From Leptolyngbya sp. SIO1E4 (GTDB lineage Bacteria > Cyanobacteriota > Cyanobacteriia > Phormidesmidales > Phormidesmidaceae): a stretch of DNA of 64,000 nucleotides. Location of the stretch: positions 1,302,001 through 1,366,000 of the forward strand of contig JAAHFU020000001.1 of the NCBI GenBank assembly GCA_010672825.2, written 5' to 3'. The notes below the pieces were generated by a model that saw nothing but the letters and a program-made list of their open reading frames with translations, was not told the origin of the DNA and ran no database searches. Below, piece by piece: positions 1 to 64,000 of this stretch; the stretch's first letter is position 1, and each line of letters opens with the position of its first letter. Both the position numbers and the translations under genes were made by a program.

Positions 1-342
1 GAAAGACCCTTACCGACTCCTCGTCAAGAGCAGTTAGAGATTCTTCCGTTTGAGCAACTCGTACTACAGCGGCCTTGCTATCTCGTCGTTGATCGTCTAT
101 CTGAGCTGATCACATGCCCGCTCAAAGAATTTTCAGACCTAGGGCTGATTCCACAAGCAGAAGAGCAAGCCCGCACGCTACCGGTGTTTGATAACCACCG
201 CATTGCCCGTCGATTTTCTCGCCGCAATCAGCGGATTGTTAAAGTGCCCAATGGCACGATGCTGACCAAAACTCAGCAATACCTCCATGCCAAGGGGATA
301 ACACGAGTTCTATTTGATGGTCAGGTTTATGCCTTAAGCTAG
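1..342 (+). CDS. C-terminal part of an unidentified protein
   Basis: The first frame is open from base 1 to a TAG at 340-342, giving 113 residues with no start codon, so the gene begins before the window. The visible part is hydrophilic and mixed in charge. An arginine-rich patch (ARRFSRRNQR) lies about 40 residues from the end, followed by a tail with regular hydrophobic spacing ending in DGQVYALS. No catalytic motif, membrane segment or repeat is visible. I do not recognise the family. It is probably real because the frame is open to the window edge and the codon use resembles its neighbours. Confidence 0.6.
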   Translation, partial: ERPLPTPRQEQLEILPFEQLVLQRPCYLVVDRLSELITCPLKEFSDLGLIPQAEEQARTLPVFDNHRIARRFSRRNQRIVKVPNGTMLTKTQQYLHAKGITRVLFDGQVYALS

Positions 343-1070
343 CGCCTATGACGATTTCCTTGTTAAGGGAAACCCATCAGAAAGAGGCTCACACGCCCCC
401 CTAAAAACATCTGGCAGGTCTTAATTAGGCTAGCGGTTACTATGGTCGCGAGCCCGATTAAGGTAAGCCTGAGAGCTATTTTAATTCTTTTTAAACCTCA
501 AAGCGACGCTCGCTGTCTTCATCAAAACAGCGAGTCTTATCAGTCATGATTAGAGCCGTTTGCCCAAACATGTGGAAGAAAGTTTACCCACATTGGCGGG
601 CTTCACGTATCTCACAAAGGCTCCCCTTATCGAACAAAAACTCAGCGTATGCGCCTTCTTCATGTAGGCACAGAAGCTTGCCGTTTCGAAAGGGTTGTAA
701 TACAGAACCGCACTACCAGGCCTTGACTATCAGCAGAATAAGCCAGCTATCAAACAAAATATTCGAGGAAAACTGATCCTATCAGGATACAAATCCCTTA
801 TTTTTCAGCATGACAAAAATCACAGAAAAACTCATTTATATTCACTTAAAAGCCTTCTTGGCAGAATGCGAGCATGTTTTTCCTCATTCTTTAACAGGTA
901 TTGAAAAATCTTAAATAACGTAAAGCTGAAAAAAATTAGGATTATCTAGTTCTCTAGACAAGAAGTCGACCACAATGAGTCATACGTTGGCCTGAAGATT
1001 TTGGCTAATTGGCATTCATCCATTTAGTGAAATTAGTTTTGTCTCTCAGAAACAAACAACCTTACGGTGA
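343..1070. other. 728-bp intergenic region
   Basis: No convincing gene is visible. A 76-codon frame at 546-776 has the residue make-up of random translation. The right half is AT-rich and probably holds the promoter of the receiver-like gene that follows. No RNA gene or clear terminator was recognised. Confidence 0.5.
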
Positions 1071-1460
1071 GTGATGGCTCTCCCTCAAGAGTATGTATTA
1101 GTCCTTGATGAGCAGCAGCGGTGGTTGCCCCAGGCAGACTTACCGCTCGCTTCTGATCACTGTCCCTTTGTCGTTGCGGCATCTGCCGAACATGCAGTTG
1201 AGCAGGCTCGGCAAGCAACACCCTGTTTAGTCATTTTGATTGGGGAGAATCACGCATGGTTTAAGCATCAAGTTCATGCACTGCGCCATTCAACCCATGC
1301 CACATCCATGACTATTGTGGCCCTCACTGAATCGGCGTCACCGAACTGGCAGCCTGAGAGAGACATGCTTGATCTCGATGGCTTTCTGGTCAAGCCCGTG
1401 ACAGATGATGTTCTGATGTCCCTAGTGCAATCTGCAATTATTAAGCAGTCCTATCATTAA
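1071..1460 (+). CDS. Receiver-like (pseudo-REC) single-domain protein
   Basis: A protein of 128-129 residues with the size and layout of a lone response-regulator receiver domain. It has a hydrophobic first strand (EYVLVLDEQQ), a third strand (TPCLVILIGENHAW), a fourth strand (SMTIVALTES) and the GFLVKP element carrying the conserved lysine near the C-terminus. The aspartate that normally ends strand 3 is missing; the strand ends ILIGEN. It therefore probably cannot take part in ordinary phosphorelay and may act as a protein-binding or stand-alone pseudo-receiver. It starts at GTG 1071 or ATG 1074. No output domain and no partner kinase gene lie nearby. The fold call is inferred from pattern only. 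Confidence 0.6.
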   Translation: MMALPQEYVLVLDEQQRWLPQADLPLASDHCPFVVAASAEHAVEQARQATPCLVILIGENHAWFKHQVHALRHSTHATSMTIVALTESASPNWQPERDMLDLDGFLVKPVTDDVLMSLVQSAIIKQSYH

Positions 1461-1910
1461 GGGAATGTTTGAGAAAAAAATCTCTCTCGTTGCGGCAGAT
1501 TGAGCCAAAACTCAAGGCTCATTGCCGATAGAGGTCAGCGAAATCTGCCCGTATTGGTATTTTGTTAACGACAGGACTAACGCAAGCGAGTAATCTCTTC
1601 AGCAGTCCTAGCCTTATGAGACATGATCGTGTGTCGAGATCGCGCGTCACTGGAGATGATTAGCTGGATCAGACAGTTAGGCCGCTCCACTCGTCTTGCC
1701 GTAATGGCACTGAATATTCAAAAGACTTTAGGGCGATCGCCCTCTCCCTCACAAGTTTTGGTCTATAAACGAAGGCTTAGGGTGCCTTTTGCTATGCTCA
1801 CTTTTCAGTAAATTTACATATTCAGACAACCGTCTGGAAATCTGAGGATGACGGGTGTTTATAGCAAGTAATGAGAAAACTTGTCCAAGCGAGTCTAGAG
1901 GGCTTTTGTT
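1461..1910. other. 450-bp intergenic region with an imperfect hairpin
   Basis: Just after the receiver-like gene, 1493-1527 can fold into an imperfect hairpin: CGGCA-gat-TGAGCC pairs with GGCTCA-t-TGCCG around a 9-base loop. It has no T-run, so it is at best a weak terminator. A 62-codon frame at 1623-1811 has no features of a real protein. I see nothing else. Confidence 0.4.
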
Positions 1911-2270
1911 GTGCTGCCAAGCGTGATTTCTGAGAGTGCGGTTCAGCCATTCAAATTTTGGTTCAACGGCACCCTACAAGATGGGTTACATTTTCACAAT
2001 GAACTTTACTATCGTCTCAAGGAACAGCCGATTACTGCTCGGAGCAAGCTTTATCACCTTGCTTGCAAGTTATCTCGGCGAGGGGCCGATATCTTGTTGA
2101 CCGTTGACAAGCAACAATGCAGCCTTTGGGCAAATTTACGGAACCAGAGAGTGGCTGCTTTAACATTCTCAGCCCGTTTACCCTTACCCTCCGCAGAAGC
2201 CTTGCTGGTAGAAACTGTTGTGTCTTATGACTCATCAGAGAAGCTTGCTAGCCCGCTTGGAAACTTTTAG
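1911..2270 (+). CDS. Hypothetical protein, 119 aa
   Basis: A 119-residue frame starting at GTG 1911 and ending at 2270. The middle part (FKFWFNGTLQDGLHFHNELYYRL, then a basic helix-like stretch and ILLTVDKQQCSLWANLRNQRV) has the alternating pattern of a small folded domain and does not look like random translation. There is no signal peptide, membrane segment or known motif. I do not recognise it. The gene stands alone, and a long-loop inverted repeat follows its stop. The start is uncertain. Confidence 0.45.
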   Translation: MLPSVISESAVQPFKFWFNGTLQDGLHFHNELYYRLKEQPITARSKLYHLACKLSRRGADILLTVDKQQCSLWANLRNQRVAALTFSARLPLPSAEALLVETVVSYDSSEKLASPLGNF

Positions 2271-2344
2271 GAATACTTAGAATCCAACAAAGCAGCCAAA
2301 GTGTTTTTTTAATGATTGACATGAGCGAACAATGGCTTGTTTGT

Positions 2345-2382
2345 GCGGGCTAGAAACAGCCGGAAGAGGTGCTCTAGCCCGC
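2345..2382. other. Inverted repeat between two co-directional genes
   Basis: GCGGGCTAG at 2345-2353 is matched perfectly by CTAGCCCGC at 2374-2382, a 9-bp GC-rich stem around a 20-base loop. It sits between the hypothetical gene ending at 2270 and the secreted protein starting near 2461. There is no T-run, so it may be a Rho-type or weak terminator, or an operator-like site. Confidence 0.4.
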
Positions 2383-2460
2383 GGCTCACAGATAGCACAC
2401 AGAACTCCGTTCCGCGCTAGTGTAGGAAAGCGATATTGAGTAGGTCTTAAAGTCGTGTCA

Positions 2461-3240
2461 ATGTTTCACTGTGCCAGATCTGTGATTCCGGCTTTGTTCG
2501 TCAGCACTGCACTGAGTTGGGGAATCAGCAGCCAGCCTGCGAGTGCAGCCCCGGCTGAAACCGCCCCTGAGTCGCTGGTCTCCACCATTGAGCAAATTGA
2601 AGCCGCAGCCAATGCTCAAGACATCGAACAGGTCATGGCCCTGTATAGCAGCAACTTTCAAGGGCCAGATACATTTACCCGTGAACAGTATCAAGAAACG
2701 CTGAGCCAGTTTTGGGCACAATACACGACATTGTCCTACGAGGTTGATTTACTTTCCTGGGAAGCGGATGGGGATGCCTTTATTGCGGAAACGTTGACGA
2801 CGGTGCAAGGGCTAAAACAGAATTCTGGTCGAGACTTTACCTTGGTGGCAGAGGTGAGATCGCGCCAGCGCTTTGAAAATGGACAGGTTGTCTCGCAGGA
2901 AATCCTGGCAGAGGAGTCTCATCTAGAGTCGGGGACGACTCCCCCAGCGGTGACGATTCGGCTGCCAGAGTCCGTATCTCCAGGGGAAAGCTTCGCATTT
3001 GACGCCATCGTAGAAGAGCCGTTAGGCGATCGCCTGTTAGTAGGGCGAGCCTTAGATGAAGGGGTAACATCCGAAGATTTTTTGTCTCCTCGTCCTTTTG
3101 ACCTAGAGCAACTAACTGCAGGCGGTCTCTTCAAAATTGGACAAGCCCCTGACAAAGCAGACCAGCGCTGGATTTCCAGCGTGCTCATCCGAGAAGATGG
3201 CATTGTGGTAGATACTCGTCGCCTTCGCGTTGGAGAGTAG
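2461..3240 (+). CDS. Secreted NTF2-like (SnoaL/DUF4440-type) protein
   Basis: About 259 residues. An N-terminal signal peptide with a hydrophobic core (VIPALFVSTALSWGI) ends in a likely cleavage site PASA-AP near residue 30. It is followed by a domain of about 110 residues with the NTF2-like pattern: a helix with SLVSTIEQIEAAANAQD, then VMALYSSNF, then a long strand-rich section on ESHLESG. This fold often binds small ligands or forms dimers; the substrate cannot be told. The C-terminal 90 residues form a second, strand-rich segment (VTIRLPESVSPGESFAFDA) like an export-side beta domain. ATG 2461 is preferred over GTG 2455. It is probably periplasmic or secreted. Confidence 0.65.
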   Translation: MFHCARSVIPALFVSTALSWGISSQPASAAPAETAPESLVSTIEQIEAAANAQDIEQVMALYSSNFQGPDTFTREQYQETLSQFWAQYTTLSYEVDLLSWEADGDAFIAETLTTVQGLKQNSGRDFTLVAEVRSRQRFENGQVVSQEILAEESHLESGTTPPAVTIRLPESVSPGESFAFDAIVEEPLGDRLLVGRALDEGVTSEDFLSPRPFDLEQLTAGGLFKIGQAPDKADQRWISSVLIREDGIVVDTRRLRVGE

Positions 3241-3282
3241 CGGCAGTCAAGGATAGCCAAGTGCGTGGTCAGGGAATTGCTC

Positions 3283-3328
3283 CATTGAACTGCTTAAAGC
3301 ATTCACAGGCATTGAACTGCTTAAAGCA
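3283..3328. repeat. Two-copy direct repeat, 27-bp period
   Basis: The 19-mer CATTGAACTGCTTAAAGCA occurs at 3283-3301 and again, identical, at 3310-3328, in the short space between two convergent genes. It looks like a recent local duplication. Confidence 0.8.
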
Positions 3329-3344
3329 AAGAAGGCTGATTCCC

Positions 3345-4040
3345 TCAAGTCGTCACTAGAGCCGCCAATACATGTTTGAAGAGAATCCAACCATCTGTCT
3401 GGCCTAGCAGCGGGTCAGAGGCCCGCTCTGGATGTGGCATCATGCCCAAAATGTTGCCGCTCTGGTTGCAGATGCCTGCAATGTTATGCAGAGAGCCATT
3501 AGGGTTATCTGCAACGCCCACAGATCCTTCAGCACTGCTGTACCGAAAGACAACTTGCTGGTGATCTTCCAGGGCTTTTAGGGTATCAGCGTCGGCATAG
3601 TAGCAGCCTTCTCCATGGGCGATGGGTAATGTAATTACCTGCCCTGGCGTGTAACCTTCAGTCCACACGAGATCAGTCCGTTCTACCCTGAGGGGGACGC
3701 GATCGCAGATATAGCGCAAGTCTCGGTTACGGACGAGGGCACCGGGTAAGAGCCCAGCTTCGGTCAAAATTTGAAAGCCGTTGCAAATGCCTAACACTAA
3801 CCCGCCCTTTTGGGCATGTTCGACGGTTGCCTGTAAGGCAGGAGAAAAGCGCGCGATCGCCCCACAACGCAAGTAATCGCCATAGCTAAAGCCCCCTGGC
3901 ACAATGACCAGATCAGCCTTTTTCAAATCACGATCTTCGTGCCATACCAGACGGGTAGGTTGACCCAACAGGTCACGGGTGACATAAGCCGCATCGCGAT
4001 CACAGTTGGATCCTGGAAATACAATAACGCTGACGTTCAC
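3345..4040 (-). CDS. purQ: Phosphoribosylformylglycinamidine synthase, glutaminase subunit PurQ
   Basis: 231 residues, the normal size for the small-subunit form. PurQ hydrolyses glutamine and passes ammonia to PurL for conversion of FGAR to FGAM, the fourth step of purine synthesis. Class I glutaminase features are visible: PGGFSYGDYLR, the nucleophile Cys86 in LGICNGFQ, an HGEG element, and His203/Glu205 in MMPHPER completing the triad. The start is GTG at 4040, with a perfect AGGAGG Shine-Dalgarno 8-9 bases upstream. It lies 32 bp downstream of purS in the same direction. purL is not next to it. Confidence 0.95.
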   Translation of the reverse strand: MNVSVIVFPGSNCDRDAAYVTRDLLGQPTRLVWHEDRDLKKADLVIVPGGFSYGDYLRCGAIARFSPALQATVEHAQKGGLVLGICNGFQILTEAGLLPGALVRNRDLRYICDRVPLRVERTDLVWTEGYTPGQVITLPIAHGEGCYYADADTLKALEDHQQVVFRYSSAEGSVGVADNPNGSLHNIAGICNQSGNILGMMPHPERASDPLLGQTDGWILFKHVLAALVTT

Positions 4041-4072
4041 CGGTCTTTCCTCCTAACATGCAGCAGACTCCC

Positions 4073-4348
4073 TCAGGCAGGTGTGGCAGCCGCTGTCTGA
4101 GCTTGAATGTCGAAACGATAATTCTCGATCACAGGGTTACTGAGCAGTTGGTCGCACATTTGGTCAAGCTGTTGTCGGGCAGTGGTTTCAGTTTCAGCAG
4201 TCAGCGTCACCTCGATATACTTACCAATCCTCACCTGATCAACCGTTTCAAAGCCCATATGATGAAGTCCAGAACACACTGCCGTGCCTGCGGGATCCAA
4301 GACCGAAGGGCGGAGGGTAACGTAGATTTGAGCCTGGTAGGTCTGCAT
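4073..4348 (-). CDS. purS: Phosphoribosylformylglycinamidine synthase subunit PurS
   Basis: 91 residues from ATG 4348. PurS is the small structural subunit that bridges PurL and PurQ in the three-part FGAM synthase. The start MQTYQAQIYVTLRPSVLDPAG and the later RIGKYIEVTL match the PurS alpha/beta pattern. A longer frame to 4375 exists, but its extra nine residues are outside the family. The C-terminus (IENYRFDIQ followed by Ala-rich residues) is usual for cyanobacteria. It shares an operon with purQ and is divergent from the Fur-family gene, with only 55 bp between the two starts. Confidence 0.93.
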   Translation of the reverse strand: MQTYQAQIYVTLRPSVLDPAGTAVCSGLHHMGFETVDQVRIGKYIEVTLTAETETTARQQLDQMCDQLLSNPVIENYRFDIQAQTAAATPA

Positions 4349-4403
4349 GCGTTCAAGCCCTAAAAGCACCCTCATCCTACCCTATCCCGCTCTGAACTAA
4401 GCT

Positions 4404-4829
4404 ATGAGTAAGGTTGTTCCCGTGACTATGAACAAACGCAGAACCCGCAGCCAAGAGCGCATTCTTCAGGTCATGAAAGGGCTCCCCAAGCCCACCTCAG
4501 CTCAGGATCTTTATGTGGAATTGCGAAATCATGAATACAGTATTGGCTTAGCGACGGTTTATCGGGCCTTAGAGGCACTGAAGTTAGATGGCTTGGTACA
4601 GGTTCGAACGTTGCCGAGTGGTGAGTCGCTTTACAGCTTGCCCCAAGAAGACCGCCACCATTTAACCTGTTTGCGGTGTGGCAACACCATTGCAATTGAT
4701 GAATGTCCCGTCCATGAGCTGGAACAGGAATTGCACCAGACCCATCGGTTTCGCATCTTCTACCACACGCTAGAGTTTTTCGGCCTATGTCCGTTTTGTC
4801 AGGCTCAGGAGGCAACGGCGACGGAGTGA
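4404..4829 (+). CDS. zur: Fur-family transcriptional regulator, probably Zur
   Basis: 141 residues with the Fur layout: an N-terminal winged helix (RTRSQERILQVM, then SAQDLYVELR and the recognition helix region IGLATVYRALEAL), followed by a metal-binding dimerisation half. It has both structural zinc CxxC pairs, CLRC and CPFC, and the HHLTC element. The motifs NTIAIDECPVHELEQEL and HTLEFFGLCPFC resemble cyanobacterial Zur (FurB) more than FurA or PerR; this is a judgement by eye. Zur represses zinc-uptake genes. ATG 4428 is an alternative start. It is divergent from purSQ over a very short shared promoter region. Confidence 0.8.
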   Translation: MSKVVPVTMNKRRTRSQERILQVMKGLPKPTSAQDLYVELRNHEYSIGLATVYRALEALKLDGLVQVRTLPSGESLYSLPQEDRHHLTCLRCGNTIAIDECPVHELEQELHQTHRFRIFYHTLEFFGLCPFCQAQEATATE

Positions 4830-4906
4830 GGAGAAGCCTTTGAGACGTCAGCTATCAGCGGATAACTCCATGGCTCGATTGCTCACCCACCCCGTTCATC
4901 GCATCC

Positions 4907-5296
4907 TTAAACGACCGCGATACACTCAATCTCAACACGGACATCTTTCGGCAGACGGGCAACCTCGACACAGGCGCGGGCAGGGGCACTCGCTTCACCA
5001 AAATGCTGTGCATAGACTGCATTCATGGCTGCGAAATCGTTCATATCTTTCAGAAACACAGAGGTTTTGACAACGTTCTCTAAAGTCGCGCCGCCTGCTT
5101 TCAGGATGGCAGTAAGATTTGCGATCGCCTGCTCTGTTTGAGCTGCCACATCCTCCCCGCCTACTAGTTGCCCAGATTTAGGATCTAGGGGGATTTGCCC
5201 TGCGACAAATAGCATCGACCCACTGGCCACAATAGCTTGGTTGTAAGGCCCGACAGGTGCAGGAGCATGATCTGTTTGGATGATTTTGCGATCCAT
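4907..5296 (-). CDS. ridA: RidA family enamine/imine deaminase
   Basis: 129 residues from ATG 5296. RidA hydrolyses reactive enamine/imine intermediates made by PLP enzymes such as threonine dehydratase, as a homotrimer in the cytoplasm. Family signatures are seen: [12 protein letters not shown] near the start, [10 protein letters not shown], and the C-terminal signature with Arg107 in [21 protein letters not shown]. The open frame continues upstream to 5509, but those 71 residues overlap the Nudix gene and do not fit the family, so ATG 5296 is chosen. The stop is separated from the convergent zur gene by 77 bp. Confidence 0.93.
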
Positions 5297-5384
5297 AGCG
5301 GTGAAAGGGGATGAAAACTCCGGGAAAACGATTGAGACATCACAGGTCCATCCCTCAGAGTTAACAACCCAACGGTTTGTCAGT

Positions 5385-5813
5385 CTACAGCCGAGGGCGA
5401 ATACCGTAATGTCGATACTGCCAATAATCGCGCAGGATGCGATCGTGGTCAAAGCAGAGATGGGTAGACACTTCCCAAGGGTTAAAGAGGGCAATGGCTT
5501 TGGCATCATCAGCTGCGACAGGGGTACCGGTAGCAGTGGCGAGAAATACGATACTGACGGTGTGTTTGCGGGGGTCTCGGCTAGGGTCAGAGTAGACGTA
5601 AAACTGCTCGATCAGGGTGACATCCAGCTGGGTTTCTTCTTTCGCTTCGCGGATCGCAGCCGCTTCGACGGATTCGCCATAATCAACAAACCCCCCCGGA
5701 ATCGCCCAACCAAAAGGTTCGTAGCGGCGCTCAATCAGCACAATGGGGCGGTGGGGGCGATCGCGCAGTTCAATGATGACGTCTACAGTTGGAGCAGGAT
5801 TACGGTAAGTCAC
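5385..5813 (-). CDS. Nudix hydrolase
   Basis: 142 residues with a complete Nudix box: G-x5-E-x7-REAKEET followed by a hydrophobic residue ([20 protein letters not shown], then ETQLDV). The motif binds Mg2+ and catalyses attack on a nucleoside-diphosphate-linked substrate. The leading [12 protein letters not shown] and the following [11 protein letters not shown] resemble ADP-ribose pyrophosphatase-type members. It is encoded just upstream of ridA on the same strand with 88 bp between them, and is divergent from malQ. The substrate is not established. Confidence 0.9.
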
Positions 5814-6033
5814 AGAATCTCAACAAAACGAATAGATCTCTCCATGCCTATCATGGGCACCCACGTTGCAAACACTGCTGCGGTTAAACTTGTCCGAATC
5901 CAGATTTGAAGTTTTTCATTCCTTCAAGATCACGCTGGGCTTTTCTGAGAATTAACACTTAAATCTATATCAGCTATTAAGCAATTCTCTGGAGTCTCCG
6001 TGTTAGATTCTATGGGACGCAATAAGAGGGACG

Positions 6034-7545
6034 ATGCCTTTTCAGAGAGCTAGCGGCATTCTCCTACATCCCACCTCCTTTCCTGGGCAATACGGCATCG
6101 GGGATATTGGCCCTAAGGCCTATGAGTTTGTGGACTTTTTGGCCGACACTGGGCAGCAGATTTGGCAAGTGCTGCCGTTAGGTCCAACCGGGCATGGAAA
6201 CTCGCCTTACATGTCCTATTCGTCAATGGCGGGAAACCCCATGCTGATCAGCTTGGAGCAGCTACGCGATCGCGGGTTGCTATCCCAGGCAGATTTAGAG
6301 AGCTTTCCCAAGTTTTCGGAGGACTGGGTCGATTTTAGCCACGTCCTGTCGGCAAAGCTGCAACTCTTGAACAAAGCAGCCGCGGCTTTTCAGCCCATCA
6401 AAGATGAAGCTACACAGGCTGAGTATGCTCAGTTTTGTGAGGAGCATGGCTTTTGGCTGGATGATTATGCCTTCTTCATGGCCCTAAAGGATGCCCACCA
6501 AGGAGCCAGTTGGAACTGTTGGGATGCGGCCATCGCCCGTCGTAAACCCGAAGCGATGGCAGAGTGGCATCAAAAGTTGGCCACGGCCATCGACCATCAT
6601 AAGTATTTTCAGTTTGAGTTCCATCGTCAGTGGGCAGCGCTAAGAACCTATGCCAATGAGCGGCACATCCAAATTGTGGGCGATATGCCCATCTATGTAG
6701 CCCATGACAGCGTCGATGTTTGGGCATTTCCCCAAAACTTTATGATCGATGAGGAAACCCTGGAACCGTCAGAAATGGCAGGGGTTCCGCCTGACTATTT
6801 TAGTGAGACGGGTCAACTTTGGGGCAACCCCACCTACAACTGGGAGGTGTTGGAAAAGCTGGGATTTCAGTGGTGGCTCCAACGGCTGAAAGCGCTCCTA
6901 GACTATGTTGATTTGATTCGGATTGACCATTTTCGAGGCTTTCAAGCCTACTGGGCAGTTGAAGAGGGGGAAACAACCGCCATCAACGGCAAATGGATTG
7001 AGGCTCCTGGGGAGGCGTTTTTTAACGCCGTCAGAGATGAATTTGGCAGTCTCCCAATTTTGGCAGAAGACCTCGGTGTGATTACCCCGGAGGTTGAAGC
7101 ACTGCGCGACCAATTTGACTTCCCAGGGATGAAAATCCTGCAGTTTGCGTTTGGTGATAATCACAACAACCCGTACTTGCCCTTTAACTGTGTCAGGAAC
7201 TGTGTCATCTACACCGGCACGCATGATAATGACACCACAGTGGGCTGGTTTGACAAGGCCTCTGAATATGAGCGCGATCGCGTACTCCGCTATCTGGGTG
7301 GCCTCAGCCCAGATGGCATCCACTGGAGCATGACTCGCCTTGCCCTAGGCTCGATCGCGAACCAGGCCATTGTGCCGCTTCAGGATTTGTTAGGTCTGGG
7401 CAGCTACGCCCGGATGAATTCCCCTGGCAAAGCCGATGGCAATTGGGGCTGGCGCTATCGATCAGAAATGTTGACGGGGGAACTGCGCGATCGCCTGCGA
7501 GAACTCACTAAACTCTATGGGCGTGCTCCGTCCCATTGGCAGTAA
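6034..7545 (+). CDS. malQ: 4-alpha-glucanotransferase (amylomaltase)
   Basis: 503 residues, standard for MalQ (GH77). The enzyme transfers maltodextrin segments between glucans and supports glycogen breakdown. The N-terminal RASGILLHPTSFPGQYGIGD and QVLPLGPTGHGNSPY are family signatures. The catalytic residues can be placed: nucleophile Asp298 in LIRIDHFRGF, acid/base Glu345 in ILAEDLG and Asp398 in TGTHDND. The C-terminus PGKADGNWGWRY is also diagnostic. A GAGGGA-like Shine-Dalgarno precedes ATG 6034. It is a single gene transcribed away from the Nudix gene. Confidence 0.96.
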   Translation: MPFQRASGILLHPTSFPGQYGIGDIGPKAYEFVDFLADTGQQIWQVLPLGPTGHGNSPYMSYSSMAGNPMLISLEQLRDRGLLSQADLESFPKFSEDWVDFSHVLSAKLQLLNKAAAAFQPIKDEATQAEYAQFCEEHGFWLDDYAFFMALKDAHQGASWNCWDAAIARRKPEAMAEWHQKLATAIDHHKYFQFEFHRQWAALRTYANERHIQIVGDMPIYVAHDSVDVWAFPQNFMIDEETLEPSEMAGVPPDYFSETGQLWGNPTYNWEVLEKLGFQWWLQRLKALLDYVDLIRIDHFRGFQAYWAVEEGETTAINGKWIEAPGEAFFNAVRDEFGSLPILAEDLGVITPEVEALRDQFDFPGMKILQFAFGDNHNNPYLPFNCVRNCVIYTGTHDNDTTVGWFDKASEYERDRVLRYLGGLSPDGIHWSMTRLALGSIANQAIVPLQDLLGLGSYARMNSPGKADGNWGWRYRSEMLTGELRDRLRELTKLYGRAPSHWQ

Positions 7546-7589
7546 CCCTTTGGCAATACCCCCTTTGAAATGAACTGAGTACAGGTACT

Positions 7590-7755
7590 TTATTCGGCAG
7601 CCAGAACCTGCTCAACAGTAAGGGGGAGTTCTGGGAAAGTCAGGGAGGCAAGGGGGGGTGCTGCCTGTAAAGCGTTGGGCTTCGTAAAGATCGTCGATCA
7701 GCTGCAGGAGCGTGATGGAGTTATCGAGGGGAGCGACGCACTTCACACCCTCAAT
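7590..7755 (-). pseudogene. Possible short coding remnant with a frameshift
   Basis: In the space between malQ and gltD the minus strand shows protein-like sequence in two adjoining frames. IEGVKCVAPLDNSITLLQ and then LIDDLYEAQRFTGS read from 7755. After a seven-base G/C run near 7650 the neighbouring frame continues as PPLASLTFPELPLTVEQV and ends at a TAA at 7590-7592. There is no start codon. It could be the broken 3' end of a lost gene. I do not recognise the family, and chance is not excluded. Confidence 0.25.
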
Positions 7756-7807
7756 TTACAGTTGGGAGTAGAAGGGACAGGTTCCTGGGAGGAACCCGCC
7801 CTTGGGG

Positions 7808-9292
7808 TTAAGGGAGTTCAGTTGTGCCCATGAGGTAGCGATCGCACTCCCGGGCTACACCGCGCCCTTCATTAATCGCCCACACCACCAGGCTTTGCCC
7901 CCGGCGGCAGTCTCCGGCAGCAAAGACCCCGGGTATCGAGGTGGTGTATTGCTCATGCTCAGCCTTGACGTTGCTGCGGCCATCTTGCTCCAGCCCGAGG
8001 GCATCTAGTAAGGGTTGTTCTGGGCCGAGGAACCCCATGGCCAGCAGCACCAGTTGGGCCAGAATCACTTTCTCAGTGCCAGGTACGTGTTGAGGAACAA
8101 ACCGCCCGCTTTCATCCTTACCCCACTGAATCTGCACCGTATGAATTGCGGCAACATGACCTGATGCATCCCCTTCGAACTTGGTTGCGGTAGTCAGGTA
8201 AGCACGCGGATCGTCGCCAAACATGGCAGCGGCTTCTTCCTGGCCATAGTCCATACGGTAAATTTTGGGCCATTCAGGCCAAGGGTTACCGGCAGAACGG
8301 GTCTCAGGGGGTCGGGGCATAATCTCTAGCTGGGTAACGCTGGTGCAGCCGTGGCGAATCGCCGTGCCTACACAGTCGGTTCCCGTATCGCCGCCGCCGA
8401 TAATCACGACATCTTTACCCGCCGCCGAGATGTAATGTTCTCCATAGTGCTGATCTAGCACGGCACGAGTGTTCTCGGTCAAAAATTCCATGGCAAAGTG
8501 AATGCCCTTTAGCTCGCGCCCTTCAATCGGCAAATCACGGGGGCGAGTAGAGCCGGTACAGAGCACAACCGCGTCAAATTCATTCACCAGCGTTTCTGCT
8601 GGGATGTCTTTCCCGACTTCGGTGTTGCACACAAAGGTGACACCCTCTGCTTCCAAGACCTCTAACCGACGCTGCACAACCTTTTGCTTGTCCAGCTTCA
8701 TGTTAGGGATACCGTACATGAGCAATCCACCGGGGCGATCGGCCCGCTCATAAACGGTGACCCAGTGTCCCGCTGAGTTTAGCTGAGCAGCAGCCGACAG
8801 TCCTGCCGGCCCAGAGCCAATAATGGCAACTTTTTTACCCGTGCGCTGCTGGGGCGGTGTAGGGCTAATCCAGCCCGATTCCCACCCTTTCTCAGCAATG
8901 GAATACTCGATATTTTTGATCGTCACGGGGGGACTGGTAATGCCCAGAACACAGGCCCCTTCACAGGGAGCCGGACAGACCCGACCTGTGAATTCCGGGA
9001 AGTTATTGGTCTTGTGAAGTCGATCTAGTGCCTCTTTCCAGAGCCCACGATAGACGAGGTCATTCCACTCAGGGATCAGGTTATTAATCGGGCAACCGCT
9101 CGCCATGCGGCTGACGGTCATGCCTGTATGACAGAAGGGGGTACCGCAATCCATACAGCGGGCTGCCTGGGTTTGCAGGTGCGTATCAGGCATCGGCAGG
9201 TGGAACTCATCCCAGTTGCGGATGCGATCGGCAGGGGCAACGTCTAAGGCCACCTCCCTCAGATATTCCATAAAGCCGGTTGGTTTTCCCAT
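7808..9292 (-). CDS. gltD: Glutamate synthase small (NAD(P)H-oxidising) subunit GltD
   Basis: 494 residues from ATG 9292 ([13 protein letters not shown]), the normal length. GltD takes electrons from NAD(P)H through FAD and passes them by Fe-S clusters to GltB. Cysteine motifs for the N-terminal clusters are present ([30 protein letters not shown]). An FAD Rossmann motif GSGPAG and a second nucleotide motif GGGDTG follow, and the C-terminus has [17 protein letters not shown]. The frame is open to 9328, but the extra 12 residues are not family-like. It lies downstream of gltB on the same strand, with 78 bp between them holding a perfect hairpin. Confidence 0.96.
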
Positions 9293-9336
9293 GGTTATTT
9301 GCTGAAATATTTCGGTCGGGTCTATCAAATCTGGTC

Positions 9337-9357
9337 GGGGCGAACCCTGTTCGCCCC
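9337..9357. repeat. Perfect inverted repeat between gltB and gltD
   Basis: GGGGCGAAC at 9337-9345 and GTTCGCCCC at 9349-9357 form a 9-bp GC-rich stem with a 3-base loop, in the gltB-gltD intercistronic gap. The AGGGGCGAAC/GTTCGCCCCT core resembles a dispersed palindrome seen in many bacterial genomes. In the transcript it could lower gltD expression relative to gltB or protect an mRNA end. Confidence 0.7.
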
Positions 9358-9370
9358 TGCATGTGGGAAT

Positions 9371-12300
9371 TTAACTGCCGCTGATGCGAGCGATGTCGCG
9401 GGCGTTTTCTTCAAACGCTGCTGACAGCGCATCGTCACCGGTGAGGCCATCGGCGATCGCCTTCTGGATGTGTTGCAGCACCCGTTTATAATCGCGGGGC
9501 ATGACTTTCACAAATTTGGTTACGGTATTGTCCCAATGGGCGAGCACCTCTGCCCCTCGGCTGCTGTCGGTATAGGCGACATGGCGCTGAATCATGTCAT
9601 GCAGCTCACGGATTTCTTCCGGATCGTCCAGGGTCTCAAGATCCACCATGTCGGTGTTGCAGCGGCTAGAGAAGTCACCCCCTTCATCCAACACGTACGC
9701 AATACCACCACTCATGCCAGCGGCAAAGTTACGTCCGGTACTGCCCAGAATGACGGCTTTGCCGCCAGTCATGTATTCACAGGCATGATCGCCGACCCCT
9801 TCTACAACCGCTCTGACCCCAGAATTGCGGACGCAAAACCGTTCCCCGGCCAGACCGCGAATGTAGGCTTCCCCACTGGTCGCACCATAGAAAGCCACAT
9901 TCCCCGTGATGATGTTCTCTTCAGGAACAAAGGTGGACTGCTTGGGCGGATAGAGAATAATCTTGCCGCCGCTCAACCCTTTACCGAAGTAGTCGTTTGC
10001 ATCCCCTTCGAGCTCTAAGGTCACCCCTTTGGGAACGAAAGCGCCAAAGCTTTGTCCGGCACTGCCCTGGAAGTGAAGATGCACGGTATCTTCTGGCAGC
10101 CCTTCCCAATGACGCTGGGTAATTTCGTTACCGAGGATAGTCCCAACGACTCGGTTGGTATTTCGAATGGGTAGAGTAGCCGCGACCTTGTCACCGCGCT
10201 CAATGGCTGGCTGACACAAATCCAGCAGCGTCGTCATGTCTAGGGACTTCTCAAGACCATGATCTTGGGAAATTTGACAGTAGCGCCCCACCTCCGGCTC
10301 CACCTCTGGCTGGTGGAGGATGGGGGATAGATCCAGCCCTTTTGCCTTCCAATGATCGATCGCCTGTTTCGGCTCTAAGACATCGGTACGGCCCACCATT
10401 TCATCCAGGGTGCGGAACCCTAGCTGGGCCATCCATTCACGAATCTCCTGGGCGATAAAGCGCATGTAATTGACCACATGATCAGGGTCGCCCATGAAAT
10501 GCTTCCGCAGGTCTGGATTTTGAGTCGCCACGCCGACTGGGCAGGTGTTCATGTGGCAAACCCGCATCATGATGCAGCCCAGACTCACCAAAGGCGCAGT
10601 GGAAAAGCCGAATTCCTCCGCCCCCAGCAGCGCAGCGATGACCACATCTCGCCCCGTTTTCATTTGCCCGTCTGTTTCGACCACCACTCGGCTGCGCAGG
10701 TTGTTCATCACCAGCGTCTGGTGCGTTTCGGCTAAGCCCAGTTCCCAGGGCAGCCCGGCATGTTTGATAGAGGTTTGAGGAGAGGCCCCAGTGCCACCGT
10801 CAAAGCCAGAAATCAGAATCACATCGGCATGGGCCTTCGCCACCCCAGCAGCAATCGTTCCCACACCCACTTCCGACACCAGCTTGACGTTAATTCGCGC
10901 TTGCCGGTTGGCGTTCTTTAAGTCGTGGATTAGCTCTGCGAGATCTTCAATGGAGTAGATGTCATGGTGAGGCGGGGGCGAAATCAGCCCCACACCTGGC
11001 GTCGAGTGGCGTACTTTAGCAATCCAAGGGTAAACTTTGCGCCCTGGCAATTGCCCCCCTTCGCCGGGTTTTGCCCCCTGCGCCATCTTGATTTGGATTT
11101 CCTTGGCCTGGGACAGATACAGGCTGGTGACGCCGAAGCGCCCTGAGGCGACCTGTTTGATGGCGCTATTCTTAGAGTCACCTTTCTCGTTCGTCCAGGT
11201 ATAGCGCTCTGGATCTTCACCACCCTCACCCGTGTTGGACTTACCGCCGATGCGATTCATGGCGATCGCAAGCGCTTCATGGGCTTCCTTCGAGATCGAG
11301 CCGTAGCTCATCGCCCCTGTTTTGAAGCGGCGAGTGATAGCCTCAATGGGCTCCACCTCCTCCAGAGGAACAGGGTCCCGGACTTTGAACTGAAGCAAGT
11401 CACGCAGGCGGAAGCGTTGTTTCTCCTGTTCATTCACCAGTGCCGCATAGCGCTTGTAGCTCTCATAATCCCCAGTGCGCACGGCTTTTTGCAGAGTATG
11501 AATCACCTCCGGGCTCAAGAGGTGGGCCTCACCGTCTTTGCGCCACTGGTAGTCGCCGCCGACATCTAGGGTGACTTGCTCTGTGGGGCGATCGGGGAAC
11601 GCATGGCGGTGTCGCTGAATCGCTTCTTCTGCCAGGACATCTAGCCCTACCCCCTGAATGCGGGACGCCGTCCAGGTGAAATATTTATCAATCACCGCTT
11701 GATTTAAGCCCAGGGCTTCAAAAATCTGCGCACCGCGATAGCTCTGGATCGTGGAGATGCCAATCTTAGAGGCAATCTTGATCACCCCCTTAACCACCGC
11801 TTTCACATAATTCTTGTGGGCTTTTTCGACCGAGATATCAGGCATCAGGCGATCTCGAATCATCCCCTCAAAGGTTTCAAAGGCCAGATAGGGGTTGATG
11901 GCCCCACAGCCATAGCCGATGAGCACTGCAAAATGATGCACCTCACGGGGTTCGCCTGACTCCAGCACAATGCCTACGCGGGTGCGGGTGCCCTGATGAA
12001 TCAGGTGATGGTGCAGTCCAGACACAGCCAGCAGCGCCGGAATGGCTGCGTGATCCTGATCGACGCCTCGATCCGACAAGATTATCAAGCTGTTCCCTGC
12101 CGCGATCGCCGCATCTGCCGCCTGAAAAATGCCATCTAGGGACGCCTCCAGCCCCGCAGGGCCGGTTTGAGGATTAAACAAAATCGGCAGCGTTACCGAC
12201 GGAAACGCTTTCGCGTGCTTCAGCTTTGCTAACTCAGCGTTGCTGATAATCGGCATCTTGAGGTCAATGAGATGGCAGCTTTCTGGCTCTGGCTTCAGCA

Positions 12301-13960
12301 GATTATGTTCACTGCCAATGGTGGTCTCCGCCGAGGTAATGATGGCCTCGCGAATAGAGTCAATGGGTGGATTCGTAACCTGGGCAAACAGCTGATGGAA
12401 ATAGTCATACAGCAGTCGAGGGCGATTAGACAACACCGGCAGCGGCGTATCAGTTCCCATCGCTCCGACCGCCTCTACCCCGTTTTGAGCCATCGGCTTC
12501 AGCAGCATTCGCAGCTCCTCAAAGGTGTAGCCGAATGCCTTTTGACGAATAGACAGGGGCGAGGCAGGTTCTTCCCCTAAAACGGGATCCGCCGGGGTGG
12601 GTAAATCAGCCAAATCCACCCGATAGCGGTTCAGCCACTCTCGATAGGGGTGTGCAGCGGCAATCTGCTGCTTAATTTCCTCATCGGCGACAATGCGACC
12701 TGCTTCCATATTCACCAGAAACATGCGCCCCGGCTCCAGCCGTCCTTTATAGGCAACCTGCTCTGGCTCAATGGGCAGCACGCCTGCTTCAGAGGCCATG
12801 ATCACCCGGTCGTCTTTAGTGACGGTGTAGCGCGAGGGGCGTAATCCATTGCGATCTAGCACTGCCCCCATCATGGTGCCGTCAGTAAACGCAATAGAGG
12901 CAGGGCCATCCCAGGGCTCCATCAGGCAGGCATGATATTCGTAAAAAGCTTTCTTCTCATCGCTCATGGATTCATGAGCTGCCCACGGTTCTGGAATCAT
13001 CATCATGACGGCATGGGGCAGGGAACGACCCGCCAGGGTCATCAGCTCCAGCGTGTTGTCAAAAATGCCGGAATCGCTCCCGTCCTTATTAATGAGCGGC
13101 TGGGCCCGCTGCAAGTCATCACCAAAGAGATCTGACTCAAACATCGATTGCCGGGCATACATCCAGTTAATGTTGCCGCGCAGGGTGTTAATTTCGCCGT
13201 TGTGGGCCACGTAGCGATAGGGGTGCGATCGCTCCCAACTGGGGAAGGTATTGGTGCTGAAGCGAGAATGCACCAGGGCCAGCGCGCTTTCTAGGTCAGG
13301 ATCGGCTAAATCTGGGAAGTATAGGCCCACCTGCTCCGGCGTCAACATGCCTTTATAGACAAGCGTGCGACAGGATAGGCTCGTGGCGTACCAATAGGGA
13401 TCTACACCTGTGGGGCGAATGGCAGAGTGCGATCGCTTGCGGATAACGTAAAGCTTGCGCTCAAAGGCCAGTTCATCCACCAGATCCGCAGAGCGCTGAA
13501 TGAATGCCTGCTGCATTACAGGTTCACTGGCCTTTGCCGTTGCCCCTAAAGAAGCATCATCAGTGGGCACATCCCGCCAACCAAGCACCTGCTGCCCTTC
13601 TGCAGCCACAATGTCTTCAAAAATCCGGTGGCTGTTCTCTCGTTCTACCGGGTCAGGGGAAACAAAGAAAAATCCTACGCCGTAGTGCCCAGGCTGGGGG
13701 AGCGTGATACCCTCGGCGGCGGCCACCTTTGCCAAAAACTTGTGGGGCAGCTGCATTAAAATACCCGCACCGTCGCCCGTGTTCGCTTCAGCACCCACCG
13801 CACCCCGGTGAGCCAAATTCGACAGAATAGTGAGCCCTTGCTCCACAATCTCATGAGACTGGACTCCTTTCATATGGACGATGAAGCCAACACCGCAAGC
13901 ATCGTGCTCAAGTTGGGGGTCATAGAGTCCCTGCTTTGGGGGCGAAAACGTATGAGTCAT
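9371..13960 (-). CDS. gltB: Glutamate synthase large subunit GltB
   Basis: 1529 residues. GltB makes two glutamates from glutamine and 2-oxoglutarate (GOGAT). Domain order: class II glutaminase from the catalytic cysteine in HDACGVGF (about residue 22) to about 430; a central domain; an FMN-binding synthase domain (about 800-1190) with [28 protein letters not shown] and the 3Fe-4S cysteines in [15 protein letters not shown]; and a C-terminal beta-helix rich in G-x-x-G ([17 protein letters not shown]). The adjacent gltD indicates the NAD(P)H-dependent enzyme rather than the ferredoxin-dependent GltS form. No perfect GTA-N8-TAC NtcA palindrome was found in the 400 bp upstream. Confidence 0.96.
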
Positions 13961-14633
13961 TTATTTATGGCCTAAGAACTATGGCCTGAGAACGACCGAA
14001 AATACCAAGGAGTCACCCACCTCAAGAGACGAAACTGCGTTTCTGATTAGCGGGCGTACAGTATTTGTGCTAATTGATGGCAATTCTCTACCCAATCCGG
14101 GGGGATTCCGGGAGCCCTTAACAAAATCGTCAGATCACCGTCTCTTTTTTGTGGTTATTTCTTATCAATAGAAAACAATTTTCAATAAAGTCATGAAAGT
14201 CAGCTAAATAATTCAATCATTTATACGTCATTAACTCCTGACAAAATCTCGTCACAATACCGCTGCCAATAAAGCACTAAAAACCTTTGAGAATTGTGAC
14301 GATCTGCAGATTGTAAAATTGCTAACATTTTAGGAGAAAAGGCTTTCTTGTCCCCCAAAATATCGCAGTTTGCATGCGTATAAAGGACACTCCTAACCCC
14401 AAACCTTGGCTCCTATCTGAACCCAGCCGTGCTGGATCCAGACGCACAAAAGCTATCGTTATTGGTGAAAATAACAGCGTTTTTAGAGAAGTCACCATCG
14501 ACATATAAGAACGTCTGCATTTTGCATCACCAGCACATCGTTCTTTTTCTGTAAACAAGGCTCCTCTATCGGGTATTCGTTGCCAACCTCAACAGCAAAT
14601 ACCAGATGTATTCACAAGGGCTTGTAATTACGA
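13961..14633. other. Intergenic region upstream of gltB
   Basis: This 673-bp AT-rich stretch should contain the gltB promoter. Close to the gltB start is a 14-bp imperfect tandem duplication (13967-13980 and 13981-13994, ATGGCCTRAGAAC). At 14361-14456 is a copy of the dispersed TATAGC element. No RNA gene or riboswitch was recognised; the glnA-type glutamine riboswitch core was looked for and not seen. Confidence 0.5.
14361..14456 (+). repeat. Dispersed ~95-bp TATAGC element, copy A
   Basis: A diverged copy: starts TATCGCAGTTTGCATGCGTA, has an internal CCTAACCCCAAACC and ACCCAG..TGCTGGA, and ends AAAGCTAT. It aligns along its length with copies near 23 kb. Confidence 0.65.
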
Positions 14634-14876
14634 TCAGCTGCCTTCAGCAGCAGCGTCTACAATTGCGCGCTCTAGATATTCGCCGTCTACCAGCAGGGCC
14701 CCACGCTCAAACTTGACGGCCCAATATCCCCCAGGACGCTGATCTAGAACAATGCCAACCTCTCCCACCAAGATCAAATCGGGCGGACGCAACATAGGCA
14801 TCGGATCAGCCGTTTTGAAGTAAGGGGGTTGAGATTTGAGGCGAACGCGATCGCCCACGACAAAGGCTAAGGTCAT
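14634..14876 (-). CDS. sipA: SipA family protein (DUF3148), NblS-interacting regulator
   Basis: 80 residues. The layout FVVGDRVRLKSQPPYFKT, MPMLRPPDL, VGEVGIVLDQRPGGYWAVKF and GALLVDGEYLE is that of cyanobacterial SipA/DUF3148. The known role of SipA is binding to the sensor kinase NblS (Hik33) and stimulating its activity in high-light and nutrient-stress signalling; the protein is a small SH3-like beta barrel. It stands alone, with about 286 bp to the next gene on the same strand. The family assignment is firm from the sequence pattern; the role is inferred from the family. Confidence 0.9.
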   Translation of the reverse strand: MTLAFVVGDRVRLKSQPPYFKTADPMPMLRPPDLILVGEVGIVLDQRPGGYWAVKFERGALLVDGEYLERAIVDAAAEGS

Positions 14877-15113
14877 TGGTCGTCTTTTAGCTGCAATCTA
14901 CGTGGATGGGAGTGACTGTACGAGCACGTGCGAGCCATTCAGCAACGTCACGTTTACACACTGGGTTGTAGAGAGGTTATAGAGCATACGGTAGCATCCC
15001 GACCTCTACAAGACAGGGACATTCTTAAAATTTGTGCGGGTTCATCTATTGCACCTGAAGTGCTGGTTAGGACAGTCAGATTCCCTGAAATCCTTATGCA
15101 GCAAGGTTTTGAT

Positions 15114-15148
15114 TTCTGCCCTCTGCCTTCTGCCCTCTGCCTTCTGCC
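15114..15148. repeat. Heptamer tandem repeat (TTCTGCC/CTCTGCC)
   Basis: Five heptamers alternate TTCTGCC and CTCTGCC without interruption, just after the stop of the large membrane-protein gene. Related runs occur at 44555-44581 and, on the other strand, at 45094-45107. Short heptamer repeats between genes are common in filamentous cyanobacteria. Confidence 0.85.
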
Positions 15149-15161
15149 TAGGAATTTAGCT

Positions 15162-16889
15162 TTATTCCGGCGTTTCAGGAGCGGGGATAAATCCAGCTTT
15201 AAGCCCACGGTCAGGATTTCGTAGCCGTAGACTGACCTCATTGGGGGTACAAGGAATCGGCGTATCCCAACACTGCGGGCGATCGGTGCTCGGCGCAACA
15301 TATTCAACATCATAGGATTGCCGGACCTCTACCTCTGCAGTGGGCATCGCTGGCGGCAGCAACAGGCGAGCCTGAATCTCTGGCTGGATGAGATTGATAG
15401 CTCCCACGATACCCAGCCCAACCAAGGCAGCTTGGGAAACGCGACGGGCAGAAACCAGGTTTGTAAGCCGCTGAACTGGCTGCCACTTAAGGGTAGCCAT
15501 GTAGTGGGGGCCTAAAAGGGCGATCGCAACCGATGGAATCATGACGAAATAGCCTAACCCAAAGCGAATCAGGGGGGCTCGGAGCAGAATAAACAGCATT
15601 CCAGCAAAGCTGAGGCCAAACAGCCACGGCGTTGCAAGCACCCCTTGTTTGCGAGCAACTCTGAAGGTTAATCCCATTGAGAGGGTAGATATCACCAGCA
15701 ACAGCAGCATCACTAAATTTAAGCGAGCCAGCCTCAGCCACTGCCAAAATCGCCAAAGTACCGGGTTTGCCTCAGGGGGCATCTCCCCAAACCAGCGATC
15801 CCACCCTCGAATGATTTCAACGGCATCACTCGCTTGCTCGGCAGGTAATCTCCAGGGCATATCCAAACACAGCGCTGACGACGGATAAAACGGGCAACCA
15901 GAAGTGACCACGCTGACCGCCATGAGAGGAAGCAACAGCAGCGTAGCCATCATCACTCCAACAACCCCTCGACGAGGATTCAGCGGTTGTTGCCCCCAGT
16001 AAAACAGCAACGTAATTGGCAGCAGAGGCAGTGCCGACAGCTTGATAGAAACTGTTCCAACAGCCAAGATCAAGGGAATCAGCGACGCATCCCACAGGGT
16101 CGCCGTTGGGCGGTCAGAAACTTGGGGGCTGTTGGCCACCACCAACAGGCTCCAGGCGACAATTCCAGTCAGAAAAATGACGGGAATATCTGGCGATGAG
16201 GACACCAGAATAGCCGATAGAAACGTCGTCAGCATCATGGCTGGCAGCACCAATGCTGAAAACACCCCCATAAATTTGTCTGTGATTCTGGCATGCCCCG
16301 TCAGCCAACGCCCCAGTGCAATGCCTCCCTGCCAGGTTGCTATCAACAGCACAAACCCATTCGTAACGGCGCTGACGCGGGGTGCCAGTGCTTCAGGGTT
16401 GACGGGTGCTGTCAAGGCAAACCAAGAAGAGGTAAAGCCAAGATTGTTCTGAAGCAGCGCGAGCCCAGGCACAGCACCAAACTCTGATAGCCAACGAACT
16501 GCCCCAAAGTGATACAGCCCCGTGTCGAACCACGTCACTTGTTGCGTCATATAAATTGCAATCAGCACTGCCCATCCCAAAAAAGCAAGCAGCCTGAGCC
16601 ACGAGATAGCTGCCAACGTATGCTTAATTTCGGCCCGTACGGGCGTCCAACTCAGGAGCAACCCACCCACGCCAACGGCTAATGCAATGCCCACAACCGG
16701 CGATAACGGCAGCCCTAAGGAAAGCAACAATAGCCCATCTGCCAACAGAACTGTGCCCAGCCACACAGCTGTCATGACACGATCGCAGGTATACTTAAAA
16801 CAATTCGCCTGCAACCCATGCAATAAAGCAGTTCCAATAATCCAGGTAAGTGCGAATAATACACTCCACACACCAATGAAATAAAGCAT
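15162..16889 (-). CDS. Polytopic membrane protein resembling LIC_10190-type/GT-C proteins
   Basis: About 575 residues from ATG 16889; a TTG at 16907 is the alternative. There are about 12-13 hydrophobic segments from residue 1 to about 480, then a soluble tail of about 90 residues on the other side of the membrane. A loop after the fourth or fifth helix holds TWFDTGLYHFGAVRWLSEFG, with an acidic residue, reminiscent of the first loop of GT-C glycosyltransferases. I associate the overall pattern with the LIC_10190 family of predicted membrane proteins, whose function is unknown. The tail has a paired-cysteine segment (CWDTPIPC). No linked operon partner is seen. Confidence 0.65.
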   Translation of the reverse strand: MLYFIGVWSVLFALTWIIGTALLHGLQANCFKYTCDRVMTAVWLGTVLLADGLLLLSLGLPLSPVVGIALAVGVGGLLLSWTPVRAEIKHTLAAISWLRLLAFLGWAVLIAIYMTQQVTWFDTGLYHFGAVRWLSEFGAVPGLALLQNNLGFTSSWFALTAPVNPEALAPRVSAVTNGFVLLIATWQGGIALGRWLTGHARITDKFMGVFSALVLPAMMLTTFLSAILVSSSPDIPVIFLTGIVAWSLLVVANSPQVSDRPTATLWDASLIPLILAVGTVSIKLSALPLLPITLLFYWGQQPLNPRRGVVGVMMATLLLLPLMAVSVVTSGCPFYPSSALCLDMPWRLPAEQASDAVEIIRGWDRWFGEMPPEANPVLWRFWQWLRLARLNLVMLLLLVISTLSMGLTFRVARKQGVLATPWLFGLSFAGMLFILLRAPLIRFGLGYFVMIPSVAIALLGPHYMATLKWQPVQRLTNLVSARRVSQAALVGLGIVGAINLIQPEIQARLLLPPAMPTAEVEVRQSYDVEYVAPSTDRPQCWDTPIPCTPNEVSLRLRNPDRGLKAGFIPAPETPE

Positions 16890-17378
16890 CCTGACATACC
16901 GCCTCAACTTGATTTCAGCTATTTTCAGCTATACATAGCGTTAGCCATTTTCAGATATGCATGGCGCTGGCCATGATGTTTCGCACGACGCCACAATGAC
17001 TCCCAGTCATGTTCTGACTGGGCTAGCGACTGCTATCCCTGCTGCCAACAGGTTGATGGGTTGGCTCCCATGACGCTAGCGTTTAGGCATCGGCCCTCTT
17101 AATCCTGCCATGCTGGGGGGACTTGAGCCGGGTGCCTCCAAAATGGGGCAAGGGGGCGAAACCGATCCAATTGCGTCAGTTCTGGACTATCCATCGGGGA
17201 ATTTACGGGCATATTGCATCCTCTCTTTTCATCCTACTCATCTCATGATCTATCGAGAGAAGAGTGAGATTTGGTTGACGCAGATTTGTCATCCAACCCC
17301 ACTCATCCTGCTTTTAGTGGGCACTCTACATGCAGACACAAAGAATGTTGAAGAAGAGATTGTAGAGGGTGAGAAAAT
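16890..17378. other. Intergenic region with tandem repeat and hairpin
   Basis: Next to the membrane-protein start is a two-copy 26-bp imperfect tandem repeat (16921-16946 and 16947-16972, ATTTTCAGMTATRCATRGCG core). It is followed by a perfect 8-bp hairpin CCCAGTCA/TGACTGGG at 17002-17022 with a 5-base loop. No gene is recognised; a 100-codon frame from 17110 overlaps the next gene out of frame and looks random. Confidence 0.55.
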
Positions 17379-18014
17379 ATGCTGTTCGACCGAACGATTG
17401 AAGATAGTTTAGGCTTCATTCGGCGAATGCTCTGGGCTCGTGGAGATAGCAAAGACACCAGAAAGCCATTTCAGGCAACAAAATCAATTGCTGGAGAATT
17501 CGGTTTTATCTATTTACTAGAGGGGCGAGACACGCCTCGGGCAGTGCGCACCTGGATGTATTCTCCAAAGCGTCAGCACCTTAACTCGGCAAGGATGGTG
17601 GCCAATTCAGTGTCTATGGATCTGCATATCTATATGGATTTCCTCGGGCCTTTGCCTAAGGTCATCACACCTAAGGTTTTGGCAGACAGAAAGAAGGTGG
17701 AAGAACAGCGTCAACAGGGGATTTCGATCAATACCCATCGGCTCCAAATTCTGAAAGCCAGCCACTTTCTCAATGCTGACGGATTTTATGACTGTGAGTT
17801 GGTGTTCTGGAAAGATTTGGACTGCTATCCTCCCCAAGAGATTACGCTGTCTAAAAAGCTCACTGAAAAGGCGATCGCCATCAAGTTGACCAATGCGCTG
17901 GCCTTCAAATGTTTAGACCTTGCCAGTCCTTTAAGTTTGAAGACGGAGGAGTGGGCAGAGGTTGTCGATGAGGTCATTAAAACCGTGCACGATCGGCTGC
18001 AACCAGCCCCTTAG
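17379..18014 (+). CDS. Hypothetical protein, 211 aa
   Basis: 211 residues, soluble, mixed alpha/beta. ATG 17379 follows a purine-rich GAGGGTGAG that can serve as Shine-Dalgarno. Features seen: RRMLWARGDSKDTRKPF, a strand-like EFGFIYLLEGRDTP, MDLHIYMDFLGPLPKV, and a C-terminal helical region ending TEEWAEVVDEVIKTVHDRL. No signal peptide, membrane segment or known catalytic motif. I do not recognise the family. It is followed by a copy of the dispersed repeat. Confidence 0.65.
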   Translation: MLFDRTIEDSLGFIRRMLWARGDSKDTRKPFQATKSIAGEFGFIYLLEGRDTPRAVRTWMYSPKRQHLNSARMVANSVSMDLHIYMDFLGPLPKVITPKVLADRKKVEEQRQQGISINTHRLQILKASHFLNADGFYDCELVFWKDLDCYPPQEITLSKKLTEKAIAIKLTNALAFKCLDLASPLSLKTEEWAEVVDEVIKTVHDRLQPAP

Positions 18015-18118
18015 CTTGGAAACAGTCTTACAGGCTGACCTGGAGTGGGCATGGCATACCCCTTTGCAGTCGCGGGACATCTTGGTTGAGACAGGGACAG
18101 GAGCAGGGACGGAGGTTA

Positions 18119-18210
18119 ATAGCCTTGTTCAGGTGAGTCCAGCACATCTGGGTCAAGGCAGGGGCTAGGGTTTGGGGTGTAGGGTGTGCTTGATTAGCCT
18201 GCATACCGCT
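18119..18210 (-). repeat. Dispersed ~95-bp TATAGC element, copy B
   Basis: In minus orientation it reads from AGCGGTATGCAGGCTAATCA through CCAAACCCTAGCCCCTGCC, TTGACCCAGATGTGCTGGAC and CTCACCTGAACAAGGCTATT. It is one of the best-conserved copies and lies between two convergent genes. Confidence 0.85.
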
Positions 18211-18291
18211 TAAGGTCTGGGGTTTACTCATTGAAACGGGAAACGCTGTAGACCGTTTGGTCAGACCCTAGCAACCTGAGGTTGATTCAAA

Positions 18292-19296
18292 TCAGATGTC
18301 CTCTAGCCAGGAGGCGGCGATCATGGGGACGATGGTTTCGTCCTGAAATTCTGATCCTGACGTTTCGTCAAACTCTACGACTGAAGATTCATCTGAAGAT
18401 TCAGCAGCAGAAGCTGACGAATCTTCACCCTGCTGCATTGCCCACGGGTTCTTTAGTATGCGATCGACCGTGTCCGCCAGCAGGGGCCTGCCTAAATCAG
18501 CGTATGCTTGGCTCCAGAGGGGGGCGTACTGATTAAAGTTATCCACATCATATTGCTGCCAATAGCTTTCTCGAATGATGGCCAGGGCCGTTGCTGGATA
18601 CCCTTGCTCTAAAGCAATTTCGGCCTTTCTGAGGATGGTTTGTAGGTCGCTCTCTACAGCCTGGATTTCATAATCACAGGCTGAATCAGCCTCATGGTTT
18701 GGCGAAAAGGTATGAGCTGGCGCGAGAACCCCGACCCCATCTGACGTCGGCTCGTAGCGCCAACCATCAGGGATAGCAGGGATCACGGCTCTGCGGTTTT
18801 GGTACCAGTCCGCTTTTTGAGCGGTGGGATGCAGATCTAACATGAATGCCAATTCATGATGTTTGTGGAGCGCCGTCGCATATTCAGCCCCCACAATTAA
18901 CGAGAGCAACCCTTCTAGCCCTGACCGGGTATCTGGCCCAACCAGGTTGAGCCCGAAATCATTCATCGGCTCAAATTCAACAATGGGATAGTCTGATTGC
19001 TTGAGTTCTGGGGCATGGATCAGATAACCGTAGTGCTCTCCGTCAGTGCCGGACCAGCCGAACGAAAACATTTCTATCGGGGTCCATGGATGCCTGGCAA
19101 ACAAATCATGCCCCGCCTGCCCGTTACTGAAAAGATGCAGCGCGGGGGTTAATTCCCAACCAAGATAGTCAAACGGGTCGTGGTATCCCTCTTCCATAAA
19201 CGTTAGGACGATACGAGTGACTTCGGCAAACAGCCGGGGCACGGGAAAACCATAGGTCTCTGTTAACCACGCTTGGATTTCGGTAATGAATCGCAT
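18292..19296 (-). CDS. SMI1/KNR4 (SUKH)-like protein with acidic tail
   Basis: 334 residues. The first 140 contain FGWSGTDGEHYGYLIHAPEL, then DYPIVEFEPM and GLEGLLSLIVG, a pattern I associate with SUKH-superfamily domains; this call is tentative. The middle is helical (EQGYPATALAIIRESYWQQY), TPR-like in character. The last 50 residues are very acidic and serine-rich (SSASAAESSDESSVVEFDE). SUKH proteins often act as immunity or protein-binding modules, but no toxin gene lies next to it. It stands alone, convergent with the hypothetical gene upstream on the map. Confidence 0.5.
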   Translation of the reverse strand: MRFITEIQAWLTETYGFPVPRLFAEVTRIVLTFMEEGYHDPFDYLGWELTPALHLFSNGQAGHDLFARHPWTPIEMFSFGWSGTDGEHYGYLIHAPELKQSDYPIVEFEPMNDFGLNLVGPDTRSGLEGLLSLIVGAEYATALHKHHELAFMLDLHPTAQKADWYQNRRAVIPAIPDGWRYEPTSDGVGVLAPAHTFSPNHEADSACDYEIQAVESDLQTILRKAEIALEQGYPATALAIIRESYWQQYDVDNFNQYAPLWSQAYADLGRPLLADTVDRILKNPWAMQQGEDSSASAAESSDESSVVEFDETSGSEFQDETIVPMIAASWLEDI

Positions 19297-19708
19297 TACA
19301 CCTCATTCCACCAGCTTTTTAGAGAATTTTTATAGCGTATGCCACTCGGGGAAGCAAGAACCGCCTGAAGTGAGGTAGCTCTGCCAGTCAGGTGACGAGT
19401 ACCAGCAAGGGCGAGTATTTAGCGAGGAGGGCGCGCCGTGCCCCCAGAGATTTTCTACATTTCAAAATGGAGCACACGACACGGAATACAGCAGCGCCAA
19501 CGCACCTTCAACATACCTGGGCGATGGCCTTTATAAAGCCCCAGACTCACGCTTCAATGCCTCTCCAGCAAGCGGTTACAGCATTTAACCTCGGATCCGG
19601 TATCCTAGGCGCTTTCAGGTCATTGCAGAATTGGATTGCAATCTCAGCTACAGTTTAGAAGGTATACCGCACGGTAAGTTCGGAGTTTCATTGACAAGGG
19701 TCTCTACG
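19297..19708. other. Divergent promoter region upstream of the URC cluster
   Basis: About 410 bp between the SUKH-like gene and the URC1-like gene. An 88-codon frame at 19392-19658 has no protein-like features. No clear regulator site or RNA was recognised. Confidence 0.45.
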
Positions 19709-20974
19709 ATGACATCGGTCAATCCCCCTCGGCATAAGCATATTGTTCTCACCTCCCATCCAGGGCACTTTGGCCCTAAGCCACTCCCGGTTGAATGGGG
19801 GCACCCTGACCCCATTCAGCGGGGACCTGTGGTTGCAACCTTGGGCAATCGATCCCACCGCAATGCGATTGGGACCCATTCGGGTGCCTACGCCGTTTAC
19901 CGGGCATTGGCTGTTGCTAGCGGAGACCTAGAGCGCGACCATCGTGCCGATTTAACGAACACAGCTCCGACCGTCTCCATTGGCCCTCACCCCAGTTGGG
20001 CTGACCCCAACAAAATTGTCTCCCTCGATCCCTTTGGGGCACTGGACAACGACTTATTTGCTGATTTGCGCGCGGATGGGTACGACATTCGCCCTTCTAT
20101 TGCCATCACGAAAGCCCACATCAATATCCCAGAACTCCAGGACGCCGTAACGAAAGGGCGCCTCCGAGCCGATGGCAAGATTTTGAAAGCAGGGGGAGAG
20201 CTGGTGGTGACGAAGGCCGCGATCGAACCCGTTTGGTATCTGCCAGGAATTGCACAGCGCTTTGGCGTCAACGAGAGTGACCTGCGCCGTACGTTATTTG
20301 AGCAGACGGGGGGGATGTTTCCCGAGCTGGTCACGAGATCGGATCTCGAAGTCTTTTTGCCCCCCATTGGCGGACACACCGTCTACATTGTGGGAGATGT
20401 GGCAGCGATTACTGATCCTAATCGCCCCTTGGCCGTACGTATCCATGACGAGTGCAACGGGTCTGATGTCTTTGGCTCAGACATTTGTACCTGCCGCCCT
20501 TACCTGGTTCACGGTATTGAGGTGGCAGTGACCACGGCGCAAGCCGGGGGCGTTGGCGTTATTATCTACGCCCGTAAGGAAGGGCGCGCCCTGGGAGAAG
20601 TCACAAAGTTTTTGGTATATAACGCCCGTAAGCGTCAGGAAGGAGGCGATCGCGCCGATGCCTACTTCACCCGCACCGAGTGCGTGGCTGGGGTGCAAGA
20701 TATGCGCTTCCAGGAGCTGATGCCCGACGTGATGCACTGGCTAGGCATCAGCCGTATCAACCAGTTTGTGTCGATGAGCAACTTGAAATACGATGCCATC
20801 ACCCAGTCAGGCATTGAAGTGGTGGAGCGTATTTCGATTCCAGAAGAGCTGATTCCGGCGGATGCACAGGTCGAAATTGATGCCAAGAAAGCGGCAGGCT
20901 ACTACACCGAGGGCGACGTTCCCGATGATGAGGCCCTGGCACAGACCTTAGGTCGGCAATACGAGGAGTCATGA
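19709..20974 (+). CDS. GTP cyclohydrolase II-like protein, URC1 type
   Basis: 421 residues from ATG 19709. The second half is a GTP cyclohydrolase II domain with the zinc motif intact (ECNGSDVFGSDICTC) and the downstream GGVGVIIYARKEGRALGEV. The first 190 residues are not the RibB domain of bifunctional riboflavin enzymes; they contain RGPVVATLGNRSHRNAIGTHSG and match the URC1 group. URC1 is required for uracil catabolism in some yeasts and is linked in bacteria to URC4 and UPRT genes; the exact reaction was not settled as far as I know. Its stop overlaps the URC4 start by ATGA, so the two are translationally coupled. Confidence 0.88.
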   Translation: MTSVNPPRHKHIVLTSHPGHFGPKPLPVEWGHPDPIQRGPVVATLGNRSHRNAIGTHSGAYAVYRALAVASGDLERDHRADLTNTAPTVSIGPHPSWADPNKIVSLDPFGALDNDLFADLRADGYDIRPSIAITKAHINIPELQDAVTKGRLRADGKILKAGGELVVTKAAIEPVWYLPGIAQRFGVNESDLRRTLFEQTGGMFPELVTRSDLEVFLPPIGGHTVYIVGDVAAITDPNRPLAVRIHDECNGSDVFGSDICTCRPYLVHGIEVAVTTAQAGGVGVIIYARKEGRALGEVTKFLVYNARKRQEGGDRADAYFTRTECVAGVQDMRFQELMPDVMHWLGISRINQFVSMSNLKYDAITQSGIEVVERISIPEELIPADAQVEIDAKKAAGYYTEGDVPDDEALAQTLGRQYEES

Positions 20975-22206
20975 TGGTGCCGGAAGAACAGGCGGTGATC
21001 GCCTATTTGCTTCAGCCCCAGGCCATTCGCGATCGCTGCCAGCAGCTGTTTGATCTGTCTCAGGCAGATCAGCTAGAACATTTTGCCTGCGATCTGTCCC
21101 AATTAGAGGCGGTGGCCACCTATGTGGTGAAAACCACTCAGCAGCTCTATCCAGATTTTCAGGTACCCTTTCACAGCCGCTGGCGACATTTTGATGTGGG
21201 AGGGGTGTCTCGTCTGGCCCAGCTCAACCAGGCGCTACAGGGTGAATCTGTGGCAGCGGCGGCTCGATCACGACTCGATTTAGCGATTGTGAGTGTCTTG
21301 CTGGATGCCGGGGCTGGGAGTCAGTGGCGCTACTACGATACCGCCGCCGAGCAGGTGTTGGGGCGCTCTGAAGGGTTAGCGGTGGCCAGCCTGCATGCAT
21401 TTCAGCATGGTCTGTTTTCTTCGGATCCAGACTCCCCTTATCAGGTGGATGCAGCGGGGCTGCAGCAGTTGACGGAAGCCGATCTCGCACAAGCATTTCA
21501 GGTCAGAGAAGATAACCCCCTCGTGGGGTTGTCGGGGCGCTTGGCCCTGCTGCATCAGTTAGGGGCTGCCTTGGTGGCTCAACCGGCGCGATTTGGTAAA
21601 AACCCAGCCCGACCCGGCCATCTGCTGGACTACTGGCAAGGGAAATTTGCCACAACGCTGGATGCAGGCAAGCTGTTGACGGAAGTGCTAGAAAGCTTTG
21701 GTTCCATCTGGCCAGGCCGTGTGGCGATCGCCCATACGAACCTGGGGGATGTCTGGCCCCATCCAGCACTGCCTGATCATGCTTTGGGTGCGAATTTAGT
21801 ACCTTTTCATAAGCTGTCTCAGTGGCTGACATACTCCTTGGTGGAGCCCTTGACAACGGCGGGGATAACTGTCACAAACCTCAATGCTTTAACAGGGCTG
21901 GCAGAATATCGCAACGGTGGATTGTGTGTGGATTTAGGGTTGCTGGTGCCTAAACATCCGGAGGTGATCACCACGGCGCACTTACCCAGTTCACCGGTCA
22001 TTGTGGAATGGCGAGCCCTCACGATCGTGCTGTTGGATTTAATTGGCGATCGTGTCCGTCAACTCCTCCATAAAAGTCCTGAGGAATTACCCCTGCTCAA
22101 AGTGCTGGAAGGGGGAACCTGGGCAGCGGGGCGACGCATTGCGAAGCAGCTACGGCCTACCGGCGCCCCCCCGATTACGCTTCACAGCGATGGAACTGTG
22201 TTCTAA
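20971..22206 (+). CDS. URC4/DUF1688 family protein
   Basis: 411 residues starting at ATG 20971 inside the stop of the URC1-like gene. Soluble and alpha-rich. Family-like stretches are FHSRWRHFDVGG, GAGSQWRYYDTAAEQVLGRSEG, NPARPGHLLDYW, DVWPHPALP, LTYSLVEPL and the C-terminal GGTWAAGRRIA. DUF1688/URC4 proteins are needed for uracil use as nitrogen source in yeasts with the URC pathway, with URC1 and uracil phosphoribosyltransferase. The biochemical role is not firmly known. Position and coupling strongly support a shared pathway. Confidence 0.88.
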   Translation: MMVPEEQAVIAYLLQPQAIRDRCQQLFDLSQADQLEHFACDLSQLEAVATYVVKTTQQLYPDFQVPFHSRWRHFDVGGVSRLAQLNQALQGESVAAAARSRLDLAIVSVLLDAGAGSQWRYYDTAAEQVLGRSEGLAVASLHAFQHGLFSSDPDSPYQVDAAGLQQLTEADLAQAFQVREDNPLVGLSGRLALLHQLGAALVAQPARFGKNPARPGHLLDYWQGKFATTLDAGKLLTEVLESFGSIWPGRVAIAHTNLGDVWPHPALPDHALGANLVPFHKLSQWLTYSLVEPLTTAGITVTNLNALTGLAEYRNGGLCVDLGLLVPKHPEVITTAHLPSSPVIVEWRALTIVLLDLIGDRVRQLLHKSPEELPLLKVLEGGTWAAGRRIAKQLRPTGAPPITLHSDGTVF

Positions 22207-22324
22207 ACTCAGCGTTCCTTCATTGAACCGCTTGAAAACCCCTGAGCAGCTGGTAGAGACGACAAGTCTGCAGTCTTTGCCCCATGTCTCACCCTAAGGA
22301 CTGTAAAAACGTGTGAGGTTTCCG

Positions 22325-22957
22325 ATGAATACTCCGGTAACGCTTATTGATCACCCGTTGATTCAGCATAAGCTGACCATTATGAGGTGCAAAGACACCA
22401 GTACCGCTAAGTTTCGGCGACTTCTGGGGGAAATCAGCATGTTGCTGGCTTACGAAGTCACCCGCGATATGCCCTTGGAAAAGGTCCCCATCGAAACCCC
22501 CCTCACAACCATGGACGCGCCGATGCTGTCCGGAAAAAAGCTGGTGATTATTTCTATCATGCGGGCGGGGCAAGGCATCCTGGACGGCATGTTGCAGCTA
22601 ATGCCGTCAGTGCGGGTCGGGCATATTGGCCTCTATCGAGATCCCAAAACCCACGTGGCTGTGGAGTACTACTTTAAGGTACCGAAGGATGTCAACGAGC
22701 GGGAAATGCTCATTGTCGATCCTATGCTGGCCACGGGTAATTCCTCGGTAGCAGCGGTGCATCGTCTCAAAGAAACTCAGCCCCAGTCAATGAAGTTTGT
22801 GTGTCTGCTGGCAGCACCCGAAGGCATTGCCCACTTCCATGAAGAGCACCCAGACGTGCCGATTTTCACCGCCGCTATTGATGACAAGCTCGATGAACAC
22901 GGCTATATTTTGCCAGGATTAGGGGATGCTGGCGATCGCATGTTTGGCACCAAGTAG
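22325..22957 (+). CDS. upp: Uracil phosphoribosyltransferase
   Basis: 210 residues from ATG 22325; GTG 22313 is also in frame, but its bases GTGAGG serve better as Shine-Dalgarno. The enzyme makes UMP from uracil and PRPP. The PRPP-binding motif [13 protein letters not shown], the [12 protein letters not shown] segment and the C-terminal [13 protein letters not shown] are diagnostic. It lies 118 bp downstream of the URC4 gene, same strand. UPRT both salvages uracil and is the entry step of the URC catabolic route, so its presence here supports that reading. Confidence 0.95.
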
Positions 22958-22980
22958 CCTGAACCAGCATCCCCATAGCC

Positions 22981-23076
22981 TATAGCGGTGTGCATTCGGA
23001 TCAAGCACACCCTAGACCCCAAACCCTAAACCCTGCCTTCACCAAAACGTACTGGATTGACCTGAATAGGGCTATA
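22981..23076 (+). repeat. Dispersed ~95-bp TATAGC element, copy C
   Basis: Begins TATAGCGGTGTGCATTCGGA and ends CTGAATAGGGCTATA. Ends are inverted relative to each other (TATAGC/GCTATA). It sits 58 bp before copy D in the same orientation, downstream of upp. Confidence 0.85.
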
Positions 23077-23133
23077 TAGGGGCACACAAGCGGCATACAG
23101 TCGCATCAAACACTCCCGTTCCCCTCAAGGCCC

Positions 23134-23230
23134 TATAGCGGTTTGCATGCGGATAAAAGCACACCCCAGCCCCCAAATCCTAGACCCTGTCTTGACCCAG
23201 ATATATTGGACTCACCTGAAAAAGGCTATA
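23134..23230 (+). repeat. Dispersed ~95-bp TATAGC element, copy D
   Basis: Begins TATAGCGGTTTGCATGCGGA, contains CCCAAATCCTAGACCCTGTC and TTGACCCAGATATATTGGAC, and ends AAAAAGGCTATA. It is close to a consensus and ends six bases before the stop of the glycosyltransferase gene. Confidence 0.87.
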
Positions 23231-23235
23231 ACCTA

Positions 23236-23964
23236 TTAAGACCGCTGTTCTGAATAGGTCAACGCACGCCAGGCAAACTGCGGTAGCGCTAACATCCGTC
23301 GCCAGCGCCACGGCTCTTGGTACAGACGGTAAAGCCACTCCAGATGATTGTTCGCTAACCAGGCTGGGGCACGGTCCTTAATGCCAGCCCAGATATCGAA
23401 GCTACCCCCAACCCCAATCCAAATCGCATTGGGGCACAGCAATCGCTGCTCATTAATCCAAAACTCCTGTCTTGGCACCCCGAGGGCAACCAAAATGACC
23501 GTCGGCTTTAGGTGCGCTAAGCGCGCTTGCAAAGCAGGTTGCTCTTCAGGAGTAAGATAGCCATTCTGTATGCCCGCAATTTTTAGCTGGGGCTGACGGG
23601 TTTGCCAATTTTGGGCAGCTGTATCGGCGACCCCTGGGGCAGCCCCAAAAAAGAAAACAGAGTCGTCAGGGCCAAGCTTTTCGAGTAAAGATTCTGCTAG
23701 CTCAATGCCAGGAAAACGGGAAATGCGATGGCCTTTCAGCCTAAAGTAAAGCACAATACCGGCACCATCCGGAATGGCCAAATCAGCGTTGCAAAGCACG
23801 GCTTTGAGCGCAGGGTTCTGATCCGCCTGCATGGCCATTTCGGCATTTAAGGTGACCACATGGGCTCCCAAGCCTTGACGGTGACGCAAGAGTAGCCAAT
23901 CACTGTAGTGGGCTCTCCAATGGACAGGAAGCCCCATCACAGAGAGGGTTTTGAGGTCTCCCAT
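23236..23964 (-). CDS. WecG/TagA/CpsF family glycosyltransferase
   Basis: 242 residues, the usual size of GT26 enzymes, which add N-acetylmannosamine(uronate)-type sugars to lipid-linked intermediates for surface polysaccharide. Motifs: VTLNAEMAMQA and IPDGAGIVLYFRL in the N-terminal half, FFFGAAPGVA, then LGVPRQEFWI and IGVGGSFDIWAG. The C-terminal basic/aromatic stretch (LEWLYRLYQEPWRWRRM) is the membrane-associating end typical of the family. No other polysaccharide genes are next to it; the sugar specificity cannot be told. Confidence 0.93.
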   Translation of the reverse strand: MGDLKTLSVMGLPVHWRAHYSDWLLLRHRQGLGAHVVTLNAEMAMQADQNPALKAVLCNADLAIPDGAGIVLYFRLKGHRISRFPGIELAESLLEKLGPDDSVFFFGAAPGVADTAAQNWQTRQPQLKIAGIQNGYLTPEEQPALQARLAHLKPTVILVALGVPRQEFWINEQRLLCPNAIWIGVGGSFDIWAGIKDRAPAWLANNHLEWLYRLYQEPWRWRRMLALPQFAWRALTYSEQRS

Positions 23965-24131
23965 AGCTATCTGACTCGATTGAATGGGTAGAGGGTCATA
24001 GGCATCTGCGAGCTTGAAGTTAGCGCCTTCTAGACTCGGAGTTCAGACAAGCGCCTTTGCTAAGGCGTAGATTACGGCGAATCCAGCTCAATGGCAACCC
24101 AAAATGCAGCGTGGCCAACGCCCCAGAAGCA

Positions 24132-24161
24132 CTTTCTCCACAGAATGTGGAAAATGTGGGA
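24132..24161. promoter_or_regulatory. Cluster of DnaA-box-like sequences / inverted repeat
   Basis: TCCACA-gaa-TGTGGA (24137-24151) is a perfect 6-bp inverted repeat. The minus strand here reads TTTTCCACA (24146-24154), which matches the DnaA-box pattern TTWTNCACA. Flanking TTCTCCACA and TTTCCCACA are one mismatch away. It lies upstream of the WecG-like gene. This is a pattern match only. Confidence 0.35.
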
Positions 24162-24213
24162 AAGTGTCGCTTACCTGGAAGAAATTGCCTGTAGGAAAAA
24201 GAGTTAGACGCCC

Positions 24214-25173
24214 TTAGTAGTCTAGTTCTTCTTCGTATTCTGTGACTTTTTTCTTCTGGGGAATGTTGACTGGAGGAGCCTTGTAGGGCTCTGGTTCATC
24301 GTCTGTCCAGACATCCTCAGTCACTTCTTTAAAGTCAGCATCGTATTCAGCATATCCAGACTCAGTAGAGGGGTTATTAGCCCAGTTATCCGTCTCTAGG
24401 GGCGCCTCACGATAGGCCACCTCCGGTTTTTGCTGTTGCAAAGGCTCAGCAGGAATCGGCTCAGGCTCACCCCAATCGTCTTCAGACCAGCGCTCTTCGA
24501 CGACCTTGGGCGCACGCTCGCGCATCGGTTCAACCGGGGCTTGCATTCCAGAGGGGAGTTGGTTGGCCGTCGAGACAGGCATGATGTACTCGCTGTCCTC
24601 ATCTCGTTCCCAGGGGGCACGACCAACCCCTAACCGCTCTAAAATCCCCACGCTCAACTGCACCAACTTTTCTTCGGCGCCCTCAAACACAATCAGACGG
24701 TCAGGACCGCTGCTAACAATTTCTTCCACGGGTAGCTCGTAGGTGCTGATGACCTGATCAGGAATTTGCGGCAGCCCAAAAGAGGCAATCACAATGGACT
24801 CTAGCTTGCCAGTTACCACATCAAACTTGAAATCTCGAAGCCGGCCCAGCATTTCGCCAGATTCAGTGATGACCTCAGAATTGATCATGTTGCTGTAGGG
24901 AGACAGGTTCAGATCATCTTCTAGAACATCGTCATCGTCTACAAGGATGACATCACCCACCTGACGAATACTGCTGAGCTGCATGACATTCTCGGTGCCC
25001 GACATCACGCCGGGCAGAATCTGCTCACGTAGGCCCAGGGCCAATACTTCGCCTCGATCCACATCAACCCAGAGCTGACTGACAACGCCCAGGCGCTTAC
25101 CTGTGGTGCGCGTAATTACCTGAGTGCCTAAAAAGTCAGAGCGTTGACGAAACTGGTCATAGGATGAGGTCAT
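24214..25173 (-). CDS. PRC-barrel domain protein, acidic C-terminus
   Basis: 319 residues from ATG 25173; the frame runs on to 25206 but MTSSYDQFRQRSDFLG is the family-like start. Two PRC-barrel units are visible: FLGTQVITRTTGKRLGVVSQ to about residue 75, and INSEVITESGEMLGRLRDFKFD to about 170. PRC barrels are small beta domains found in RimM and photosynthetic reaction-centre H subunits and usually mediate protein binding. The last 120 residues are disordered-looking, rich in Pro, Glu and Asp (EEEL near the end). It lies directly downstream of smc on the same strand, with 86 bp between them. Confidence 0.85.
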   Translation of the reverse strand: MTSSYDQFRQRSDFLGTQVITRTTGKRLGVVSQLWVDVDRGEVLALGLREQILPGVMSGTENVMQLSSIRQVGDVILVDDDDVLEDDLNLSPYSNMINSEVITESGEMLGRLRDFKFDVVTGKLESIVIASFGLPQIPDQVISTYELPVEEIVSSGPDRLIVFEGAEEKLVQLSVGILERLGVGRAPWERDEDSEYIMPVSTANQLPSGMQAPVEPMRERAPKVVEERWSEDDWGEPEPIPAEPLQQQKPEVAYREAPLETDNWANNPSTESGYAEYDADFKEVTEDVWTDDEPEPYKAPPVNIPQKKKVTEYEEELDY

Positions 25174-25259
25174 AGCCCGGGCCTGATTAAAAACTGAAAT
25201 CAGCAAGTGAACCGCAGTTCAAGAATTGATTCTACCGGAGGACTCTGATCTTAACAGAT

Positions 25260-28200
25260 CTACATGGATGCACTTTGGGGCTCTAGGTTGATACCTAGCA
25301 CCTGGGTATAGGCTCCCCGTGCCTGAGTAACCCCAAGTGTGCGCTGTGCAGCCTCAATCATGGGGCGGCGCAAACTCACGACAATAAACTGAGCTTGCTG
25401 GGCTTGCTGCTTAATCATTTTAGAGAGCCGTTCGACGTTTGCACCATCTAAAAACATATCGACTTCGTCAAAGGCATAAAACGGAGAGGGCCGATAGCGC
25501 TGTAGCGCGAAGATAAAGCTGAGTGCCGTCAATGACTTTTCGCCCCCAGACATCGATGCCAAGCGGCGCACAGGCTTCCCTTTGGGATGGGCAACGAGAT
25601 TGAGCCCTCCATTAAAAGGATTCTGAGGATCATCTAACTGTAAGTAGCCATCGCCATCAGAGAGCTGGGCAAAAATATCGCTGAAGTTTTCGTTGACCGC
25701 ATCAAACGCTTCTTGGAAGGCTCGTTGCCTCAGCGTCGTAAAGTTCTCGATGCGCAGAAGCAGTTCGGTGCGCTCTTCTTCGAGGGTGCCGAGCTTTTCA
25801 GAGAGTTCCTCTAAACGAGCCTGGGTGTGGTTGTATTCTTCTAGGGCCAACATATTGACCGGTTCCAACGCTTCAATGCGGCGCTGGAGAGAGCGAATCT
25901 GTTTTTTAACAGTTTCTAGGTCTGCCTCACTGGGGATCTCTGGCCGGGGGTCGGGCAGTTCTGCGGCCTGGGCCGATAGCTCGGCTTCCAAAGTAGTGAG
26001 CTGTTGTTGCCGGTCTTGTCGAGTTTCAAGCCGCTTTTGGCGTTGCCACTCAACCTGTTGCTTTTGGGTTTGCTGCTCCCGCAGCTGATATTCCACTCGA
26101 TCGCGCTTAGCCTTTTCAGCTGCCAGGGTTTCATCCAAAGCATTGAGGCTTTGGCGTGTCTGGGCAATGTGCTCGTTCAGAGTTGTTTGTTGCGCTGCTG
26201 CTGCTTGCCGTTGCTGCTCTTGCTGCCCTTGCTGCTGCTGATAGTTGGCAATTTGCTGCTGCTGCTGCTGCATGGCAATCAGGGTGCGCTCCTGCTGAGC
26301 CTGGAAGTCTTGCAGCCGTTTCTCAGCGGCCTGCAGCATAGCCTGACGATCGCTAAGCCGCTGCTCTAGCGTTTGCACTTCGGCTTGGGCCTGCCGCCAT
26401 TCACTGTGGGTTTGCGACTGTTCTAGGGTAGCCAGGGCATCTCGCTGCGCTTGCAGTTCAGCTTCTTGGGCGGGCAGTTGCTGGGCTAACGCAGCCAGTC
26501 GGGTTTGGGCCGTGGTCAATTCCTGTTGGTACTGGGCCAGCCGACTTTCTCCTTGGGCGCGCTGTTGCTGGAGTTGACGCAGCTGCTTCTGGGTTTGTTC
26601 CGTTTGGATCTGCTGCTCGCGGTACTGCTGCCGCGCTTCTACCAGCGCCTCAGAGGCAGCTTTCACCGCAGCAGTGGCTGCAGCGATCCGCTGTTCGCAC
26701 CGGCTGAGGATACGGTCGATTTCAGCGAGCCGTTCCCGCAGGGCGATCGCTTCTTCTGACTCACCGGCTTCTACCGTGCCAAAGTGCAGGCGTCCCTGGC
26801 GTTTGCTGAGGCTACCTCCAGTCATGGCACCGCTGGTTTCCAGCAGTTCACCATCCAGGGTAACCATACGGGTTTGGCCCAGGTGCGATCGCGCCGCTGC
26901 CAGCGTTTCAAAGACTGCGGTGCCCCCAAAGACAAACTCAAACACCCGCCGATAGCGATCATCACAGTCAATCAAATCAACTGCGTAGTTGATCAGGCCA
27001 TCGGGCCGTTTCCAATCAGGAATGCGGGAAAATTTAGGCACGCGAATGGCGTTGAGCGGCAGAAAAGTTGCCCGCCCTGCTCGACGCTGTTTAAGGAGAG
27101 CGATGCCTTCAGCCGCGATGCGATCGTCCTCAACGACGAGATAGCCTAAACGGCCCCCGGCAGCAATTTCTAGGGCCAGCTGAAAGCGCGGATCCACCCG
27201 TCCTAATTGGGCCACTAAACCGCAGATGCCCGGAAGCCCGCTGTCGATTAAGACTTGAGTAGCCTGAGTGCCCTGACTTTCTTGCATGGCCTGGGCTTGA
27301 GCTTCCAGCTTATCGAGCTGACGTTGCTTATCGCGCTGCTCTTGCAACAGCCGCTGCTGGGTTTCGCGCTGTAACTGTAGGTCTTGTTCTGCCTCTGCCA
27401 GAGATTGAGCCAGGGTTTGCACTTGGGTTTCCGCCTGCTGAGGGGGGGCAGTATCCTCAGCGTCAGACCCGTAGGCTTCATATTGCTTAGTCAGGTCGCG
27501 GACGATGTCAGATTGCTCTGCAATTTGCTGGGTAAGTTGGTTAACGCGCTCCTGCAGACGCACTTGCTCTGCCCGTTGGGGTTCTAGGGTGCTCAGCAGG
27601 GCTTCAATCTGCCGTCGGCGCTGCGTTTGTTCTTCCACCCAGGCTTGGGAGGCACTCGCGATCGCGCTGGTTGCTTCTCGCTTGGCCGTAAGCGCAGCTT
27701 GGGCGGCGGCTTGCTCCTGGGTCAGGGTGACCAACTCGCCCTGCTGCAGAACCTGTAGCTCTTCCGTTAAGCGGGCCTGAGTTTGTTGATGAGCTTTCAG
27801 GTCGATCTGGGCCTGGCGCAGGTGACTGGCAGTGGCTTGGCTTTCAGCGGTCAGGGTCTGCTGCTGCCGTTGCAGTTGGCGCAGCTCGGCTTCTTGGGTA
27901 GCCAGTTGGGACTGTAAGGCTAAATGCTCATCTTCTCCCAGGGCTTTGACGCGCGTGTTGAGGGCATCTAGCGTTTGGGTTGTGGTTTGGAGAGTCTCTT
28001 CTAATTGTTGGATCTGAGTGGCTAATTGCTGCGCCGCTTCACCATCGGCCTGAATTTGCTGACGCAGCGTTTCTACCTGACGCTGTTGAGCCTGCCAGGT
28101 AAGGACGGCTTCCCATTGGGTTTGGATGTGGAGTTCAGCTTTGAGACGCTGATATTTTTCAGCTTTGAGGCGATCTTGGGCCAGGCGATCGCGCTGGTCA

Positions 28201-28985
28201 ATGAGTTCTCGTTCTACGACACGAAAGCGTTCTTCCCGCTCCCGGACAATTTCCAGCTTGTTGAGCGCCTGCTCAATTTTGCGATCAAAGGCGGTCACCC
28301 CTGCCAGCTCATCAATAATTTCCCGCCGTTCTCGCGCATTCATCGAGATGATGCTCGTGACATCCCCCTGGAGGACAACGTTGTAGCCTTCGGGATAAAT
28401 GCGAAATCGCTGCAGCTGCTCGTGCAGTTCCGTCAGGGTACACGGATCCCCGTTGATGTAATAGTTGGAGGTATAAGTGCCTTGGGAGGTAACGCGCAGT
28501 CGCCGGGTCACAGTCCATTCTCGCGGCGGCGACGGTAGCGGCACCACCTTTTGACTGGCATTGGCCGAGTGGGTATCGGCTGAGTGATCATCAGCGCTCT
28601 CACCCTTCTCGCCTGAATGCCCCACCGATTCAGGGATGACGGGTAGAGCATCATCGCTCGCAGCCGCCTCGGTGGAGTTGGCCTGTTCGGGCTCCGCCGT
28701 CAGCAGCAGCTCAGCCGGTACGTCACTGATGTCGAATGTGACCGTGACGATCGCTTCTGCCTTTGAGCGTCGCCCAATATGGGACTGGTTAACCAGATCA
28801 GGCAGGCGATCAGCCCGCATGCCGCGAGAACTCGCCAAGCCCAGCGCAAACAATAGGGCATCTAAAATATTTGACTTGCCAGACCCATTCGGGCCAGAAA
28901 TAACGGTAAAGCCTGGCAGTAGCGGCACTGCAGTCGTACCGCCGAACGACTTGAAATGAGAAAGTTCTACGCGCTTAATATGCAC
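25260..28985 (-). CDS. smc: Chromosome segregation ATPase SMC
   Basis: 1241 residues. SMC dimers with ScpA/ScpB organise and segregate the chromosome. Walker A is GPNGSGKS (residues 31-38), long coiled coils rich in Gln/Glu flank a hinge around residues 530-690 (GLVAQLGRVDPRFQLALEIAAGG), and the C-terminal head has the signature SMSGGEKSLT and Walker B FYAFDEVDMFLD. The coils are unusually glutamine-rich (QQQQQ stretches). An acidic, low-complexity insertion of about 65 residues (about 91-155) interrupts the N-terminal head. scpA and scpB are not in the window. Confidence 0.96.
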   Translation of the reverse strand: MHIKRVELSHFKSFGGTTAVPLLPGFTVISGPNGSGKSNILDALLFALGLASSRGMRADRLPDLVNQSHIGRRSKAEAIVTVTFDISDVPAELLLTAEPEQANSTEAAASDDALPVIPESVGHSGEKGESADDHSADTHSANASQKVVPLPSPPREWTVTRRLRVTSQGTYTSNYYINGDPCTLTELHEQLQRFRIYPEGYNVVLQGDVTSIISMNARERREIIDELAGVTAFDRKIEQALNKLEIVREREERFRVVERELIDQRDRLAQDRLKAEKYQRLKAELHIQTQWEAVLTWQAQQRQVETLRQQIQADGEAAQQLATQIQQLEETLQTTTQTLDALNTRVKALGEDEHLALQSQLATQEAELRQLQRQQQTLTAESQATASHLRQAQIDLKAHQQTQARLTEELQVLQQGELVTLTQEQAAAQAALTAKREATSAIASASQAWVEEQTQRRRQIEALLSTLEPQRAEQVRLQERVNQLTQQIAEQSDIVRDLTKQYEAYGSDAEDTAPPQQAETQVQTLAQSLAEAEQDLQLQRETQQRLLQEQRDKQRQLDKLEAQAQAMQESQGTQATQVLIDSGLPGICGLVAQLGRVDPRFQLALEIAAGGRLGYLVVEDDRIAAEGIALLKQRRAGRATFLPLNAIRVPKFSRIPDWKRPDGLINYAVDLIDCDDRYRRVFEFVFGGTAVFETLAAARSHLGQTRMVTLDGELLETSGAMTGGSLSKRQGRLHFGTVEAGESEEAIALRERLAEIDRILSRCEQRIAAATAAVKAASEALVEARQQYREQQIQTEQTQKQLRQLQQQRAQGESRLAQYQQELTTAQTRLAALAQQLPAQEAELQAQRDALATLEQSQTHSEWRQAQAEVQTLEQRLSDRQAMLQAAEKRLQDFQAQQERTLIAMQQQQQQIANYQQQQGQQEQQRQAAAAQQTTLNEHIAQTRQSLNALDETLAAEKAKRDRVEYQLREQQTQKQQVEWQRQKRLETRQDRQQQLTTLEAELSAQAAELPDPRPEIPSEADLETVKKQIRSLQRRIEALEPVNMLALEEYNHTQARLEELSEKLGTLEEERTELLLRIENFTTLRQRAFQEAFDAVNENFSDIFAQLSDGDGYLQLDDPQNPFNGGLNLVAHPKGKPVRRLASMSGGEKSLTALSFIFALQRYRPSPFYAFDEVDMFLDGANVERLSKMIKQQAQQAQFIVVSLRRPMIEAAQRTLGVTQARGAYTQVLGINLEPQSASM

Positions 28986-29423
28986 TGGCCAGAGCTTTGG
29001 TAGTTAAAACAAACGTACTAAATAAAAATGCATTTGACAATCTCTGAGTCCAAGGTGTTTTAGGATTTGAGAGAAATCACGTTCAGACTAGACCGTGTGA
29101 GACGTCTTTAAAGAAACCTGCCAAGAAAATTGCAGATATTCTCACCCACTATATACGGTGTTGCTTAACCAAAAACTAGGGTCTGATGCACACATCTAGG
29201 GATTTTTGTCGGAGTGTCTGATTATCTGTTATGAATAGTGACCCCTCAGTGTACTCACAGAAAAATGGAAGTGCCACCCGTGGCAGTTAAAAAGCCATCG
29301 TTTGTCCTGCTCCCCCCTTTCACTGAGATAAATCTGAGGGGCTCGGGCCAGGAATCGCCCGGCTGTAGCCGATAATTATGTCAATAAACGAAAAATTACC
29401 GTTCTTTCAGCAGCCGTGATTCT
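28986..29423. other. Divergent intergenic region upstream of smc
   Basis: About 440 bp between the diverging smc and RuvC-like genes, so it should hold both promoters. A small hairpin TGCCAC-cc-GTGGCA lies at 29272-29285. No RNA gene or known operator was recognised. Confidence 0.4.
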
Positions 29424-29858
29424 GTGACTTTCACCACTGATTCTTGTTCTCAGCCAGTCATCTTGGGGGTAGACCCTGGACGCCAAAAATGCGGGTTAGC
29501 GCTGATGGGGTTAGACCGGGGTTTGTATCATCGGTCTGTTGTCGCTTCAGAGCAGGTCTTGCAAACAATTGAGGAATTACAGCAAAAATATCCCATTTCC
29601 CTCATTGTGATGGGGGATCAGACCAGCGCTAAGGAGTGGCAAGCTCGATTAAAGCAGCTGCAAGAACCGCTGCGAATTGTCATGGTTGATGAACGGTATT
29701 CTTCTCTAGAAGCCCGCGATCGCTACTGGCAAATGCATCCTCCCCAGGGCTGGCAGCGGCTGCTACCCAAAGGCTTGCGCCAGCCGGGTGTCCCCATTGA
29801 TGACATTGTGGCCATGCTCTTGATTGAGCGTTACTTAAATCGATTGACGCAGGGCTAA
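29424..29858 (+). CDS. RuvC/YqgF-fold (RNase H-like) resolvase-like protein
   Basis: 144 residues from GTG 29424. Elements of the RNase H fold: VILGVDPGRQKCGLALM with Asp17 as first acidic residue, a strand PISLIVMGDQTS, VMVDERYSSLEAR with the middle acidic residue, and IDDIVAMLLIERYL near the end. These are shared with RuvC Holliday-junction resolvases and YqgF/RuvX, which process 16S rRNA precursors or DNA junctions. It is shorter than RuvC and not the main YqgF type; cyanobacterial genomes carry such small relatives. The function is inferred from the fold only. Confidence 0.75.
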   Translation: MTFTTDSCSQPVILGVDPGRQKCGLALMGLDRGLYHRSVVASEQVLQTIEELQQKYPISLIVMGDQTSAKEWQARLKQLQEPLRIVMVDERYSSLEARDRYWQMHPPQGWQRLLPKGLRQPGVPIDDIVAMLLIERYLNRLTQG

Positions 29859-29889
29859 AAAAGAACGACAGAATATCCTCTAGCCAAGG

Positions 29890-30156
29890 CTAAAGTTTGG
29901 CGCGGATGGTAAACGAATAGTCCCCCCCCGCTTCTAGCTGATAGTCAAATCGTTCCAGAAAGCGCCCGAGCGGTTCACGGATCAACGCGCGCCCAAGGGA
30001 GGGTTCAATCGTCAGCCCACCCTGAGGAAACTGCCATTGGAACTGCCATTCATAGTTGCTTGCACGAACTTCCCCCTCTAGTCGCCCCTGTTGCCAGGAC
30101 TGGTGGGTGATGCGGACGTAGGCAGTAGTTTCTGGTAAAGAACGCTTGCGACTCAC
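29890..30156 (-). CDS. DUF3146 family protein
   Basis: 88 residues from GTG 30156. The run AYVRITHQSWQQGRLEGEV, then YEWQFQWQFPQGGL and the end GDYSFTIRAKL is the pattern of the small cyanobacterial family DUF3146. It is probably an all-beta cytoplasmic protein of unknown role. The gene is convergent with the RuvC-like gene, with 31 bp between the stops. Confidence 0.75.
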   Translation of the reverse strand: MSRKRSLPETTAYVRITHQSWQQGRLEGEVRASNYEWQFQWQFPQGGLTIEPSLGRALIREPLGRFLERFDYQLEAGGDYSFTIRAKL

Positions 30157-30414
30157 AGGGCATGGATCATATCGTCACGGTAGACACAGCCTTCCAGAGA
30201 CAATCGCGATCGCCTCACAGCGGCATGTCTTACTAGCTAACATAGCGGCCTTGTCAACTCAAATCTACTCCTAATCCACATTTAATCTCAGGGTTCTTGG
30301 ATATTTTTGCGCGGCGCGATTTCAGGACGATGAATCGATGAGGAAATCAGGCGGGTCGACCAAATTACCCGATGAATTTTCAAACATTCCTTCAAGCTGT
30401 CAAAAAAGACGGTA

Positions 30415-30430
30415 GCCTATTGGAATAGGC
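30415..30430. promoter_or_regulatory. Inverted repeat upstream of nadK
   Basis: GCCTATT-GG-AATAGGC is a perfect 7-2-7 inverted repeat about 110 bp before nadK, in an otherwise unremarkable 384-bp intergenic region (30157-30540). It has the geometry of an operator for a dimeric regulator; none is assigned. Confidence 0.35.
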
Positions 30431-30540
30431 AAATAAGAGTCTCCCAGCCACAGACGTTAGCTGTATCAGCAAGATTAACGGTGCTCTCGACTCGTAGTTT
30501 GCCGCTAGCAAGCTTTGTTGAGACCCTCTGGACGTGACGC

Positions 30541-31458
30541 GTGCCCAAGGTTGGCATCATTTTTAACGACATGAAACCAGCGGCTTTGCAAGCTGCTCAG
30601 GTTTGGCGAGACAAACTGACTGCTCAAGGGTGTGAGGTCTATGCCGTCACCGGAGTAGGCGGGTTATTGGGGTATTCCAACGCTGACCGCCCCCTCTGTC
30701 ATACCCCGGTTCGCAGTTTGATTCCTCCTCACTTTGATGAAGAGATGGCCTTTGCGGTGGTATTAGGGGGCGATGGCACCGTATTGTCTGCTTTCAGACA
30801 GGTGGCTCCCGCTGGCATTCCCTTACTGACGATCAATACCGGTCATATGGGGTTTCTCACAGAGGCCTACCTCAATCAGCTACCCCACGCGATGGAGCAG
30901 GTGCTCAGTGGCGAATACCGGGTAGAAGAACGATCCATGATGGTGGTGAAGATCTGGCATAAAGATCAGCTCATCTGGGAAGCCCTCTGCCTGAATGAGA
31001 TGGTCTTACATCGGGAACCGCTGACCAGCATGTGCCATTTTGAAGTTGCCGTGGGTCACCATGCCCCTGTGGATATTGCGGCAGATGGCATCATTATTTC
31101 GACCCCGACCGGGTCAACCGCTTACTCGCTGTCCGCAGGAGGGCCCGTGATTACCCCCGGGGTCTCTGTCATGCAGCTGATTCCAATTTGCCCGCATTCT
31201 TTAGCGTCGCGGGGGTTGGTGTTTCCAGATGCAGAACCGGTAACCATTACGTCGGCTAATCCAGATCCGCTGGTCATGGTGGTCGATGGAAATGCAGGCT
31301 GTTACGTCATGCCGGAAGATTGGGTAGAAACCCAGCGATCGCCCTATCCAGCCAAGTTTATTCGCCTCCGCTCGCCAGAATTTTTCAAAGTGCTGCGTGA
31401 AAAGTTGGGATGGGGATTGCCTCATATTGCTAAGCCCACCTCTGTGGAATTGCCCTAG
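30541..31458 (+). CDS. nadK: NAD kinase
   Basis: 305 residues from GTG 30541. Converts NAD+ to NADP+ with ATP or polyphosphate. The catalytic GGDGT motif (Asp78) sits in [15 protein letters not shown], followed by INTGHMGFL, the NE element in [11 protein letters not shown], and the glycine/serine loop [18 protein letters not shown]. This longer form, with an N-terminal segment before the GGDGT motif, is usual in cyanobacteria, which often carry two NAD kinases. An NblR-like regulator follows 190 bp downstream on the same strand. Confidence 0.95.
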
Positions 31459-31648
31459 CGGCTATAATCGCGAAAGCTGTGTATCGCTGGAATCGGCTAG
31501 CGTCAGGGTAGCTGACCCTTGTCAGGCACTTCGAGGCCTGAGCAGGATAGCTGAATCTATCGAGACAAACCACAGCGATCTGTCGAGTTAGGCTTTGCAG
31601 CAGTTTGATGATGACCGTTACCAACCTGTGCTTTTGACGCCTGAATCC

Positions 31649-32344
31649 ATGGATAGTAACGCCATCACCCCTGCGCCCCAGGTGCTCCTTATTTGCAGCA
31701 GTGAGGAGTTATCTAAGCGTATTAGGCATGATTTAGAAGAAGCGGGCTACGGCATTGAACATGCCACCAGCGGGGCAGTCGGCATTGATAAAGCAACGCG
31801 ATCGCGACCGGCCCTGATTATTGTTGATCGGTTGCTGGGCAACGAATCAGGCTTGACTGTGTGCCAAGGGTTGCGCAGCGCCGAGCTGTGTGTCCCCATT
31901 TTGCTGCTGATGGCTCGGGACACCCTCGAAGACCGCATTGCCTGTTTAGAGGCAGGCGCGGATGATTATTGCTTGAAACCTTATCAGGCAGACGCTTTTC
32001 TCAAAATTGTACAAATCTATCTGCAGCCCGCAGAAACCGCCACAGAACAGCTGCGCTTTGGAGACTTGACGCTGGATCTGGGCAGCCGTACGGCCAGTCG
32101 GAATGGCCGCATGATTGACCTCACGATGAAGGAGTTTGAGCTGCTGCGATACCTGATGGAGCATCCCCGTGAGGTTTTAGCCCGTGAACAAATTTTGGAA
32201 AACGTCTGGGGCTACGACTTTATGGGTGAATCTAACGTCATTGAGGTTTACATTCGATATCTGCGTCTCAAAATCGATAGCGATAATGAAAAGCGCTTGA
32301 TTCAAACTGTGCGCGGCGTTGGATACGTGCTGCGAGAAAGCTAG
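31649..32344 (+). CDS. nblR: OmpR-family response regulator, NblR-like
   Basis: 231 residues from ATG 31649; upstream TTG/GTG starts would add up to 18. A receiver domain (about 10-125) is joined to an OmpR winged helix (TMKEFELLRYLMEHP, VWGYDFMGESNVIEVYIRYLR). Asp60 (LIIVDRLLGNESG) and Lys110 (CLKP) are kept, but the acidic pair that binds Mg2+ is replaced (LLICSSEEL) and the usual Thr/Ser after strand 4 is Met88. Such an atypical receiver fits NblR, the regulator of phycobilisome breakdown and stress survival, reported to work without phosphorylation. The NblR label is by resemblance; another OmpR member is possible. Confidence 0.65.
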   Translation: MDSNAITPAPQVLLICSSEELSKRIRHDLEEAGYGIEHATSGAVGIDKATRSRPALIIVDRLLGNESGLTVCQGLRSAELCVPILLLMARDTLEDRIACLEAGADDYCLKPYQADAFLKIVQIYLQPAETATEQLRFGDLTLDLGSRTASRNGRMIDLTMKEFELLRYLMEHPREVLAREQILENVWGYDFMGESNVIEVYIRYLRLKIDSDNEKRLIQTVRGVGYVLRES

Positions 32345-32364
32345 TGAGCAAATGAGGTCAGGGA

Positions 32365-32946
32365 ATGAAATTTTTGCAACTCCGGATTTGGCTACTAATT
32401 ACCTTAGGGCTCGTGAGTTGTGCCCCCCTCTCACCCCATATCGATACCCCAGAAGAAAACGCGGCTGAAACCTCAGACACGGTGCTGACACAGCCAGAAC
32501 AGATGCCCATAGAAGACGATCAGCTCGTACAGATGCAAGGGCAGATGCTACCGATTACGGCTGAGGTTGAACTCGGGGGCCAAATGATTGCCCTAGAAGT
32601 CGCGCAAACCCGGCAGCAACAAACCATTGGGTTAATGCATCGTGACGCCTTAGCAGACGATAGGGGCATGTTGTTTCCCTTTGAGCCGCCCCGCCCGGTA
32701 AGTTTTTGGATGAAAAATGTTCAGATTTCGCTAGATATGGTGTTTGTCTACCAGGGAGCGGTGATCGAGATCACCAGTGATGTTCCCCCCTGTGTGGCTG
32801 ATCCGTGTCCTACCTATGGCCCTGGTCGTCAAATTGTAGACACCGTCATTGAACTCAGGGGAGGCCTTGCTGAAGAGCTGGGGTTGCAAGTGGGAGATCC
32901 CGTTGAAGTTCAGTGGCTTGAGCCCTCACCAGACACGTCTAGTTAA
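32365..32946 (+). CDS. DUF192 lipoprotein
   Basis: 193 residues. The N-terminus ends in a lipobox LVSC (LLITLGLVSCAPL), so the protein is probably a lipid-anchored envelope protein. The DUF192 domain covers about residues 75-190: VAQTRQQQTIGLMHRD, GMLFPFEPPRPVSFWMKNV, ISLDMVFV and VIELRGGLAEELGLQVGD. The domain's function is unknown. ATG 32365 is 20 bp after the regulator stop, with GGGA upstream, so both are likely one transcript. Confidence 0.9.
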   Translation: MKFLQLRIWLLITLGLVSCAPLSPHIDTPEENAAETSDTVLTQPEQMPIEDDQLVQMQGQMLPITAEVELGGQMIALEVAQTRQQQTIGLMHRDALADDRGMLFPFEPPRPVSFWMKNVQISLDMVFVYQGAVIEITSDVPPCVADPCPTYGPGRQIVDTVIELRGGLAEELGLQVGDPVEVQWLEPSPDTSS

Positions 32947-33286
32947 TTTGTCATTACTTATAGATTTTTCGATTTTAATTAAATTTAATTTGGATATTTT
33001 AGCTACAATACTATCCAAACTCTGGAAAGATTTGATACGCCACTTTAGATTTCAAGAGTTCCTGAACGTTGATCGGGTGTGACACTGGGTTAAGGCTATC
33101 GGAGACTTAGGGGCTTTTGTCTCATGGACACGGGTCATCCAAGTTTCAATCACGTTTCCGTAACTTCCATGACGCGTACGGTATCTTCTTGATCGGTTAT
33201 CCGATTCGTGCAGATTTGGAAGACTTGGATACAATCTTTCCAAGAATGTCACGCATGGCAGTTGAACGCCTTAACGGTGACAGCGA
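32947..33286. other. 340-bp intergenic region
   Basis: AT-rich at its left end (32945-33010), then ordinary. A 69-codon frame at 33117-33326 overlaps the start of the next gene out of frame and looks random. I see no RNA gene; it presumably holds the promoter of the DUF2949 gene. Confidence 0.4.
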
Positions 33287-33490
33287 ATGGTACAGGAAAT
33301 GTTGCAAGGACGTAACGCTAACTTAATCCGATTTTTGCTGGACGATTTAGCAGTTTCCCAGGACTCCATCAACATGGCGCTACGCCATTGTGAGCAAGAT
33401 CCTGGCCCCCTCCCCATGGTGCTTTGGCAGTATGGCCTCATTACCCTAGATCAGCTAGAAAAAATATACGACTGGCAGGAAGCTGCCTAA
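33287..33490 (+). CDS. DUF2949 family protein
   Basis: 67 residues. LIRFLLDDLAVSQDSINMAL, then RHCEQDPGPLPMVLWQYGLI and TLDQLEKIYDW match the small cyanobacterial DUF2949 family. It is a short, helix-rich soluble protein of unknown role. No close operon partner; a dispersed-repeat copy follows it. Confidence 0.8.
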   Translation: MVQEMLQGRNANLIRFLLDDLAVSQDSINMALRHCEQDPGPLPMVLWQYGLITLDQLEKIYDWQEAA

Positions 33491-33843
33491 AAGCTAAGCG
33501 GTTCAGATGAGTCGAGTACCTCTAGGTCATAGAGAGGGTCTAGGGTTTGGGGGCTAGGGTCTAGGGTTGGTTGTACTTTATCTGGATGCGAACCGCCGTG
33601 AGAGGTTAGCACGAGCTTGCAGGAATCTCACGAGGGGAAGTCACAGAAAAACACGACACAAAAGCTTGGGCCTGACTGTGTCAGGCCCAAACCATGGGGT
33701 TTATATGGCGCTGCCATTTTGATGAGGCCACGGAGTGTCGCTCTGGTATTGAGGACAGAACCAAAATGGCTTGCCGTCTTGTCCTAATCGGACTGGCGAC
33801 CGCTATGCCAATTGTCCATACTGCCTCAGCGACACCTGCAGGG
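33491..33843. other. Intergenic region with repeat copy and strong hairpin
   Basis: Between two convergent genes. It holds dispersed-element copy E (33535-33597) and a perfect 11-bp hairpin at 33666-33690 (TTGGGCCTGAC-tgt-GTCAGGCCCAA) that could serve as a bidirectional terminator despite lacking a T-run. A 60-codon frame (33694-33876) ends with a signal-peptide-like stretch but overlaps the next gene and is probably chance. Confidence 0.6.
33535..33597 (-). repeat. Dispersed TATAGC element, copy E (partial)
   Basis: In minus orientation it reads GCGGTTCGCATCCAGATAAA and then CCTAGACCCTAGCCCCCAAA, matching the left two thirds of the consensus. The TTGACCCAG..GGCTATA end is missing. Confidence 0.65.
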
Positions 33844-35001
33844 CTAAGCCGACAAAATTGCCTGTGCTGCCGCTAGGCCGGCCCCTGGCGACAAGTCGCT
33901 GACTTCAAGTTTGGTTAACGTGGCTTCTAGGGCCGCGATCGCCGACAAAATGTCGCGATCGCTGACAAAGCCCAGGTGACCAATCCGGAAGATTTTACCC
34001 TTCAAGTGATCCTGTCCACCAGCCAGAGCAATATCAAACTGCTTCCGCATAGTTGAGCGAATTTTTTCAGCTTCAACTGATTGAGGCATCACCGCTGTCA
34101 CCGCTGGGCTGGCAACATCATCGGCAGCAAATAGAGGCAAGTTGAGCGCTTTCATCGCCGCTCGGGTTGCCTTTTGCAGACGCCCATGGCGAGCAAAAAT
34201 ACTGTCTAGCCCTTCTTCCTGCATCATCTTCAGCGCCACCTGGAGCGCAAAGAAAAGGCTGACCGGGGGGGTAAAGGGGGTGGTGTTTTTAGCCGCACTT
34301 TTTCGATACGGCCCCAGATCAAAATAGAATTTGGGCAGAGTTGAGGTTTCATAGGCTTTCCAGGCACGATCGCCCATGGCGACAAAGCCCAACCCTGGCG
34401 GAATCATGTAGCCTTTTTGGGAACCTGAGGCGACCACATCTAACCCCCACTCATCAATGGGGACGTTGCAGGCACCCAGGCTGGTGACCGCATCTACAAT
34501 AATCAAAGCTTCGCCATGGGCTTTGGTATAGGCCGCAATTGTTTGCAGGTCATTCAACACCCCCGTAGAGGTTTCGCTGTGGGTCACAATGACGGCCTTA
34601 ATCGTCTTGTTTGTATCGGCCTCTAACGCGGCTTTAAACGCATCGGTGCTTAAGGGCTTGCCCCACTCTGCTTCAATCACCTCGACGGTGAGGCCATAGG
34701 CTCGACAGACCTTTGCCCAGCGATCGCCGAACTTCCCGTTGCTGCCAACTAAAACGCGATCGCCAGCACTCAAAACGTTAATAATGCCTGCTTCCATGGC
34801 ACCGGTGCCACTAGCTGTCAGCATCAGAACGTCATTCTGGGTTTGGTGTAGCCACTTCAAGCCCTCGGTAATCTCAGCCATAATCTGGCTGAATTCCCCG
34901 CTGCGGTGGCCAATCAGGTGCTTAGCTTGTGCGAGTAAAACGCTCTCTGGCACCGGGGTCGGCCCCGGAATCATCAGCATAAACTTGTCGTCCATGGGCA
35001 T
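33844..35001 (-). CDS. Alanine/serine-glyoxylate aminotransferase family protein
   Basis: 385 residues, PLP fold-type I, class V. The opening LMIPGPTPVPESVL, then IGHRSGEFSQIM, TASGTGAMEAG, VTHSETSTGVLND, VDAVTSLGACNVPIDEWGLD and the PLP lysine in VVASGSQKGYMIPPGLGF are the signature of AGXT/serine-glyoxylate enzymes. In cyanobacteria the likely job is glyoxylate transamination in photorespiration. Members are often misnamed as the small subunit of soluble hydrogenase; nothing here supports a hydrogenase role. ATG 34995 is an alternative start. Confidence 0.92.
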   Translation of the reverse strand: MPMDDKFMLMIPGPTPVPESVLLAQAKHLIGHRSGEFSQIMAEITEGLKWLHQTQNDVLMLTASGTGAMEAGIINVLSAGDRVLVGSNGKFGDRWAKVCRAYGLTVEVIEAEWGKPLSTDAFKAALEADTNKTIKAVIVTHSETSTGVLNDLQTIAAYTKAHGEALIIVDAVTSLGACNVPIDEWGLDVVASGSQKGYMIPPGLGFVAMGDRAWKAYETSTLPKFYFDLGPYRKSAAKNTTPFTPPVSLFFALQVALKMMQEEGLDSIFARHGRLQKATRAAMKALNLPLFAADDVASPAVTAVMPQSVEAEKIRSTMRKQFDIALAGGQDHLKGKIFRIGHLGFVSDRDILSAIAALEATLTKLEVSDLSPGAGLAAAQAILSA

Positions 35002-35175
35002 GCCTATCAGGTAGTCGTCATTAGTTAATTAAGGCGTACCCCAGCATCGCACAAGATATGAATCTTGCTGCAAACCTTTGGAGTGTTATTAGAGGTTGTT
35101 GAGTGGCGGAAGGGTGGATGAGTGGAAGGGTGGATGGGTAGGAGAAGAACTCAGGCTGCAAAATCGCGGTTGGGG

Positions 35176-36633
35176 TTAGCGATAGGGCTGTAGATATTGC
35201 AAAACGCCTTGGGCGATCGCTTGGGCCATGCGTTCTCGCCAAGCGGCATCTCGGAGCCGTATCACATCGTCTTGGCCGGTGACAAAGCCGAGTTCAACCA
35301 GGGCCGCAGGCATATCAGTATGCCGCAGCACATAGAAGCGGGCCTGTTTGACGCCGCGATCTTGCATGCCAGAGGCTGGTAAAACGTTGGCATGAATTAT
35401 GCTAGCTAACTGTCGCCCAGCGTCAGAAGCATAGTAAGTTTCAATCCCGTTTACTTCGGGACGGCTCAAACTGATGGCATTCGCGTGAATGCTTAAGAAA
35501 ACGGTGGCATTGACCTGATTGGCAATATCGACCCTGGGCTGTAGATCTAACGTGCGATCGTCGGAGCGGGTCATGACGACTTGAATGCCTTGGGCTCTCA
35601 GGATTTCAGCAACTCTGAGGGAGACTGGCAATACAATGGTTTTTTCTTGCAAACCGCCAATTCCAACTGCGCCGGGGTCTTGCCCGCCATGGCCTGGGTC
35701 GATCGCAACTAAGAGTCGGCCATTATTGACACGGGGTGGAGTGGTTGGAACTTGGGGTCGCGGCGGAATGCCGGGCTGCGGCTGAGAGCCGGGGGGAACG
35801 GTAATCGGCTGATTAACTCTAGGATTTTGGTCTGGGACGGTGCTGATAGACACCCCCGAGGGTGGCAAAATCACAATTCCTCCATTGGTGGAGGTCACTT
35901 CCCAGTCAGGGCTGTTGGCTGCCAGGGTCATTGTGATACGAGCGGCAGCAGGCTGCTGCGCTTGGGTAATTTCCCAACGGCTGACGCTGTAGCGATTTAA
36001 GGGTAAGGCTTCAGCCCTTAAGAAAGGAGAAATTGAGGCATCAGGAAGGTCGATCGTAATCTGGCGTTCACGATCGCGATCGCCCTGCCGTTCAACGTTG
36101 ATTTCGGGAACTTCTCCACGGGTGCGGATAAAAAAGCCATCGGGCGTTGCAGATACCCCATCAATAAAGGTGTCTGTCCCCCGGACGAACTGACCATTGA
36201 CGGCATTGCCGACGGTTTCAGCCGGAGCTGTCTCAGACCGGGTTGCTTCAGGAAGTCGCACAATCCAACGATTGCTGCTAAGGCCTCTGACTTCAATCTC
36301 ACGAGGGTCTAACGTGTAGCCAGAGTTTAGCTCTACTACGATCCGTGCCGTTTGGGCATCAAATTGCCCTGCCCGTACCTCTCGAATCGCCCCACCCACT
36401 GCCTGGTTTCTGGCAGCGGGGCCTAGGGTTGTCCCTGGCAGGTCAATGACCACACGGGTCGGATTAAACACCATTTGTGCCCGAGGTTGGACGCCAGTGT
36501 CTGTTGTGAAAACCAGTTGGTTTTCACGAACATTAAACCACCAAGACTGTAGTTGGGCGGCTTCTGCTGGCACTGTGACAACTATGGCGCTGACAATGCC
36601 AAGCCCCGCCGGGACTAGCCGATCAAATCGCAA
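35176..36633 (-). CDS. amiC: N-acetylmuramoyl-L-alanine amidase, AmiC type
   Basis: 485 residues from TTG 36633, supported by a GGGGGAG Shine-Dalgarno and a good signal peptide (LVPAGLGIVSAIVVTVPAEA). One or two AMIN domains (about 25-270) target the enzyme to septal wall or envelope. A Pro-rich linker (PGSQPQPGIPPRPQVPTTPP) precedes the zinc amidase domain (about 305-480) with IDPGHGGQDPGA, GLQEKTIVLPV, FLSIHANA and the catalytic Glu in ALVELGFVTG. Such enzymes split daughter cells and, in filamentous cyanobacteria, can drill septal nanopores; which applies here is not known. Confidence 0.94.
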   Translation of the reverse strand: MRFDRLVPAGLGIVSAIVVTVPAEAAQLQSWWFNVRENQLVFTTDTGVQPRAQMVFNPTRVVIDLPGTTLGPAARNQAVGGAIREVRAGQFDAQTARIVVELNSGYTLDPREIEVRGLSSNRWIVRLPEATRSETAPAETVGNAVNGQFVRGTDTFIDGVSATPDGFFIRTRGEVPEINVERQGDRDRERQITIDLPDASISPFLRAEALPLNRYSVSRWEITQAQQPAAARITMTLAANSPDWEVTSTNGGIVILPPSGVSISTVPDQNPRVNQPITVPPGSQPQPGIPPRPQVPTTPPRVNNGRLLVAIDPGHGGQDPGAVGIGGLQEKTIVLPVSLRVAEILRAQGIQVVMTRSDDRTLDLQPRVDIANQVNATVFLSIHANAISLSRPEVNGIETYYASDAGRQLASIIHANVLPASGMQDRGVKQARFYVLRHTDMPAALVELGFVTGQDDVIRLRDAAWRERMAQAIAQGVLQYLQPYR

Positions 36634-36816
36634 TCCGAAGTCTCCCCCAAAAGGAACTCAGTGGATGGAATGACGCCCAATAGGGGCATCGGTGCCAAGG
36701 TTTACTGACAGTTTCGCAACTGTCGCACCTCGCGGTTTCAAAGTCTAGCGTAGGAATTCTTTCTGCAGCAGGCTTCTTCCGGAAATTTCCGAGAGATCGT
36801 TAGGGAGACCTATCGC

Positions 36817-38286
36817 TTGGGCGACATAGGAACGTTATCTTTACCGTGTTTACAGGTTGTGCATCTTTTCAACGTGCGTAAGCAACGCTGGTCGCTAGTT
36901 CTGTTGAGCTTGGCGCTGGTGTGGCTACTCAATCATTGGCGTACGGGGGCTGTGGTCAAACCCACCCAAGCTGCTCTCGCGCAAGATTCTTACATTCAGG
37001 TTTACTTTAATCACTCCCAAGCCCAGGTTTATCAAGACCCGTATCGCCACATCAAGCGTCACGGCGATGATTTAGAGCAGGTAGTTGTAGAGGCGATCGC
37101 CCAAGCCCAGACTTCCATTGACGTTGCTGTACAAGAAATAAACCTGCCCAACATTGCGCTGGCCCTGCGCGATCGCGCTCAAGCCGGAGTAACCGTACGG
37201 GTCGTTTTAGAAAACCAATACAATCACATCTGGAAGCCGTTGAATACCTTCCAAACCCAGCAACTCGACGATCGCCAGCAGTCTAAACATACAGAGCAGC
37301 AGCAGCTCATTGACGCCAACCGTAACGGTAAAATTACCGCCCAAGAACTGGATCAGGGAGATGCCATTCGGATTTTGGAGCAAGCCAACGTGCCCTTGAT
37401 TGATGACACCGCCGATGGCTCTAAAGGCAGCGGCTTGATGCACCACAAATTTATGGTGGTCGATGGCAAAACCGTGGTGGTTGGATCGGCCAATTGGACA
37501 CTGAGCGGCATCCACGGAGACTTTGCCCATACAGAGAGTCGGGGGAATGCCAATGGACTGTTGAAAATCGAAAGTGCAGCGTTAGCATCAGTCTTCACCG
37601 AAGAATTTGAACTAATGTGGGGGGATGGGCCAGGCCAGGCAAAGGACAGTTTGTTTGGGTTGCAAAAACCGCTGCGATCGCCCGCAACGGCTAAGATTCC
37701 AGGTTCTCAAATCACGGTGCAGTTTTCCCCCGTTTCTGACAGTGAGCCCTGGAGCAAAAGCGTTAACGGCCTGATTGGGAAAACGCTGCAGCAGGCCAAC
37801 CACAGCGTTGATTTAGCCCTGTTTGTATTTTCTGATCAGCGCATTAGCGATCGCCTCGCCCGCAAATCTCAAGCAGGCGTCACGGTTCAAGCCTTGATCG
37901 ATGCCAATTTCATTTACCGCAGCTACAGCGAAGCGCTAGACATGTTGGGCACGGCGATTCCCGATCATCGCTGCAAATTTGAAGCGAACAATCGTCTCTG
38001 GCAACCCCCTATTTCCCAAGTGGGCACCCCAACCCTGCCAGAGGGTGACAAGCTACACCATAAATTTGCCCTCATTGATGATCACACGGTGATTATGGGC
38101 TCCCACAATTGGAGCGCCTCGGCTAATCACACCAACGACGAAGACCTGCTGGTCATTCGCAATGCCACTGTTGCGGCCCACTTTCGCCGTGAGTTCGATC
38201 GTCTCGCCGAACTGACAGAGATGGGGCGCACCCAAGCACTGCAAGAACGTCGCCAGCGTCAGCGTAAAACCTGTGGCCTATCGTAA
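36817..38286 (+). CDS. Phospholipase D-like protein with an EF-hand-like insertion
   Basis: 489 residues from TTG 36817, which follows a TAGGGAGA Shine-Dalgarno; GTG 36874 is another option. A hydrophobic N-terminal segment (LVLLSLALVWLL) suggests export or anchoring. Two PLD catalytic motifs HxK(x)4D are complete: H209/K211/D216 followed by VVGSANWT, and H414/K416/D421 followed by IMGSHNWS. Between strands of the first half lies DANRNGKITAQE (166-177), a canonical EF-hand calcium loop with acidic or oxygen ligands at 1, 3, 5, 9 and 12. It may be a nuclease or phospholipase outside the cytoplasm; the substrate is unknown. Confidence 0.88.
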   Translation: MGDIGTLSLPCLQVVHLFNVRKQRWSLVLLSLALVWLLNHWRTGAVVKPTQAALAQDSYIQVYFNHSQAQVYQDPYRHIKRHGDDLEQVVVEAIAQAQTSIDVAVQEINLPNIALALRDRAQAGVTVRVVLENQYNHIWKPLNTFQTQQLDDRQQSKHTEQQQLIDANRNGKITAQELDQGDAIRILEQANVPLIDDTADGSKGSGLMHHKFMVVDGKTVVVGSANWTLSGIHGDFAHTESRGNANGLLKIESAALASVFTEEFELMWGDGPGQAKDSLFGLQKPLRSPATAKIPGSQITVQFSPVSDSEPWSKSVNGLIGKTLQQANHSVDLALFVFSDQRISDRLARKSQAGVTVQALIDANFIYRSYSEALDMLGTAIPDHRCKFEANNRLWQPPISQVGTPTLPEGDKLHHKFALIDDHTVIMGSHNWSASANHTNDEDLLVIRNATVAAHFRREFDRLAELTEMGRTQALQERRQRQRKTCGLS

Positions 38287-38449
38287 GTTGATACAGGCGA
38301 TTCCAGGGCTGGCAAGCATGTCAGCGGCCAAGCACCTTTCCATCAAAAGTCTCGGGTTTCTGCACCATGCCAGTCAAATGATAGTAAACCCGATACAGTA
38401 AAGGAAAATTAAGGTTTCTTCAGACTTGACGATAGGGGCAACAAAACTC

Positions 38450-39628
38450 ATGCGCGTGATTTTAATGACCGGAAAGGGCGGGGTAGGCAAAACCTCCGTT
38501 GCAGCAGCAACCGGTCTACGGTGTGCAGAACTCGGCCACAAAACCTTGGTTCTCAGCACTGATCCGGCCCATTCCCTAGCTGACAGCTTTGACATGGAGC
38601 TGGGACACGCGCCACGCCAAGTGCGCCCCAACTTGTGGGGGGCTGAGCTAGATGCCCTGCTAGAACTTGAAGGGAACTGGGGCGCAGTCAAGCGCTACAT
38701 TACTGAGGTCTTGCAAGCGCGAGGTCTAGAGGGCGTTGAAGCTGAAGAGTTAGCGATTCTGCCAGGCATGGATGAGATTTTTAGCCTGGTACGGATGAAA
38801 CGCCACTACGACGAAGGCGAGTTCGACGTTCTGATTATTGACTCTGCCCCAACAGGAACAGCCCTTAGGCTCTTAAGCCTGCCAGAAGTAGCGGGCTGGT
38901 ATATGCGTCGCTTTTACAAACCCTTCGAGGCGGTCTCCGCCGCCCTGCGCCCTTTGGTTGAACCGCTGTTTCGCCCAGTCGCTGGCTTTTCCTTGCCTAC
39001 CAAAGAGGTGATGGATGCGCCCTATGAGTTTTATGAACAACTCGTAGAGTTAGAAAAGGTGTTGACGGATGCCGCAACGACCTCTGTCAGGCTGGTTACC
39101 AATCCCGAGAAGATGGTCATCAAAGAATCTCTGCGGGCTCACGCTTATCTGAGTTTGTACAACGTGGGGACGGATCTGGTGATTGCAAATCGCATCATTC
39201 CCGACTCGGTTCAAGATCCTTTCTTCCAGCGCTGGAAAGAGCAGCAAGAACAGTATCGCCATGAAATTCACGAAAATTTCCGCCCTTTGCCGGTTCGTGA
39301 AATCCCCCTTTATTCTGAAGAAATGTGCGGTATTTCAGCCCTAGAGCGGCTGAAAGAAACCCTTTACGGCGACGAAGATCCGACTCAGGTGTACTACAAG
39401 GAAACCACCTTACGGGTGATTCAGGAGGGTGATAACTACAGCCTTGAAGTTTACTTGCCCGGCATTCCGAAAGATCAGGTCGAACTCAGCAAAACGGCGG
39501 ATGAGCTAAACATTCGTATTGGTAATCATCGCCGTAATTTAGTTCTTCCTCAAGCTTTGGCAGCCATGAACCCAGCCGGAGCCAAGATGGAAGAAGACTA
39601 CCTAAAGATTCGATTTGCCACTGCTTAG
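38450..39628 (+). CDS. ArsA/Get3-family ATPase with C-terminal HSP20-like domain
   Basis: 392 residues from ATG 38450. A deviant Walker [10 protein letters not shown] at the N-terminus, [12 protein letters not shown] as switch I, and [18 protein letters not shown] as switch II place it in the ArsA/Get3 group. The last 80 residues ([20 protein letters not shown] to DYLKIRF) are an HSP20-like (alpha-crystallin) domain, a common addition in cyanobacterial and plant relatives. There is one ATPase unit rather than the tandem pair of arsenite pumps, and no ars genes nearby. A role in handling hydrophobic or tail-anchored proteins is likely but unproven. Confidence 0.9.
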
Positions 39629-39720
39629 GGCATTTTGAACTAGCAGACCAGAAGAAAGAAATTTCAATATTGTATGCAGGATGCTTTAGAAGAAAAGTGT
39701 CCATCCCTTTAAAACTTTTG

Positions 39721-39750
39721 AGAGGCACCTAATAGGTGCCTCTTTTAGTT
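39721..39750 (+). terminator. Rho-independent terminator after the ArsA-like gene
   Basis: AGAGGCACCT-aat-AGGTGCCTCT is a perfect 10-bp stem with a 3-base loop, followed by TTTAGTTT. It lies 92 bp after the stop. The rest of 39629-39952 holds no recognised gene. Confidence 0.9.
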
Positions 39751-39952
39751 TGCAGCTAAATGCTTCACAGGAGACAGCGTTTATACCAGTTCTCGTTTCT
39801 AAAGCGACAGATCAGCCCCCTACCTGCGGCAGGGGGGTGGCGATGTGTAGCGCTGCTTTGGAAAGTTGGGATTAGCTCAGATCCGCTGCAGGGCTGTCTA
39901 CAATTTTGGCTGTGCCATAATGGTGGCCAAAAGTTTCCGGCAGCTACAAAAA

Positions 39953-42265
39953 ATGGATAATGATTTTGATTCTGACATTGAAAGAGGCGATCAGCTATAT
40001 GAGTCAGGTCAATATGAAGAGGCAATGGCCGTTTATCAGCAATTGCTTGAGAACAATCCACTCAATTATGAAATCTGGTATAAGCAAGGACTCGCGCTGG
40101 AATCATTAGAGCGTTATGACGAATCATTACATGCGTTCAAACAAGCAACAGAGATTCAATCAGATTATTTTTTAGCTTGGAATAAACGAGCATCTATTCT
40201 ACTTGAATTAGAGTCTTATGAGGAAGCTTTAGCAGTCTGCAATGAAGCTTTGAGCATCTCTCCTGAAGACAGTGAAATTTGGCGCAGACATGGTTCAGCT
40301 TTATATGAACTCAAGCGTTATGAAGAGGCGCTTTCCTCCTGTAATCATGCTATAGATATCAACCCTAATAACGATAAGGCATGGACGAACCGTGGTTCTG
40401 TATTAAATGACTTAGGGCGCCATGAAGAAGCACTTACCTCTTATGATCGAGCCATAGAAATTGAGTCTAATAGTTATGTTGCGTGGAATAATCGTGGTTC
40501 TATATTAAATAATTTAGGGTGCCATGAAGAAGCACTTACCTCTTATGATCGAGCCATAGAAATTGAGCCTAATAGCTATACCGCATGGATAAATCGTGGT
40601 ACCGCATTAGATGGTTTAGATCGCCATGAAGAAGCTCTAAAATCTTATGATAGTGCCATAGAAATTCATCCTGAAAATGCTATTGCATGGATCAATCGTG
40701 GTATTTCTTTAAGGAATCTAGAGCGTTACGAAGAGGCATTCCAGGCTGATGATCGAGCCATTAAAATTGAACCTACTAATGCTAAGGCTTGGAATTGTCG
40801 CAGTGCTGATTTGCATAACTTAGGTCGCCATGAAGAAGCCTTGGAATCTTATGACCGCGTCATAGAGATTAATTCTGAGGATGTTTATCCCTGGATAAAT
40901 CGTGGATTTAGCTTGAGGAGCCTAGAGCGTTATGAAGAAGCTCTAAAATCTTATGATAGAGCCATAGAAATTGAGCCTGAGAATGCTAGTACGTGGATCA
41001 AACGTGGTCTTGTATTAGATAATTTAGATCGCTATGAAGAGGCTCTAAAATCTTATGACAGAGCCATAGAATTTGATCCTGAGAATGCTCGCGCATGGAT
41101 CAACCGTGGTATTTCTTTAAGCAATCTAGAGCGTCATGAAGAGGCTCTCCAGGCTGATGAGCAAGCCGTAAAAATTGAACCTGATAACGCTGAAGCTTGG
41201 AGAAATCTTGGTTTTGGTTTACATGATTTAGGGCGCTATGAAGAAGCTCTACAAGTTAATGATCGAGCTTTAGAAATTGATCCTGACAACGCTGATACTT
41301 GGATATATCGCGGTGTTCATTTAATTGCTTTAGATCGTCATAAAGAAGCGCTTGACGCCTATATTAGAGCTGTAAAAATCGAGCCTGAAAACGCCAAAAC
41401 TTGGAATATTTATAGTAAGTGTTTGGATGGTCTAGGCCATCATGAAAAAGCCTTAGAATCTCTTGATAGAGCCATAGAAATCAATTCTAAGAATGCTCAT
41501 ACTTGGAGAAACTTTGGCGCTCACCTCTGGACAGATCGTAGTGCTATCCTAAATAAATTAGAACGTTATGAAGAAGCACTTCAGGCTGACAGTCGAGCTG
41601 TAGAAATTGAGCCTGAAAATGCTGCTGCTTGGAGGAATCTTAGTTTTAGCCTAAGGAATCTAGAGCGCTATCAAGAAGCACTTTACGCCTGTGATAGAGC
41701 TATAGAAATTGAACCAAATAACATCCATGCATGGAAAAGTCGTAATTTTATTCTCACGAAATTGAAACGACATAAAGAAGCTTATAAGGCTGTAGCTCAG
41801 GTCAGACAACTGTATCGAGACTCTAAGAATGCATCAGGAAAAGAAGTAGGTTTTAGGGCTTGGGCTAAAGCCATACCCTGGAAGCTATTTGTTTCAGTTT
41901 CCAGTGGAGTGAACGCAGCTATTATTCTCCTAGAGTCATTAACTTTCGCCCTCACTCTTGCGGATGTTGCTGATGGACAACAGATATTTAGGATGACTAT
42001 CTTTTTTGCTCCAGCATTATCAGGGGTGATAGGCGTTTATTTTGTCAGGAAGCAGAACTCATCTATTCTAAAAAATGTCGATAATCTACTCGCGTTTATA
42101 TTTTGCCTAGGCACCAGTCGTTTTCTAATACTCTATATATTATCTCTAGCGGAGAACTTATGGTTTTCGATCTCTAATTATTCTGCTATGTTAAATAGTT
42201 TATCTCTTAGCCTGCCCATAATGTTGATAAGCACTCTCATAGCGGCTAACCGTTATAAACGCTAG
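39953..42265 (+). CDS. Long TPR protein with C-terminal membrane domain
   Basis: 770 residues from ATG 39953 (ATG 39920 is also possible). About 18 tandem 34-residue TPR units fill residues 5-625; the consensus is AWxNRGxxLxxLxRYEEAL then xSYDRAIEIEPEN. One unit near 41520 has an extra 8 residues (FGAHLWTD). After the TPRs come about four membrane helices (VNAAIILLESLTFALTL, IFFAPALSGVIGVYFV, LLAFIFCLGTSRFLILYIL, LSLPIMLISTLIAA). The units are also nearly repeated at DNA level with a 102-bp period, and the gene is clearly more AT-rich than its neighbours. It is probably a protein-binding scaffold anchored in a membrane; partners unknown. Confidence 0.9.
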   Translation: MDNDFDSDIERGDQLYESGQYEEAMAVYQQLLENNPLNYEIWYKQGLALESLERYDESLHAFKQATEIQSDYFLAWNKRASILLELESYEEALAVCNEALSISPEDSEIWRRHGSALYELKRYEEALSSCNHAIDINPNNDKAWTNRGSVLNDLGRHEEALTSYDRAIEIESNSYVAWNNRGSILNNLGCHEEALTSYDRAIEIEPNSYTAWINRGTALDGLDRHEEALKSYDSAIEIHPENAIAWINRGISLRNLERYEEAFQADDRAIKIEPTNAKAWNCRSADLHNLGRHEEALESYDRVIEINSEDVYPWINRGFSLRSLERYEEALKSYDRAIEIEPENASTWIKRGLVLDNLDRYEEALKSYDRAIEFDPENARAWINRGISLSNLERHEEALQADEQAVKIEPDNAEAWRNLGFGLHDLGRYEEALQVNDRALEIDPDNADTWIYRGVHLIALDRHKEALDAYIRAVKIEPENAKTWNIYSKCLDGLGHHEKALESLDRAIEINSKNAHTWRNFGAHLWTDRSAILNKLERYEEALQADSRAVEIEPENAAAWRNLSFSLRNLERYQEALYACDRAIEIEPNNIHAWKSRNFILTKLKRHKEAYKAVAQVRQLYRDSKNASGKEVGFRAWAKAIPWKLFVSVSSGVNAAIILLESLTFALTLADVADGQQIFRMTIFFAPALSGVIGVYFVRKQNSSILKNVDNLLAFIFCLGTSRFLILYILSLAENLWFSISNYSAMLNSLSLSLPIMLISTLIAANRYKR

Positions 42266-42422
42266 GACTCTTTTAAGTTACTCCACATAATATTGATAGT
42301 AAAAGGATTTGAAACGTCATTCAAACGTAGCAGCCAAGAATCTATGTGAGAAGGAAAAATGATGCATACGCGATTTTTAGCTTTCTCCCATTCATTTTTC
42401 CAAGTAATTTTTGTATGAGTCC

Positions 42423-42767
42423 TTACAACACATAGAGAAGGCAAATGCCAAAAATAACCAGCAGAATCATCCAGGTGCTGTAGCGTTGCCACAGTGTCTT
42501 GAGAAAAGAGGTTTTGGGTGCGTATGCGATCGCTTCTTCTACCGCATTGACCGATTGATACAGGGTGCAATCCTTAGCATAGGGACGTCGAGGTAGGGTG
42601 CAAGAGTCATCCTCGTGGTAAGCACAACTCTTGCACAGAACCTCGTCGCCGATGGCTCGGTGTAACTCAATGCCCGGATGGCCATAAGCTTTGAGTTCTA
42701 AACGACAGCGAGGGCACTTCAGATCTGTAACTTTGACCTGGTTTTGGCAACGGGGGCAAATCGGCAT
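42423..42767 (-). CDS. Zinc-ribbon protein with C-terminal membrane helix
   Basis: 114 residues. Two CxxC pairs at the N-terminus (C4/C7 and C18/C21 in MPICPRCQ and LKCPRCR) form a zinc ribbon. A second cysteine set (C45, C48, C56, C67) lies in VLCKSCAYHEDDSCTLPRR and KDCTLY. The C-terminal 20 residues (WMILLVIFGICLLYVL) are a membrane anchor. I know the pattern from cyanobacterial hypothetical proteins but no function. It faces the TPR gene convergently and lies 30 bp downstream of the TIGR03792-like gene. Confidence 0.75.
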   Translation of the reverse strand: MPICPRCQNQVKVTDLKCPRCRLELKAYGHPGIELHRAIGDEVLCKSCAYHEDDSCTLPRRPYAKDCTLYQSVNAVEEAIAYAPKTSFLKTLWQRYSTWMILLVIFGICLLYVL

Positions 42768-42797
42768 AACCCTTAGTCAAAAGAAGCTTCTCGTATC

Positions 42798-43121
42798 CTA
42801 GCGCGGGGTTTCGTAACTCACGGGGAAACGACGCACCTGAAATTCTTTCACATTCTCCAGGATGTACTCAAAGGGCACCGCTTCATCAAAACGAGCCTCA
42901 ATCTCAGCCAATTCATCTTCAGGAATTGCCTTCCATTCTTCACGGGTACGCCAGCGAATCACTAAAATGACCGCTTCTTCATCTTCTGGAGATATCCAGG
43001 TCTCTTTTGAGAGAAACCCTGGATAGGTCTGTAGAGCAGCAGTCCAGATTTCATCATCGAGTTGAACGTACCGCTCTCGTTGATCGGCAGGTACCCGAAA
43101 TTTAAGCCATTCAATAATCAT
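42798..43121 (-). CDS. TIGR03792-like ABM-fold protein
   Basis: 107 residues. IEWLKFRVPADQRERYVQLD, YPGFLSKETWISPED and VILVIRWRTREEWKAI match a small cyanobacterial family (TIGR03792) with the dimeric alpha/beta barrel pattern seen in antibiotic-biosynthesis monooxygenase-like proteins. The reaction, if any, is unknown. It is probably co-transcribed with the zinc-ribbon gene, whose start is 30 bp downstream. Confidence 0.75.
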   Translation of the reverse strand: MIIEWLKFRVPADQRERYVQLDDEIWTAALQTYPGFLSKETWISPEDEEAVILVIRWRTREEWKAIPEDELAEIEARFDEAVPFEYILENVKEFQVRRFPVSYETPR

Positions 43122-43318
43122 GCGTTGAGTTCATCAAGGGGGATAGGTGCTTGCTCTGGGAGGCATCATTTTTACTGTACCGTCAGAGAGTATTTTGCTA
43201 GGTCTGCCTCGCCAAAGAGCAGGACAGGGTTCGGTTGTTTAGGTACAAGGCCGTTGCCGATCTTTGTCAAAATGAAGCGGTAACCGTGGTGAACTGAGAT
43301 TCATCCTTGGGAGGCAAA

Positions 43319-43642
43319 ATGGATACCAATAACCTGCTTCGTCAGCTAGTCATGATCGGCATTGGCACAACCTCTCTGGTCGCAGAGCGGCTGCGACAGG
43401 TCAGCGATGAATGGGTTCGCGAGGGGCGGTTCAATCCTGAGCAGGCGAGCAGGTTTGTCGATGACTTTATGTCTCAGTTTTCTGGGGACTCAGCAGCGTT
43501 TGAAGAGCAAATGCAGCGCCAGCTCAAAAATGTGCTGCAAGATCTGGGGGTACCCCGACAGGCTGAGATGGATGAACTCCGAGGACGCCTTGATCGCCTG
43601 GAACGTCAGGTGCGTGATTTAGAGAATAAGCTTTGGCGATAG
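43319..43642 (+). CDS. Phasin-like small coiled-coil protein
   Basis: 107 residues from ATG 43319, preceded by GGGAGG at a proper distance. A helical N-terminus (NLLRQLVMIGIGTTSLVAERL) leads to an amphipathic middle and a long C-terminal coiled coil (EMDELRGRLDRLERQVRDLE). This matches the phasin-type family found widely in cyanobacteria, also in strains without polyhydroxyalkanoate granules, so a granule role should not be assumed. The next gene, FKBP, starts 93 bp downstream on the same strand. Confidence 0.75.
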   Translation: MDTNNLLRQLVMIGIGTTSLVAERLRQVSDEWVREGRFNPEQASRFVDDFMSQFSGDSAAFEEQMQRQLKNVLQDLGVPRQAEMDELRGRLDRLERQVRDLENKLWR

Positions 43643-43735
43643 GTTGATTGACCCAGAATGCCGGTAGGATATTCGTGGGCTGAATTTCAGCTCGTGTTTT
43701 GACCGTTGCCGTAAATTCTTGCAGGAGACAGTTTC

Positions 43736-44341
43736 GTGCGCGAGATCATCATCAGTTTTGCTGTACTGGTCGTCTTTTGTGTCGTGCTGTTGGTGGCTCA
43801 GTTTACCGGGAGTCAAGGGAGTGCGATCGCGGTTAACCTGAACAAGTCTGAACCAACGATTGTGACTGAAACCGAAGTGGCGCAAGCTGCTGCTGATTTG
43901 CTGCCCGAAGAAGAGGCTACAACTGATGAGACTGCGACAGAGGCCTCTGTAGACGCAACTGAAGAATCATCTGCTGAAGAAGAAACATCGAGTGAGGAAA
44001 CGCTTGTGACGACGGACTCGGGGCTGCAATACGAAGATATTGTGGAAGGAACTGGCGCCATGCCCCAATCAGGTCAGCGGGTAACGGTTCATTACACAGG
44101 CACGCTGGAGGATGGCACTAAGTTTGACAGCTCCCGCGATCGCAACCGTCCCTTTACGTTCACCATTGGCGTGGGCCAGGTGATCAAAGGCTGGGATGAA
44201 GGGGTTGCCTCTATGCGGGTTGGCGGTCAGCGTAAGCTCATTATTCCCCCTGAGCTAGGCTACGGGGCTCGGGGCGCTGGTGGTGTGATTCCACCGAATG
44301 CGACGTTGCTCTTTGATGTAGAGCTGCTGCGCATCGGCTAG
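43736..44341 (+). CDS. FKBP-type peptidyl-prolyl cis-trans isomerase, exported
   Basis: 201 residues from GTG 43736. An N-terminal membrane segment ([19 protein letters not shown]) anchors or exports it. A very acidic, Thr/Ser-rich linker (about 45-92) follows, then a complete FKBP domain: [52 protein letters not shown] and [13 protein letters not shown]. It isomerises prolyl bonds, probably in the periplasm or thylakoid lumen. A likely terminator follows the stop. Confidence 0.95.
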
Positions 44342-44373
44342 GGCAATATTGCGATTTTCAGGCAATGCCAAAC

Positions 44374-44405
44374 AACCCCGGCTGCGATCGGGGTTCAGCG
44401 TTTTA
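44374..44405 (+). terminator. Terminator after the FKBP gene
   Basis: AACCCCG at 44374-44380 pairs with CGGGGTT at 44389-44395 and is followed shortly by TTTTA. A second, longer-loop hairpin (TACCCCTGTG/CACAGGGGTA, 44410-44440) lies directly downstream. The remainder of 44342-44670 contains a heptamer-like repeat (44555-44581) and no gene. Confidence 0.7.
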
Positions 44406-44670
44406 GGGGTACCCCTGTGGGCGAAACACTCACAGGGGTATTGGATAAGAATACTGTCGCTGTTAACCAAAGCCTGTTTCCTCGGACTTACACAGTGATA
44501 TTACGGCAGCCCAGATCACTCAACTGCCCTTTAGCCAAGCCTTTTCAGTCATCCTTCTGCTTTCTGCCCTCTGCCTTTTGCGATCGGGGTGGTTGCAGGT
44601 CTTCAAATTCTCTACTGTCAAGGTAGGGATACTCCCAAACTGAAGAGAGAATATGGATGGCTATAAAGAT

Positions 44671-45036
44671 ATGCAGAACAAGATAATCTTTTTGAGCGCT
44701 GTTACCCTGTTGCTTGTAGGTTGTAATGCCTTGGCTCCCTCAGAAGAGCCTGCAGAGACGCAGGCACCTGATTTGGAGACGCAGGCACCCAGTGAAGTTT
44801 CGCTGGTGTTTCGCGCCGGGATGTTGTCTGGCTGCTTAGACAGTTCTGGTTACGACGCTCAAGGTGGAGACCCCAACCAAAATCAGACAGTTATGGCATT
44901 TTGCCTATGCTATGTAGACGAAGCAGTAACCGTAGCCGAAGTAGAGGACGATCAAGTGAGTTTACCGAGCGATCTCTCCCCGGTGTTTGATACCTGTGAA
45001 GCTAAAGTTTCAGAAGAAATCTCGGGGTCCAATTAA
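44671..45036 (+). CDS. Small secreted lipoprotein
   Basis: 121 residues from ATG 44671 (ATG 44653 also in frame). A signal peptide with lipobox (FLSAVTLLLVGCNALAP) makes it a probable lipoprotein. A short imperfect internal repeat (ETQAPDLETQAP) links to a small folded part with four cysteines (GCLDSSGYD, AFCLCYVDEA, FDTCEAK), possibly disulfide-bonded. I do not recognise the family. Confidence 0.65.
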   Translation: MQNKIIFLSAVTLLLVGCNALAPSEEPAETQAPDLETQAPSEVSLVFRAGMLSGCLDSSGYDAQGGDPNQNQTVMAFCLCYVDEAVTVAEVEDDQVSLPSDLSPVFDTCEAKVSEEISGSN

Positions 45037-45170
45037 ATCAAGGCGGGCGCTTTAAACATATCGCCTTGCTCAGTTGAATCCAGTATGGTGAAAGGCAGAA
45101 GGCAGAAAGGAACCCTCTTTATGAGGGATATTCAGATGTCTGAATGGCTCAGCCTTACTGGCAATAGGGG

Positions 45171-45226
45171 ACATCTGGGTCAAGGCAGGGGCTAGGGTGC
45201 CCTTTACCCGCATGCAAAGCGCTGTA
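45171..45226 (-). repeat. Dispersed TATAGC element, copy F (partial)
   Basis: In minus orientation it reads TACAGCGCTTTGCATGCGGG, then CACCCTAGCCCCTGCCTTGA and CCCAGATGTCC. The right end is degraded. A two-unit heptamer repeat lies at 45094-45107 in the same spacer. Confidence 0.7.
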
Positions 45227-45257
45227 GGTTGCCACTGCGATCGCGGCATTAAACATG

Positions 45258-47264
45258 CTATTGCAGATTGAGATTGATCAGGGCTTGAAAACGGGGATCT
45301 TCACGAAGCACATCCAAGCCTGGATCAGTTTGTGCGGCATTTTGAAAGGATGCTTCTAGGGCAAAAGCTTTTGTCAACTGCTTGAGTGCTTCATCCTGTT
45401 GACCTAAATGAGCCAAGGCTATCGCTTTACGATAAAGCGCGCCAGGATAATTGGGGTCAACGTCAAGGGCAGCGTTAAAAGCAGTCAATGCTTCCTCATA
45501 ACGGCCTAAAAGCAGTAGTGTATGCCCTTTTTGATCCAGTGATGTATGGAGATCTGGTTGAATCTTAAGGGCGGCGTTAACGGTGTTAAGCGCCTCTTCA
45601 TAACGCCCTAGAATCATTAATGAAACACCTTTGTTCTCAAGCGCGTCTAGCAAGTCTGGTTGAATCTCCAGAGCACTGTCGAAAGCGGCTAGCGCCTCCT
45701 CATGGCGGCCTAATTGCCCCAGGGCAACCCCTTTGTCATGAATTGCCAGGGGCAGATCTGACTTGATGTTAAGGGCCGCGTCAAAGGCTGAGATCGCCGC
45801 CTCCAAACGGCCCAAGTTCAGCAGTGCAGACCCTTTGTTGGAGAGCGCAACATAGGAGTCTGGCTTGAGGTTGAGGGCAGCATCGAAGAGAGCGATGGAT
45901 TCTTCATAACGGTTCAAATGATTCAGCGCCAAGCCTTTATTGTTGAGCGCTTCAGGATCCTCTGGCTGGATACTCAGGGCAGTGTCAAGGGTGGTAATGG
46001 CTTCCTGGTAGCGGCCTCCTGTGATTAGCGCAGCACCTTTGTTATTGAGCGCATCAAGATCATTGGGACTGATAGCAAGGGCAGCATTAAAAGTCGTAAT
46101 GGCTTCCTCATAGCGGCCTAATTGCAAGAGTGCATACCCTTTATTATTCAGGGCTAAGGGAAACTCTGGTTGGATGGAAAGAGCGGTATTAAGAGTGGTG
46201 ATGGCTTCCTCATAGCGACCTAACTGAAAGAGTGCATATCCTTTACTAGTTAAGGCTGAAGGGAACTCTGGCTGTCTCTGCAGGGCGGCATCGTAAGCGG
46301 CGATCGCGTCTTCGTAGGCGGAGATCAATAAATATGCACGCCCCTGGTAGAGAAAGGCAGTGCTTAAATTTAATCTTTCTGGCGGTTCTTGAACGTGTTC
46401 TACAGCAGAACCAAGGTAGGAAATCGCACCTTGCCAATCTGCAGCTAAGTATCGCGCTATTCCTGCACAAAAGAGTTTAAAGTAACCGATTTCAGAAGGA
46501 AGCTGAATCTCCATCGGCCAAGGGGTCGACGCAAACTCCAAAATAGTTTGCTTATTTATTTGTATATTCCCAACCAGACGATTATCGTCAGCTGTTGCCT
46601 GCAATTGCGGCAAATCTTTAGGGGGCTGTAGCATCTCGAAATTAACACGCACAGACATGAATTCCTGCGGCTTGCTAAACCAGCCCCAAATTAAGAGGTC
46701 GGCTTTGCCCTTATCTCCAAGGGTGCGCGCAACATCACTCCCTTCTGCTTCTGTAATGGTCTGGTTCAGAGCCTTTATCTGGACATCACTGTAGTCCTGT
46801 GTGGCGTCTCTTAGCTCGCTGAGAATAGTTTCCGTGACGTCATCATTTTGCTCGTCTGCTCCATCAAAATCAGCAACAAGAATCACGACCGCCTGATTGG
46901 ACGAAGGCTGAAACGGTAGCCAATGAGAGCATCCGGCAAGAATGAATAGGGGAATGACGATGCATCCTACTGTGGCATATCGCCGAATATGCTTGCGCCA
47001 TTGTTCGCGCTGGGCTTGTACCTGTTCTCGATTTTTCAGCTGGGCTCGGGTGCGTTTCCAGGGTGTGGCAGCCAAAAAACGAGTAGGGGTTTTCAAGCGG
47101 GCATCGTTGAGAGCTGGGTTCCAAAAACGAGCGTAGTAACCGCACATAACCCACAGCAGCCCTGCCCCCAGCGCGAGCCACAGTGTTGTGGTTGAGTCGG
47201 TATTGCCCTGTACCCGTTGAATGAAATCGATGACGATTGGGATTGCCCCAAGCAAAACAGTCAT
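45258..47264 (-). CDS. Membrane TPR protein with an N-terminal FlgO/TolB-like domain
   Basis: 668 residues. Two membrane segments (about 26-48, TTTLWLALGAGLLWVMCGYY, and about 97-115, VGCIVIPLFILAGC) flank a basic loop. Residues about 120-220 (VVILVADFDGADEQNDDVTE, then ADLLIWGWFS) resemble the nucleotide-free TolB N-terminal/FlgO-type fold; this is a weak resemblance. Ten TPR units follow (about 285-640), consensus ALNNKGxALxxLGRYEEAI, and a closing LREDPRFQALI. Its TPR consensus differs from that of the 40-kb gene, so they are not recent copies. Function unknown; likely a protein-interaction scaffold. Confidence 0.85.
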   Translation of the reverse strand: MTVLLGAIPIVIDFIQRVQGNTDSTTTLWLALGAGLLWVMCGYYARFWNPALNDARLKTPTRFLAATPWKRTRAQLKNREQVQAQREQWRKHIRRYATVGCIVIPLFILAGCSHWLPFQPSSNQAVVILVADFDGADEQNDDVTETILSELRDATQDYSDVQIKALNQTITEAEGSDVARTLGDKGKADLLIWGWFSKPQEFMSVRVNFEMLQPPKDLPQLQATADDNRLVGNIQINKQTILEFASTPWPMEIQLPSEIGYFKLFCAGIARYLAADWQGAISYLGSAVEHVQEPPERLNLSTAFLYQGRAYLLISAYEDAIAAYDAALQRQPEFPSALTSKGYALFQLGRYEEAITTLNTALSIQPEFPLALNNKGYALLQLGRYEEAITTFNAALAISPNDLDALNNKGAALITGGRYQEAITTLDTALSIQPEDPEALNNKGLALNHLNRYEESIALFDAALNLKPDSYVALSNKGSALLNLGRLEAAISAFDAALNIKSDLPLAIHDKGVALGQLGRHEEALAAFDSALEIQPDLLDALENKGVSLMILGRYEEALNTVNAALKIQPDLHTSLDQKGHTLLLLGRYEEALTAFNAALDVDPNYPGALYRKAIALAHLGQQDEALKQLTKAFALEASFQNAAQTDPGLDVLREDPRFQALINLNLQ

Positions 47265-47480
47265 ACTGTTGCAACCTGCTTTAGGAATTTCAGGAACTCA
47301 TGGGTAATTTCATGACTACCGTCAATCTAGCCTGACCGTTTGGCAAGGGCAGGACGGGTTCACGATTATCCATAAAAGCTCTGCAGTATTGACGCATGCG
47401 GCGATGGGGCTATGCAGCATAACCTCCACGTCAAGGCTGACGCACCTGATTAGCGCGGTCTGGGGGCATCAGCCCTGATG

Positions 47481-48830
47481 TTAAGGGGGTGCTTGAGCAA
47501 GGTTGCGGAAGCGGGTGTATTGGGGTTCAAACAGCAGCTTGACAGTCCCCGTGGGGCCGTTGCGGTGCTTGGTGATGATGATTTCAGTAATGCCGCGATC
47601 GGGCGTATCCGGATCGTAGTACTCTTCGCGATACAGCATCATGATCAAATCGGCATCCTGCTCAATAGATCCACTTTCCCTTAAATCGCTCATCATGGGG
47701 CGCTTGTTTGTGCGCGACTCAACGCCCCGGCTAAGCTGGGAAAGGGCAATGATCGGAGCATTCAGTTCGCGGGCGAGTCCTTTGAGCGATCGCGTAATTT
47801 TCGACAACTCCTGGACGCGATTGTCACTGCTGCCTTCCATCAGCTGCAGATAGTCAATCAAGATCAGCCCCAGCGCTCCTCCCTGTTCGGCCTGCAGTCG
47901 CCGCGCCTTCGATCTCATTTCCGCAACCCCAATGTTCGGCGTATCGTCAATAAAGATGGGCATTTCAGACAGGTTATTGATGCCCTGCCCCAGTACCGTC
48001 CATTCATTCGGGTTGAGGCGTCCGGTGCGGAGCCGACTCGTTTCTAGCCCTAACTCACTGGAGAGCAGACGATACACCAACTGCTGCTTAGACATTTCTA
48101 GACTGAAGATCGCGATCGGCAGCTTTTGAGCATCTGCGATATTACGAGCAATATTAAGCACGAAAGCCGTCTTGCCCATTGACGGCCTGCCAGCAGCAAT
48201 AATTAGGTCAGAGCGCTGAAATCCCTGGGTCATTGCATCCAGGTCGTAAAAGCTGCAGGGCACGCCCGGCAAGACCAGACCTTCGGCCCGCTGTTCAATT
48301 TCAGAAAAGGTTTCGATCAGAATATCGGCAGTTGAGCTCAGGGCTTGCTGAGGACGGTCTTGGGTGATAGCAAACAGCTTTTGCTCGGCTTCGTCTAGAC
48401 ACCGTTCTAAGGACGTGTCTGCTTCAAACCCCAGTTGAGAAATTTCACCTCCAATCTGAATCAGTCGCCGCCGCATAAACTTTTCCATCACCAGGGCAGC
48501 GTACTGGTCAATGTTCGCGGCGCTGAGGGTGCGGTCTACCAGCTGTGCGATGCGGCTCTGTCCGCCTACTTTTTCCAGCAGGTCGTGATCTTTCAGCCAG
48601 GTCGTGACCGTCATCAGATCGGTGGGCAGTCCTTTGCTATTAAGGTCCACCGCAGCTCGGTAGATGGTTTTATGGGCACTGATATAAAACGCATCGGGGT
48701 TCAGCACTTCCATCACCCGACCGATCGCCTCAGGATCCAATAAAACACCGCCCAAAATAGCTTCCTCAGCCTCTACATTTTGGGGCGGCAAGCGATCGCT
48801 ATAGGTCTGAAAATCAAGCTTCTGAACCAT
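47481..48830 (-). CDS. dnaB: Replicative DNA helicase DnaB
   Basis: 449 residues from ATG 48830 (MVQKLDFQTYSDRLPPQNVE). The longer frame to 48911 adds 27 residues outside the family. The N-terminal domain has PQNVEAEEAILGGVLL, and the RecA core has Walker A GRPSMGKTAF, then FSLEMSKQQLVYRLL, Walker B LILIDYLQLM, and the C-terminal DLRESGSIEQDADLIMMLYR. DnaB unwinds DNA at the fork as a hexamer. There is no intein, which is worth noting because DnaB inteins are common in cyanobacteria. Confidence 0.97.
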   Translation of the reverse strand: MVQKLDFQTYSDRLPPQNVEAEEAILGGVLLDPEAIGRVMEVLNPDAFYISAHKTIYRAAVDLNSKGLPTDLMTVTTWLKDHDLLEKVGGQSRIAQLVDRTLSAANIDQYAALVMEKFMRRRLIQIGGEISQLGFEADTSLERCLDEAEQKLFAITQDRPQQALSSTADILIETFSEIEQRAEGLVLPGVPCSFYDLDAMTQGFQRSDLIIAAGRPSMGKTAFVLNIARNIADAQKLPIAIFSLEMSKQQLVYRLLSSELGLETSRLRTGRLNPNEWTVLGQGINNLSEMPIFIDDTPNIGVAEMRSKARRLQAEQGGALGLILIDYLQLMEGSSDNRVQELSKITRSLKGLARELNAPIIALSQLSRGVESRTNKRPMMSDLRESGSIEQDADLIMMLYREEYYDPDTPDRGITEIIITKHRNGPTGTVKLLFEPQYTRFRNLAQAPP

Positions 48831-48924
48831 CCGTGTCTCCGCAACAAACGATGGGTACCCATTACCGTAACGGATCGCTTTATCGAATGGGGAAGTTTGT
48901 AAAACGAACAACGCCCAAAAAGAG

Positions 48925-50247
48925 CTACAACCGATTCCTGGCTTTCATCCGTAAATAGTCATCTATCAGTGGTTCCGTAATTTGATTGGCAGGAGCATCC
49001 AGTACAAGCACCCCGCCCTGCTTGAGCTGGGCAAAAGCGACCTGGCGTTGTTCTAGCAGGTCAAGGGCGACGGCGCGACTGTAGGCTGCAGGGACCTCTG
49101 AGGCGAACTGATGGGCTTGGTGATCTACCTGGGGGTCGCGCAGGGTGACACAGAAAGGCAGATGACGCGCCTTGAGACGGGTGAGGGCGGTGAGCAGTTC
49201 TGCGGAGGCGGTTTGATCCACAATGTCGGTGATGACAACGACGAGGGCACGGCGGTGCTGCTGGGTGGCAACTTTGGTGACGGCCCCTAAATAATCAGAC
49301 TCTAGCAGCACAGGCTGGAGGGGGGTGAGTTTTTCGATCAGGTGCTGCAGATGTTGTCGTCCCCCTGTGGGCGGAATCCAGGTCTGCATCTCGCGATCAA
49401 ACACGCCAACACCGACGCGATCGCCCCGATGCAGCCCCGCCATCGCTAGAGACAGGGTTGCATTTAAACCCCAGTCAAACCGAGATAGCGCGTTGACCTG
49501 CGCCGTCATCAGCCGTCCTCGATCTAACAGGATGATGAGCGACTGTTCCCGCTCCGGTTCCAGCACCCTGATCAAAGGGGTACTGCGGCGGGCCGTCGCC
49601 TTCCAGTCAATCAGGCGAGGGTCGTCCCCAATGCTATATTCCCGCAGTTCGGCAAACTCGGTGCCGATGCCAATTCGTTTACGCTGGCGCAAATTCCCCG
49701 TAGACTGAATCGCCAGCTGAATTGAGAGCGATCGCAACCCGACCAAATCAGGATATACCGCAACCGTTTGAGCCGCCGGAACCGTCCAACTGCGCCAAGC
49801 CAACCCCCAAGGCCCCCGTTGCCGCACCTGCAAATCCCCCCACTGATATTCCCCCCGCTTGCCAGGAAACACATGATACGTCAGCGTTTGGGTCGTCTTG
49901 GCCGGACAGGTCAGGGCCAGGGGCATGGGAATCTCGTCGAATTCGGGAGGGTAGCGATCGTAAATCTGCAGCATAGCAGCGGTTCTCGGGGCCGAAACCG
50001 TCAGCGTTACCGGGTTATCTCGCCCAATAGAAAGACGCGGCAGTTTTTCTCGCCGAACGATCGCCCGCTGTGCCCCCCTGACCTGGATACCATCTATCAG
50101 CATCAGCATGAATACTGCACCATCAAAGAGCAGCATTGCCCCCAGGGGAGCGGAGACGGGATTTTCGGAGGGGGCCAAGGCATTCAGGAGGGTGGCGATC
50201 GTCCCCCCTATCACTAACAGCCCATACAGCCTGAGAGTTGGGGTCAT
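48925..50247 (-). CDS. DUF58 domain protein of the MoxR operon
   Basis: About 440 residues from ATG 50247; the frame extends to 50268. Two N-terminal membrane helices (LRLYGLLVIGGTIATLLNAL and LLFDGAVFMLMLIDGI), a beta-rich section, then the DUF58 core EFAELREYSIGDDPRLIDWK and a von Willebrand A-like region (LIILLDRGRLM) whose metal-site serines are replaced. DUF58 proteins accompany MoxR AAA ATPases and are thought to be adaptors or clients. It is the last gene of the four-gene operon, 25 bp after moxR. Confidence 0.88.
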   Translation of the reverse strand: MTPTLRLYGLLVIGGTIATLLNALAPSENPVSAPLGAMLLFDGAVFMLMLIDGIQVRGAQRAIVRREKLPRLSIGRDNPVTLTVSAPRTAAMLQIYDRYPPEFDEIPMPLALTCPAKTTQTLTYHVFPGKRGEYQWGDLQVRQRGPWGLAWRSWTVPAAQTVAVYPDLVGLRSLSIQLAIQSTGNLRQRKRIGIGTEFAELREYSIGDDPRLIDWKATARRSTPLIRVLEPEREQSLIILLDRGRLMTAQVNALSRFDWGLNATLSLAMAGLHRGDRVGVGVFDREMQTWIPPTGGRQHLQHLIEKLTPLQPVLLESDYLGAVTKVATQQHRRALVVVITDIVDQTASAELLTALTRLKARHLPFCVTLRDPQVDHQAHQFASEVPAAYSRAVALDLLEQRQVAFAQLKQGGVLVLDAPANQITEPLIDDYLRMKARNRL

Positions 50248-50272
50248 CGTTATGATTCTGGCTGACACAACA

Positions 50273-51223
50273 TTACCGAGGCACCGCCACTTGCTTAAGG
50301 AGGGTCATGATGACTCCATGGGTGGTGAGACCATCGAGCTGCGCTTCAGGCCCCAAAATTAGGCGATGGCGCAGCAGGGGCAGGGCCACAGCTTTGACAT
50401 TGTCGGGGGTGACGTAATCTTGCCCTTGCAGCCAGGCATGGGCCTTGCTGGCCTGCAGCCAACTCACAGCAGAACGGGGCGAGGCCCCTAGCGACAAGTC
50501 GGGAGACTGCCGGGTCTTCTGAATCAGCGCCAGCAGATAGTCCAGAATATGCTCTTGAACTTTGACAGCCCTCACTGCCTGGCGCGCAGCCAAAATATCT
50601 TTGTCCTGCAGGAGTGCTGTCAGGGTCTGAATATTGAGTTGCCGCGCCTCAAACCCAGATTGGCTATTCTGCAGCATTTGTTTCTCAGCTTGAGGGACTG
50701 GATAGTCCACCACTAGTTTGAAAAGGAAGCGATCGAGTTGCGCTTCTGGTAAAGGATAAGTGCCTTCAAATTCCAAGGAGTTTTGAGTCGCAATCACCCA
50801 AAATAAATCGGGTAAAGGGTGACCAACCCCATCGAGGGTGACCTGCTGTTCCTCCATAGCCTCTAGCAGCGCGGCCTGGGTTTTAGGCGGGGTTCGGTTC
50901 ACCTCGTCGGCTAACAAGACCTGGGTAAAGACTGGCCCTCGCTTGAGCGTGAAGTCACGGGTATTCAGGTCAAAAACGTTCGTTCCCAAAATGTCAGACG
51001 GCAAAATGTCGGGGGTGAGCTGAATACGGCAAAAATCTGCCTGGATCAGCCGAGCAAGGACTTTTACCATCAGGGTTTTGCCCGTCCCAGGAACCCCTTC
51101 CAAAATGACATGGCCGTTGGACAACAGGGCTACCAGCAGCTGATCGACGATCGCGCTCTGACCGACTACCACTTTCCCAAGGGTATGGCCGATTTGCTTG
51201 ATCTGCGTTTGCAATTCATTCAT
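50273..51223 (-). CDS. MoxR-family AAA+ ATPase
   Basis: 316 residues. Walker A GVPGTGKT (43-50), Walker [21 protein letters not shown] with Asp106/Glu107, and sensor 1 [20 protein letters not shown] identify the MoxR (AAA_3) group. These ATPases act as chaperones that help assemble or activate membrane or secreted complexes, often with vWA-domain partners. It is third in the operon DUF4129-DUF4350-MoxR-DUF58, whose other three products are membrane proteins. Confidence 0.94.
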
Positions 51224-51280
51224 CCTGTGGGTTCCTGGGGTAACAACTGATGGGGTAACGACTCAAACAACGCCATTCAA

Positions 51281-52405
51281 CTATCGCAGCGGCGTCTGAC
51301 GAATACGATGGAGCTTTGTCAGCCACTGCTTTAATGTGTGATCTGGCTGCTTAGTACCTCGCTCTAGCGGGGTGAGCAATGGGGCCAGGGTTTGGCCTGA
51401 CTGCCCCGTCTGTTGCATCCAGGCCTCCTGCAGAGCTGCATCATTCACGCTGGTATGATTCAACCCCAGGGATTTTTGCAGCGACAGTCGCTCAGCCTTA
51501 GCAATCATATCTACTAAAAAAGAGGTGCTTTCCGCTTTATAGAGCACCGCTGCTAATGCCTCGATGTAGGCCTGGCTATTATCCACTTGCGGTGCTTTGA
51601 TCGGGGTCAAATTCCCGAGGCGTCGATTGTGCGACACCAGTAACAGCCCTAACAAAATCATCAGCTGAATGACCGCAATTTTAAGCGGCGTTCTTGACAA
51701 GTAAGCTCCCCAGCTACTCACCACTTCCTCCACAATGACATCAGCAGCTTTATGGCCATGGAGATATTCATCAACCCAGAGAGTGCCACCGCTCTGGCTC
51801 ATCAAATCTGCTAGAAAGGCATAATTGCCGGGCTCGTCGAGATAGGCATTGGCCGCCAGGTGAGGAGTCACGGCAAAATAAGCGGCTCCGCCTTCCTCCA
51901 CTGAGTTGTTTCGCCAAAGGACAGCCCCATAATCATCCCCGAGTAGCCTACGGTCATTTTCAACCGGAGAACGCCGCCGGGTTTTGATCACCACCTCTCC
52001 CTGAGGGCTCTCTTGTTGAGTCGTGAAGGGTGCCGCAGTGATGTTCTCAGAGATGCCCAAGATAACCACGGTGTTGCCTGCGGCTAACCAGTCTTGCATC
52101 CACGATTGGGACTCAGCGACGTAGGGGCCCACCAGCCCAGAATGAACGCGCAGTAACGTTGCAGGTTCTGCAGCGGCTTGAGCCACCAAATCGTCAATGG
52201 GCCGTTGCCAGCGCTGTACTGGTAGACCCTGCTCCTCCATATAGCGATACCAGCCTAGATACCCCTCAGGTGCTCGGTTAAAGGTAGAACCACTGTTTTT
52301 TTGGCCGGTGGCGGGGGCCAAGATTATCAGCAATAAGAAGAGGATGACTAACGCTACGATGCCGATGCGGAGATACCGATTGGAGAACGACACAGAAGGG
52401 GTCAT
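51281..52405 (-). CDS. DUF4350 domain membrane protein
   Basis: 374 residues. One N-terminal helix (IGIVALVILFLLLIILAPAT), an outside domain of about 220 residues with NRAPEGYLGWYRYMEEQGLPV and WVDEYLHGH, a second helix (LKIAVIQLMILLGLLLVSH) and a cytoplasmic tail of about 110 residues with NSQAYIEALAAVLYKA. This is the DUF4350 layout usual in MoxR clusters. Its start overlaps the end of the DUF4129 gene by ATGA. Confidence 0.88.
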   Translation of the reverse strand: MTPSVSFSNRYLRIGIVALVILFLLLIILAPATGQKNSGSTFNRAPEGYLGWYRYMEEQGLPVQRWQRPIDDLVAQAAAEPATLLRVHSGLVGPYVAESQSWMQDWLAAGNTVVILGISENITAAPFTTQQESPQGEVVIKTRRRSPVENDRRLLGDDYGAVLWRNNSVEEGGAAYFAVTPHLAANAYLDEPGNYAFLADLMSQSGGTLWVDEYLHGHKAADVIVEEVVSSWGAYLSRTPLKIAVIQLMILLGLLLVSHNRRLGNLTPIKAPQVDNSQAYIEALAAVLYKAESTSFLVDMIAKAERLSLQKSLGLNHTSVNDAALQEAWMQQTGQSGQTLAPLLTPLERGTKQPDHTLKQWLTKLHRIRQTPLR

Positions 52406-52989
52406 CGGTTTTCAATCTCCTGATAGGCTTGGCGGCAACGGTGGAGGTTTTCAGCGGTCAGGGGAGCAGCGCCAAAGTGAGAGCGCTCGTGGGTGCGAAT
52501 CAAGAGCTGTAGTGGCCGGGGTTGCTTAAGGGTTTGAATGGCCTGCAAATATTCCCCGTCGGTACGACTGAACTGATGGGAAATCCAGTCGCGCTCGTGG
52601 AGGAGTTGTAAAGCCGCCAAATAAATGGCTCGACAGGCTTCTTGCCAATTCCGTTGTTGCTCAAACCGCTGGGCCTGGCGCATCCAGTCAGCAGCCGTTC
52701 GCGCTGGTGGTGGGTGCACAGTTTGTACGTGCAGCTGGCTTTGAGGGAGCTGAGCCCGGTTCATGAGATAGCGGTCGACGAGTTGTACCAGTACCCAGGC
52801 TAGCCACAGGACTCCCCCAATAACCGCAAGCCCTAATAAGAACCTACCTATCCAAGGCGGGTATTCCCAACTGGGTAAGTCCGGCACGTCTGGAAACACT
52901 AGTTGGAGCCGTATCCACTCGGAAAGGTTCTTAGCCAGATGCCTGATTTGCCATGCCAAGCTACTGGTTTGAATGGATTCAGCAGTCAT
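52402..52989 (-). CDS. DUF4129 domain membrane protein
   Basis: 195 residues. A single membrane helix (FLLGLAVIGGVLWLAWVLVQL, about 68-88) separates a short N-terminal part from a helical cytoplasmic domain: AADWMRQAQRFEQQRNWQEA, CRAIYLAALQLLHERDW, FSRTDGEYLQAI and LIRTHERSHFG. This is the DUF4129 C-terminal pattern. It is the first gene of the MoxR operon and is translationally coupled to the DUF4350 gene. Confidence 0.87.
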   Translation of the reverse strand: MTAESIQTSSLAWQIRHLAKNLSEWIRLQLVFPDVPDLPSWEYPPWIGRFLLGLAVIGGVLWLAWVLVQLVDRYLMNRAQLPQSQLHVQTVHPPPARTAADWMRQAQRFEQQRNWQEACRAIYLAALQLLHERDWISHQFSRTDGEYLQAIQTLKQPRPLQLLIRTHERSHFGAAPLTAENLHRCRQAYQEIENR

Positions 52990-53270
52990 AGATCCTGTTT
53001 AAGGGGGATTGCACCCCTAATTTACTCAATGTCAGCCGCGATCGCCGCCCTGAGACAGGGGAAGTCTACAGGCAGCAACGAAGCGTAATCTTTTTATCCC
53101 TGCTCAGTGTCTATTGAGTAAAGTACTCACCCCCTACTGTTTATATTGGGTGGGAAACCTTTGATATACGGGCAGTCTGTATGATGAGTCAGTACGATAT
53201 CAGTATGCCTACCCCAATGCGCTGATATTGCTATCGCCAGCAGCGTTGCGGCATCTCAGCAGGTGCAGTG

Positions 53271-53321
53271 TTTCCCAGAGAGCGTTCTACATGCTTTTTC
53301 CCAGAGAGCGTTCTACACGCT
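53271..53321. repeat. Two-copy tandem repeat, 26-bp period
   Basis: TTTCCCAGAGAGCGTTCTAC followed by AYGCT occurs at 53271-53295 and 53297-53321 with one mismatch. It lies about 60 bp before the PRC-barrel gene, in a 392-bp divergent promoter region (52990-53381) with no other recognised feature. Confidence 0.85.
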
Positions 53322-53381
53322 ACAGGCAGCCGCTAGCGCATTGACATCTTTCTGCCTTTCGCTATAGTCCTGGAGTTTTTT

Positions 53382-54227
53382 ATGTCTGAGACTGATGTCA
53401 CCTCCATCCGTCAAAGTGAACTGCACAATCGCCTGGTCATCGATATTGAGACAACGGAAGAATTGGGCAAGCTCTCTCAGTTCCTCGTCGATGTTAAAAA
53501 TCATCAGCTCGAAGGGTTTGTCTGTCGGAGCGGTTTACTCGGACGGGAGCGCACCCCCATCCTTTGGGTTCAGATTGAGTCAATTGGGCAAGATAGCATT
53601 CTCGTGCGGCGCAGTGGTGGCATCATCACCGAGCGGTTTGATGAGGCCGTGGTTATCGATAAGCAGGCCGTTTGGACTGATACCGGCAACAATGTTGGTG
53701 CCTTAGTGGATTACTGCATTGAGCTGGAAACCGGCGCAATCACCCAATATTTGTTCACAGCGCCTGGCTGGCAAGGATTCACCGATGGTCTTTATCTCTT
53801 TCAGCCAGCAGCGGTTGTCAGTGTCGGCAAGAAGCGCATGATGGTGCGCCAAAGCACGTTAGAACAGGCCCCGCAGTTTATCCCAGGCGTGCAGGATCGA
53901 GTTGCCCAGGCCTTGCAGGAAGATTTGGAGCGGACTCGGCAAGATATGCAGGGAGCCATGAACAGCACTCAAGCCATGGCTGATCAGGTTCAACAACAGA
54001 CCCAAAAACTCACTGGGCAAGCGCGATCGCAATTCGGTCGAATGTTTGGCCAAGTCAAACAGCAGAGTAAAAAACTGCGATCGCAGGTCAATGATCGATT
54101 TGCTGATGCTGCTGCTAACCTGCAAAATCAGCAGCCGGGCAGAATTGAAGAAGCCTCTAGCACCACCATTGACATCGACTCTGAAGAAGTCTGGCCAGAG
54201 GACAGGGAAAACGCAAACTCTGACTAA
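53382..54227 (+). CDS. PRC-barrel domain protein with glutamine-rich coiled coil
   Basis: 281 residues. Two PRC-barrel-like units span about 8-85 (RLVIDIETTEELGKLSQFLV) and 90-160 (DTGNNVGALVDYCIELETG). A long hydrophilic helix follows (170-250; SMTQAM-like, QVQQQTQKLTGQARSQFGRM), rich in Gln and Lys, then an acidic end (DIDSEEVWPEDRE). Its second half unlike the 24-kb PRC protein is a coiled coil. Its stop overlaps the stop of the convergent TPR gene by 4 bp. Confidence 0.82.
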   Translation: MSETDVTSIRQSELHNRLVIDIETTEELGKLSQFLVDVKNHQLEGFVCRSGLLGRERTPILWVQIESIGQDSILVRRSGGIITERFDEAVVIDKQAVWTDTGNNVGALVDYCIELETGAITQYLFTAPGWQGFTDGLYLFQPAAVVSVGKKRMMVRQSTLEQAPQFIPGVQDRVAQALQEDLERTRQDMQGAMNSTQAMADQVQQQTQKLTGQARSQFGRMFGQVKQQSKKLRSQVNDRFADAAANLQNQQPGRIEEASSTTIDIDSEEVWPEDRENANSD

Positions 54228-55495
54228 TTCATCTCGCTGAGGGCGTTCCCGCAGTGCAATTCTCGCAGGTGTAGCGCCCGCTGATAATCCAACACGGCCC
54301 CTTCAGAATCATTGGTGGCCGCCCTGGCCTGGGCTCGACTGATGTAAGCTTCTGCCAAATTCGGGTCTAACTTCAAAGCCTGACTAAAATCGTTCAGCGC
54401 TGCTTTGGCATTGCCCGTAAAGTAGTGGGCATTCCCTCGGTTGTTATAGGCAGTCGCGTAGGTGGGTTCCCGCCGAATCGCTTCATCAAAATCGGTAATG
54501 GCTGATTCATACTGCCCAACCTGGAACCTGAGCAGCCCCCGACTGTTGTAGATATAGGCTTTATCTGGATCTATCGACAAAGCTTTGGTGTAGTCTGCGA
54601 TCGCCCCCAGCGCATCCCCCAGTTCTGCCCTGAGGTTCCCCCGATTGCTGTAAACTTCAGCCCGCAGAAAAGGCGATGTCCGCGTTTTTTCATAGGTCTG
54701 AGTGACGCCTGAACCTTTTTGTTTAGGCGTCTTTTCTTGAACATCTACGACGGCCATGGGCATCTGAGAAGAGGGCAGTTCTGAGGTGAGTGTCATGACT
54801 CTTTGATAGTCAGCCACAGCCCCTTCGGTATCGCCCAGTTTGTGCCGTAAGATGCCTCGATTGCTATAAGCTTCGACCAGTTCAGGATTGAGTTCAATGG
54901 CCTGGTTCATATCAGCACTGGCCTGATAAAGGTTGCCCAAGCTCATGTAAGCTAGCCCACGACTGTGATAGGCATCCGCCAACGAGGGCTTGTAGGTCAG
55001 GGCAGTATTAAAGTCAGCAATGGCCTTGGTGCAGTTTTCCAGCTTTAAATAGGCACAGCCACGCCAGAGGTAAAGCTTGGCAAACTTGGGGGAATAGGCG
55101 ATCGCCTGATCTAAATCTCCAATGGCAGCTTTGCAGTATCCCTGAGAGAGGTAGGTTAGCCCTCGGCTGCCATAGGCTTTAGCTGAATCAGGCTGAATCT
55201 GTAAAGCCGCCTCAAAATCCGCCATGGCGGCAACATAATCACCCTGCTTGCGATACAAGTTGCCTCGATTGAGATAAGCGTTGACGTAAAGCGGATTGAG
55301 TTGGATAGCTTCAGAAAATGCTGCGACGGCCGCGTTGATTTGGCCCAGATCGCTAAGGGCACAGGCTTTGTTGTAATAGGCTTTGCTATAGGTGGGTTCT
55401 ATGCGCAAAACCTGATCAAACAGAACAACTGCCTCGGGCAAATCTCCTCGGCGGGCCCGATCAATGGCTTCATTGAGTAGCATTTTCCACTGCAT
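54224..55495 (-). CDS. TPR protein
   Basis: 423 residues composed of about 11 TPR units of 34 residues from residue 1 to 415 (for example AYYNKACALSDLGQINAAV and AYNNRGNAHYFTGNAKAAL). A non-repeat linker of about 35 residues (VDVQEKTPKQKGSGVTQTYE) divides an N-terminal set of seven from a C-terminal set of four. No signal peptide or membrane helix, so likely cytoplasmic. General protein-binding role; partner unknown. Confidence 0.9.
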   Translation of the reverse strand: MQWKMLLNEAIDRARRGDLPEAVVLFDQVLRIEPTYSKAYYNKACALSDLGQINAAVAAFSEAIQLNPLYVNAYLNRGNLYRKQGDYVAAMADFEAALQIQPDSAKAYGSRGLTYLSQGYCKAAIGDLDQAIAYSPKFAKLYLWRGCAYLKLENCTKAIADFNTALTYKPSLADAYHSRGLAYMSLGNLYQASADMNQAIELNPELVEAYSNRGILRHKLGDTEGAVADYQRVMTLTSELPSSQMPMAVVDVQEKTPKQKGSGVTQTYEKTRTSPFLRAEVYSNRGNLRAELGDALGAIADYTKALSIDPDKAYIYNSRGLLRFQVGQYESAITDFDEAIRREPTYATAYNNRGNAHYFTGNAKAALNDFSQALKLDPNLAEAYISRAQARAATNDSEGAVLDYQRALHLRELHCGNALSEMN

Positions 55496-55566
55496 GGCAG
55501 ACTCAAGTTTCCTCGCGTGTTATGCTTGCCATCCGGACGTTTTGGGCAGTTGACACTGGCATAAAC

Positions 55567-55660
55567 CTGAAAGATGGACAACCTGAGCAAGAACTACAAA
55601 ATGGGAACTCTTCGGATACAGAGAGATGCTCTCACACCTTGATCCTGTACCATCTTTCAG
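55567..55660. repeat. 94-bp segment bounded by a perfect 11-bp inverted repeat
   Basis: CTGAAAGATGG (55567-55577) and CCATCTTTCAG (55650-55660) are perfect inverted copies 72 bp apart, upstream of the TPR gene in a 380-bp spacer (55496-55876) without genes. It could be a small structured RNA, a MITE-like element or the two half-sites of a looped operator. Confidence 0.5.
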
Positions 55661-55876
55661 AGATTCCAGCGCTTAACCGTAAGGAAAGAAAAAGTTAGAG
55701 CCTCAGAGGTTTTCTGCGTGCGTCTGCCATAAACCACACTATAGATAAGCTTATTATTCTGGCGAGTTATTATAAAGATTCTATGAAGGAGTTCACACAA
55801 TCTTCATTCCTTTCCAGGTATCCTTTGCTGAACTTTCAAATAATCTCGGGGAGATTACTCGCCAGATCCAGAGAGA

Positions 55877-57241
55877 TTACTCACCAGACACGAGTCGCTG
55901 AGCCGCTCGATTATGGGTTTCCACCAGCTTAGGCAGCTCAACGGTCGTTAAAGTTCCATTATCTACCACACACCGCCCATTGATAAAGCTGTAGTCGACC
56001 CGGTCAATATGGCAAAACAAAAGCGCAGCGATGGGGTCATGAAGCGCCCCCGCTAACGTCGGACGATCCAGATTGATCGCAATAAAATCGGCTGCCATCC
56101 CTGGTGCTAAGGCACCAATATCCCCTCGCCCTAAAACGCGCGCCCCGCCCCGCGTTGCGATCGCTAACCCTTCTCTTGCGGTAAGTGCTGCAGGATCTTC
56201 ATCTCTGACCCGAGCTGCCAGCATTGCCGTGCGGGCTTCATGGAGCAGGTTGCCAGAATCGTTAGACGCTGAGCCGTCTACCCCCAGCCCCACGGGTACA
56301 TGGTGATCCAGCATTTTACGCAGGGGGGCGATGCCGCTGGCAAGCCGCATGTTGCTGCATGGGCAGTGGGCAACCCCTGTCCCGGTGTTGCCAAATTTAG
56401 CAATAGACCTATCCGTGAGCTTGACGCAGTGGGCATGCCAGACGTCTTCTCCTAACCAGCCAAGCGATTCAGCGTATTCTCCTGGAATTTGCCCAAACCT
56501 CTCCAGACTGTAGGTCACGTCGCTGGTATTTTCCGCCAGGTGGGTATGTAACCGCACCCCAGGATAAGACCGGGCCATAGCCGCCGACTCTCGCATCAGA
56601 TCTTGCGTGACCGTAAAGGGAGAACAGGGGGCCAAGGTCATGCGCACCATGGCGTAGCGATCGGGGTCGTGATATTGCTCGATCAGCCGTTGGGAGTCCT
56701 TTAAGACAAAGTCTTCCTGTTCGATCAGATGATCGGGGGGCAGGCCACCCTGGCTTTCACCAATGGTCATGCTGCCTCGGCAGGCGTGGAACCGCAGCCC
56801 CAGGGCCTGTACAGCCCGAATCTCATCGTCTAGCGTGCAATCGTTGACATACAGATAGTGATGATCACTTGCCATTGTACACCCAGAGAGAATCAGCTCC
56901 GCAGCCGCCATTTGGACACTGGTGTACAACATATCAGCCCTCAGGTTGGACCATACGGGGTAAAGGTTTTGCAGCCAGTGAAACAGCGTTTTATCTTGCG
57001 CAGCTGGGTAGGCACGCGTCAGGGTTTGAAAAAAGTGGTGGTGAGTATTGACGAGTCCTGGGAGAACGACATGGCGATCGCCCAAATCTAACACCCGATC
57101 TGCGGTGCTAGGGAGTGCGGCAGTGGTACCAACCTGCTCTATCACGTTGTCACGAATGAACAAAGCGCCTTGACGAATTTCTCTCTGATGATCGTCAAAG
57201 GTTGCCAACGTGTGAATGTTTTTTACCAGCAGAGTTGCCAC
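55877..57241 (-). CDS. Amidohydrolase, probable 8-oxoguanine/guanine-type deaminase
   Basis: 454 residues from GTG 57241, chosen because GAGGAG lies 7 bases upstream; TTG 57256 opens the frame. A metal-dependent amidohydrolase with a PGLVNTHHHFFQTLTR metal-binding segment, VRLHTHLAENTSDV, DVWHAHCVKL, and the catalytic Asp in VGLGVDGSASNDSGNLL. The motifs HHHFFQTLTRAYP and DHHYLY, with the SASND segment, fit the 8-oxoguanine (and isoxanthopterin) deaminase branch. It would deaminate a purine or pterin with release of ammonia. Exact substrate uncertain. Single gene. Confidence 0.85.
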   Translation of the reverse strand: MATLLVKNIHTLATFDDHQREIRQGALFIRDNVIEQVGTTAALPSTADRVLDLGDRHVVLPGLVNTHHHFFQTLTRAYPAAQDKTLFHWLQNLYPVWSNLRADMLYTSVQMAAAELILSGCTMASDHHYLYVNDCTLDDEIRAVQALGLRFHACRGSMTIGESQGGLPPDHLIEQEDFVLKDSQRLIEQYHDPDRYAMVRMTLAPCSPFTVTQDLMRESAAMARSYPGVRLHTHLAENTSDVTYSLERFGQIPGEYAESLGWLGEDVWHAHCVKLTDRSIAKFGNTGTGVAHCPCSNMRLASGIAPLRKMLDHHVPVGLGVDGSASNDSGNLLHEARTAMLAARVRDEDPAALTAREGLAIATRGGARVLGRGDIGALAPGMAADFIAINLDRPTLAGALHDPIAALLFCHIDRVDYSFINGRCVVDNGTLTTVELPKLVETHNRAAQRLVSGE

Positions 57242-57622
57242 GCAGTTTCTCCTCAATAGCTATCAATCAGCGCGATCGCTCGATTCAGAGGCACACCCGC
57301 TGTTGGATTTTATCCCTCGTCGGGCAGTTTGCGTAGCACCCGCCCCCTGCACCGGGCTGACTGCAGCGAGATTGAAAAGGAGTGTGAAGCCATGAAGCAG
57401 CGACCTTTAATCAATATATAATTATATAGTTATATATAGTCAAGCAAAAATTGTGTTGCATGAGTCGATGAGCCCATAGCGGTGGGGGTTGAGGGTCAGT
57501 CGCTGTTTTTTGCCAGCAGGGATGCATTGACATTTCAGGAAAGGTGGTTTGACGTCACCCTGGGCAAACCCAATCTTTGCATTGGCTAGCAGTCTGATTG
57601 GCGTTAAGAGGCTTTAAAGACC
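57242..57622. other. Divergent intergenic region with an AT-only tract
   Basis: Positions 57413-57439 contain an almost pure A/T run (ATATATAATTATATAGTTAT core) with a repeated TTATATA motif, near-palindromic. It is likely easily melted DNA in a promoter region for the flanking genes. No gene or RNA recognised. Confidence 0.5.
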
Positions 57623-58171
57623 ATGAGTAAGAAGTCTAAAGGTAGGCGATCCCAAAGAATCATGATTGGGTTCTATCCGCTCATTGCCATTGGCGGGGTG
57701 TTTTATCCTCTCTTGGGGTATTTGATGCTCGTGATGATGATATTCCTCATCGTCTATTCCTACTTCAAAGCTCGATATTGGTGTGGCCATCTCTGCCCCA
57801 GAGGCGCATTTTTGGATATTGTGATGCCTCACTTCACCTTTAATCGGGCCTATCCTCGTTTCCTAAACCGCAAGTGGTCCCGTTGGGGAGTGTTTGGGGG
57901 GTTCATCAGCATGTTTATCGTGCGGATGGTTGCGACAGGGGGCAATCTGGTGGCGATGGGAGGTGTATTTATCAGCCTTTGTGTGGTGACTAGCCTGGTT
58001 GCGCTGCCTTTGGGAATTGCAACCAGACCCAGGGCCTGGTGTGCTTTTTGCCCCATGGGAACGTTGCAAGAAACGCTGGGCAAGTTGGGACAGCAGCACG
58101 CAAAGCAAGCCAAGGCCCAGAAAGAGGCAGGCCGTTTACCAACCAGTTCTGATCAACAGCGCCCCCATTGA
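57623..58171 (+). CDS. 4Fe-4S membrane protein, NapH/NosR-like
   Basis: 182 residues. Two to four membrane helices (PLIAIGGVFYPLLGYLMLVMM; a second pair in the middle) and two CxxC(x)nCP-type cysteine motifs: YWCGHLCPRGAFLDIV and WCAFCPMGTLQETL. These match the polyferredoxin-like membrane family of NapH, NosR and CcoG, which carry electrons from a quinol pool to periplasmic or cytoplasmic partners. Here only the membrane part is present, with no extra 4Fe-4S ferredoxin domain and no nap or nos genes nearby. Partner unknown. Confidence 0.82.
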   Translation: MSKKSKGRRSQRIMIGFYPLIAIGGVFYPLLGYLMLVMMIFLIVYSYFKARYWCGHLCPRGAFLDIVMPHFTFNRAYPRFLNRKWSRWGVFGGFISMFIVRMVATGGNLVAMGGVFISLCVVTSLVALPLGIATRPRAWCAFCPMGTLQETLGKLGQQHAKQAKAQKEAGRLPTSSDQQRPH

Positions 58172-58217
58172 TGGGTCACCACTACTACTCAACTGCCACG
58201 AGGCCGACTAGGCAGCT

Positions 58218-59045
58218 TTAGTCTTGCTGATGAGAAAACTGATAAGCGCCAAAGTAGGCCAACACAATCGCAGTAACCAATAGAATCGGAAAGCTGTACC
58301 AAGGAAACTGGGCAATTGGCTGATACGCGGCAGCCCTGAGGCCGACGGTGGTGTAAGTCAGCGGTAAGAGATAGACAATTCCCTTCAGGGCAATGGGCAG
58401 GGTGCTGGGGTCAAAAAAGGTAGCCCCTAGAAAGGACATTGGCACAATCAGAAAGTTGTTGAACAGTCCCACGCTTTCCAAGGACTTCACATTGAGACCG
58501 ACAATGACCCCTAACCCTGCAAAAACTGAGCAGTTGAGCACCAGCAGCGCCAGGAAAAGCGGATTCAAAAAGCTCCAGAGGTTGCCCGTAAACAGAACCG
58601 CGACCAAAATAACCGAAGCAGCGGTCATCATACCCCGGACGATACCCGCTAGCATTTTGCCTAAATGCAGTGCCAGAGGATGTACCGGGTAAAGCAACAT
58701 CTCTTCAAAGGTTTTGGTAAAAAGGCGATCGCCGCAGATCGAGAAAGTGGTGCCTCCAAAGCTAATCACCATGGAAGAGAGTGCCACCATGCCTGGCAAA
58801 ATAAACTCTAAATAACTGTCACCAACGCTGGGCTCGCTAATACGATCCAGCGAGCTGCCTAACCCCAGGCCAAACGCCAAAATGTAGATGAGTGGCGACA
58901 CTAAGCCTGACGCGGCCACCTGGGGAATGCGAACCCTTAAATCTAGCCAGTCTCCCCAAAAAACAGTCACACTATCTCGGAGCAGGGTTTTCAAGGCAGT
59001 GCCCGAAGGCAGACGGCGAAATTTGAGGGGAAGTTCGGCGGTCAC
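58218..59045 (-). CDS. ABC-2 type transporter permease
   Basis: 275 residues from GTG 59045; TTG 59060 is the alternative. Six membrane helices with the ABC-2 permease pattern: ASGLVSPLIYILAFGLGLGSS, LEFILPGMVALSSMVIS, then NFLIVPMSFLGATFFDPSTLP in the late loop and a last helix LLVTAIVLAYFGAYQF. Such permeases (DrrB/NodJ group) export lipids, polysaccharides or drugs with a separate ATPase subunit. No ATPase of that type is adjacent, so the partner must be elsewhere. Divergent from radA. Confidence 0.88.
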   Translation of the reverse strand: MTAELPLKFRRLPSGTALKTLLRDSVTVFWGDWLDLRVRIPQVAASGLVSPLIYILAFGLGLGSSLDRISEPSVGDSYLEFILPGMVALSSMVISFGGTTFSICGDRLFTKTFEEMLLYPVHPLALHLGKMLAGIVRGMMTAASVILVAVLFTGNLWSFLNPLFLALLVLNCSVFAGLGVIVGLNVKSLESVGLFNNFLIVPMSFLGATFFDPSTLPIALKGIVYLLPLTYTTVGLRAAAYQPIAQFPWYSFPILLVTAIVLAYFGAYQFSHQQD

Positions 59046-59158
59046 GGCAGTAAGCTTCAAAAAATATGTTTACAGTTTTTTACAGATGCTTCTAATGTAC
59101 CCCGAGTTGTTAAGAGTTTCATGGGCGTTCTCTAGCAACTCCAGGTGATATTGATAGC

Positions 59159-59176
59159 CCTAGGCCATGGCCTAGG
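59159..59176. promoter_or_regulatory. 18-bp perfect palindrome upstream of radA
   Basis: CCTAGGCCATGGCCTAGG is identical to its reverse complement. It lies 56 bp before the radA start, in the divergent space with the ABC permease gene. Its length and position suggest a dimeric-regulator operator; chance occurrence of an 18-bp palindrome is low. Confidence 0.5.
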
Positions 59177-59232
59177 AACAGCCTTGGGTTTGGGAAAAGA
59201 GCCGTTTCAACGAGTGTCTGAGGTGAGTCAGA

Positions 59233-60717
59233 ATGGCAAAATCACGCTCAATTTTTGTGTGCAACAGCTGCGGCGCAGAATTTTCACAGTATTTTGGCCG
59301 CTGCTCAGTCTGTGGCAGCTGGAATACGCTGGTTGAGCAGGTATCAACCAATACTGAGACGACTGCGGGGGCCCTGCGGGGGCGATCGCGCACCGCTTCT
59401 GCTAAACCGTCGCAACGCCACCAGCCTCGTCTAGCCCTAACGCTCAATCAAATTGAAGATCGCCCCCAACCCCGACGTCCTTCCGGCTATCGGGAACTGG
59501 ATCGGGTCCTGGGGGGCGGCATTGTCCCTGGCTCCCTAGTGTTAGTCGGCGGCGACCCTGGAATCGGCAAATCTACGCTGCTGCTGCAGGTCGCTAATTA
59601 TTTGGCTGCCCATACGCGCGTGCTCTATGTCTGTGCAGAAGAGTCGGGTCAGCAAATAAAGCTGCGATCGCAGCGGCTTGGCATCGGCCTACAAGACGTT
59701 AAGCCCCCACAGACGGCACCGAAAGAAAAGACTGCGCCGAAAGAAAAGAAGCCGGCAAACTCTGAGGCTGGCGCAGCCAACGACCTGTATCTACTGCCAG
59801 AAATTGACCTAGAAACCATCCTGATGGAGCTAGAATCCCTGCGCCCAACGGTAGCAGTCATCGACAGTATCCAGGCCCTATATTACGGTGCCCTGACATC
59901 GGCTCCGGGTTCAGTTTCTCAGGTGCGGGAGTGTACTTCGGCCCTCATGCAGGTGGCCAAGCGAGAAGACGTCACACTATTCATCGTGGGCCATGTAACC
60001 AAAGAAGGGGCGATCGCAGGCCCCAAAGTCTTGGAGCACCTGGTCGATACGGTGCTCTATTTCGAAGGCGATCGCTTTGCCAGCCACCGGCTGCTGCGAT
60101 CCGTGAAAAATCGCTTTGGGGCAACCCATGAGCTGGGCGTTTTTGAAATGATTGATCGGGGACTGCAAGAAGTCCGCAACCCGTCAGAGCTGTTTTTAGG
60201 CAATCGGGATGAAGCAGTACCGGGGATTGCAACCATTGTTGCCTGTGAAGGCACCCGTCCACTGGTGGTTGAACTCCAATCTTTGGTGAGCCCGACCAGT
60301 TACAGTTCACCCCGCCGCTCGACAACAGGGATTGAATTTAACCGCCTGCTGCAAATTTTGGCCGTGCTCGAAAAGCGTGTCGGCATTCCCTTATCCAAGC
60401 TCGACGCCTATGTGGCTTCGTCAGGTGGCTTGAATGTGGGAGAACCGGCTGCAGATTTAGGTATTGCCATCGCCGTAACCGCCAGCTTTCGCGATCGCGT
60501 TGTGGATCCCTACACCGTCATCGTGGGAGAAGTGGGGCTAGGCGGTCAGGTGCGTCCGGTTTCTCAACTAGAACTGCGCCTGAAGGAAGCGGCCAAACTA
60601 GGCTTCAAGCGCGCCATTGTCCCAAAAGGCCAGGGGGGTGTAGATACATCTTTAGAAGTCGTTCCGGTCGGGCGAGTGATGGATGCGATCGCCCTCGGGT
60701 TGGGGGGAGGCTCCTAA
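59233..60717 (+). CDS. radA: DNA repair protein RadA (Sms)
   Basis: 494 residues. An N-terminal zinc finger (C10, C13, C24, C27), a RecA-like ATPase with Walker A GGDPGIGKST (about 106-115), Walker B VIDSIQALYYG, the RadA-specific KNRFG motif, and a Lon-like C-terminal domain (AYVASSGGLNVGEPAADLGI). RadA drives branch migration in recombination repair. A low-complexity insert of about 30 residues follows VKPP in the ATPase domain; it contains a perfect-protein-level duplication of TAPKEK (residues 161-172). A hairpin follows the stop. Confidence 0.95.
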   Translation: MAKSRSIFVCNSCGAEFSQYFGRCSVCGSWNTLVEQVSTNTETTAGALRGRSRTASAKPSQRHQPRLALTLNQIEDRPQPRRPSGYRELDRVLGGGIVPGSLVLVGGDPGIGKSTLLLQVANYLAAHTRVLYVCAEESGQQIKLRSQRLGIGLQDVKPPQTAPKEKTAPKEKKPANSEAGAANDLYLLPEIDLETILMELESLRPTVAVIDSIQALYYGALTSAPGSVSQVRECTSALMQVAKREDVTLFIVGHVTKEGAIAGPKVLEHLVDTVLYFEGDRFASHRLLRSVKNRFGATHELGVFEMIDRGLQEVRNPSELFLGNRDEAVPGIATIVACEGTRPLVVELQSLVSPTSYSSPRRSTTGIEFNRLLQILAVLEKRVGIPLSKLDAYVASSGGLNVGEPAADLGIAIAVTASFRDRVVDPYTVIVGEVGLGGQVRPVSQLELRLKEAAKLGFKRAIVPKGQGGVDTSLEVVPVGRVMDAIALGLGGGS

Positions 60718-60722
60718 ACTGA

Positions 60723-60748
60723 TGGAGACGCGATTTTTCGCGTCTCCA
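60723..60748 (+). terminator. Hairpin after radA
   Basis: TGGAGACGCGA-tttt-TCGCGTCTCCA is a perfect 11-bp stem with a 4-base loop, six bases after the radA stop. There is no trailing T-run, so it may be a partial terminator or an mRNA-stabilising structure. Confidence 0.65.
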
Positions 60749-60813
60749 CACACGCTGGATTTTATCTGACGGCATCGCTACAGGCTTAATCGCGCTTCTA
60801 GCAGTCGCCATCC

Positions 60814-60900
60814 ATAGCCTTGTTCAGTGGGGTCCAGAACATCTGGGTCAAAACAGGGGCTAGGGTATGGGGTTTAGCTGAGCATCAGAGCCATACCGGA
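60814..60900 (-). repeat. Dispersed TATAGC element, copy G
   Basis: In minus orientation: CGGTATGGCTCTGATGCTCA, then CCCCATACCCTAGCCCCTGT, TTTGACCCAGATGTTCTGGA and CCCACTGAACAAGGCTAT. It lies between radA and a small gene on the opposite strand. Confidence 0.75.
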
Positions 60901-60940
60901 TGCCTGATTCAAAATGACCAGCACGACATATCTTGCGCTG

Positions 60941-61102
60941 CTACTGAACCTTTTCTACCAAGTCTTTGAATTGCTGAATCGCAGGCTCATCACTCCAAAT
61001 TTGGGCCGATTGAGAGATCACCACATACAACACGACAATTGTGGCCGCTAATTTTGTATAAGCCCAGAGATTTCTGACGAACTGATTGGTGTAGACACGC
61101 AT
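60941..61102 (-). CDS. Small single-helix membrane protein, 53 aa
   Basis: A short frame from ATG 61102 to TAG 60941-60943. It reads MRVYTNQFVRNLWAYTKLAA, then TIVVLYVVISQSAQIW, then SDEPAIQQFKDLVEKVQ. A basic N-terminus, one membrane helix (about 17-33) and an amphipathic C-terminus make a believable single-pass protein; such small membrane proteins are frequent in cyanobacteria. AAGGGTGAAG about 6 bases before the ATG can act as Shine-Dalgarno. I do not recognise a family. Its promoter would lie in the 400-bp AT-rich spacer upstream. Confidence 0.6.
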   Translation of the reverse strand: MRVYTNQFVRNLWAYTKLAATIVVLYVVISQSAQIWSDEPAIQQFKDLVEKVQ

Positions 61103-61501
61103 TTTACTTCACCCTTTAAGGACTACGAATGCGATGAGATCGTGAGGCTGGTAAGAGAAGGAAAGCCACAGTGCACATCCACAGCCCTGACTCTACAATC
61201 AGGGAGAGAGAGGATGTAATAAGTGAATTATGACCGTAAATTCCCTTATTTTCTGCTTTTAAACCTCAAGATATATCGCTATGTGTAACGTGCCTTTTTT
61301 CTGTCAATAATTGCCACACCTTTCTATGTCTTGAGGTGAAATTCATAGAGTTTAGTCTTTCCATAAAGTGCAGGTATGGAAACCTAAACCATCTGATTCT
61401 TTACGCTTCTACAGACATTTTAACTGCGTGATATACGGAGCAATCTTTCCGGCGTAAAGTCTCTCTTCAAGAAATAGTTTAAGTATTTTTCTCCAGGAAG
61501 T
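61103..61501. other. Intergenic region upstream of the small membrane protein
   Basis: A 399-bp AT-rich stretch downstream of futC. It contains a small hairpin (CCCTGA/TCAGGG around 61183-61203). I see no other gene or RNA. Confidence 0.4.
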
Positions 61502-62620
61502 TTAGGGCGTGGGGGAAGATACGGGGACATCAGCTTGGGCAACAGGAGTAGCACTGTCTTGGGGGAAAACCGGTGGACTTTTTTGGGTCACGCTGCCGCG
61601 TACCGGCTGCCCAATCTCCAGACGCTGACAGGTCTCAGTGCGGGCATGCAGAATTTGTCCATTGGCGGTAGTCAAGGTGTAGCGATATTCCCGTCCTAAA
61701 AACTGACGATCGCGCACAATCAACCCCCCAGAGGGATCAGGCTGTAACGCTAATGCTTCTTGGCGTACCATCAGTTCCCCGTGGGCGGCGGAGGCAGAAG
61801 ATGACTCCGCAGGGAAAGCACCCAAGAGGGTTTTCCAGGTATTCCCGTGGCGTTCAGCAGGCAAGAAATTAGCCTGAGTGACGAATCCTGCCACAAAGCG
61901 AGAACAGGGCTGACAGTAAATCTCCTCAGGGGTGCCTATTTGCTCGATCCGTCCCTGACGCATCACGGCCAGGCAGTCGGAAATAGAGAGCGCTTCTTCC
62001 TGATCGTGGGTGACAAATACCCCCGATGCTCCCACACTTTTGAGAATGTCCCGAACTTCTTGACGCAGGTAGAGACGCACCTGAACATCCAGATTGCTGA
62101 AGGGTTCGTCCAGCAAGATCAAAGAAGGGCGAGGGGCGATCGCGCGGGCAAGGGCAACTCGCTGCTGTTGCCCCCCAGAGAGTTCGTGAGGAAAGCGTTT
62201 TTCAAACCCGGTGAGCCCAACCAGGGCGATCGCGCGGTGGGCTTCTTCACGAATGCGATTAGCGGCTAGTTTGCGATGACGGGCGACAGATTTGAGCCCA
62301 AAGGCAACATTATCCATCACGGACAAATGGGGAAAGAGCGCATAGTCCTGAAAAACGACCCCTACGTCTCGCCGCTCAGGTGGGATCCAATTTCCTTCTC
62401 CGCAAACGGGTTTCCCCGCTAAGGTAATCGTCCCTACCTCGGGTTGCTCAAATCCGGCGATCAATCGCAGTAGGGTGGTTTTGCCACATCCTGATGGCCC
62501 TAACAATCCCAACAGGTCTCCGGTGGGTAGGGCTAAGCTCACCCCATCTACGGCTGGGGCAGACTGCCCTCGAAATTGTTTGCGGAGCCAAGTCAACTGA
62601 AGAATGACTGACGGATTCAT
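61502..62620 (-). CDS. futC: Iron(III)-type ABC transporter ATP-binding protein, FutC-like
   Basis: 372 residues from ATG 62620 (ATG 62626 also possible). Walker A GPSGCGKT, signature LSGGQQQR, Walker B LILLDEPFSNLD and switch His in FVTHDQEEAL are complete. A C-terminal TOBE-type segment (LMVRQEALALQP to RGSVTQK) and the size match ATPases of iron(III), sulfate or polyamine importers (FutC/FbpC, CysA, PotA). FutC is favoured by resemblance of the region after Walker A. No permease or binding-protein gene is adjacent. An inverted repeat like a Fur box lies just upstream. Confidence 0.8.
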   Translation of the reverse strand: MNPSVILQLTWLRKQFRGQSAPAVDGVSLALPTGDLLGLLGPSGCGKTTLLRLIAGFEQPEVGTITLAGKPVCGEGNWIPPERRDVGVVFQDYALFPHLSVMDNVAFGLKSVARHRKLAANRIREEAHRAIALVGLTGFEKRFPHELSGGQQQRVALARAIAPRPSLILLDEPFSNLDVQVRLYLRQEVRDILKSVGASGVFVTHDQEEALSISDCLAVMRQGRIEQIGTPEEIYCQPCSRFVAGFVTQANFLPAERHGNTWKTLLGAFPAESSSASAAHGELMVRQEALALQPDPSGGLIVRDRQFLGREYRYTLTTANGQILHARTETCQRLEIGQPVRGSVTQKSPPVFPQDSATPVAQADVPVSSPTP

Positions 62621-62651
62621 GGGCATGGAAAATGGCCTGAAGCAGTGTTGC

Positions 62652-62672
62652 TATTGAAAATGAAATTCAATA
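62652..62672. promoter_or_regulatory. Candidate Fur-box-like inverted repeat
   Basis: TATTGAA-aatgaaa-TTCAATA is a perfect 7-7-7 inverted repeat, AT-rich and 19-21 bp long like Fur sites, about 30 bp upstream of the futC start in the divergent region with carB. Iron control is inferred from the neighbour, not shown. Confidence 0.35.
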
Positions 62673-62780
62673 ATTTCTACCATACAGGCAGATCGCAAAT
62701 CTCGAGGCTCTGAGTTAGGGATCAACATCGCCATATAAAATGATCTGGATCTGTACCCCCTGCGTCCCTGGAAAAAGCCT

Positions 62781-64000
62781 ATGCCGCGTCGCGATGACTT
62801 AAAGAAAATTCTCTTGATTGGGTCTGGGCCGATTGTCATTGGCCAAGCCTGTGAGTTTGATTATTCCGGTACTCAGGCTTGTAAAGCGTTACGAGAAGAG
62901 GGCTATGAAGTGGTGTTGGTGAATTCCAACCCGGCCACCATCATGACAGATCCTGAAACGGCAGACCGCACCTACATTGAGCCGTTAACCCCAGATCTGC
63001 TTGCCAAGGTCATTGAGCAAGAGCAACCAGATGCCTTGTTACCAACAATGGGCGGGCAAACGGCCTTAAACCTGGCCGTCGATTTATCTAAAAATGGGGT
63101 GCTTGAACGGTATGGTATTGAGCTGATTGGGGCCAAGCTGGAGGCCATTGAAAAAGCAGAAGATCGCAAGCTGTTTAAGGAAGCAATGGGCCGCATTGGC
63201 CTGGCAGTGTGTCCGTCTGGGCTGGCAGAAACGTTGCCAGAAGCCAAGGCAGTTGCGGCCACGATCAATACATTTCCGCTGATTATTCGCCCGGCCTTTA
63301 CGTTAGGCGGCGCTGGAGGCGGCATTGCCTATAACCAGGAAGAATTTGAACGCATTGCCCAATTGGGCTTAGATGCCAGCCCGGTGTCGCAAATTATTGT
63401 GGAGCAATCGCTGCTGGGCTGGAAAGAATATGAACTTGAGGTGATGCGAGATCTCGCCGACAATGTGGTGATTATTTGCACCATTGAGAATGTGGATCCC
63501 ATGGGTGTTCACACAGGGGACTCGATTACCGTAGCCCCTGCCCAAACCCTGACCGATAAAGAATATCAGCGCTTGCGAGACGCCTCGATTCAGATTATTC
63601 GAGAAATTGGGGTCGAAACTGGGGGCTCAAACATTCAGTTTGCCGTTAACCCCCTGGATGGGAAGTTTATCGTCATCGAGATGAACCCACGGGTTTCTCG
63701 CAGTTCAGCCTTGGCCTCCAAAGCCACTGGATTTCCGATTGCCAAGTTTGCAGCGAAGCTGGCTATTGGGTACACCCTGGATGAAATTTCCAACGACATC
63801 ACCCAAAAAACCCCCGCTAGCTTTGAGCCGACGATTGACTATGTCGTCACCAAGGTGCCGCGCTTTGCCTTTGAGAAGTTCCCAGGAACTGAGCCGGTTT
63901 TGACCACTCAGATGAAGTCTGTGGGAGAAGCGATGGCTATCGGGCGCACCTTCCAAGAATCTTTTCAGAAGGCGCTGCGATCGCTGGAAACGGGGCGAGC
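62781..64000 (+). CDS. carB: Carbamoyl-phosphate synthase large subunit (5' part)
   Basis: Open from ATG 62781 to the window end, 406 codons of an expected ~1080. CarB makes carbamoyl phosphate from bicarbonate, ammonia (from CarA) and two ATP, feeding pyrimidine and arginine synthesis. N-terminal motifs are clear: [38 protein letters not shown]-grasp residues in [15 protein letters not shown], and [16 protein letters not shown]. The visible part is the carboxyphosphate half. It is divergent from futC. Confidence 0.97.

Follow-up and report, generated by a model that had tools for sequence, protein, structure and literature searches.

We propose that a three-gene operon of Leptolyngbya sp. 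SIO1E4 degrades uracil by way of its nucleotide, and that the DUF1688 protein URC4 acts in this route as a glycosidase of the Qng1 fold which would yield urea and ribose 5-phosphate, a reading to which we give a probability of roughly 80%. The operon itself is an ordinary case of a known pathway and is already annotated by NCBI; the new part of the finding is the fold of URC4, a family that Pfam still labels as of “unknown function”. The pathway's enzyme of that label thereby gains a testable mechanism, with a fold, candidate catalytic residues, a substrate and products. The genes and their features lie within the window (the whole stretch of DNA analysed, 64,000 nucleotides) as follows:

19709..20974, + strand: URC1, predicted UTP cyclohydrolase with a GTP_CH_N and a GTP cyclohydrolase II-like domain (family scores, solved homologue, tree)
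20453..20494, + strand: zinc-binding motif C-x10-C-x-C of URC1 (C249, C260, C262, numbered from 19709)
20971..20974, + strand: start/stop overlap (ATGA) by which URC1 and URC4 are coupled (ORF coordinates)
20971..22206, + strand: URC4 (DUF1688), proposed 5-phosphoribosylurea N-glycosidase with a Qng1/HhH-glycosylase fold (PF07958, structure model, Foldseek, VIA, hhalign)
21811..21813, + strand: Lys281 of URC4, aligned with Qng1 Lys199 (profile alignment)
21904..21906, + strand: Glu312 of URC4, aligned with Qng1 Asp231 (profile alignment)
22313..22957, + strand: upp, uracil phosphoribosyltransferase (UPRT), the operon copy, with a GTG start (PF14681, TIGR01091)

All three open reading frames were confirmed as the consecutive genes URC1, URC4/DUF1688 and UPRT that the earlier note had described, as was the overlap it reported, with URC1 ending at 20974 and the ATG of URC4 at 20971. 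The URC1 frame is open upstream as far as a TTG at 19631, but homology within the family begins only at residue 33–36 of this longer frame, which makes the ATG at 19709 the likely start. The UPRT protein scores 251.3 bits against UPRTase (PF14681) and 273.3 bits against TIGR01091. The URC1, URC4 and UPRT members of the URC pathway are present together at the locus. A second upp is encoded elsewhere in the same genome (G000:C1:143808-144431). Scans for tRNAs, Rfam families and promoters gave nothing useful.

The same three families make up urg1, urg2 and urg3 of Schizosaccharomyces pombe, which PMC2174524 gives as GTP cyclohydrolase II-like, UPRT-like and DUF1688 proteins, respectively, and corresponding roles are ascribed to URC1, URC4 and URC6 of Lachancea kluyveri in PMC7530994. 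The bacterial set differs from that of the yeasts in forming an operon with a start/stop overlap and in being accompanied by the second, separate upp.

Among the best 80 of 572 related DUF1688 loci, several of which end at contig ends, URC1 was found in 70, UPRT in 65 and both in 59, a recurrence that excludes chance. In a survey of 386 genomes of the phylum, every genome with a URC1 over the cut-off also possessed URC4 (30 of 30), a gene that 33 of the genomes carry. URC genes occur in many bacteria, and the set is not special to this cyanobacterium, a correction to the earlier view. Long frames at two loci (L012 and L078) hinted at a fusion of URC1 and URC4, but the genes lie there in different frames, and the idea was rejected on that ground. 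In Azospirillum, genes of a BMP-type ABC transporter adjoin the URC genes and an amidohydrolase-family gene is found near them; Bmp or ABC permease clusters also recur near some of the best 80 loci.

The first enzyme, URC1, is a predicted UTP cyclohydrolase, an activity assigned from its 68% identity (over 393–401 alignment columns) to PDB entry 7eev, “Structure of UTP cyclohydrolase”. No difference of kind was found between URC1 and the solved enzyme (7eev/7ej3). We take these two entries to be the ones described by Zhang et al. 2021 ACS Catal, a paper cited in PMC12507026. The structure model of URC1 was poor (pLDDT 60, from 24 sequences), and the fold search with it served solely to retrieve the 7eev/7ej3 titles, which the sequence identity backs. 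URC1 matches GTP_CH_N (PF12471) with 285.6 bits and GTP_cyclohydro2 (PF00925) with 57.3 bits, and scores 754.3 bits against its own NCBI family NF005536 (cut-off 403).

That NCBI family bears the name “GTP cyclohydrolase II”, which has also passed into plasmid annotations and would agree with a cluster serving riboflavin synthesis or another GTP-based pathway. We regard this as extremely improbable, as URC1 reaches 54.8 bits against the ribA model TIGR00505, far below its cut-off of 205.85, while a separate RibBA in the same genome exceeds the cut-offs for both ribA (250.6 bits) and ribB. In a tree, URC1 is set apart on a long branch from seven cyanobacterial RibBA rows with support of 100/100, and the gene is linked to upp and URC4 in addition to having a homologue whose structure is titled UTP cyclohydrolase. 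Scores, tree and the separate RibBA thus bear out the distinction from riboflavin-pathway RibA on which the earlier note had staked its interpretation. The zinc motif of cyclohydrolase II is likewise intact (CNGSDVFGSDICTC), with its three cysteines invariant in all 24 aligned URC1 rows. Other parts of the initial view need revision: UMP or a downstream compound had been named as the substrate, whereas the closest solved homologue is titled a UTP, not a UMP, cyclohydrolase, and the chemistry of URC1 is therefore more settled than had been stated.

URC4 belongs to DUF1688 (PF07958), as proposed, with 507.9 bits, over the cut-off and along the entire profile (1–420 of 420). Its AlphaFold2 model (pLDDT 93.5, pTM 0.90) retrieved DUF2419/Qng1 proteins at all of the first 11 Foldseek ranks (E 5e-10 to 6e-8, target-normalised TM-scores against Qng1 of 0.73–0.78), with rank 12 following at E 0.2. 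VIA aligned the model to Qng1/DUF2419 over 309 residues at 2.9 A (Z 26.9). Its next best matches, at Z 11, were archaeal AGOG 8-oxoguanine DNA glycosylases, which, like other HhH DNA glycosylases, have the general fold in common with URC4 but match far more weakly (Z 5.7–11) and act on DNA rather than on a free nucleotide.

The connection to Qng1 emerged from a Pfam scan of 46 relatives, the fold search and a profile comparison. A search of the PDB by sequence with URC4 retrieved no Qng1, phmmer giving a single chance match (E 0.5) and the profile search none, and URC4 itself stays below the gathering score of Pfam Q_salvage (PF10343; 14.2 bits, cut-off 25). Q_salvage was nevertheless matched by 29 of the 46 URC4 proteins with E values of 1 or lower (1.6e-5 for the best), and two of four Q_salvage proteins weakly matched DUF1688 in return. 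With hhalign, URC4 and Q_salvage/Qng1 were joined at a probability of 88, not 99 (E 2.8e-6, with few effective sequences), compared with 0.1 for a control with URC1. The alignment contains 16 identical invariant residues, against a mean of 1.6 and a maximum of 5 upon circular shifting.

Two of the aligned positions are candidates for catalysis. Lys281, invariant in all 46 URC4 rows, is the equivalent of Qng1 Lys199, and Glu312, also invariant in 46 of 46, occupies a column that holds Asp in all four Q_salvage rows; the Qng1 mutant structures are titled K199C and D231N. Both equivalences come from the profile alignment, and the fold match from a predicted model. As the position of Asp231 is Glu throughout the URC4 rows, the acid is not identical, and for this reason we describe URC4 as probably working like Qng1 and do not file it as a member of Q_salvage. 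According to the model, URC4 and Qng1 (Q_salvage/DUF2419; 7u07, 7u91, 7ulc, 7u5a, 7ugk) share the same fold over about 309 residues, and they have invariant K, Q, Y, E-x-R and W in common; they differ in their low identity (19%), in the substitution at Asp231 and in inserted segments. Their genomic partners also differ, URC4 occurring with URC1 and upp while the Q_salvage genes at two loci (L089, L091) adjoin a tgt-like gene. Few genomes of the phylum carry Q_salvage (5 of 386); it was not found in the genome of SIO1E4, a weak result as no control genome gave a match.

We consider it probable that the Qng1-type nucleotide glycosidases of the HhH DNA-glycosylase fold have a second branch in DUF1688/URC4, which would cut 5-phosphoribosylurea with a Lys/Glu instead of a Lys/Asp pair, and that uracil catabolism would thus end in a urea-releasing “base excision” from a ring-opened nucleotide. 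If true, a single fold would tie together the breakdown of pyrimidines, the salvage of queuine and base excision in DNA.

In the proposed pathway, UPRT would convert uracil and PRPP to UMP, which housekeeping kinases would raise to UTP. URC1 would then open the ring of UTP by hydrolysing two of its C-N bonds (N1-C6 and N3-C4), with the three carbons of the ring leaving as malonic semialdehyde and a ribosylurea nucleotide staying behind; if pyrophosphate is also lost, as happens with GTP cyclohydrolase II, 5-phosphoribosylurea would remain. Hydrolysis of its C1'-N bond by Lys281 and Glu312 of URC4 would release urea and ribose 5-phosphate, of which the latter could return to PRPP for the UPRT step, while urease would convert urea to ammonia and an MmsA-type dehydrogenase might convert malonic semialdehyde to acetyl-CoA. 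This scheme builds on the observed gene set and its families, the fold and residue match (by model and profile), the co-occurrence, and the genes for urease and MMSDH; from these we infer every reaction in this organism, what exactly URC1 produces, the 5'-phosphate on the substrate of URC4 and the roles of Lys281 and Glu312.

Qng1, which we take to be a hydrolase of queuosine 5'-monophosphate, has according to structure titles been solved with a 5'-monophosphate ligand (7u91, 7ulc) and also with the nucleoside queuosine. A suggestion in this direction is found in PMC4425180. For yeast URC4, PMC7530994 describes the conversion of ribosylurea to urea, and no stated mechanism for this step was found in the open-licence papers searched. 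The naming of ribosylurea and the queuosine-bound structures could be taken to mean that URC4 is a glycosidase for a nucleoside, releasing urea and ribose after the phosphates were lost at an earlier step. We think this unlikely given the monophosphate-bound Qng1 structures and the lack of a phosphatase among the scanned neighbour representatives, which cover part of the neighbours.

Consumption of ribosylurea and a gain of nitrogen would equally result if URC4 were a ureidohydrolase or amidohydrolase that cuts the urea group to ammonia, CO2 and ribosylamine, so that urea itself would never be set free, and the amidohydrolase-family gene of Azospirillum could be cited in its favour. This appears very unlikely, as the model of URC4 has a glycosidase fold, and PMC7530994 identifies URC3/URC5 of yeast as urea amidolyase. 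Furthermore, the only one of 33 URC4 genomes that lacks urease (G338) has a urea carboxylase (1872.6 bits, the only one over the cut-off among 8 genomes searched), as expected if the product of URC4 is free urea.

A glycosidase releasing urea would form it intracellularly from uracil, usable by cyanobacteria with urease. Where yeast uses urea amidolyase, urease exceeds the cut-off in 32 of the 33 URC4 genomes, including that of SIO1E4 (alpha subunit 994.5 bits, G000:C2:926210-927907). Urease is also widespread at large, with 90 of 116 Cyanobacteriia over the cut-off (some URC genomes are part of that sample); its co-presence with URC4 is therefore weak evidence, and the genomes in these counts are not independent.

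The support for a role in nitrogen recycling is solely indirect, consisting of the co-presence of urea-degrading enzymes and of an NtcA-type box that occurs upstream in Nostocales but not in the window, where no exact match was found within 400 nt upstream. Among relatives, the signal is restricted to Nostocales, where 23 of 25 loci have the box upstream, versus 3 of 28 others (random-window means 2.8 and 1.5, respectively); in a stricter control, which took the 400 nt preceding every frame of at least 200 aa at the same loci, the box was present in 43 of 235 and 18 of 206 cases. The box may belong to a divergent TPR gene instead of the URC genes. Its absence here, the entry via UTP rather than uracil and the availability of a second upp for ordinary salvage would fit a set whose main role is to restrict the pools of pyrimidine nucleotides or to remove pyrimidine analogues, with nitrogen as a by-product. 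We find this rather improbable in view of the Nostocales boxes, the transporter genes beside some URC loci and the presence of a urea-degrading enzyme in all 33 URC4 genomes.

For the other proposed product, malonic semialdehyde, MMSDH is over the cut-off in the genome of SIO1E4, but in only 6 of 8 URC genomes. Directly upstream of URC1, an aldehyde dehydrogenase gene was found at 4 of the best 80 of 572 loci, and the three of these that were scanned with NCBIfam all exceeded the MMSDH cut-off.

The URC operon of the window is of a known type, present in many bacteria and already annotated. The three-gene row of URC1, URC4 and uracil phosphoribosyltransferase (upp) that the earlier note had read was confirmed by ORF coordinates and Pfam matches, all three genes sharing one direction:

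18292-19296, minus strand: 334-aa protein, 5' neighbour of URC1 and divergent from it, without a family match
19709-20974, plus strand: URC1, Pfam GTP_CH_N and GTP_cyclohydro2, above cut-off
20971-22206, plus strand: URC4, Pfam DUF1688, above cut-off
22313-22957, plus strand: upp, Pfam UPRTase, above cut-off
23236-23964, minus strand: WecG-type glycosyltransferase (Pfam/NCBIfam), 3' neighbour of upp

As both flanking genes lie on the opposite strand, the transcription unit is most likely limited to URC1-URC4-upp. The product of 18292-19296 has no match in Pfam or NCBIfam at E 0.1. The closest DUF1688 matches in the genome collection, among the best 80 of 572 relatives, are cyanobacterial (Leptolyngbya sp. 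BC1307, 76%; Phormidesmis priestleyi MAG, 73%). A glutamate synthase gene (9371-13960, minus strand; four GOGAT domains, nitrogen assimilation) is found about 5.7 kb from the operon. The organism's own genome has a second uracil phosphoribosyltransferase outside the operon (G000:C1:143808-144431, 229.3 bits), and the copy in the operon may therefore serve catabolism alone.

URC1 is, by homology, a predicted UTP cyclohydrolase. It scores 754.3 bits with NF005536 (cut-off 403) and just 54.8 bits with the ribA model (cut-off 205.85), and in phmmer searches of the PDB it matches 7eev and 7ej3, titled "Structure of UTP cyclohydrolase" and "UTP cyclohydrolase", at E near 1e-190 (68% identity), while E. 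coli GTP cyclohydrolase II is matched only at 1.6e-10. These structures are presumably the subject of Zhang et al. 2021 (ACS Catal), a paper cited in PMC12507026. A separate RibBA is encoded on contig C3 of the same genome (PF00925, 245.5 bits); it has a DHBP synthase domain and exceeds the curated cut-offs of the ribA, ribB and bifunctional models. In the tree, 24 URC1 rows and 7 cyanobacterial RibBA rows fall on opposite sides of a 100/100 branch, which, with the low ribA score, upholds the earlier reading of this protein as other than RibA.

The result of value is the predicted placement of DUF1688/URC4 in the Qng1 glycosidase fold, of which no statement was found in the open-licence literature searched. 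An AlphaFold2 model of URC4 built from 46 sequences (mean pLDDT 93.5, pTM 0.90) retrieved 11 PDB chains at E < 0.001 with Foldseek, every one DUF2419/Qng1, the next chain following at E 0.2. VIA-align gave Z 26.9 against 7uk3 (309 residues, 2.9 A, 19% identity) and Z 26.7 against human Qng1; the remaining 19 listed entries with Z > 5 are DNA glycosylases (top: AGOG, 11.0), save 1xg7, titled "conserved hypothetical protein", and entries below Z 5 are mixed. By its modelled fold, URC4 is thus probably a Qng1-like glycosidase.

Sequence comparison supports this relation separately from the fold search. Of the 46 URC4 proteins, 29 match Pfam Q_salvage with E no higher than 1 (lowest 1.6e-5). In the reverse direction two of four Q_salvage proteins match DUF1688, with values of 0.006 and 0.036, and the matched region covers the lysine and aspartate equivalent to K199 and D231. 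Alignment of the two families with hhalign gave a probability of 88 (E 2.8e-6, 299 columns), the URC1 control 0.1. A rerun aligned 294 pairs; at 40 of them both families are near-invariant, and at 16 of those 40 the residue is identical, compared with 1.6 on average and 5 at most under circular shifts. Among these identical positions are K281 and Q284 of URC4 "HKLSQW" (Qng1 "KRAQIL"), Y313 of "LAEYR" ("FADYK"), and E346, R348 and T351 of "VEWRALT" ("ELRAAT"). Qng1 K199 and D231, mutated in crystal structures according to PDB titles, align with K281 and E312: the lysine is the same, whereas Asp231 is replaced by Glu312. As this position is Glu in 46/46 URC4 and Asp in 4/4 Q_salvage rows, the acid is retained by kind, not by identity. 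In two loci from other classes of the phylum (L089, L091), Q_salvage genes lie directly 5' of a gene recognised by eye as tgt-like.

From GTP cyclohydrolase II chemistry and the structure of the uracil ring, URC1 would be expected to release the C4-C5-C6 part of UTP in the form of malonic semialdehyde, and ribosylurea would be left, with N1-C2-N3 still on the ribose. Qng1, which presumably hydrolyses queuosine 5'-monophosphate, carries a 5'-monophosphate ligand in 7u91 and 7ulc (by PDB titles), and this suggests by analogy that the URC4 substrate would be 5-phosphoribosylurea. The ribose 5-phosphate product would supply PRPP again to UPRT. In yeast, according to PMC7530994, URC1 and URC6 lead to 3-hydroxypropionate and ribosylurea, URC4 converts ribosylurea to urea, and URC3/URC5 degrade urea. 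A Qng1-type glycosidase would fit the ribosylurea-to-urea step, and the fold assignment turns this vague step into one open to direct assay. The uracil catabolism proposed at the outset is supported.

Among 386 genomes of the phylum, DUF1688 occurs in 33 and URC1 over cut-off in 30, all within the 33. Judged by coordinates, 22 of these 30 genomes have the two genes no more than 5 kb apart. They are truly unlinked in G011 and G177 (one contig, >1 Mb apart) and G129 (deep within two large contigs); in five genomes (G116, G213, G215, G332, G360) they are on separate contigs, where neighbours may have been split by a contig end. The three DUF1688-bearing genomes without intact URC1 (G039, G334, G354) have URC4 matches with stops or in fragments, and four (G278, G320, G167, G352) have URC1 fragments alone without a DUF1688 match. 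Stop codons or fragments mark decaying URC genes in G039, G334, G354 and G278 (loci L107-L110), where both genes appear to have been lost jointly. Joint retention or loss, unlinked cases included, argues for a single pathway, although the genomes are not independent.

Urease alpha exceeds its cut-off in 32 of the 33 URC4 genomes versus 90 of 116 Cyanobacteriia sampled, the latter including some URC genomes; the exception, G338, is the sole one of eight URC genomes searched with urea carboxylase over cut-off (1872.6 bits). MMSDH, a dehydrogenase that could act on malonic semialdehyde, scores 556.6 bits in the organism's own genome and is over cut-off in six of eight URC genomes. Directly 5' of URC1, 4 of 80 loci have an aldehyde dehydrogenase gene (L054, L059, L072, L073; myxobacterial and deltaproteobacterial); three exceed the MMSDH cut-off in the NCBIfam scan and the fourth matched Aldedh in Pfam. 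Gene order in Azospirillum brasilense is URC1-URC4-upp-BMP transporter-amidohydrolase, and in locus L068 a cytidine/dCMP deaminase-family gene immediately precedes URC1. In 5 out of 80 loci (among them L008, L029, L043 and L067) the URC genes have a member of one and the same gene cluster 3' of them; the member scanned, L067:9965-10450, matches ureidoglycolate lyase, possibly another urea-producing step.

An exact GTAN8TAC, the NtcA consensus, was not found within 400 nt 5' of URC1 in the window; it is present there in 26 of 53 cyanobacterial loci (Markov shuffles 3.1 +/- 1.8), mostly at -140 to -160, and about 150 nt from URC1 in Nostocales. By our own assignment of Nostocales from record titles, these account for 23/25 (including L011, L018, L022-L026, L028, L033, L034 and L036), not independent cases given shared ancestry, and other clades for 3/28; random windows gave 2.8 and 1.5 on average. 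When every longer frame of these loci is considered, the box lies upstream in 43/235 cases (Nostocales) and 18/206 (others). Of the 26 sites, 12 have a suitably spaced -10-like TAN3T on the URC1 strand and 13 have one on the opposite strand (expected fraction 0.22), so that TAN3T favours neither direction. Many Nostocales boxes sit in a gap shared with a divergent gene, a TPR protein gene in the one member scanned.
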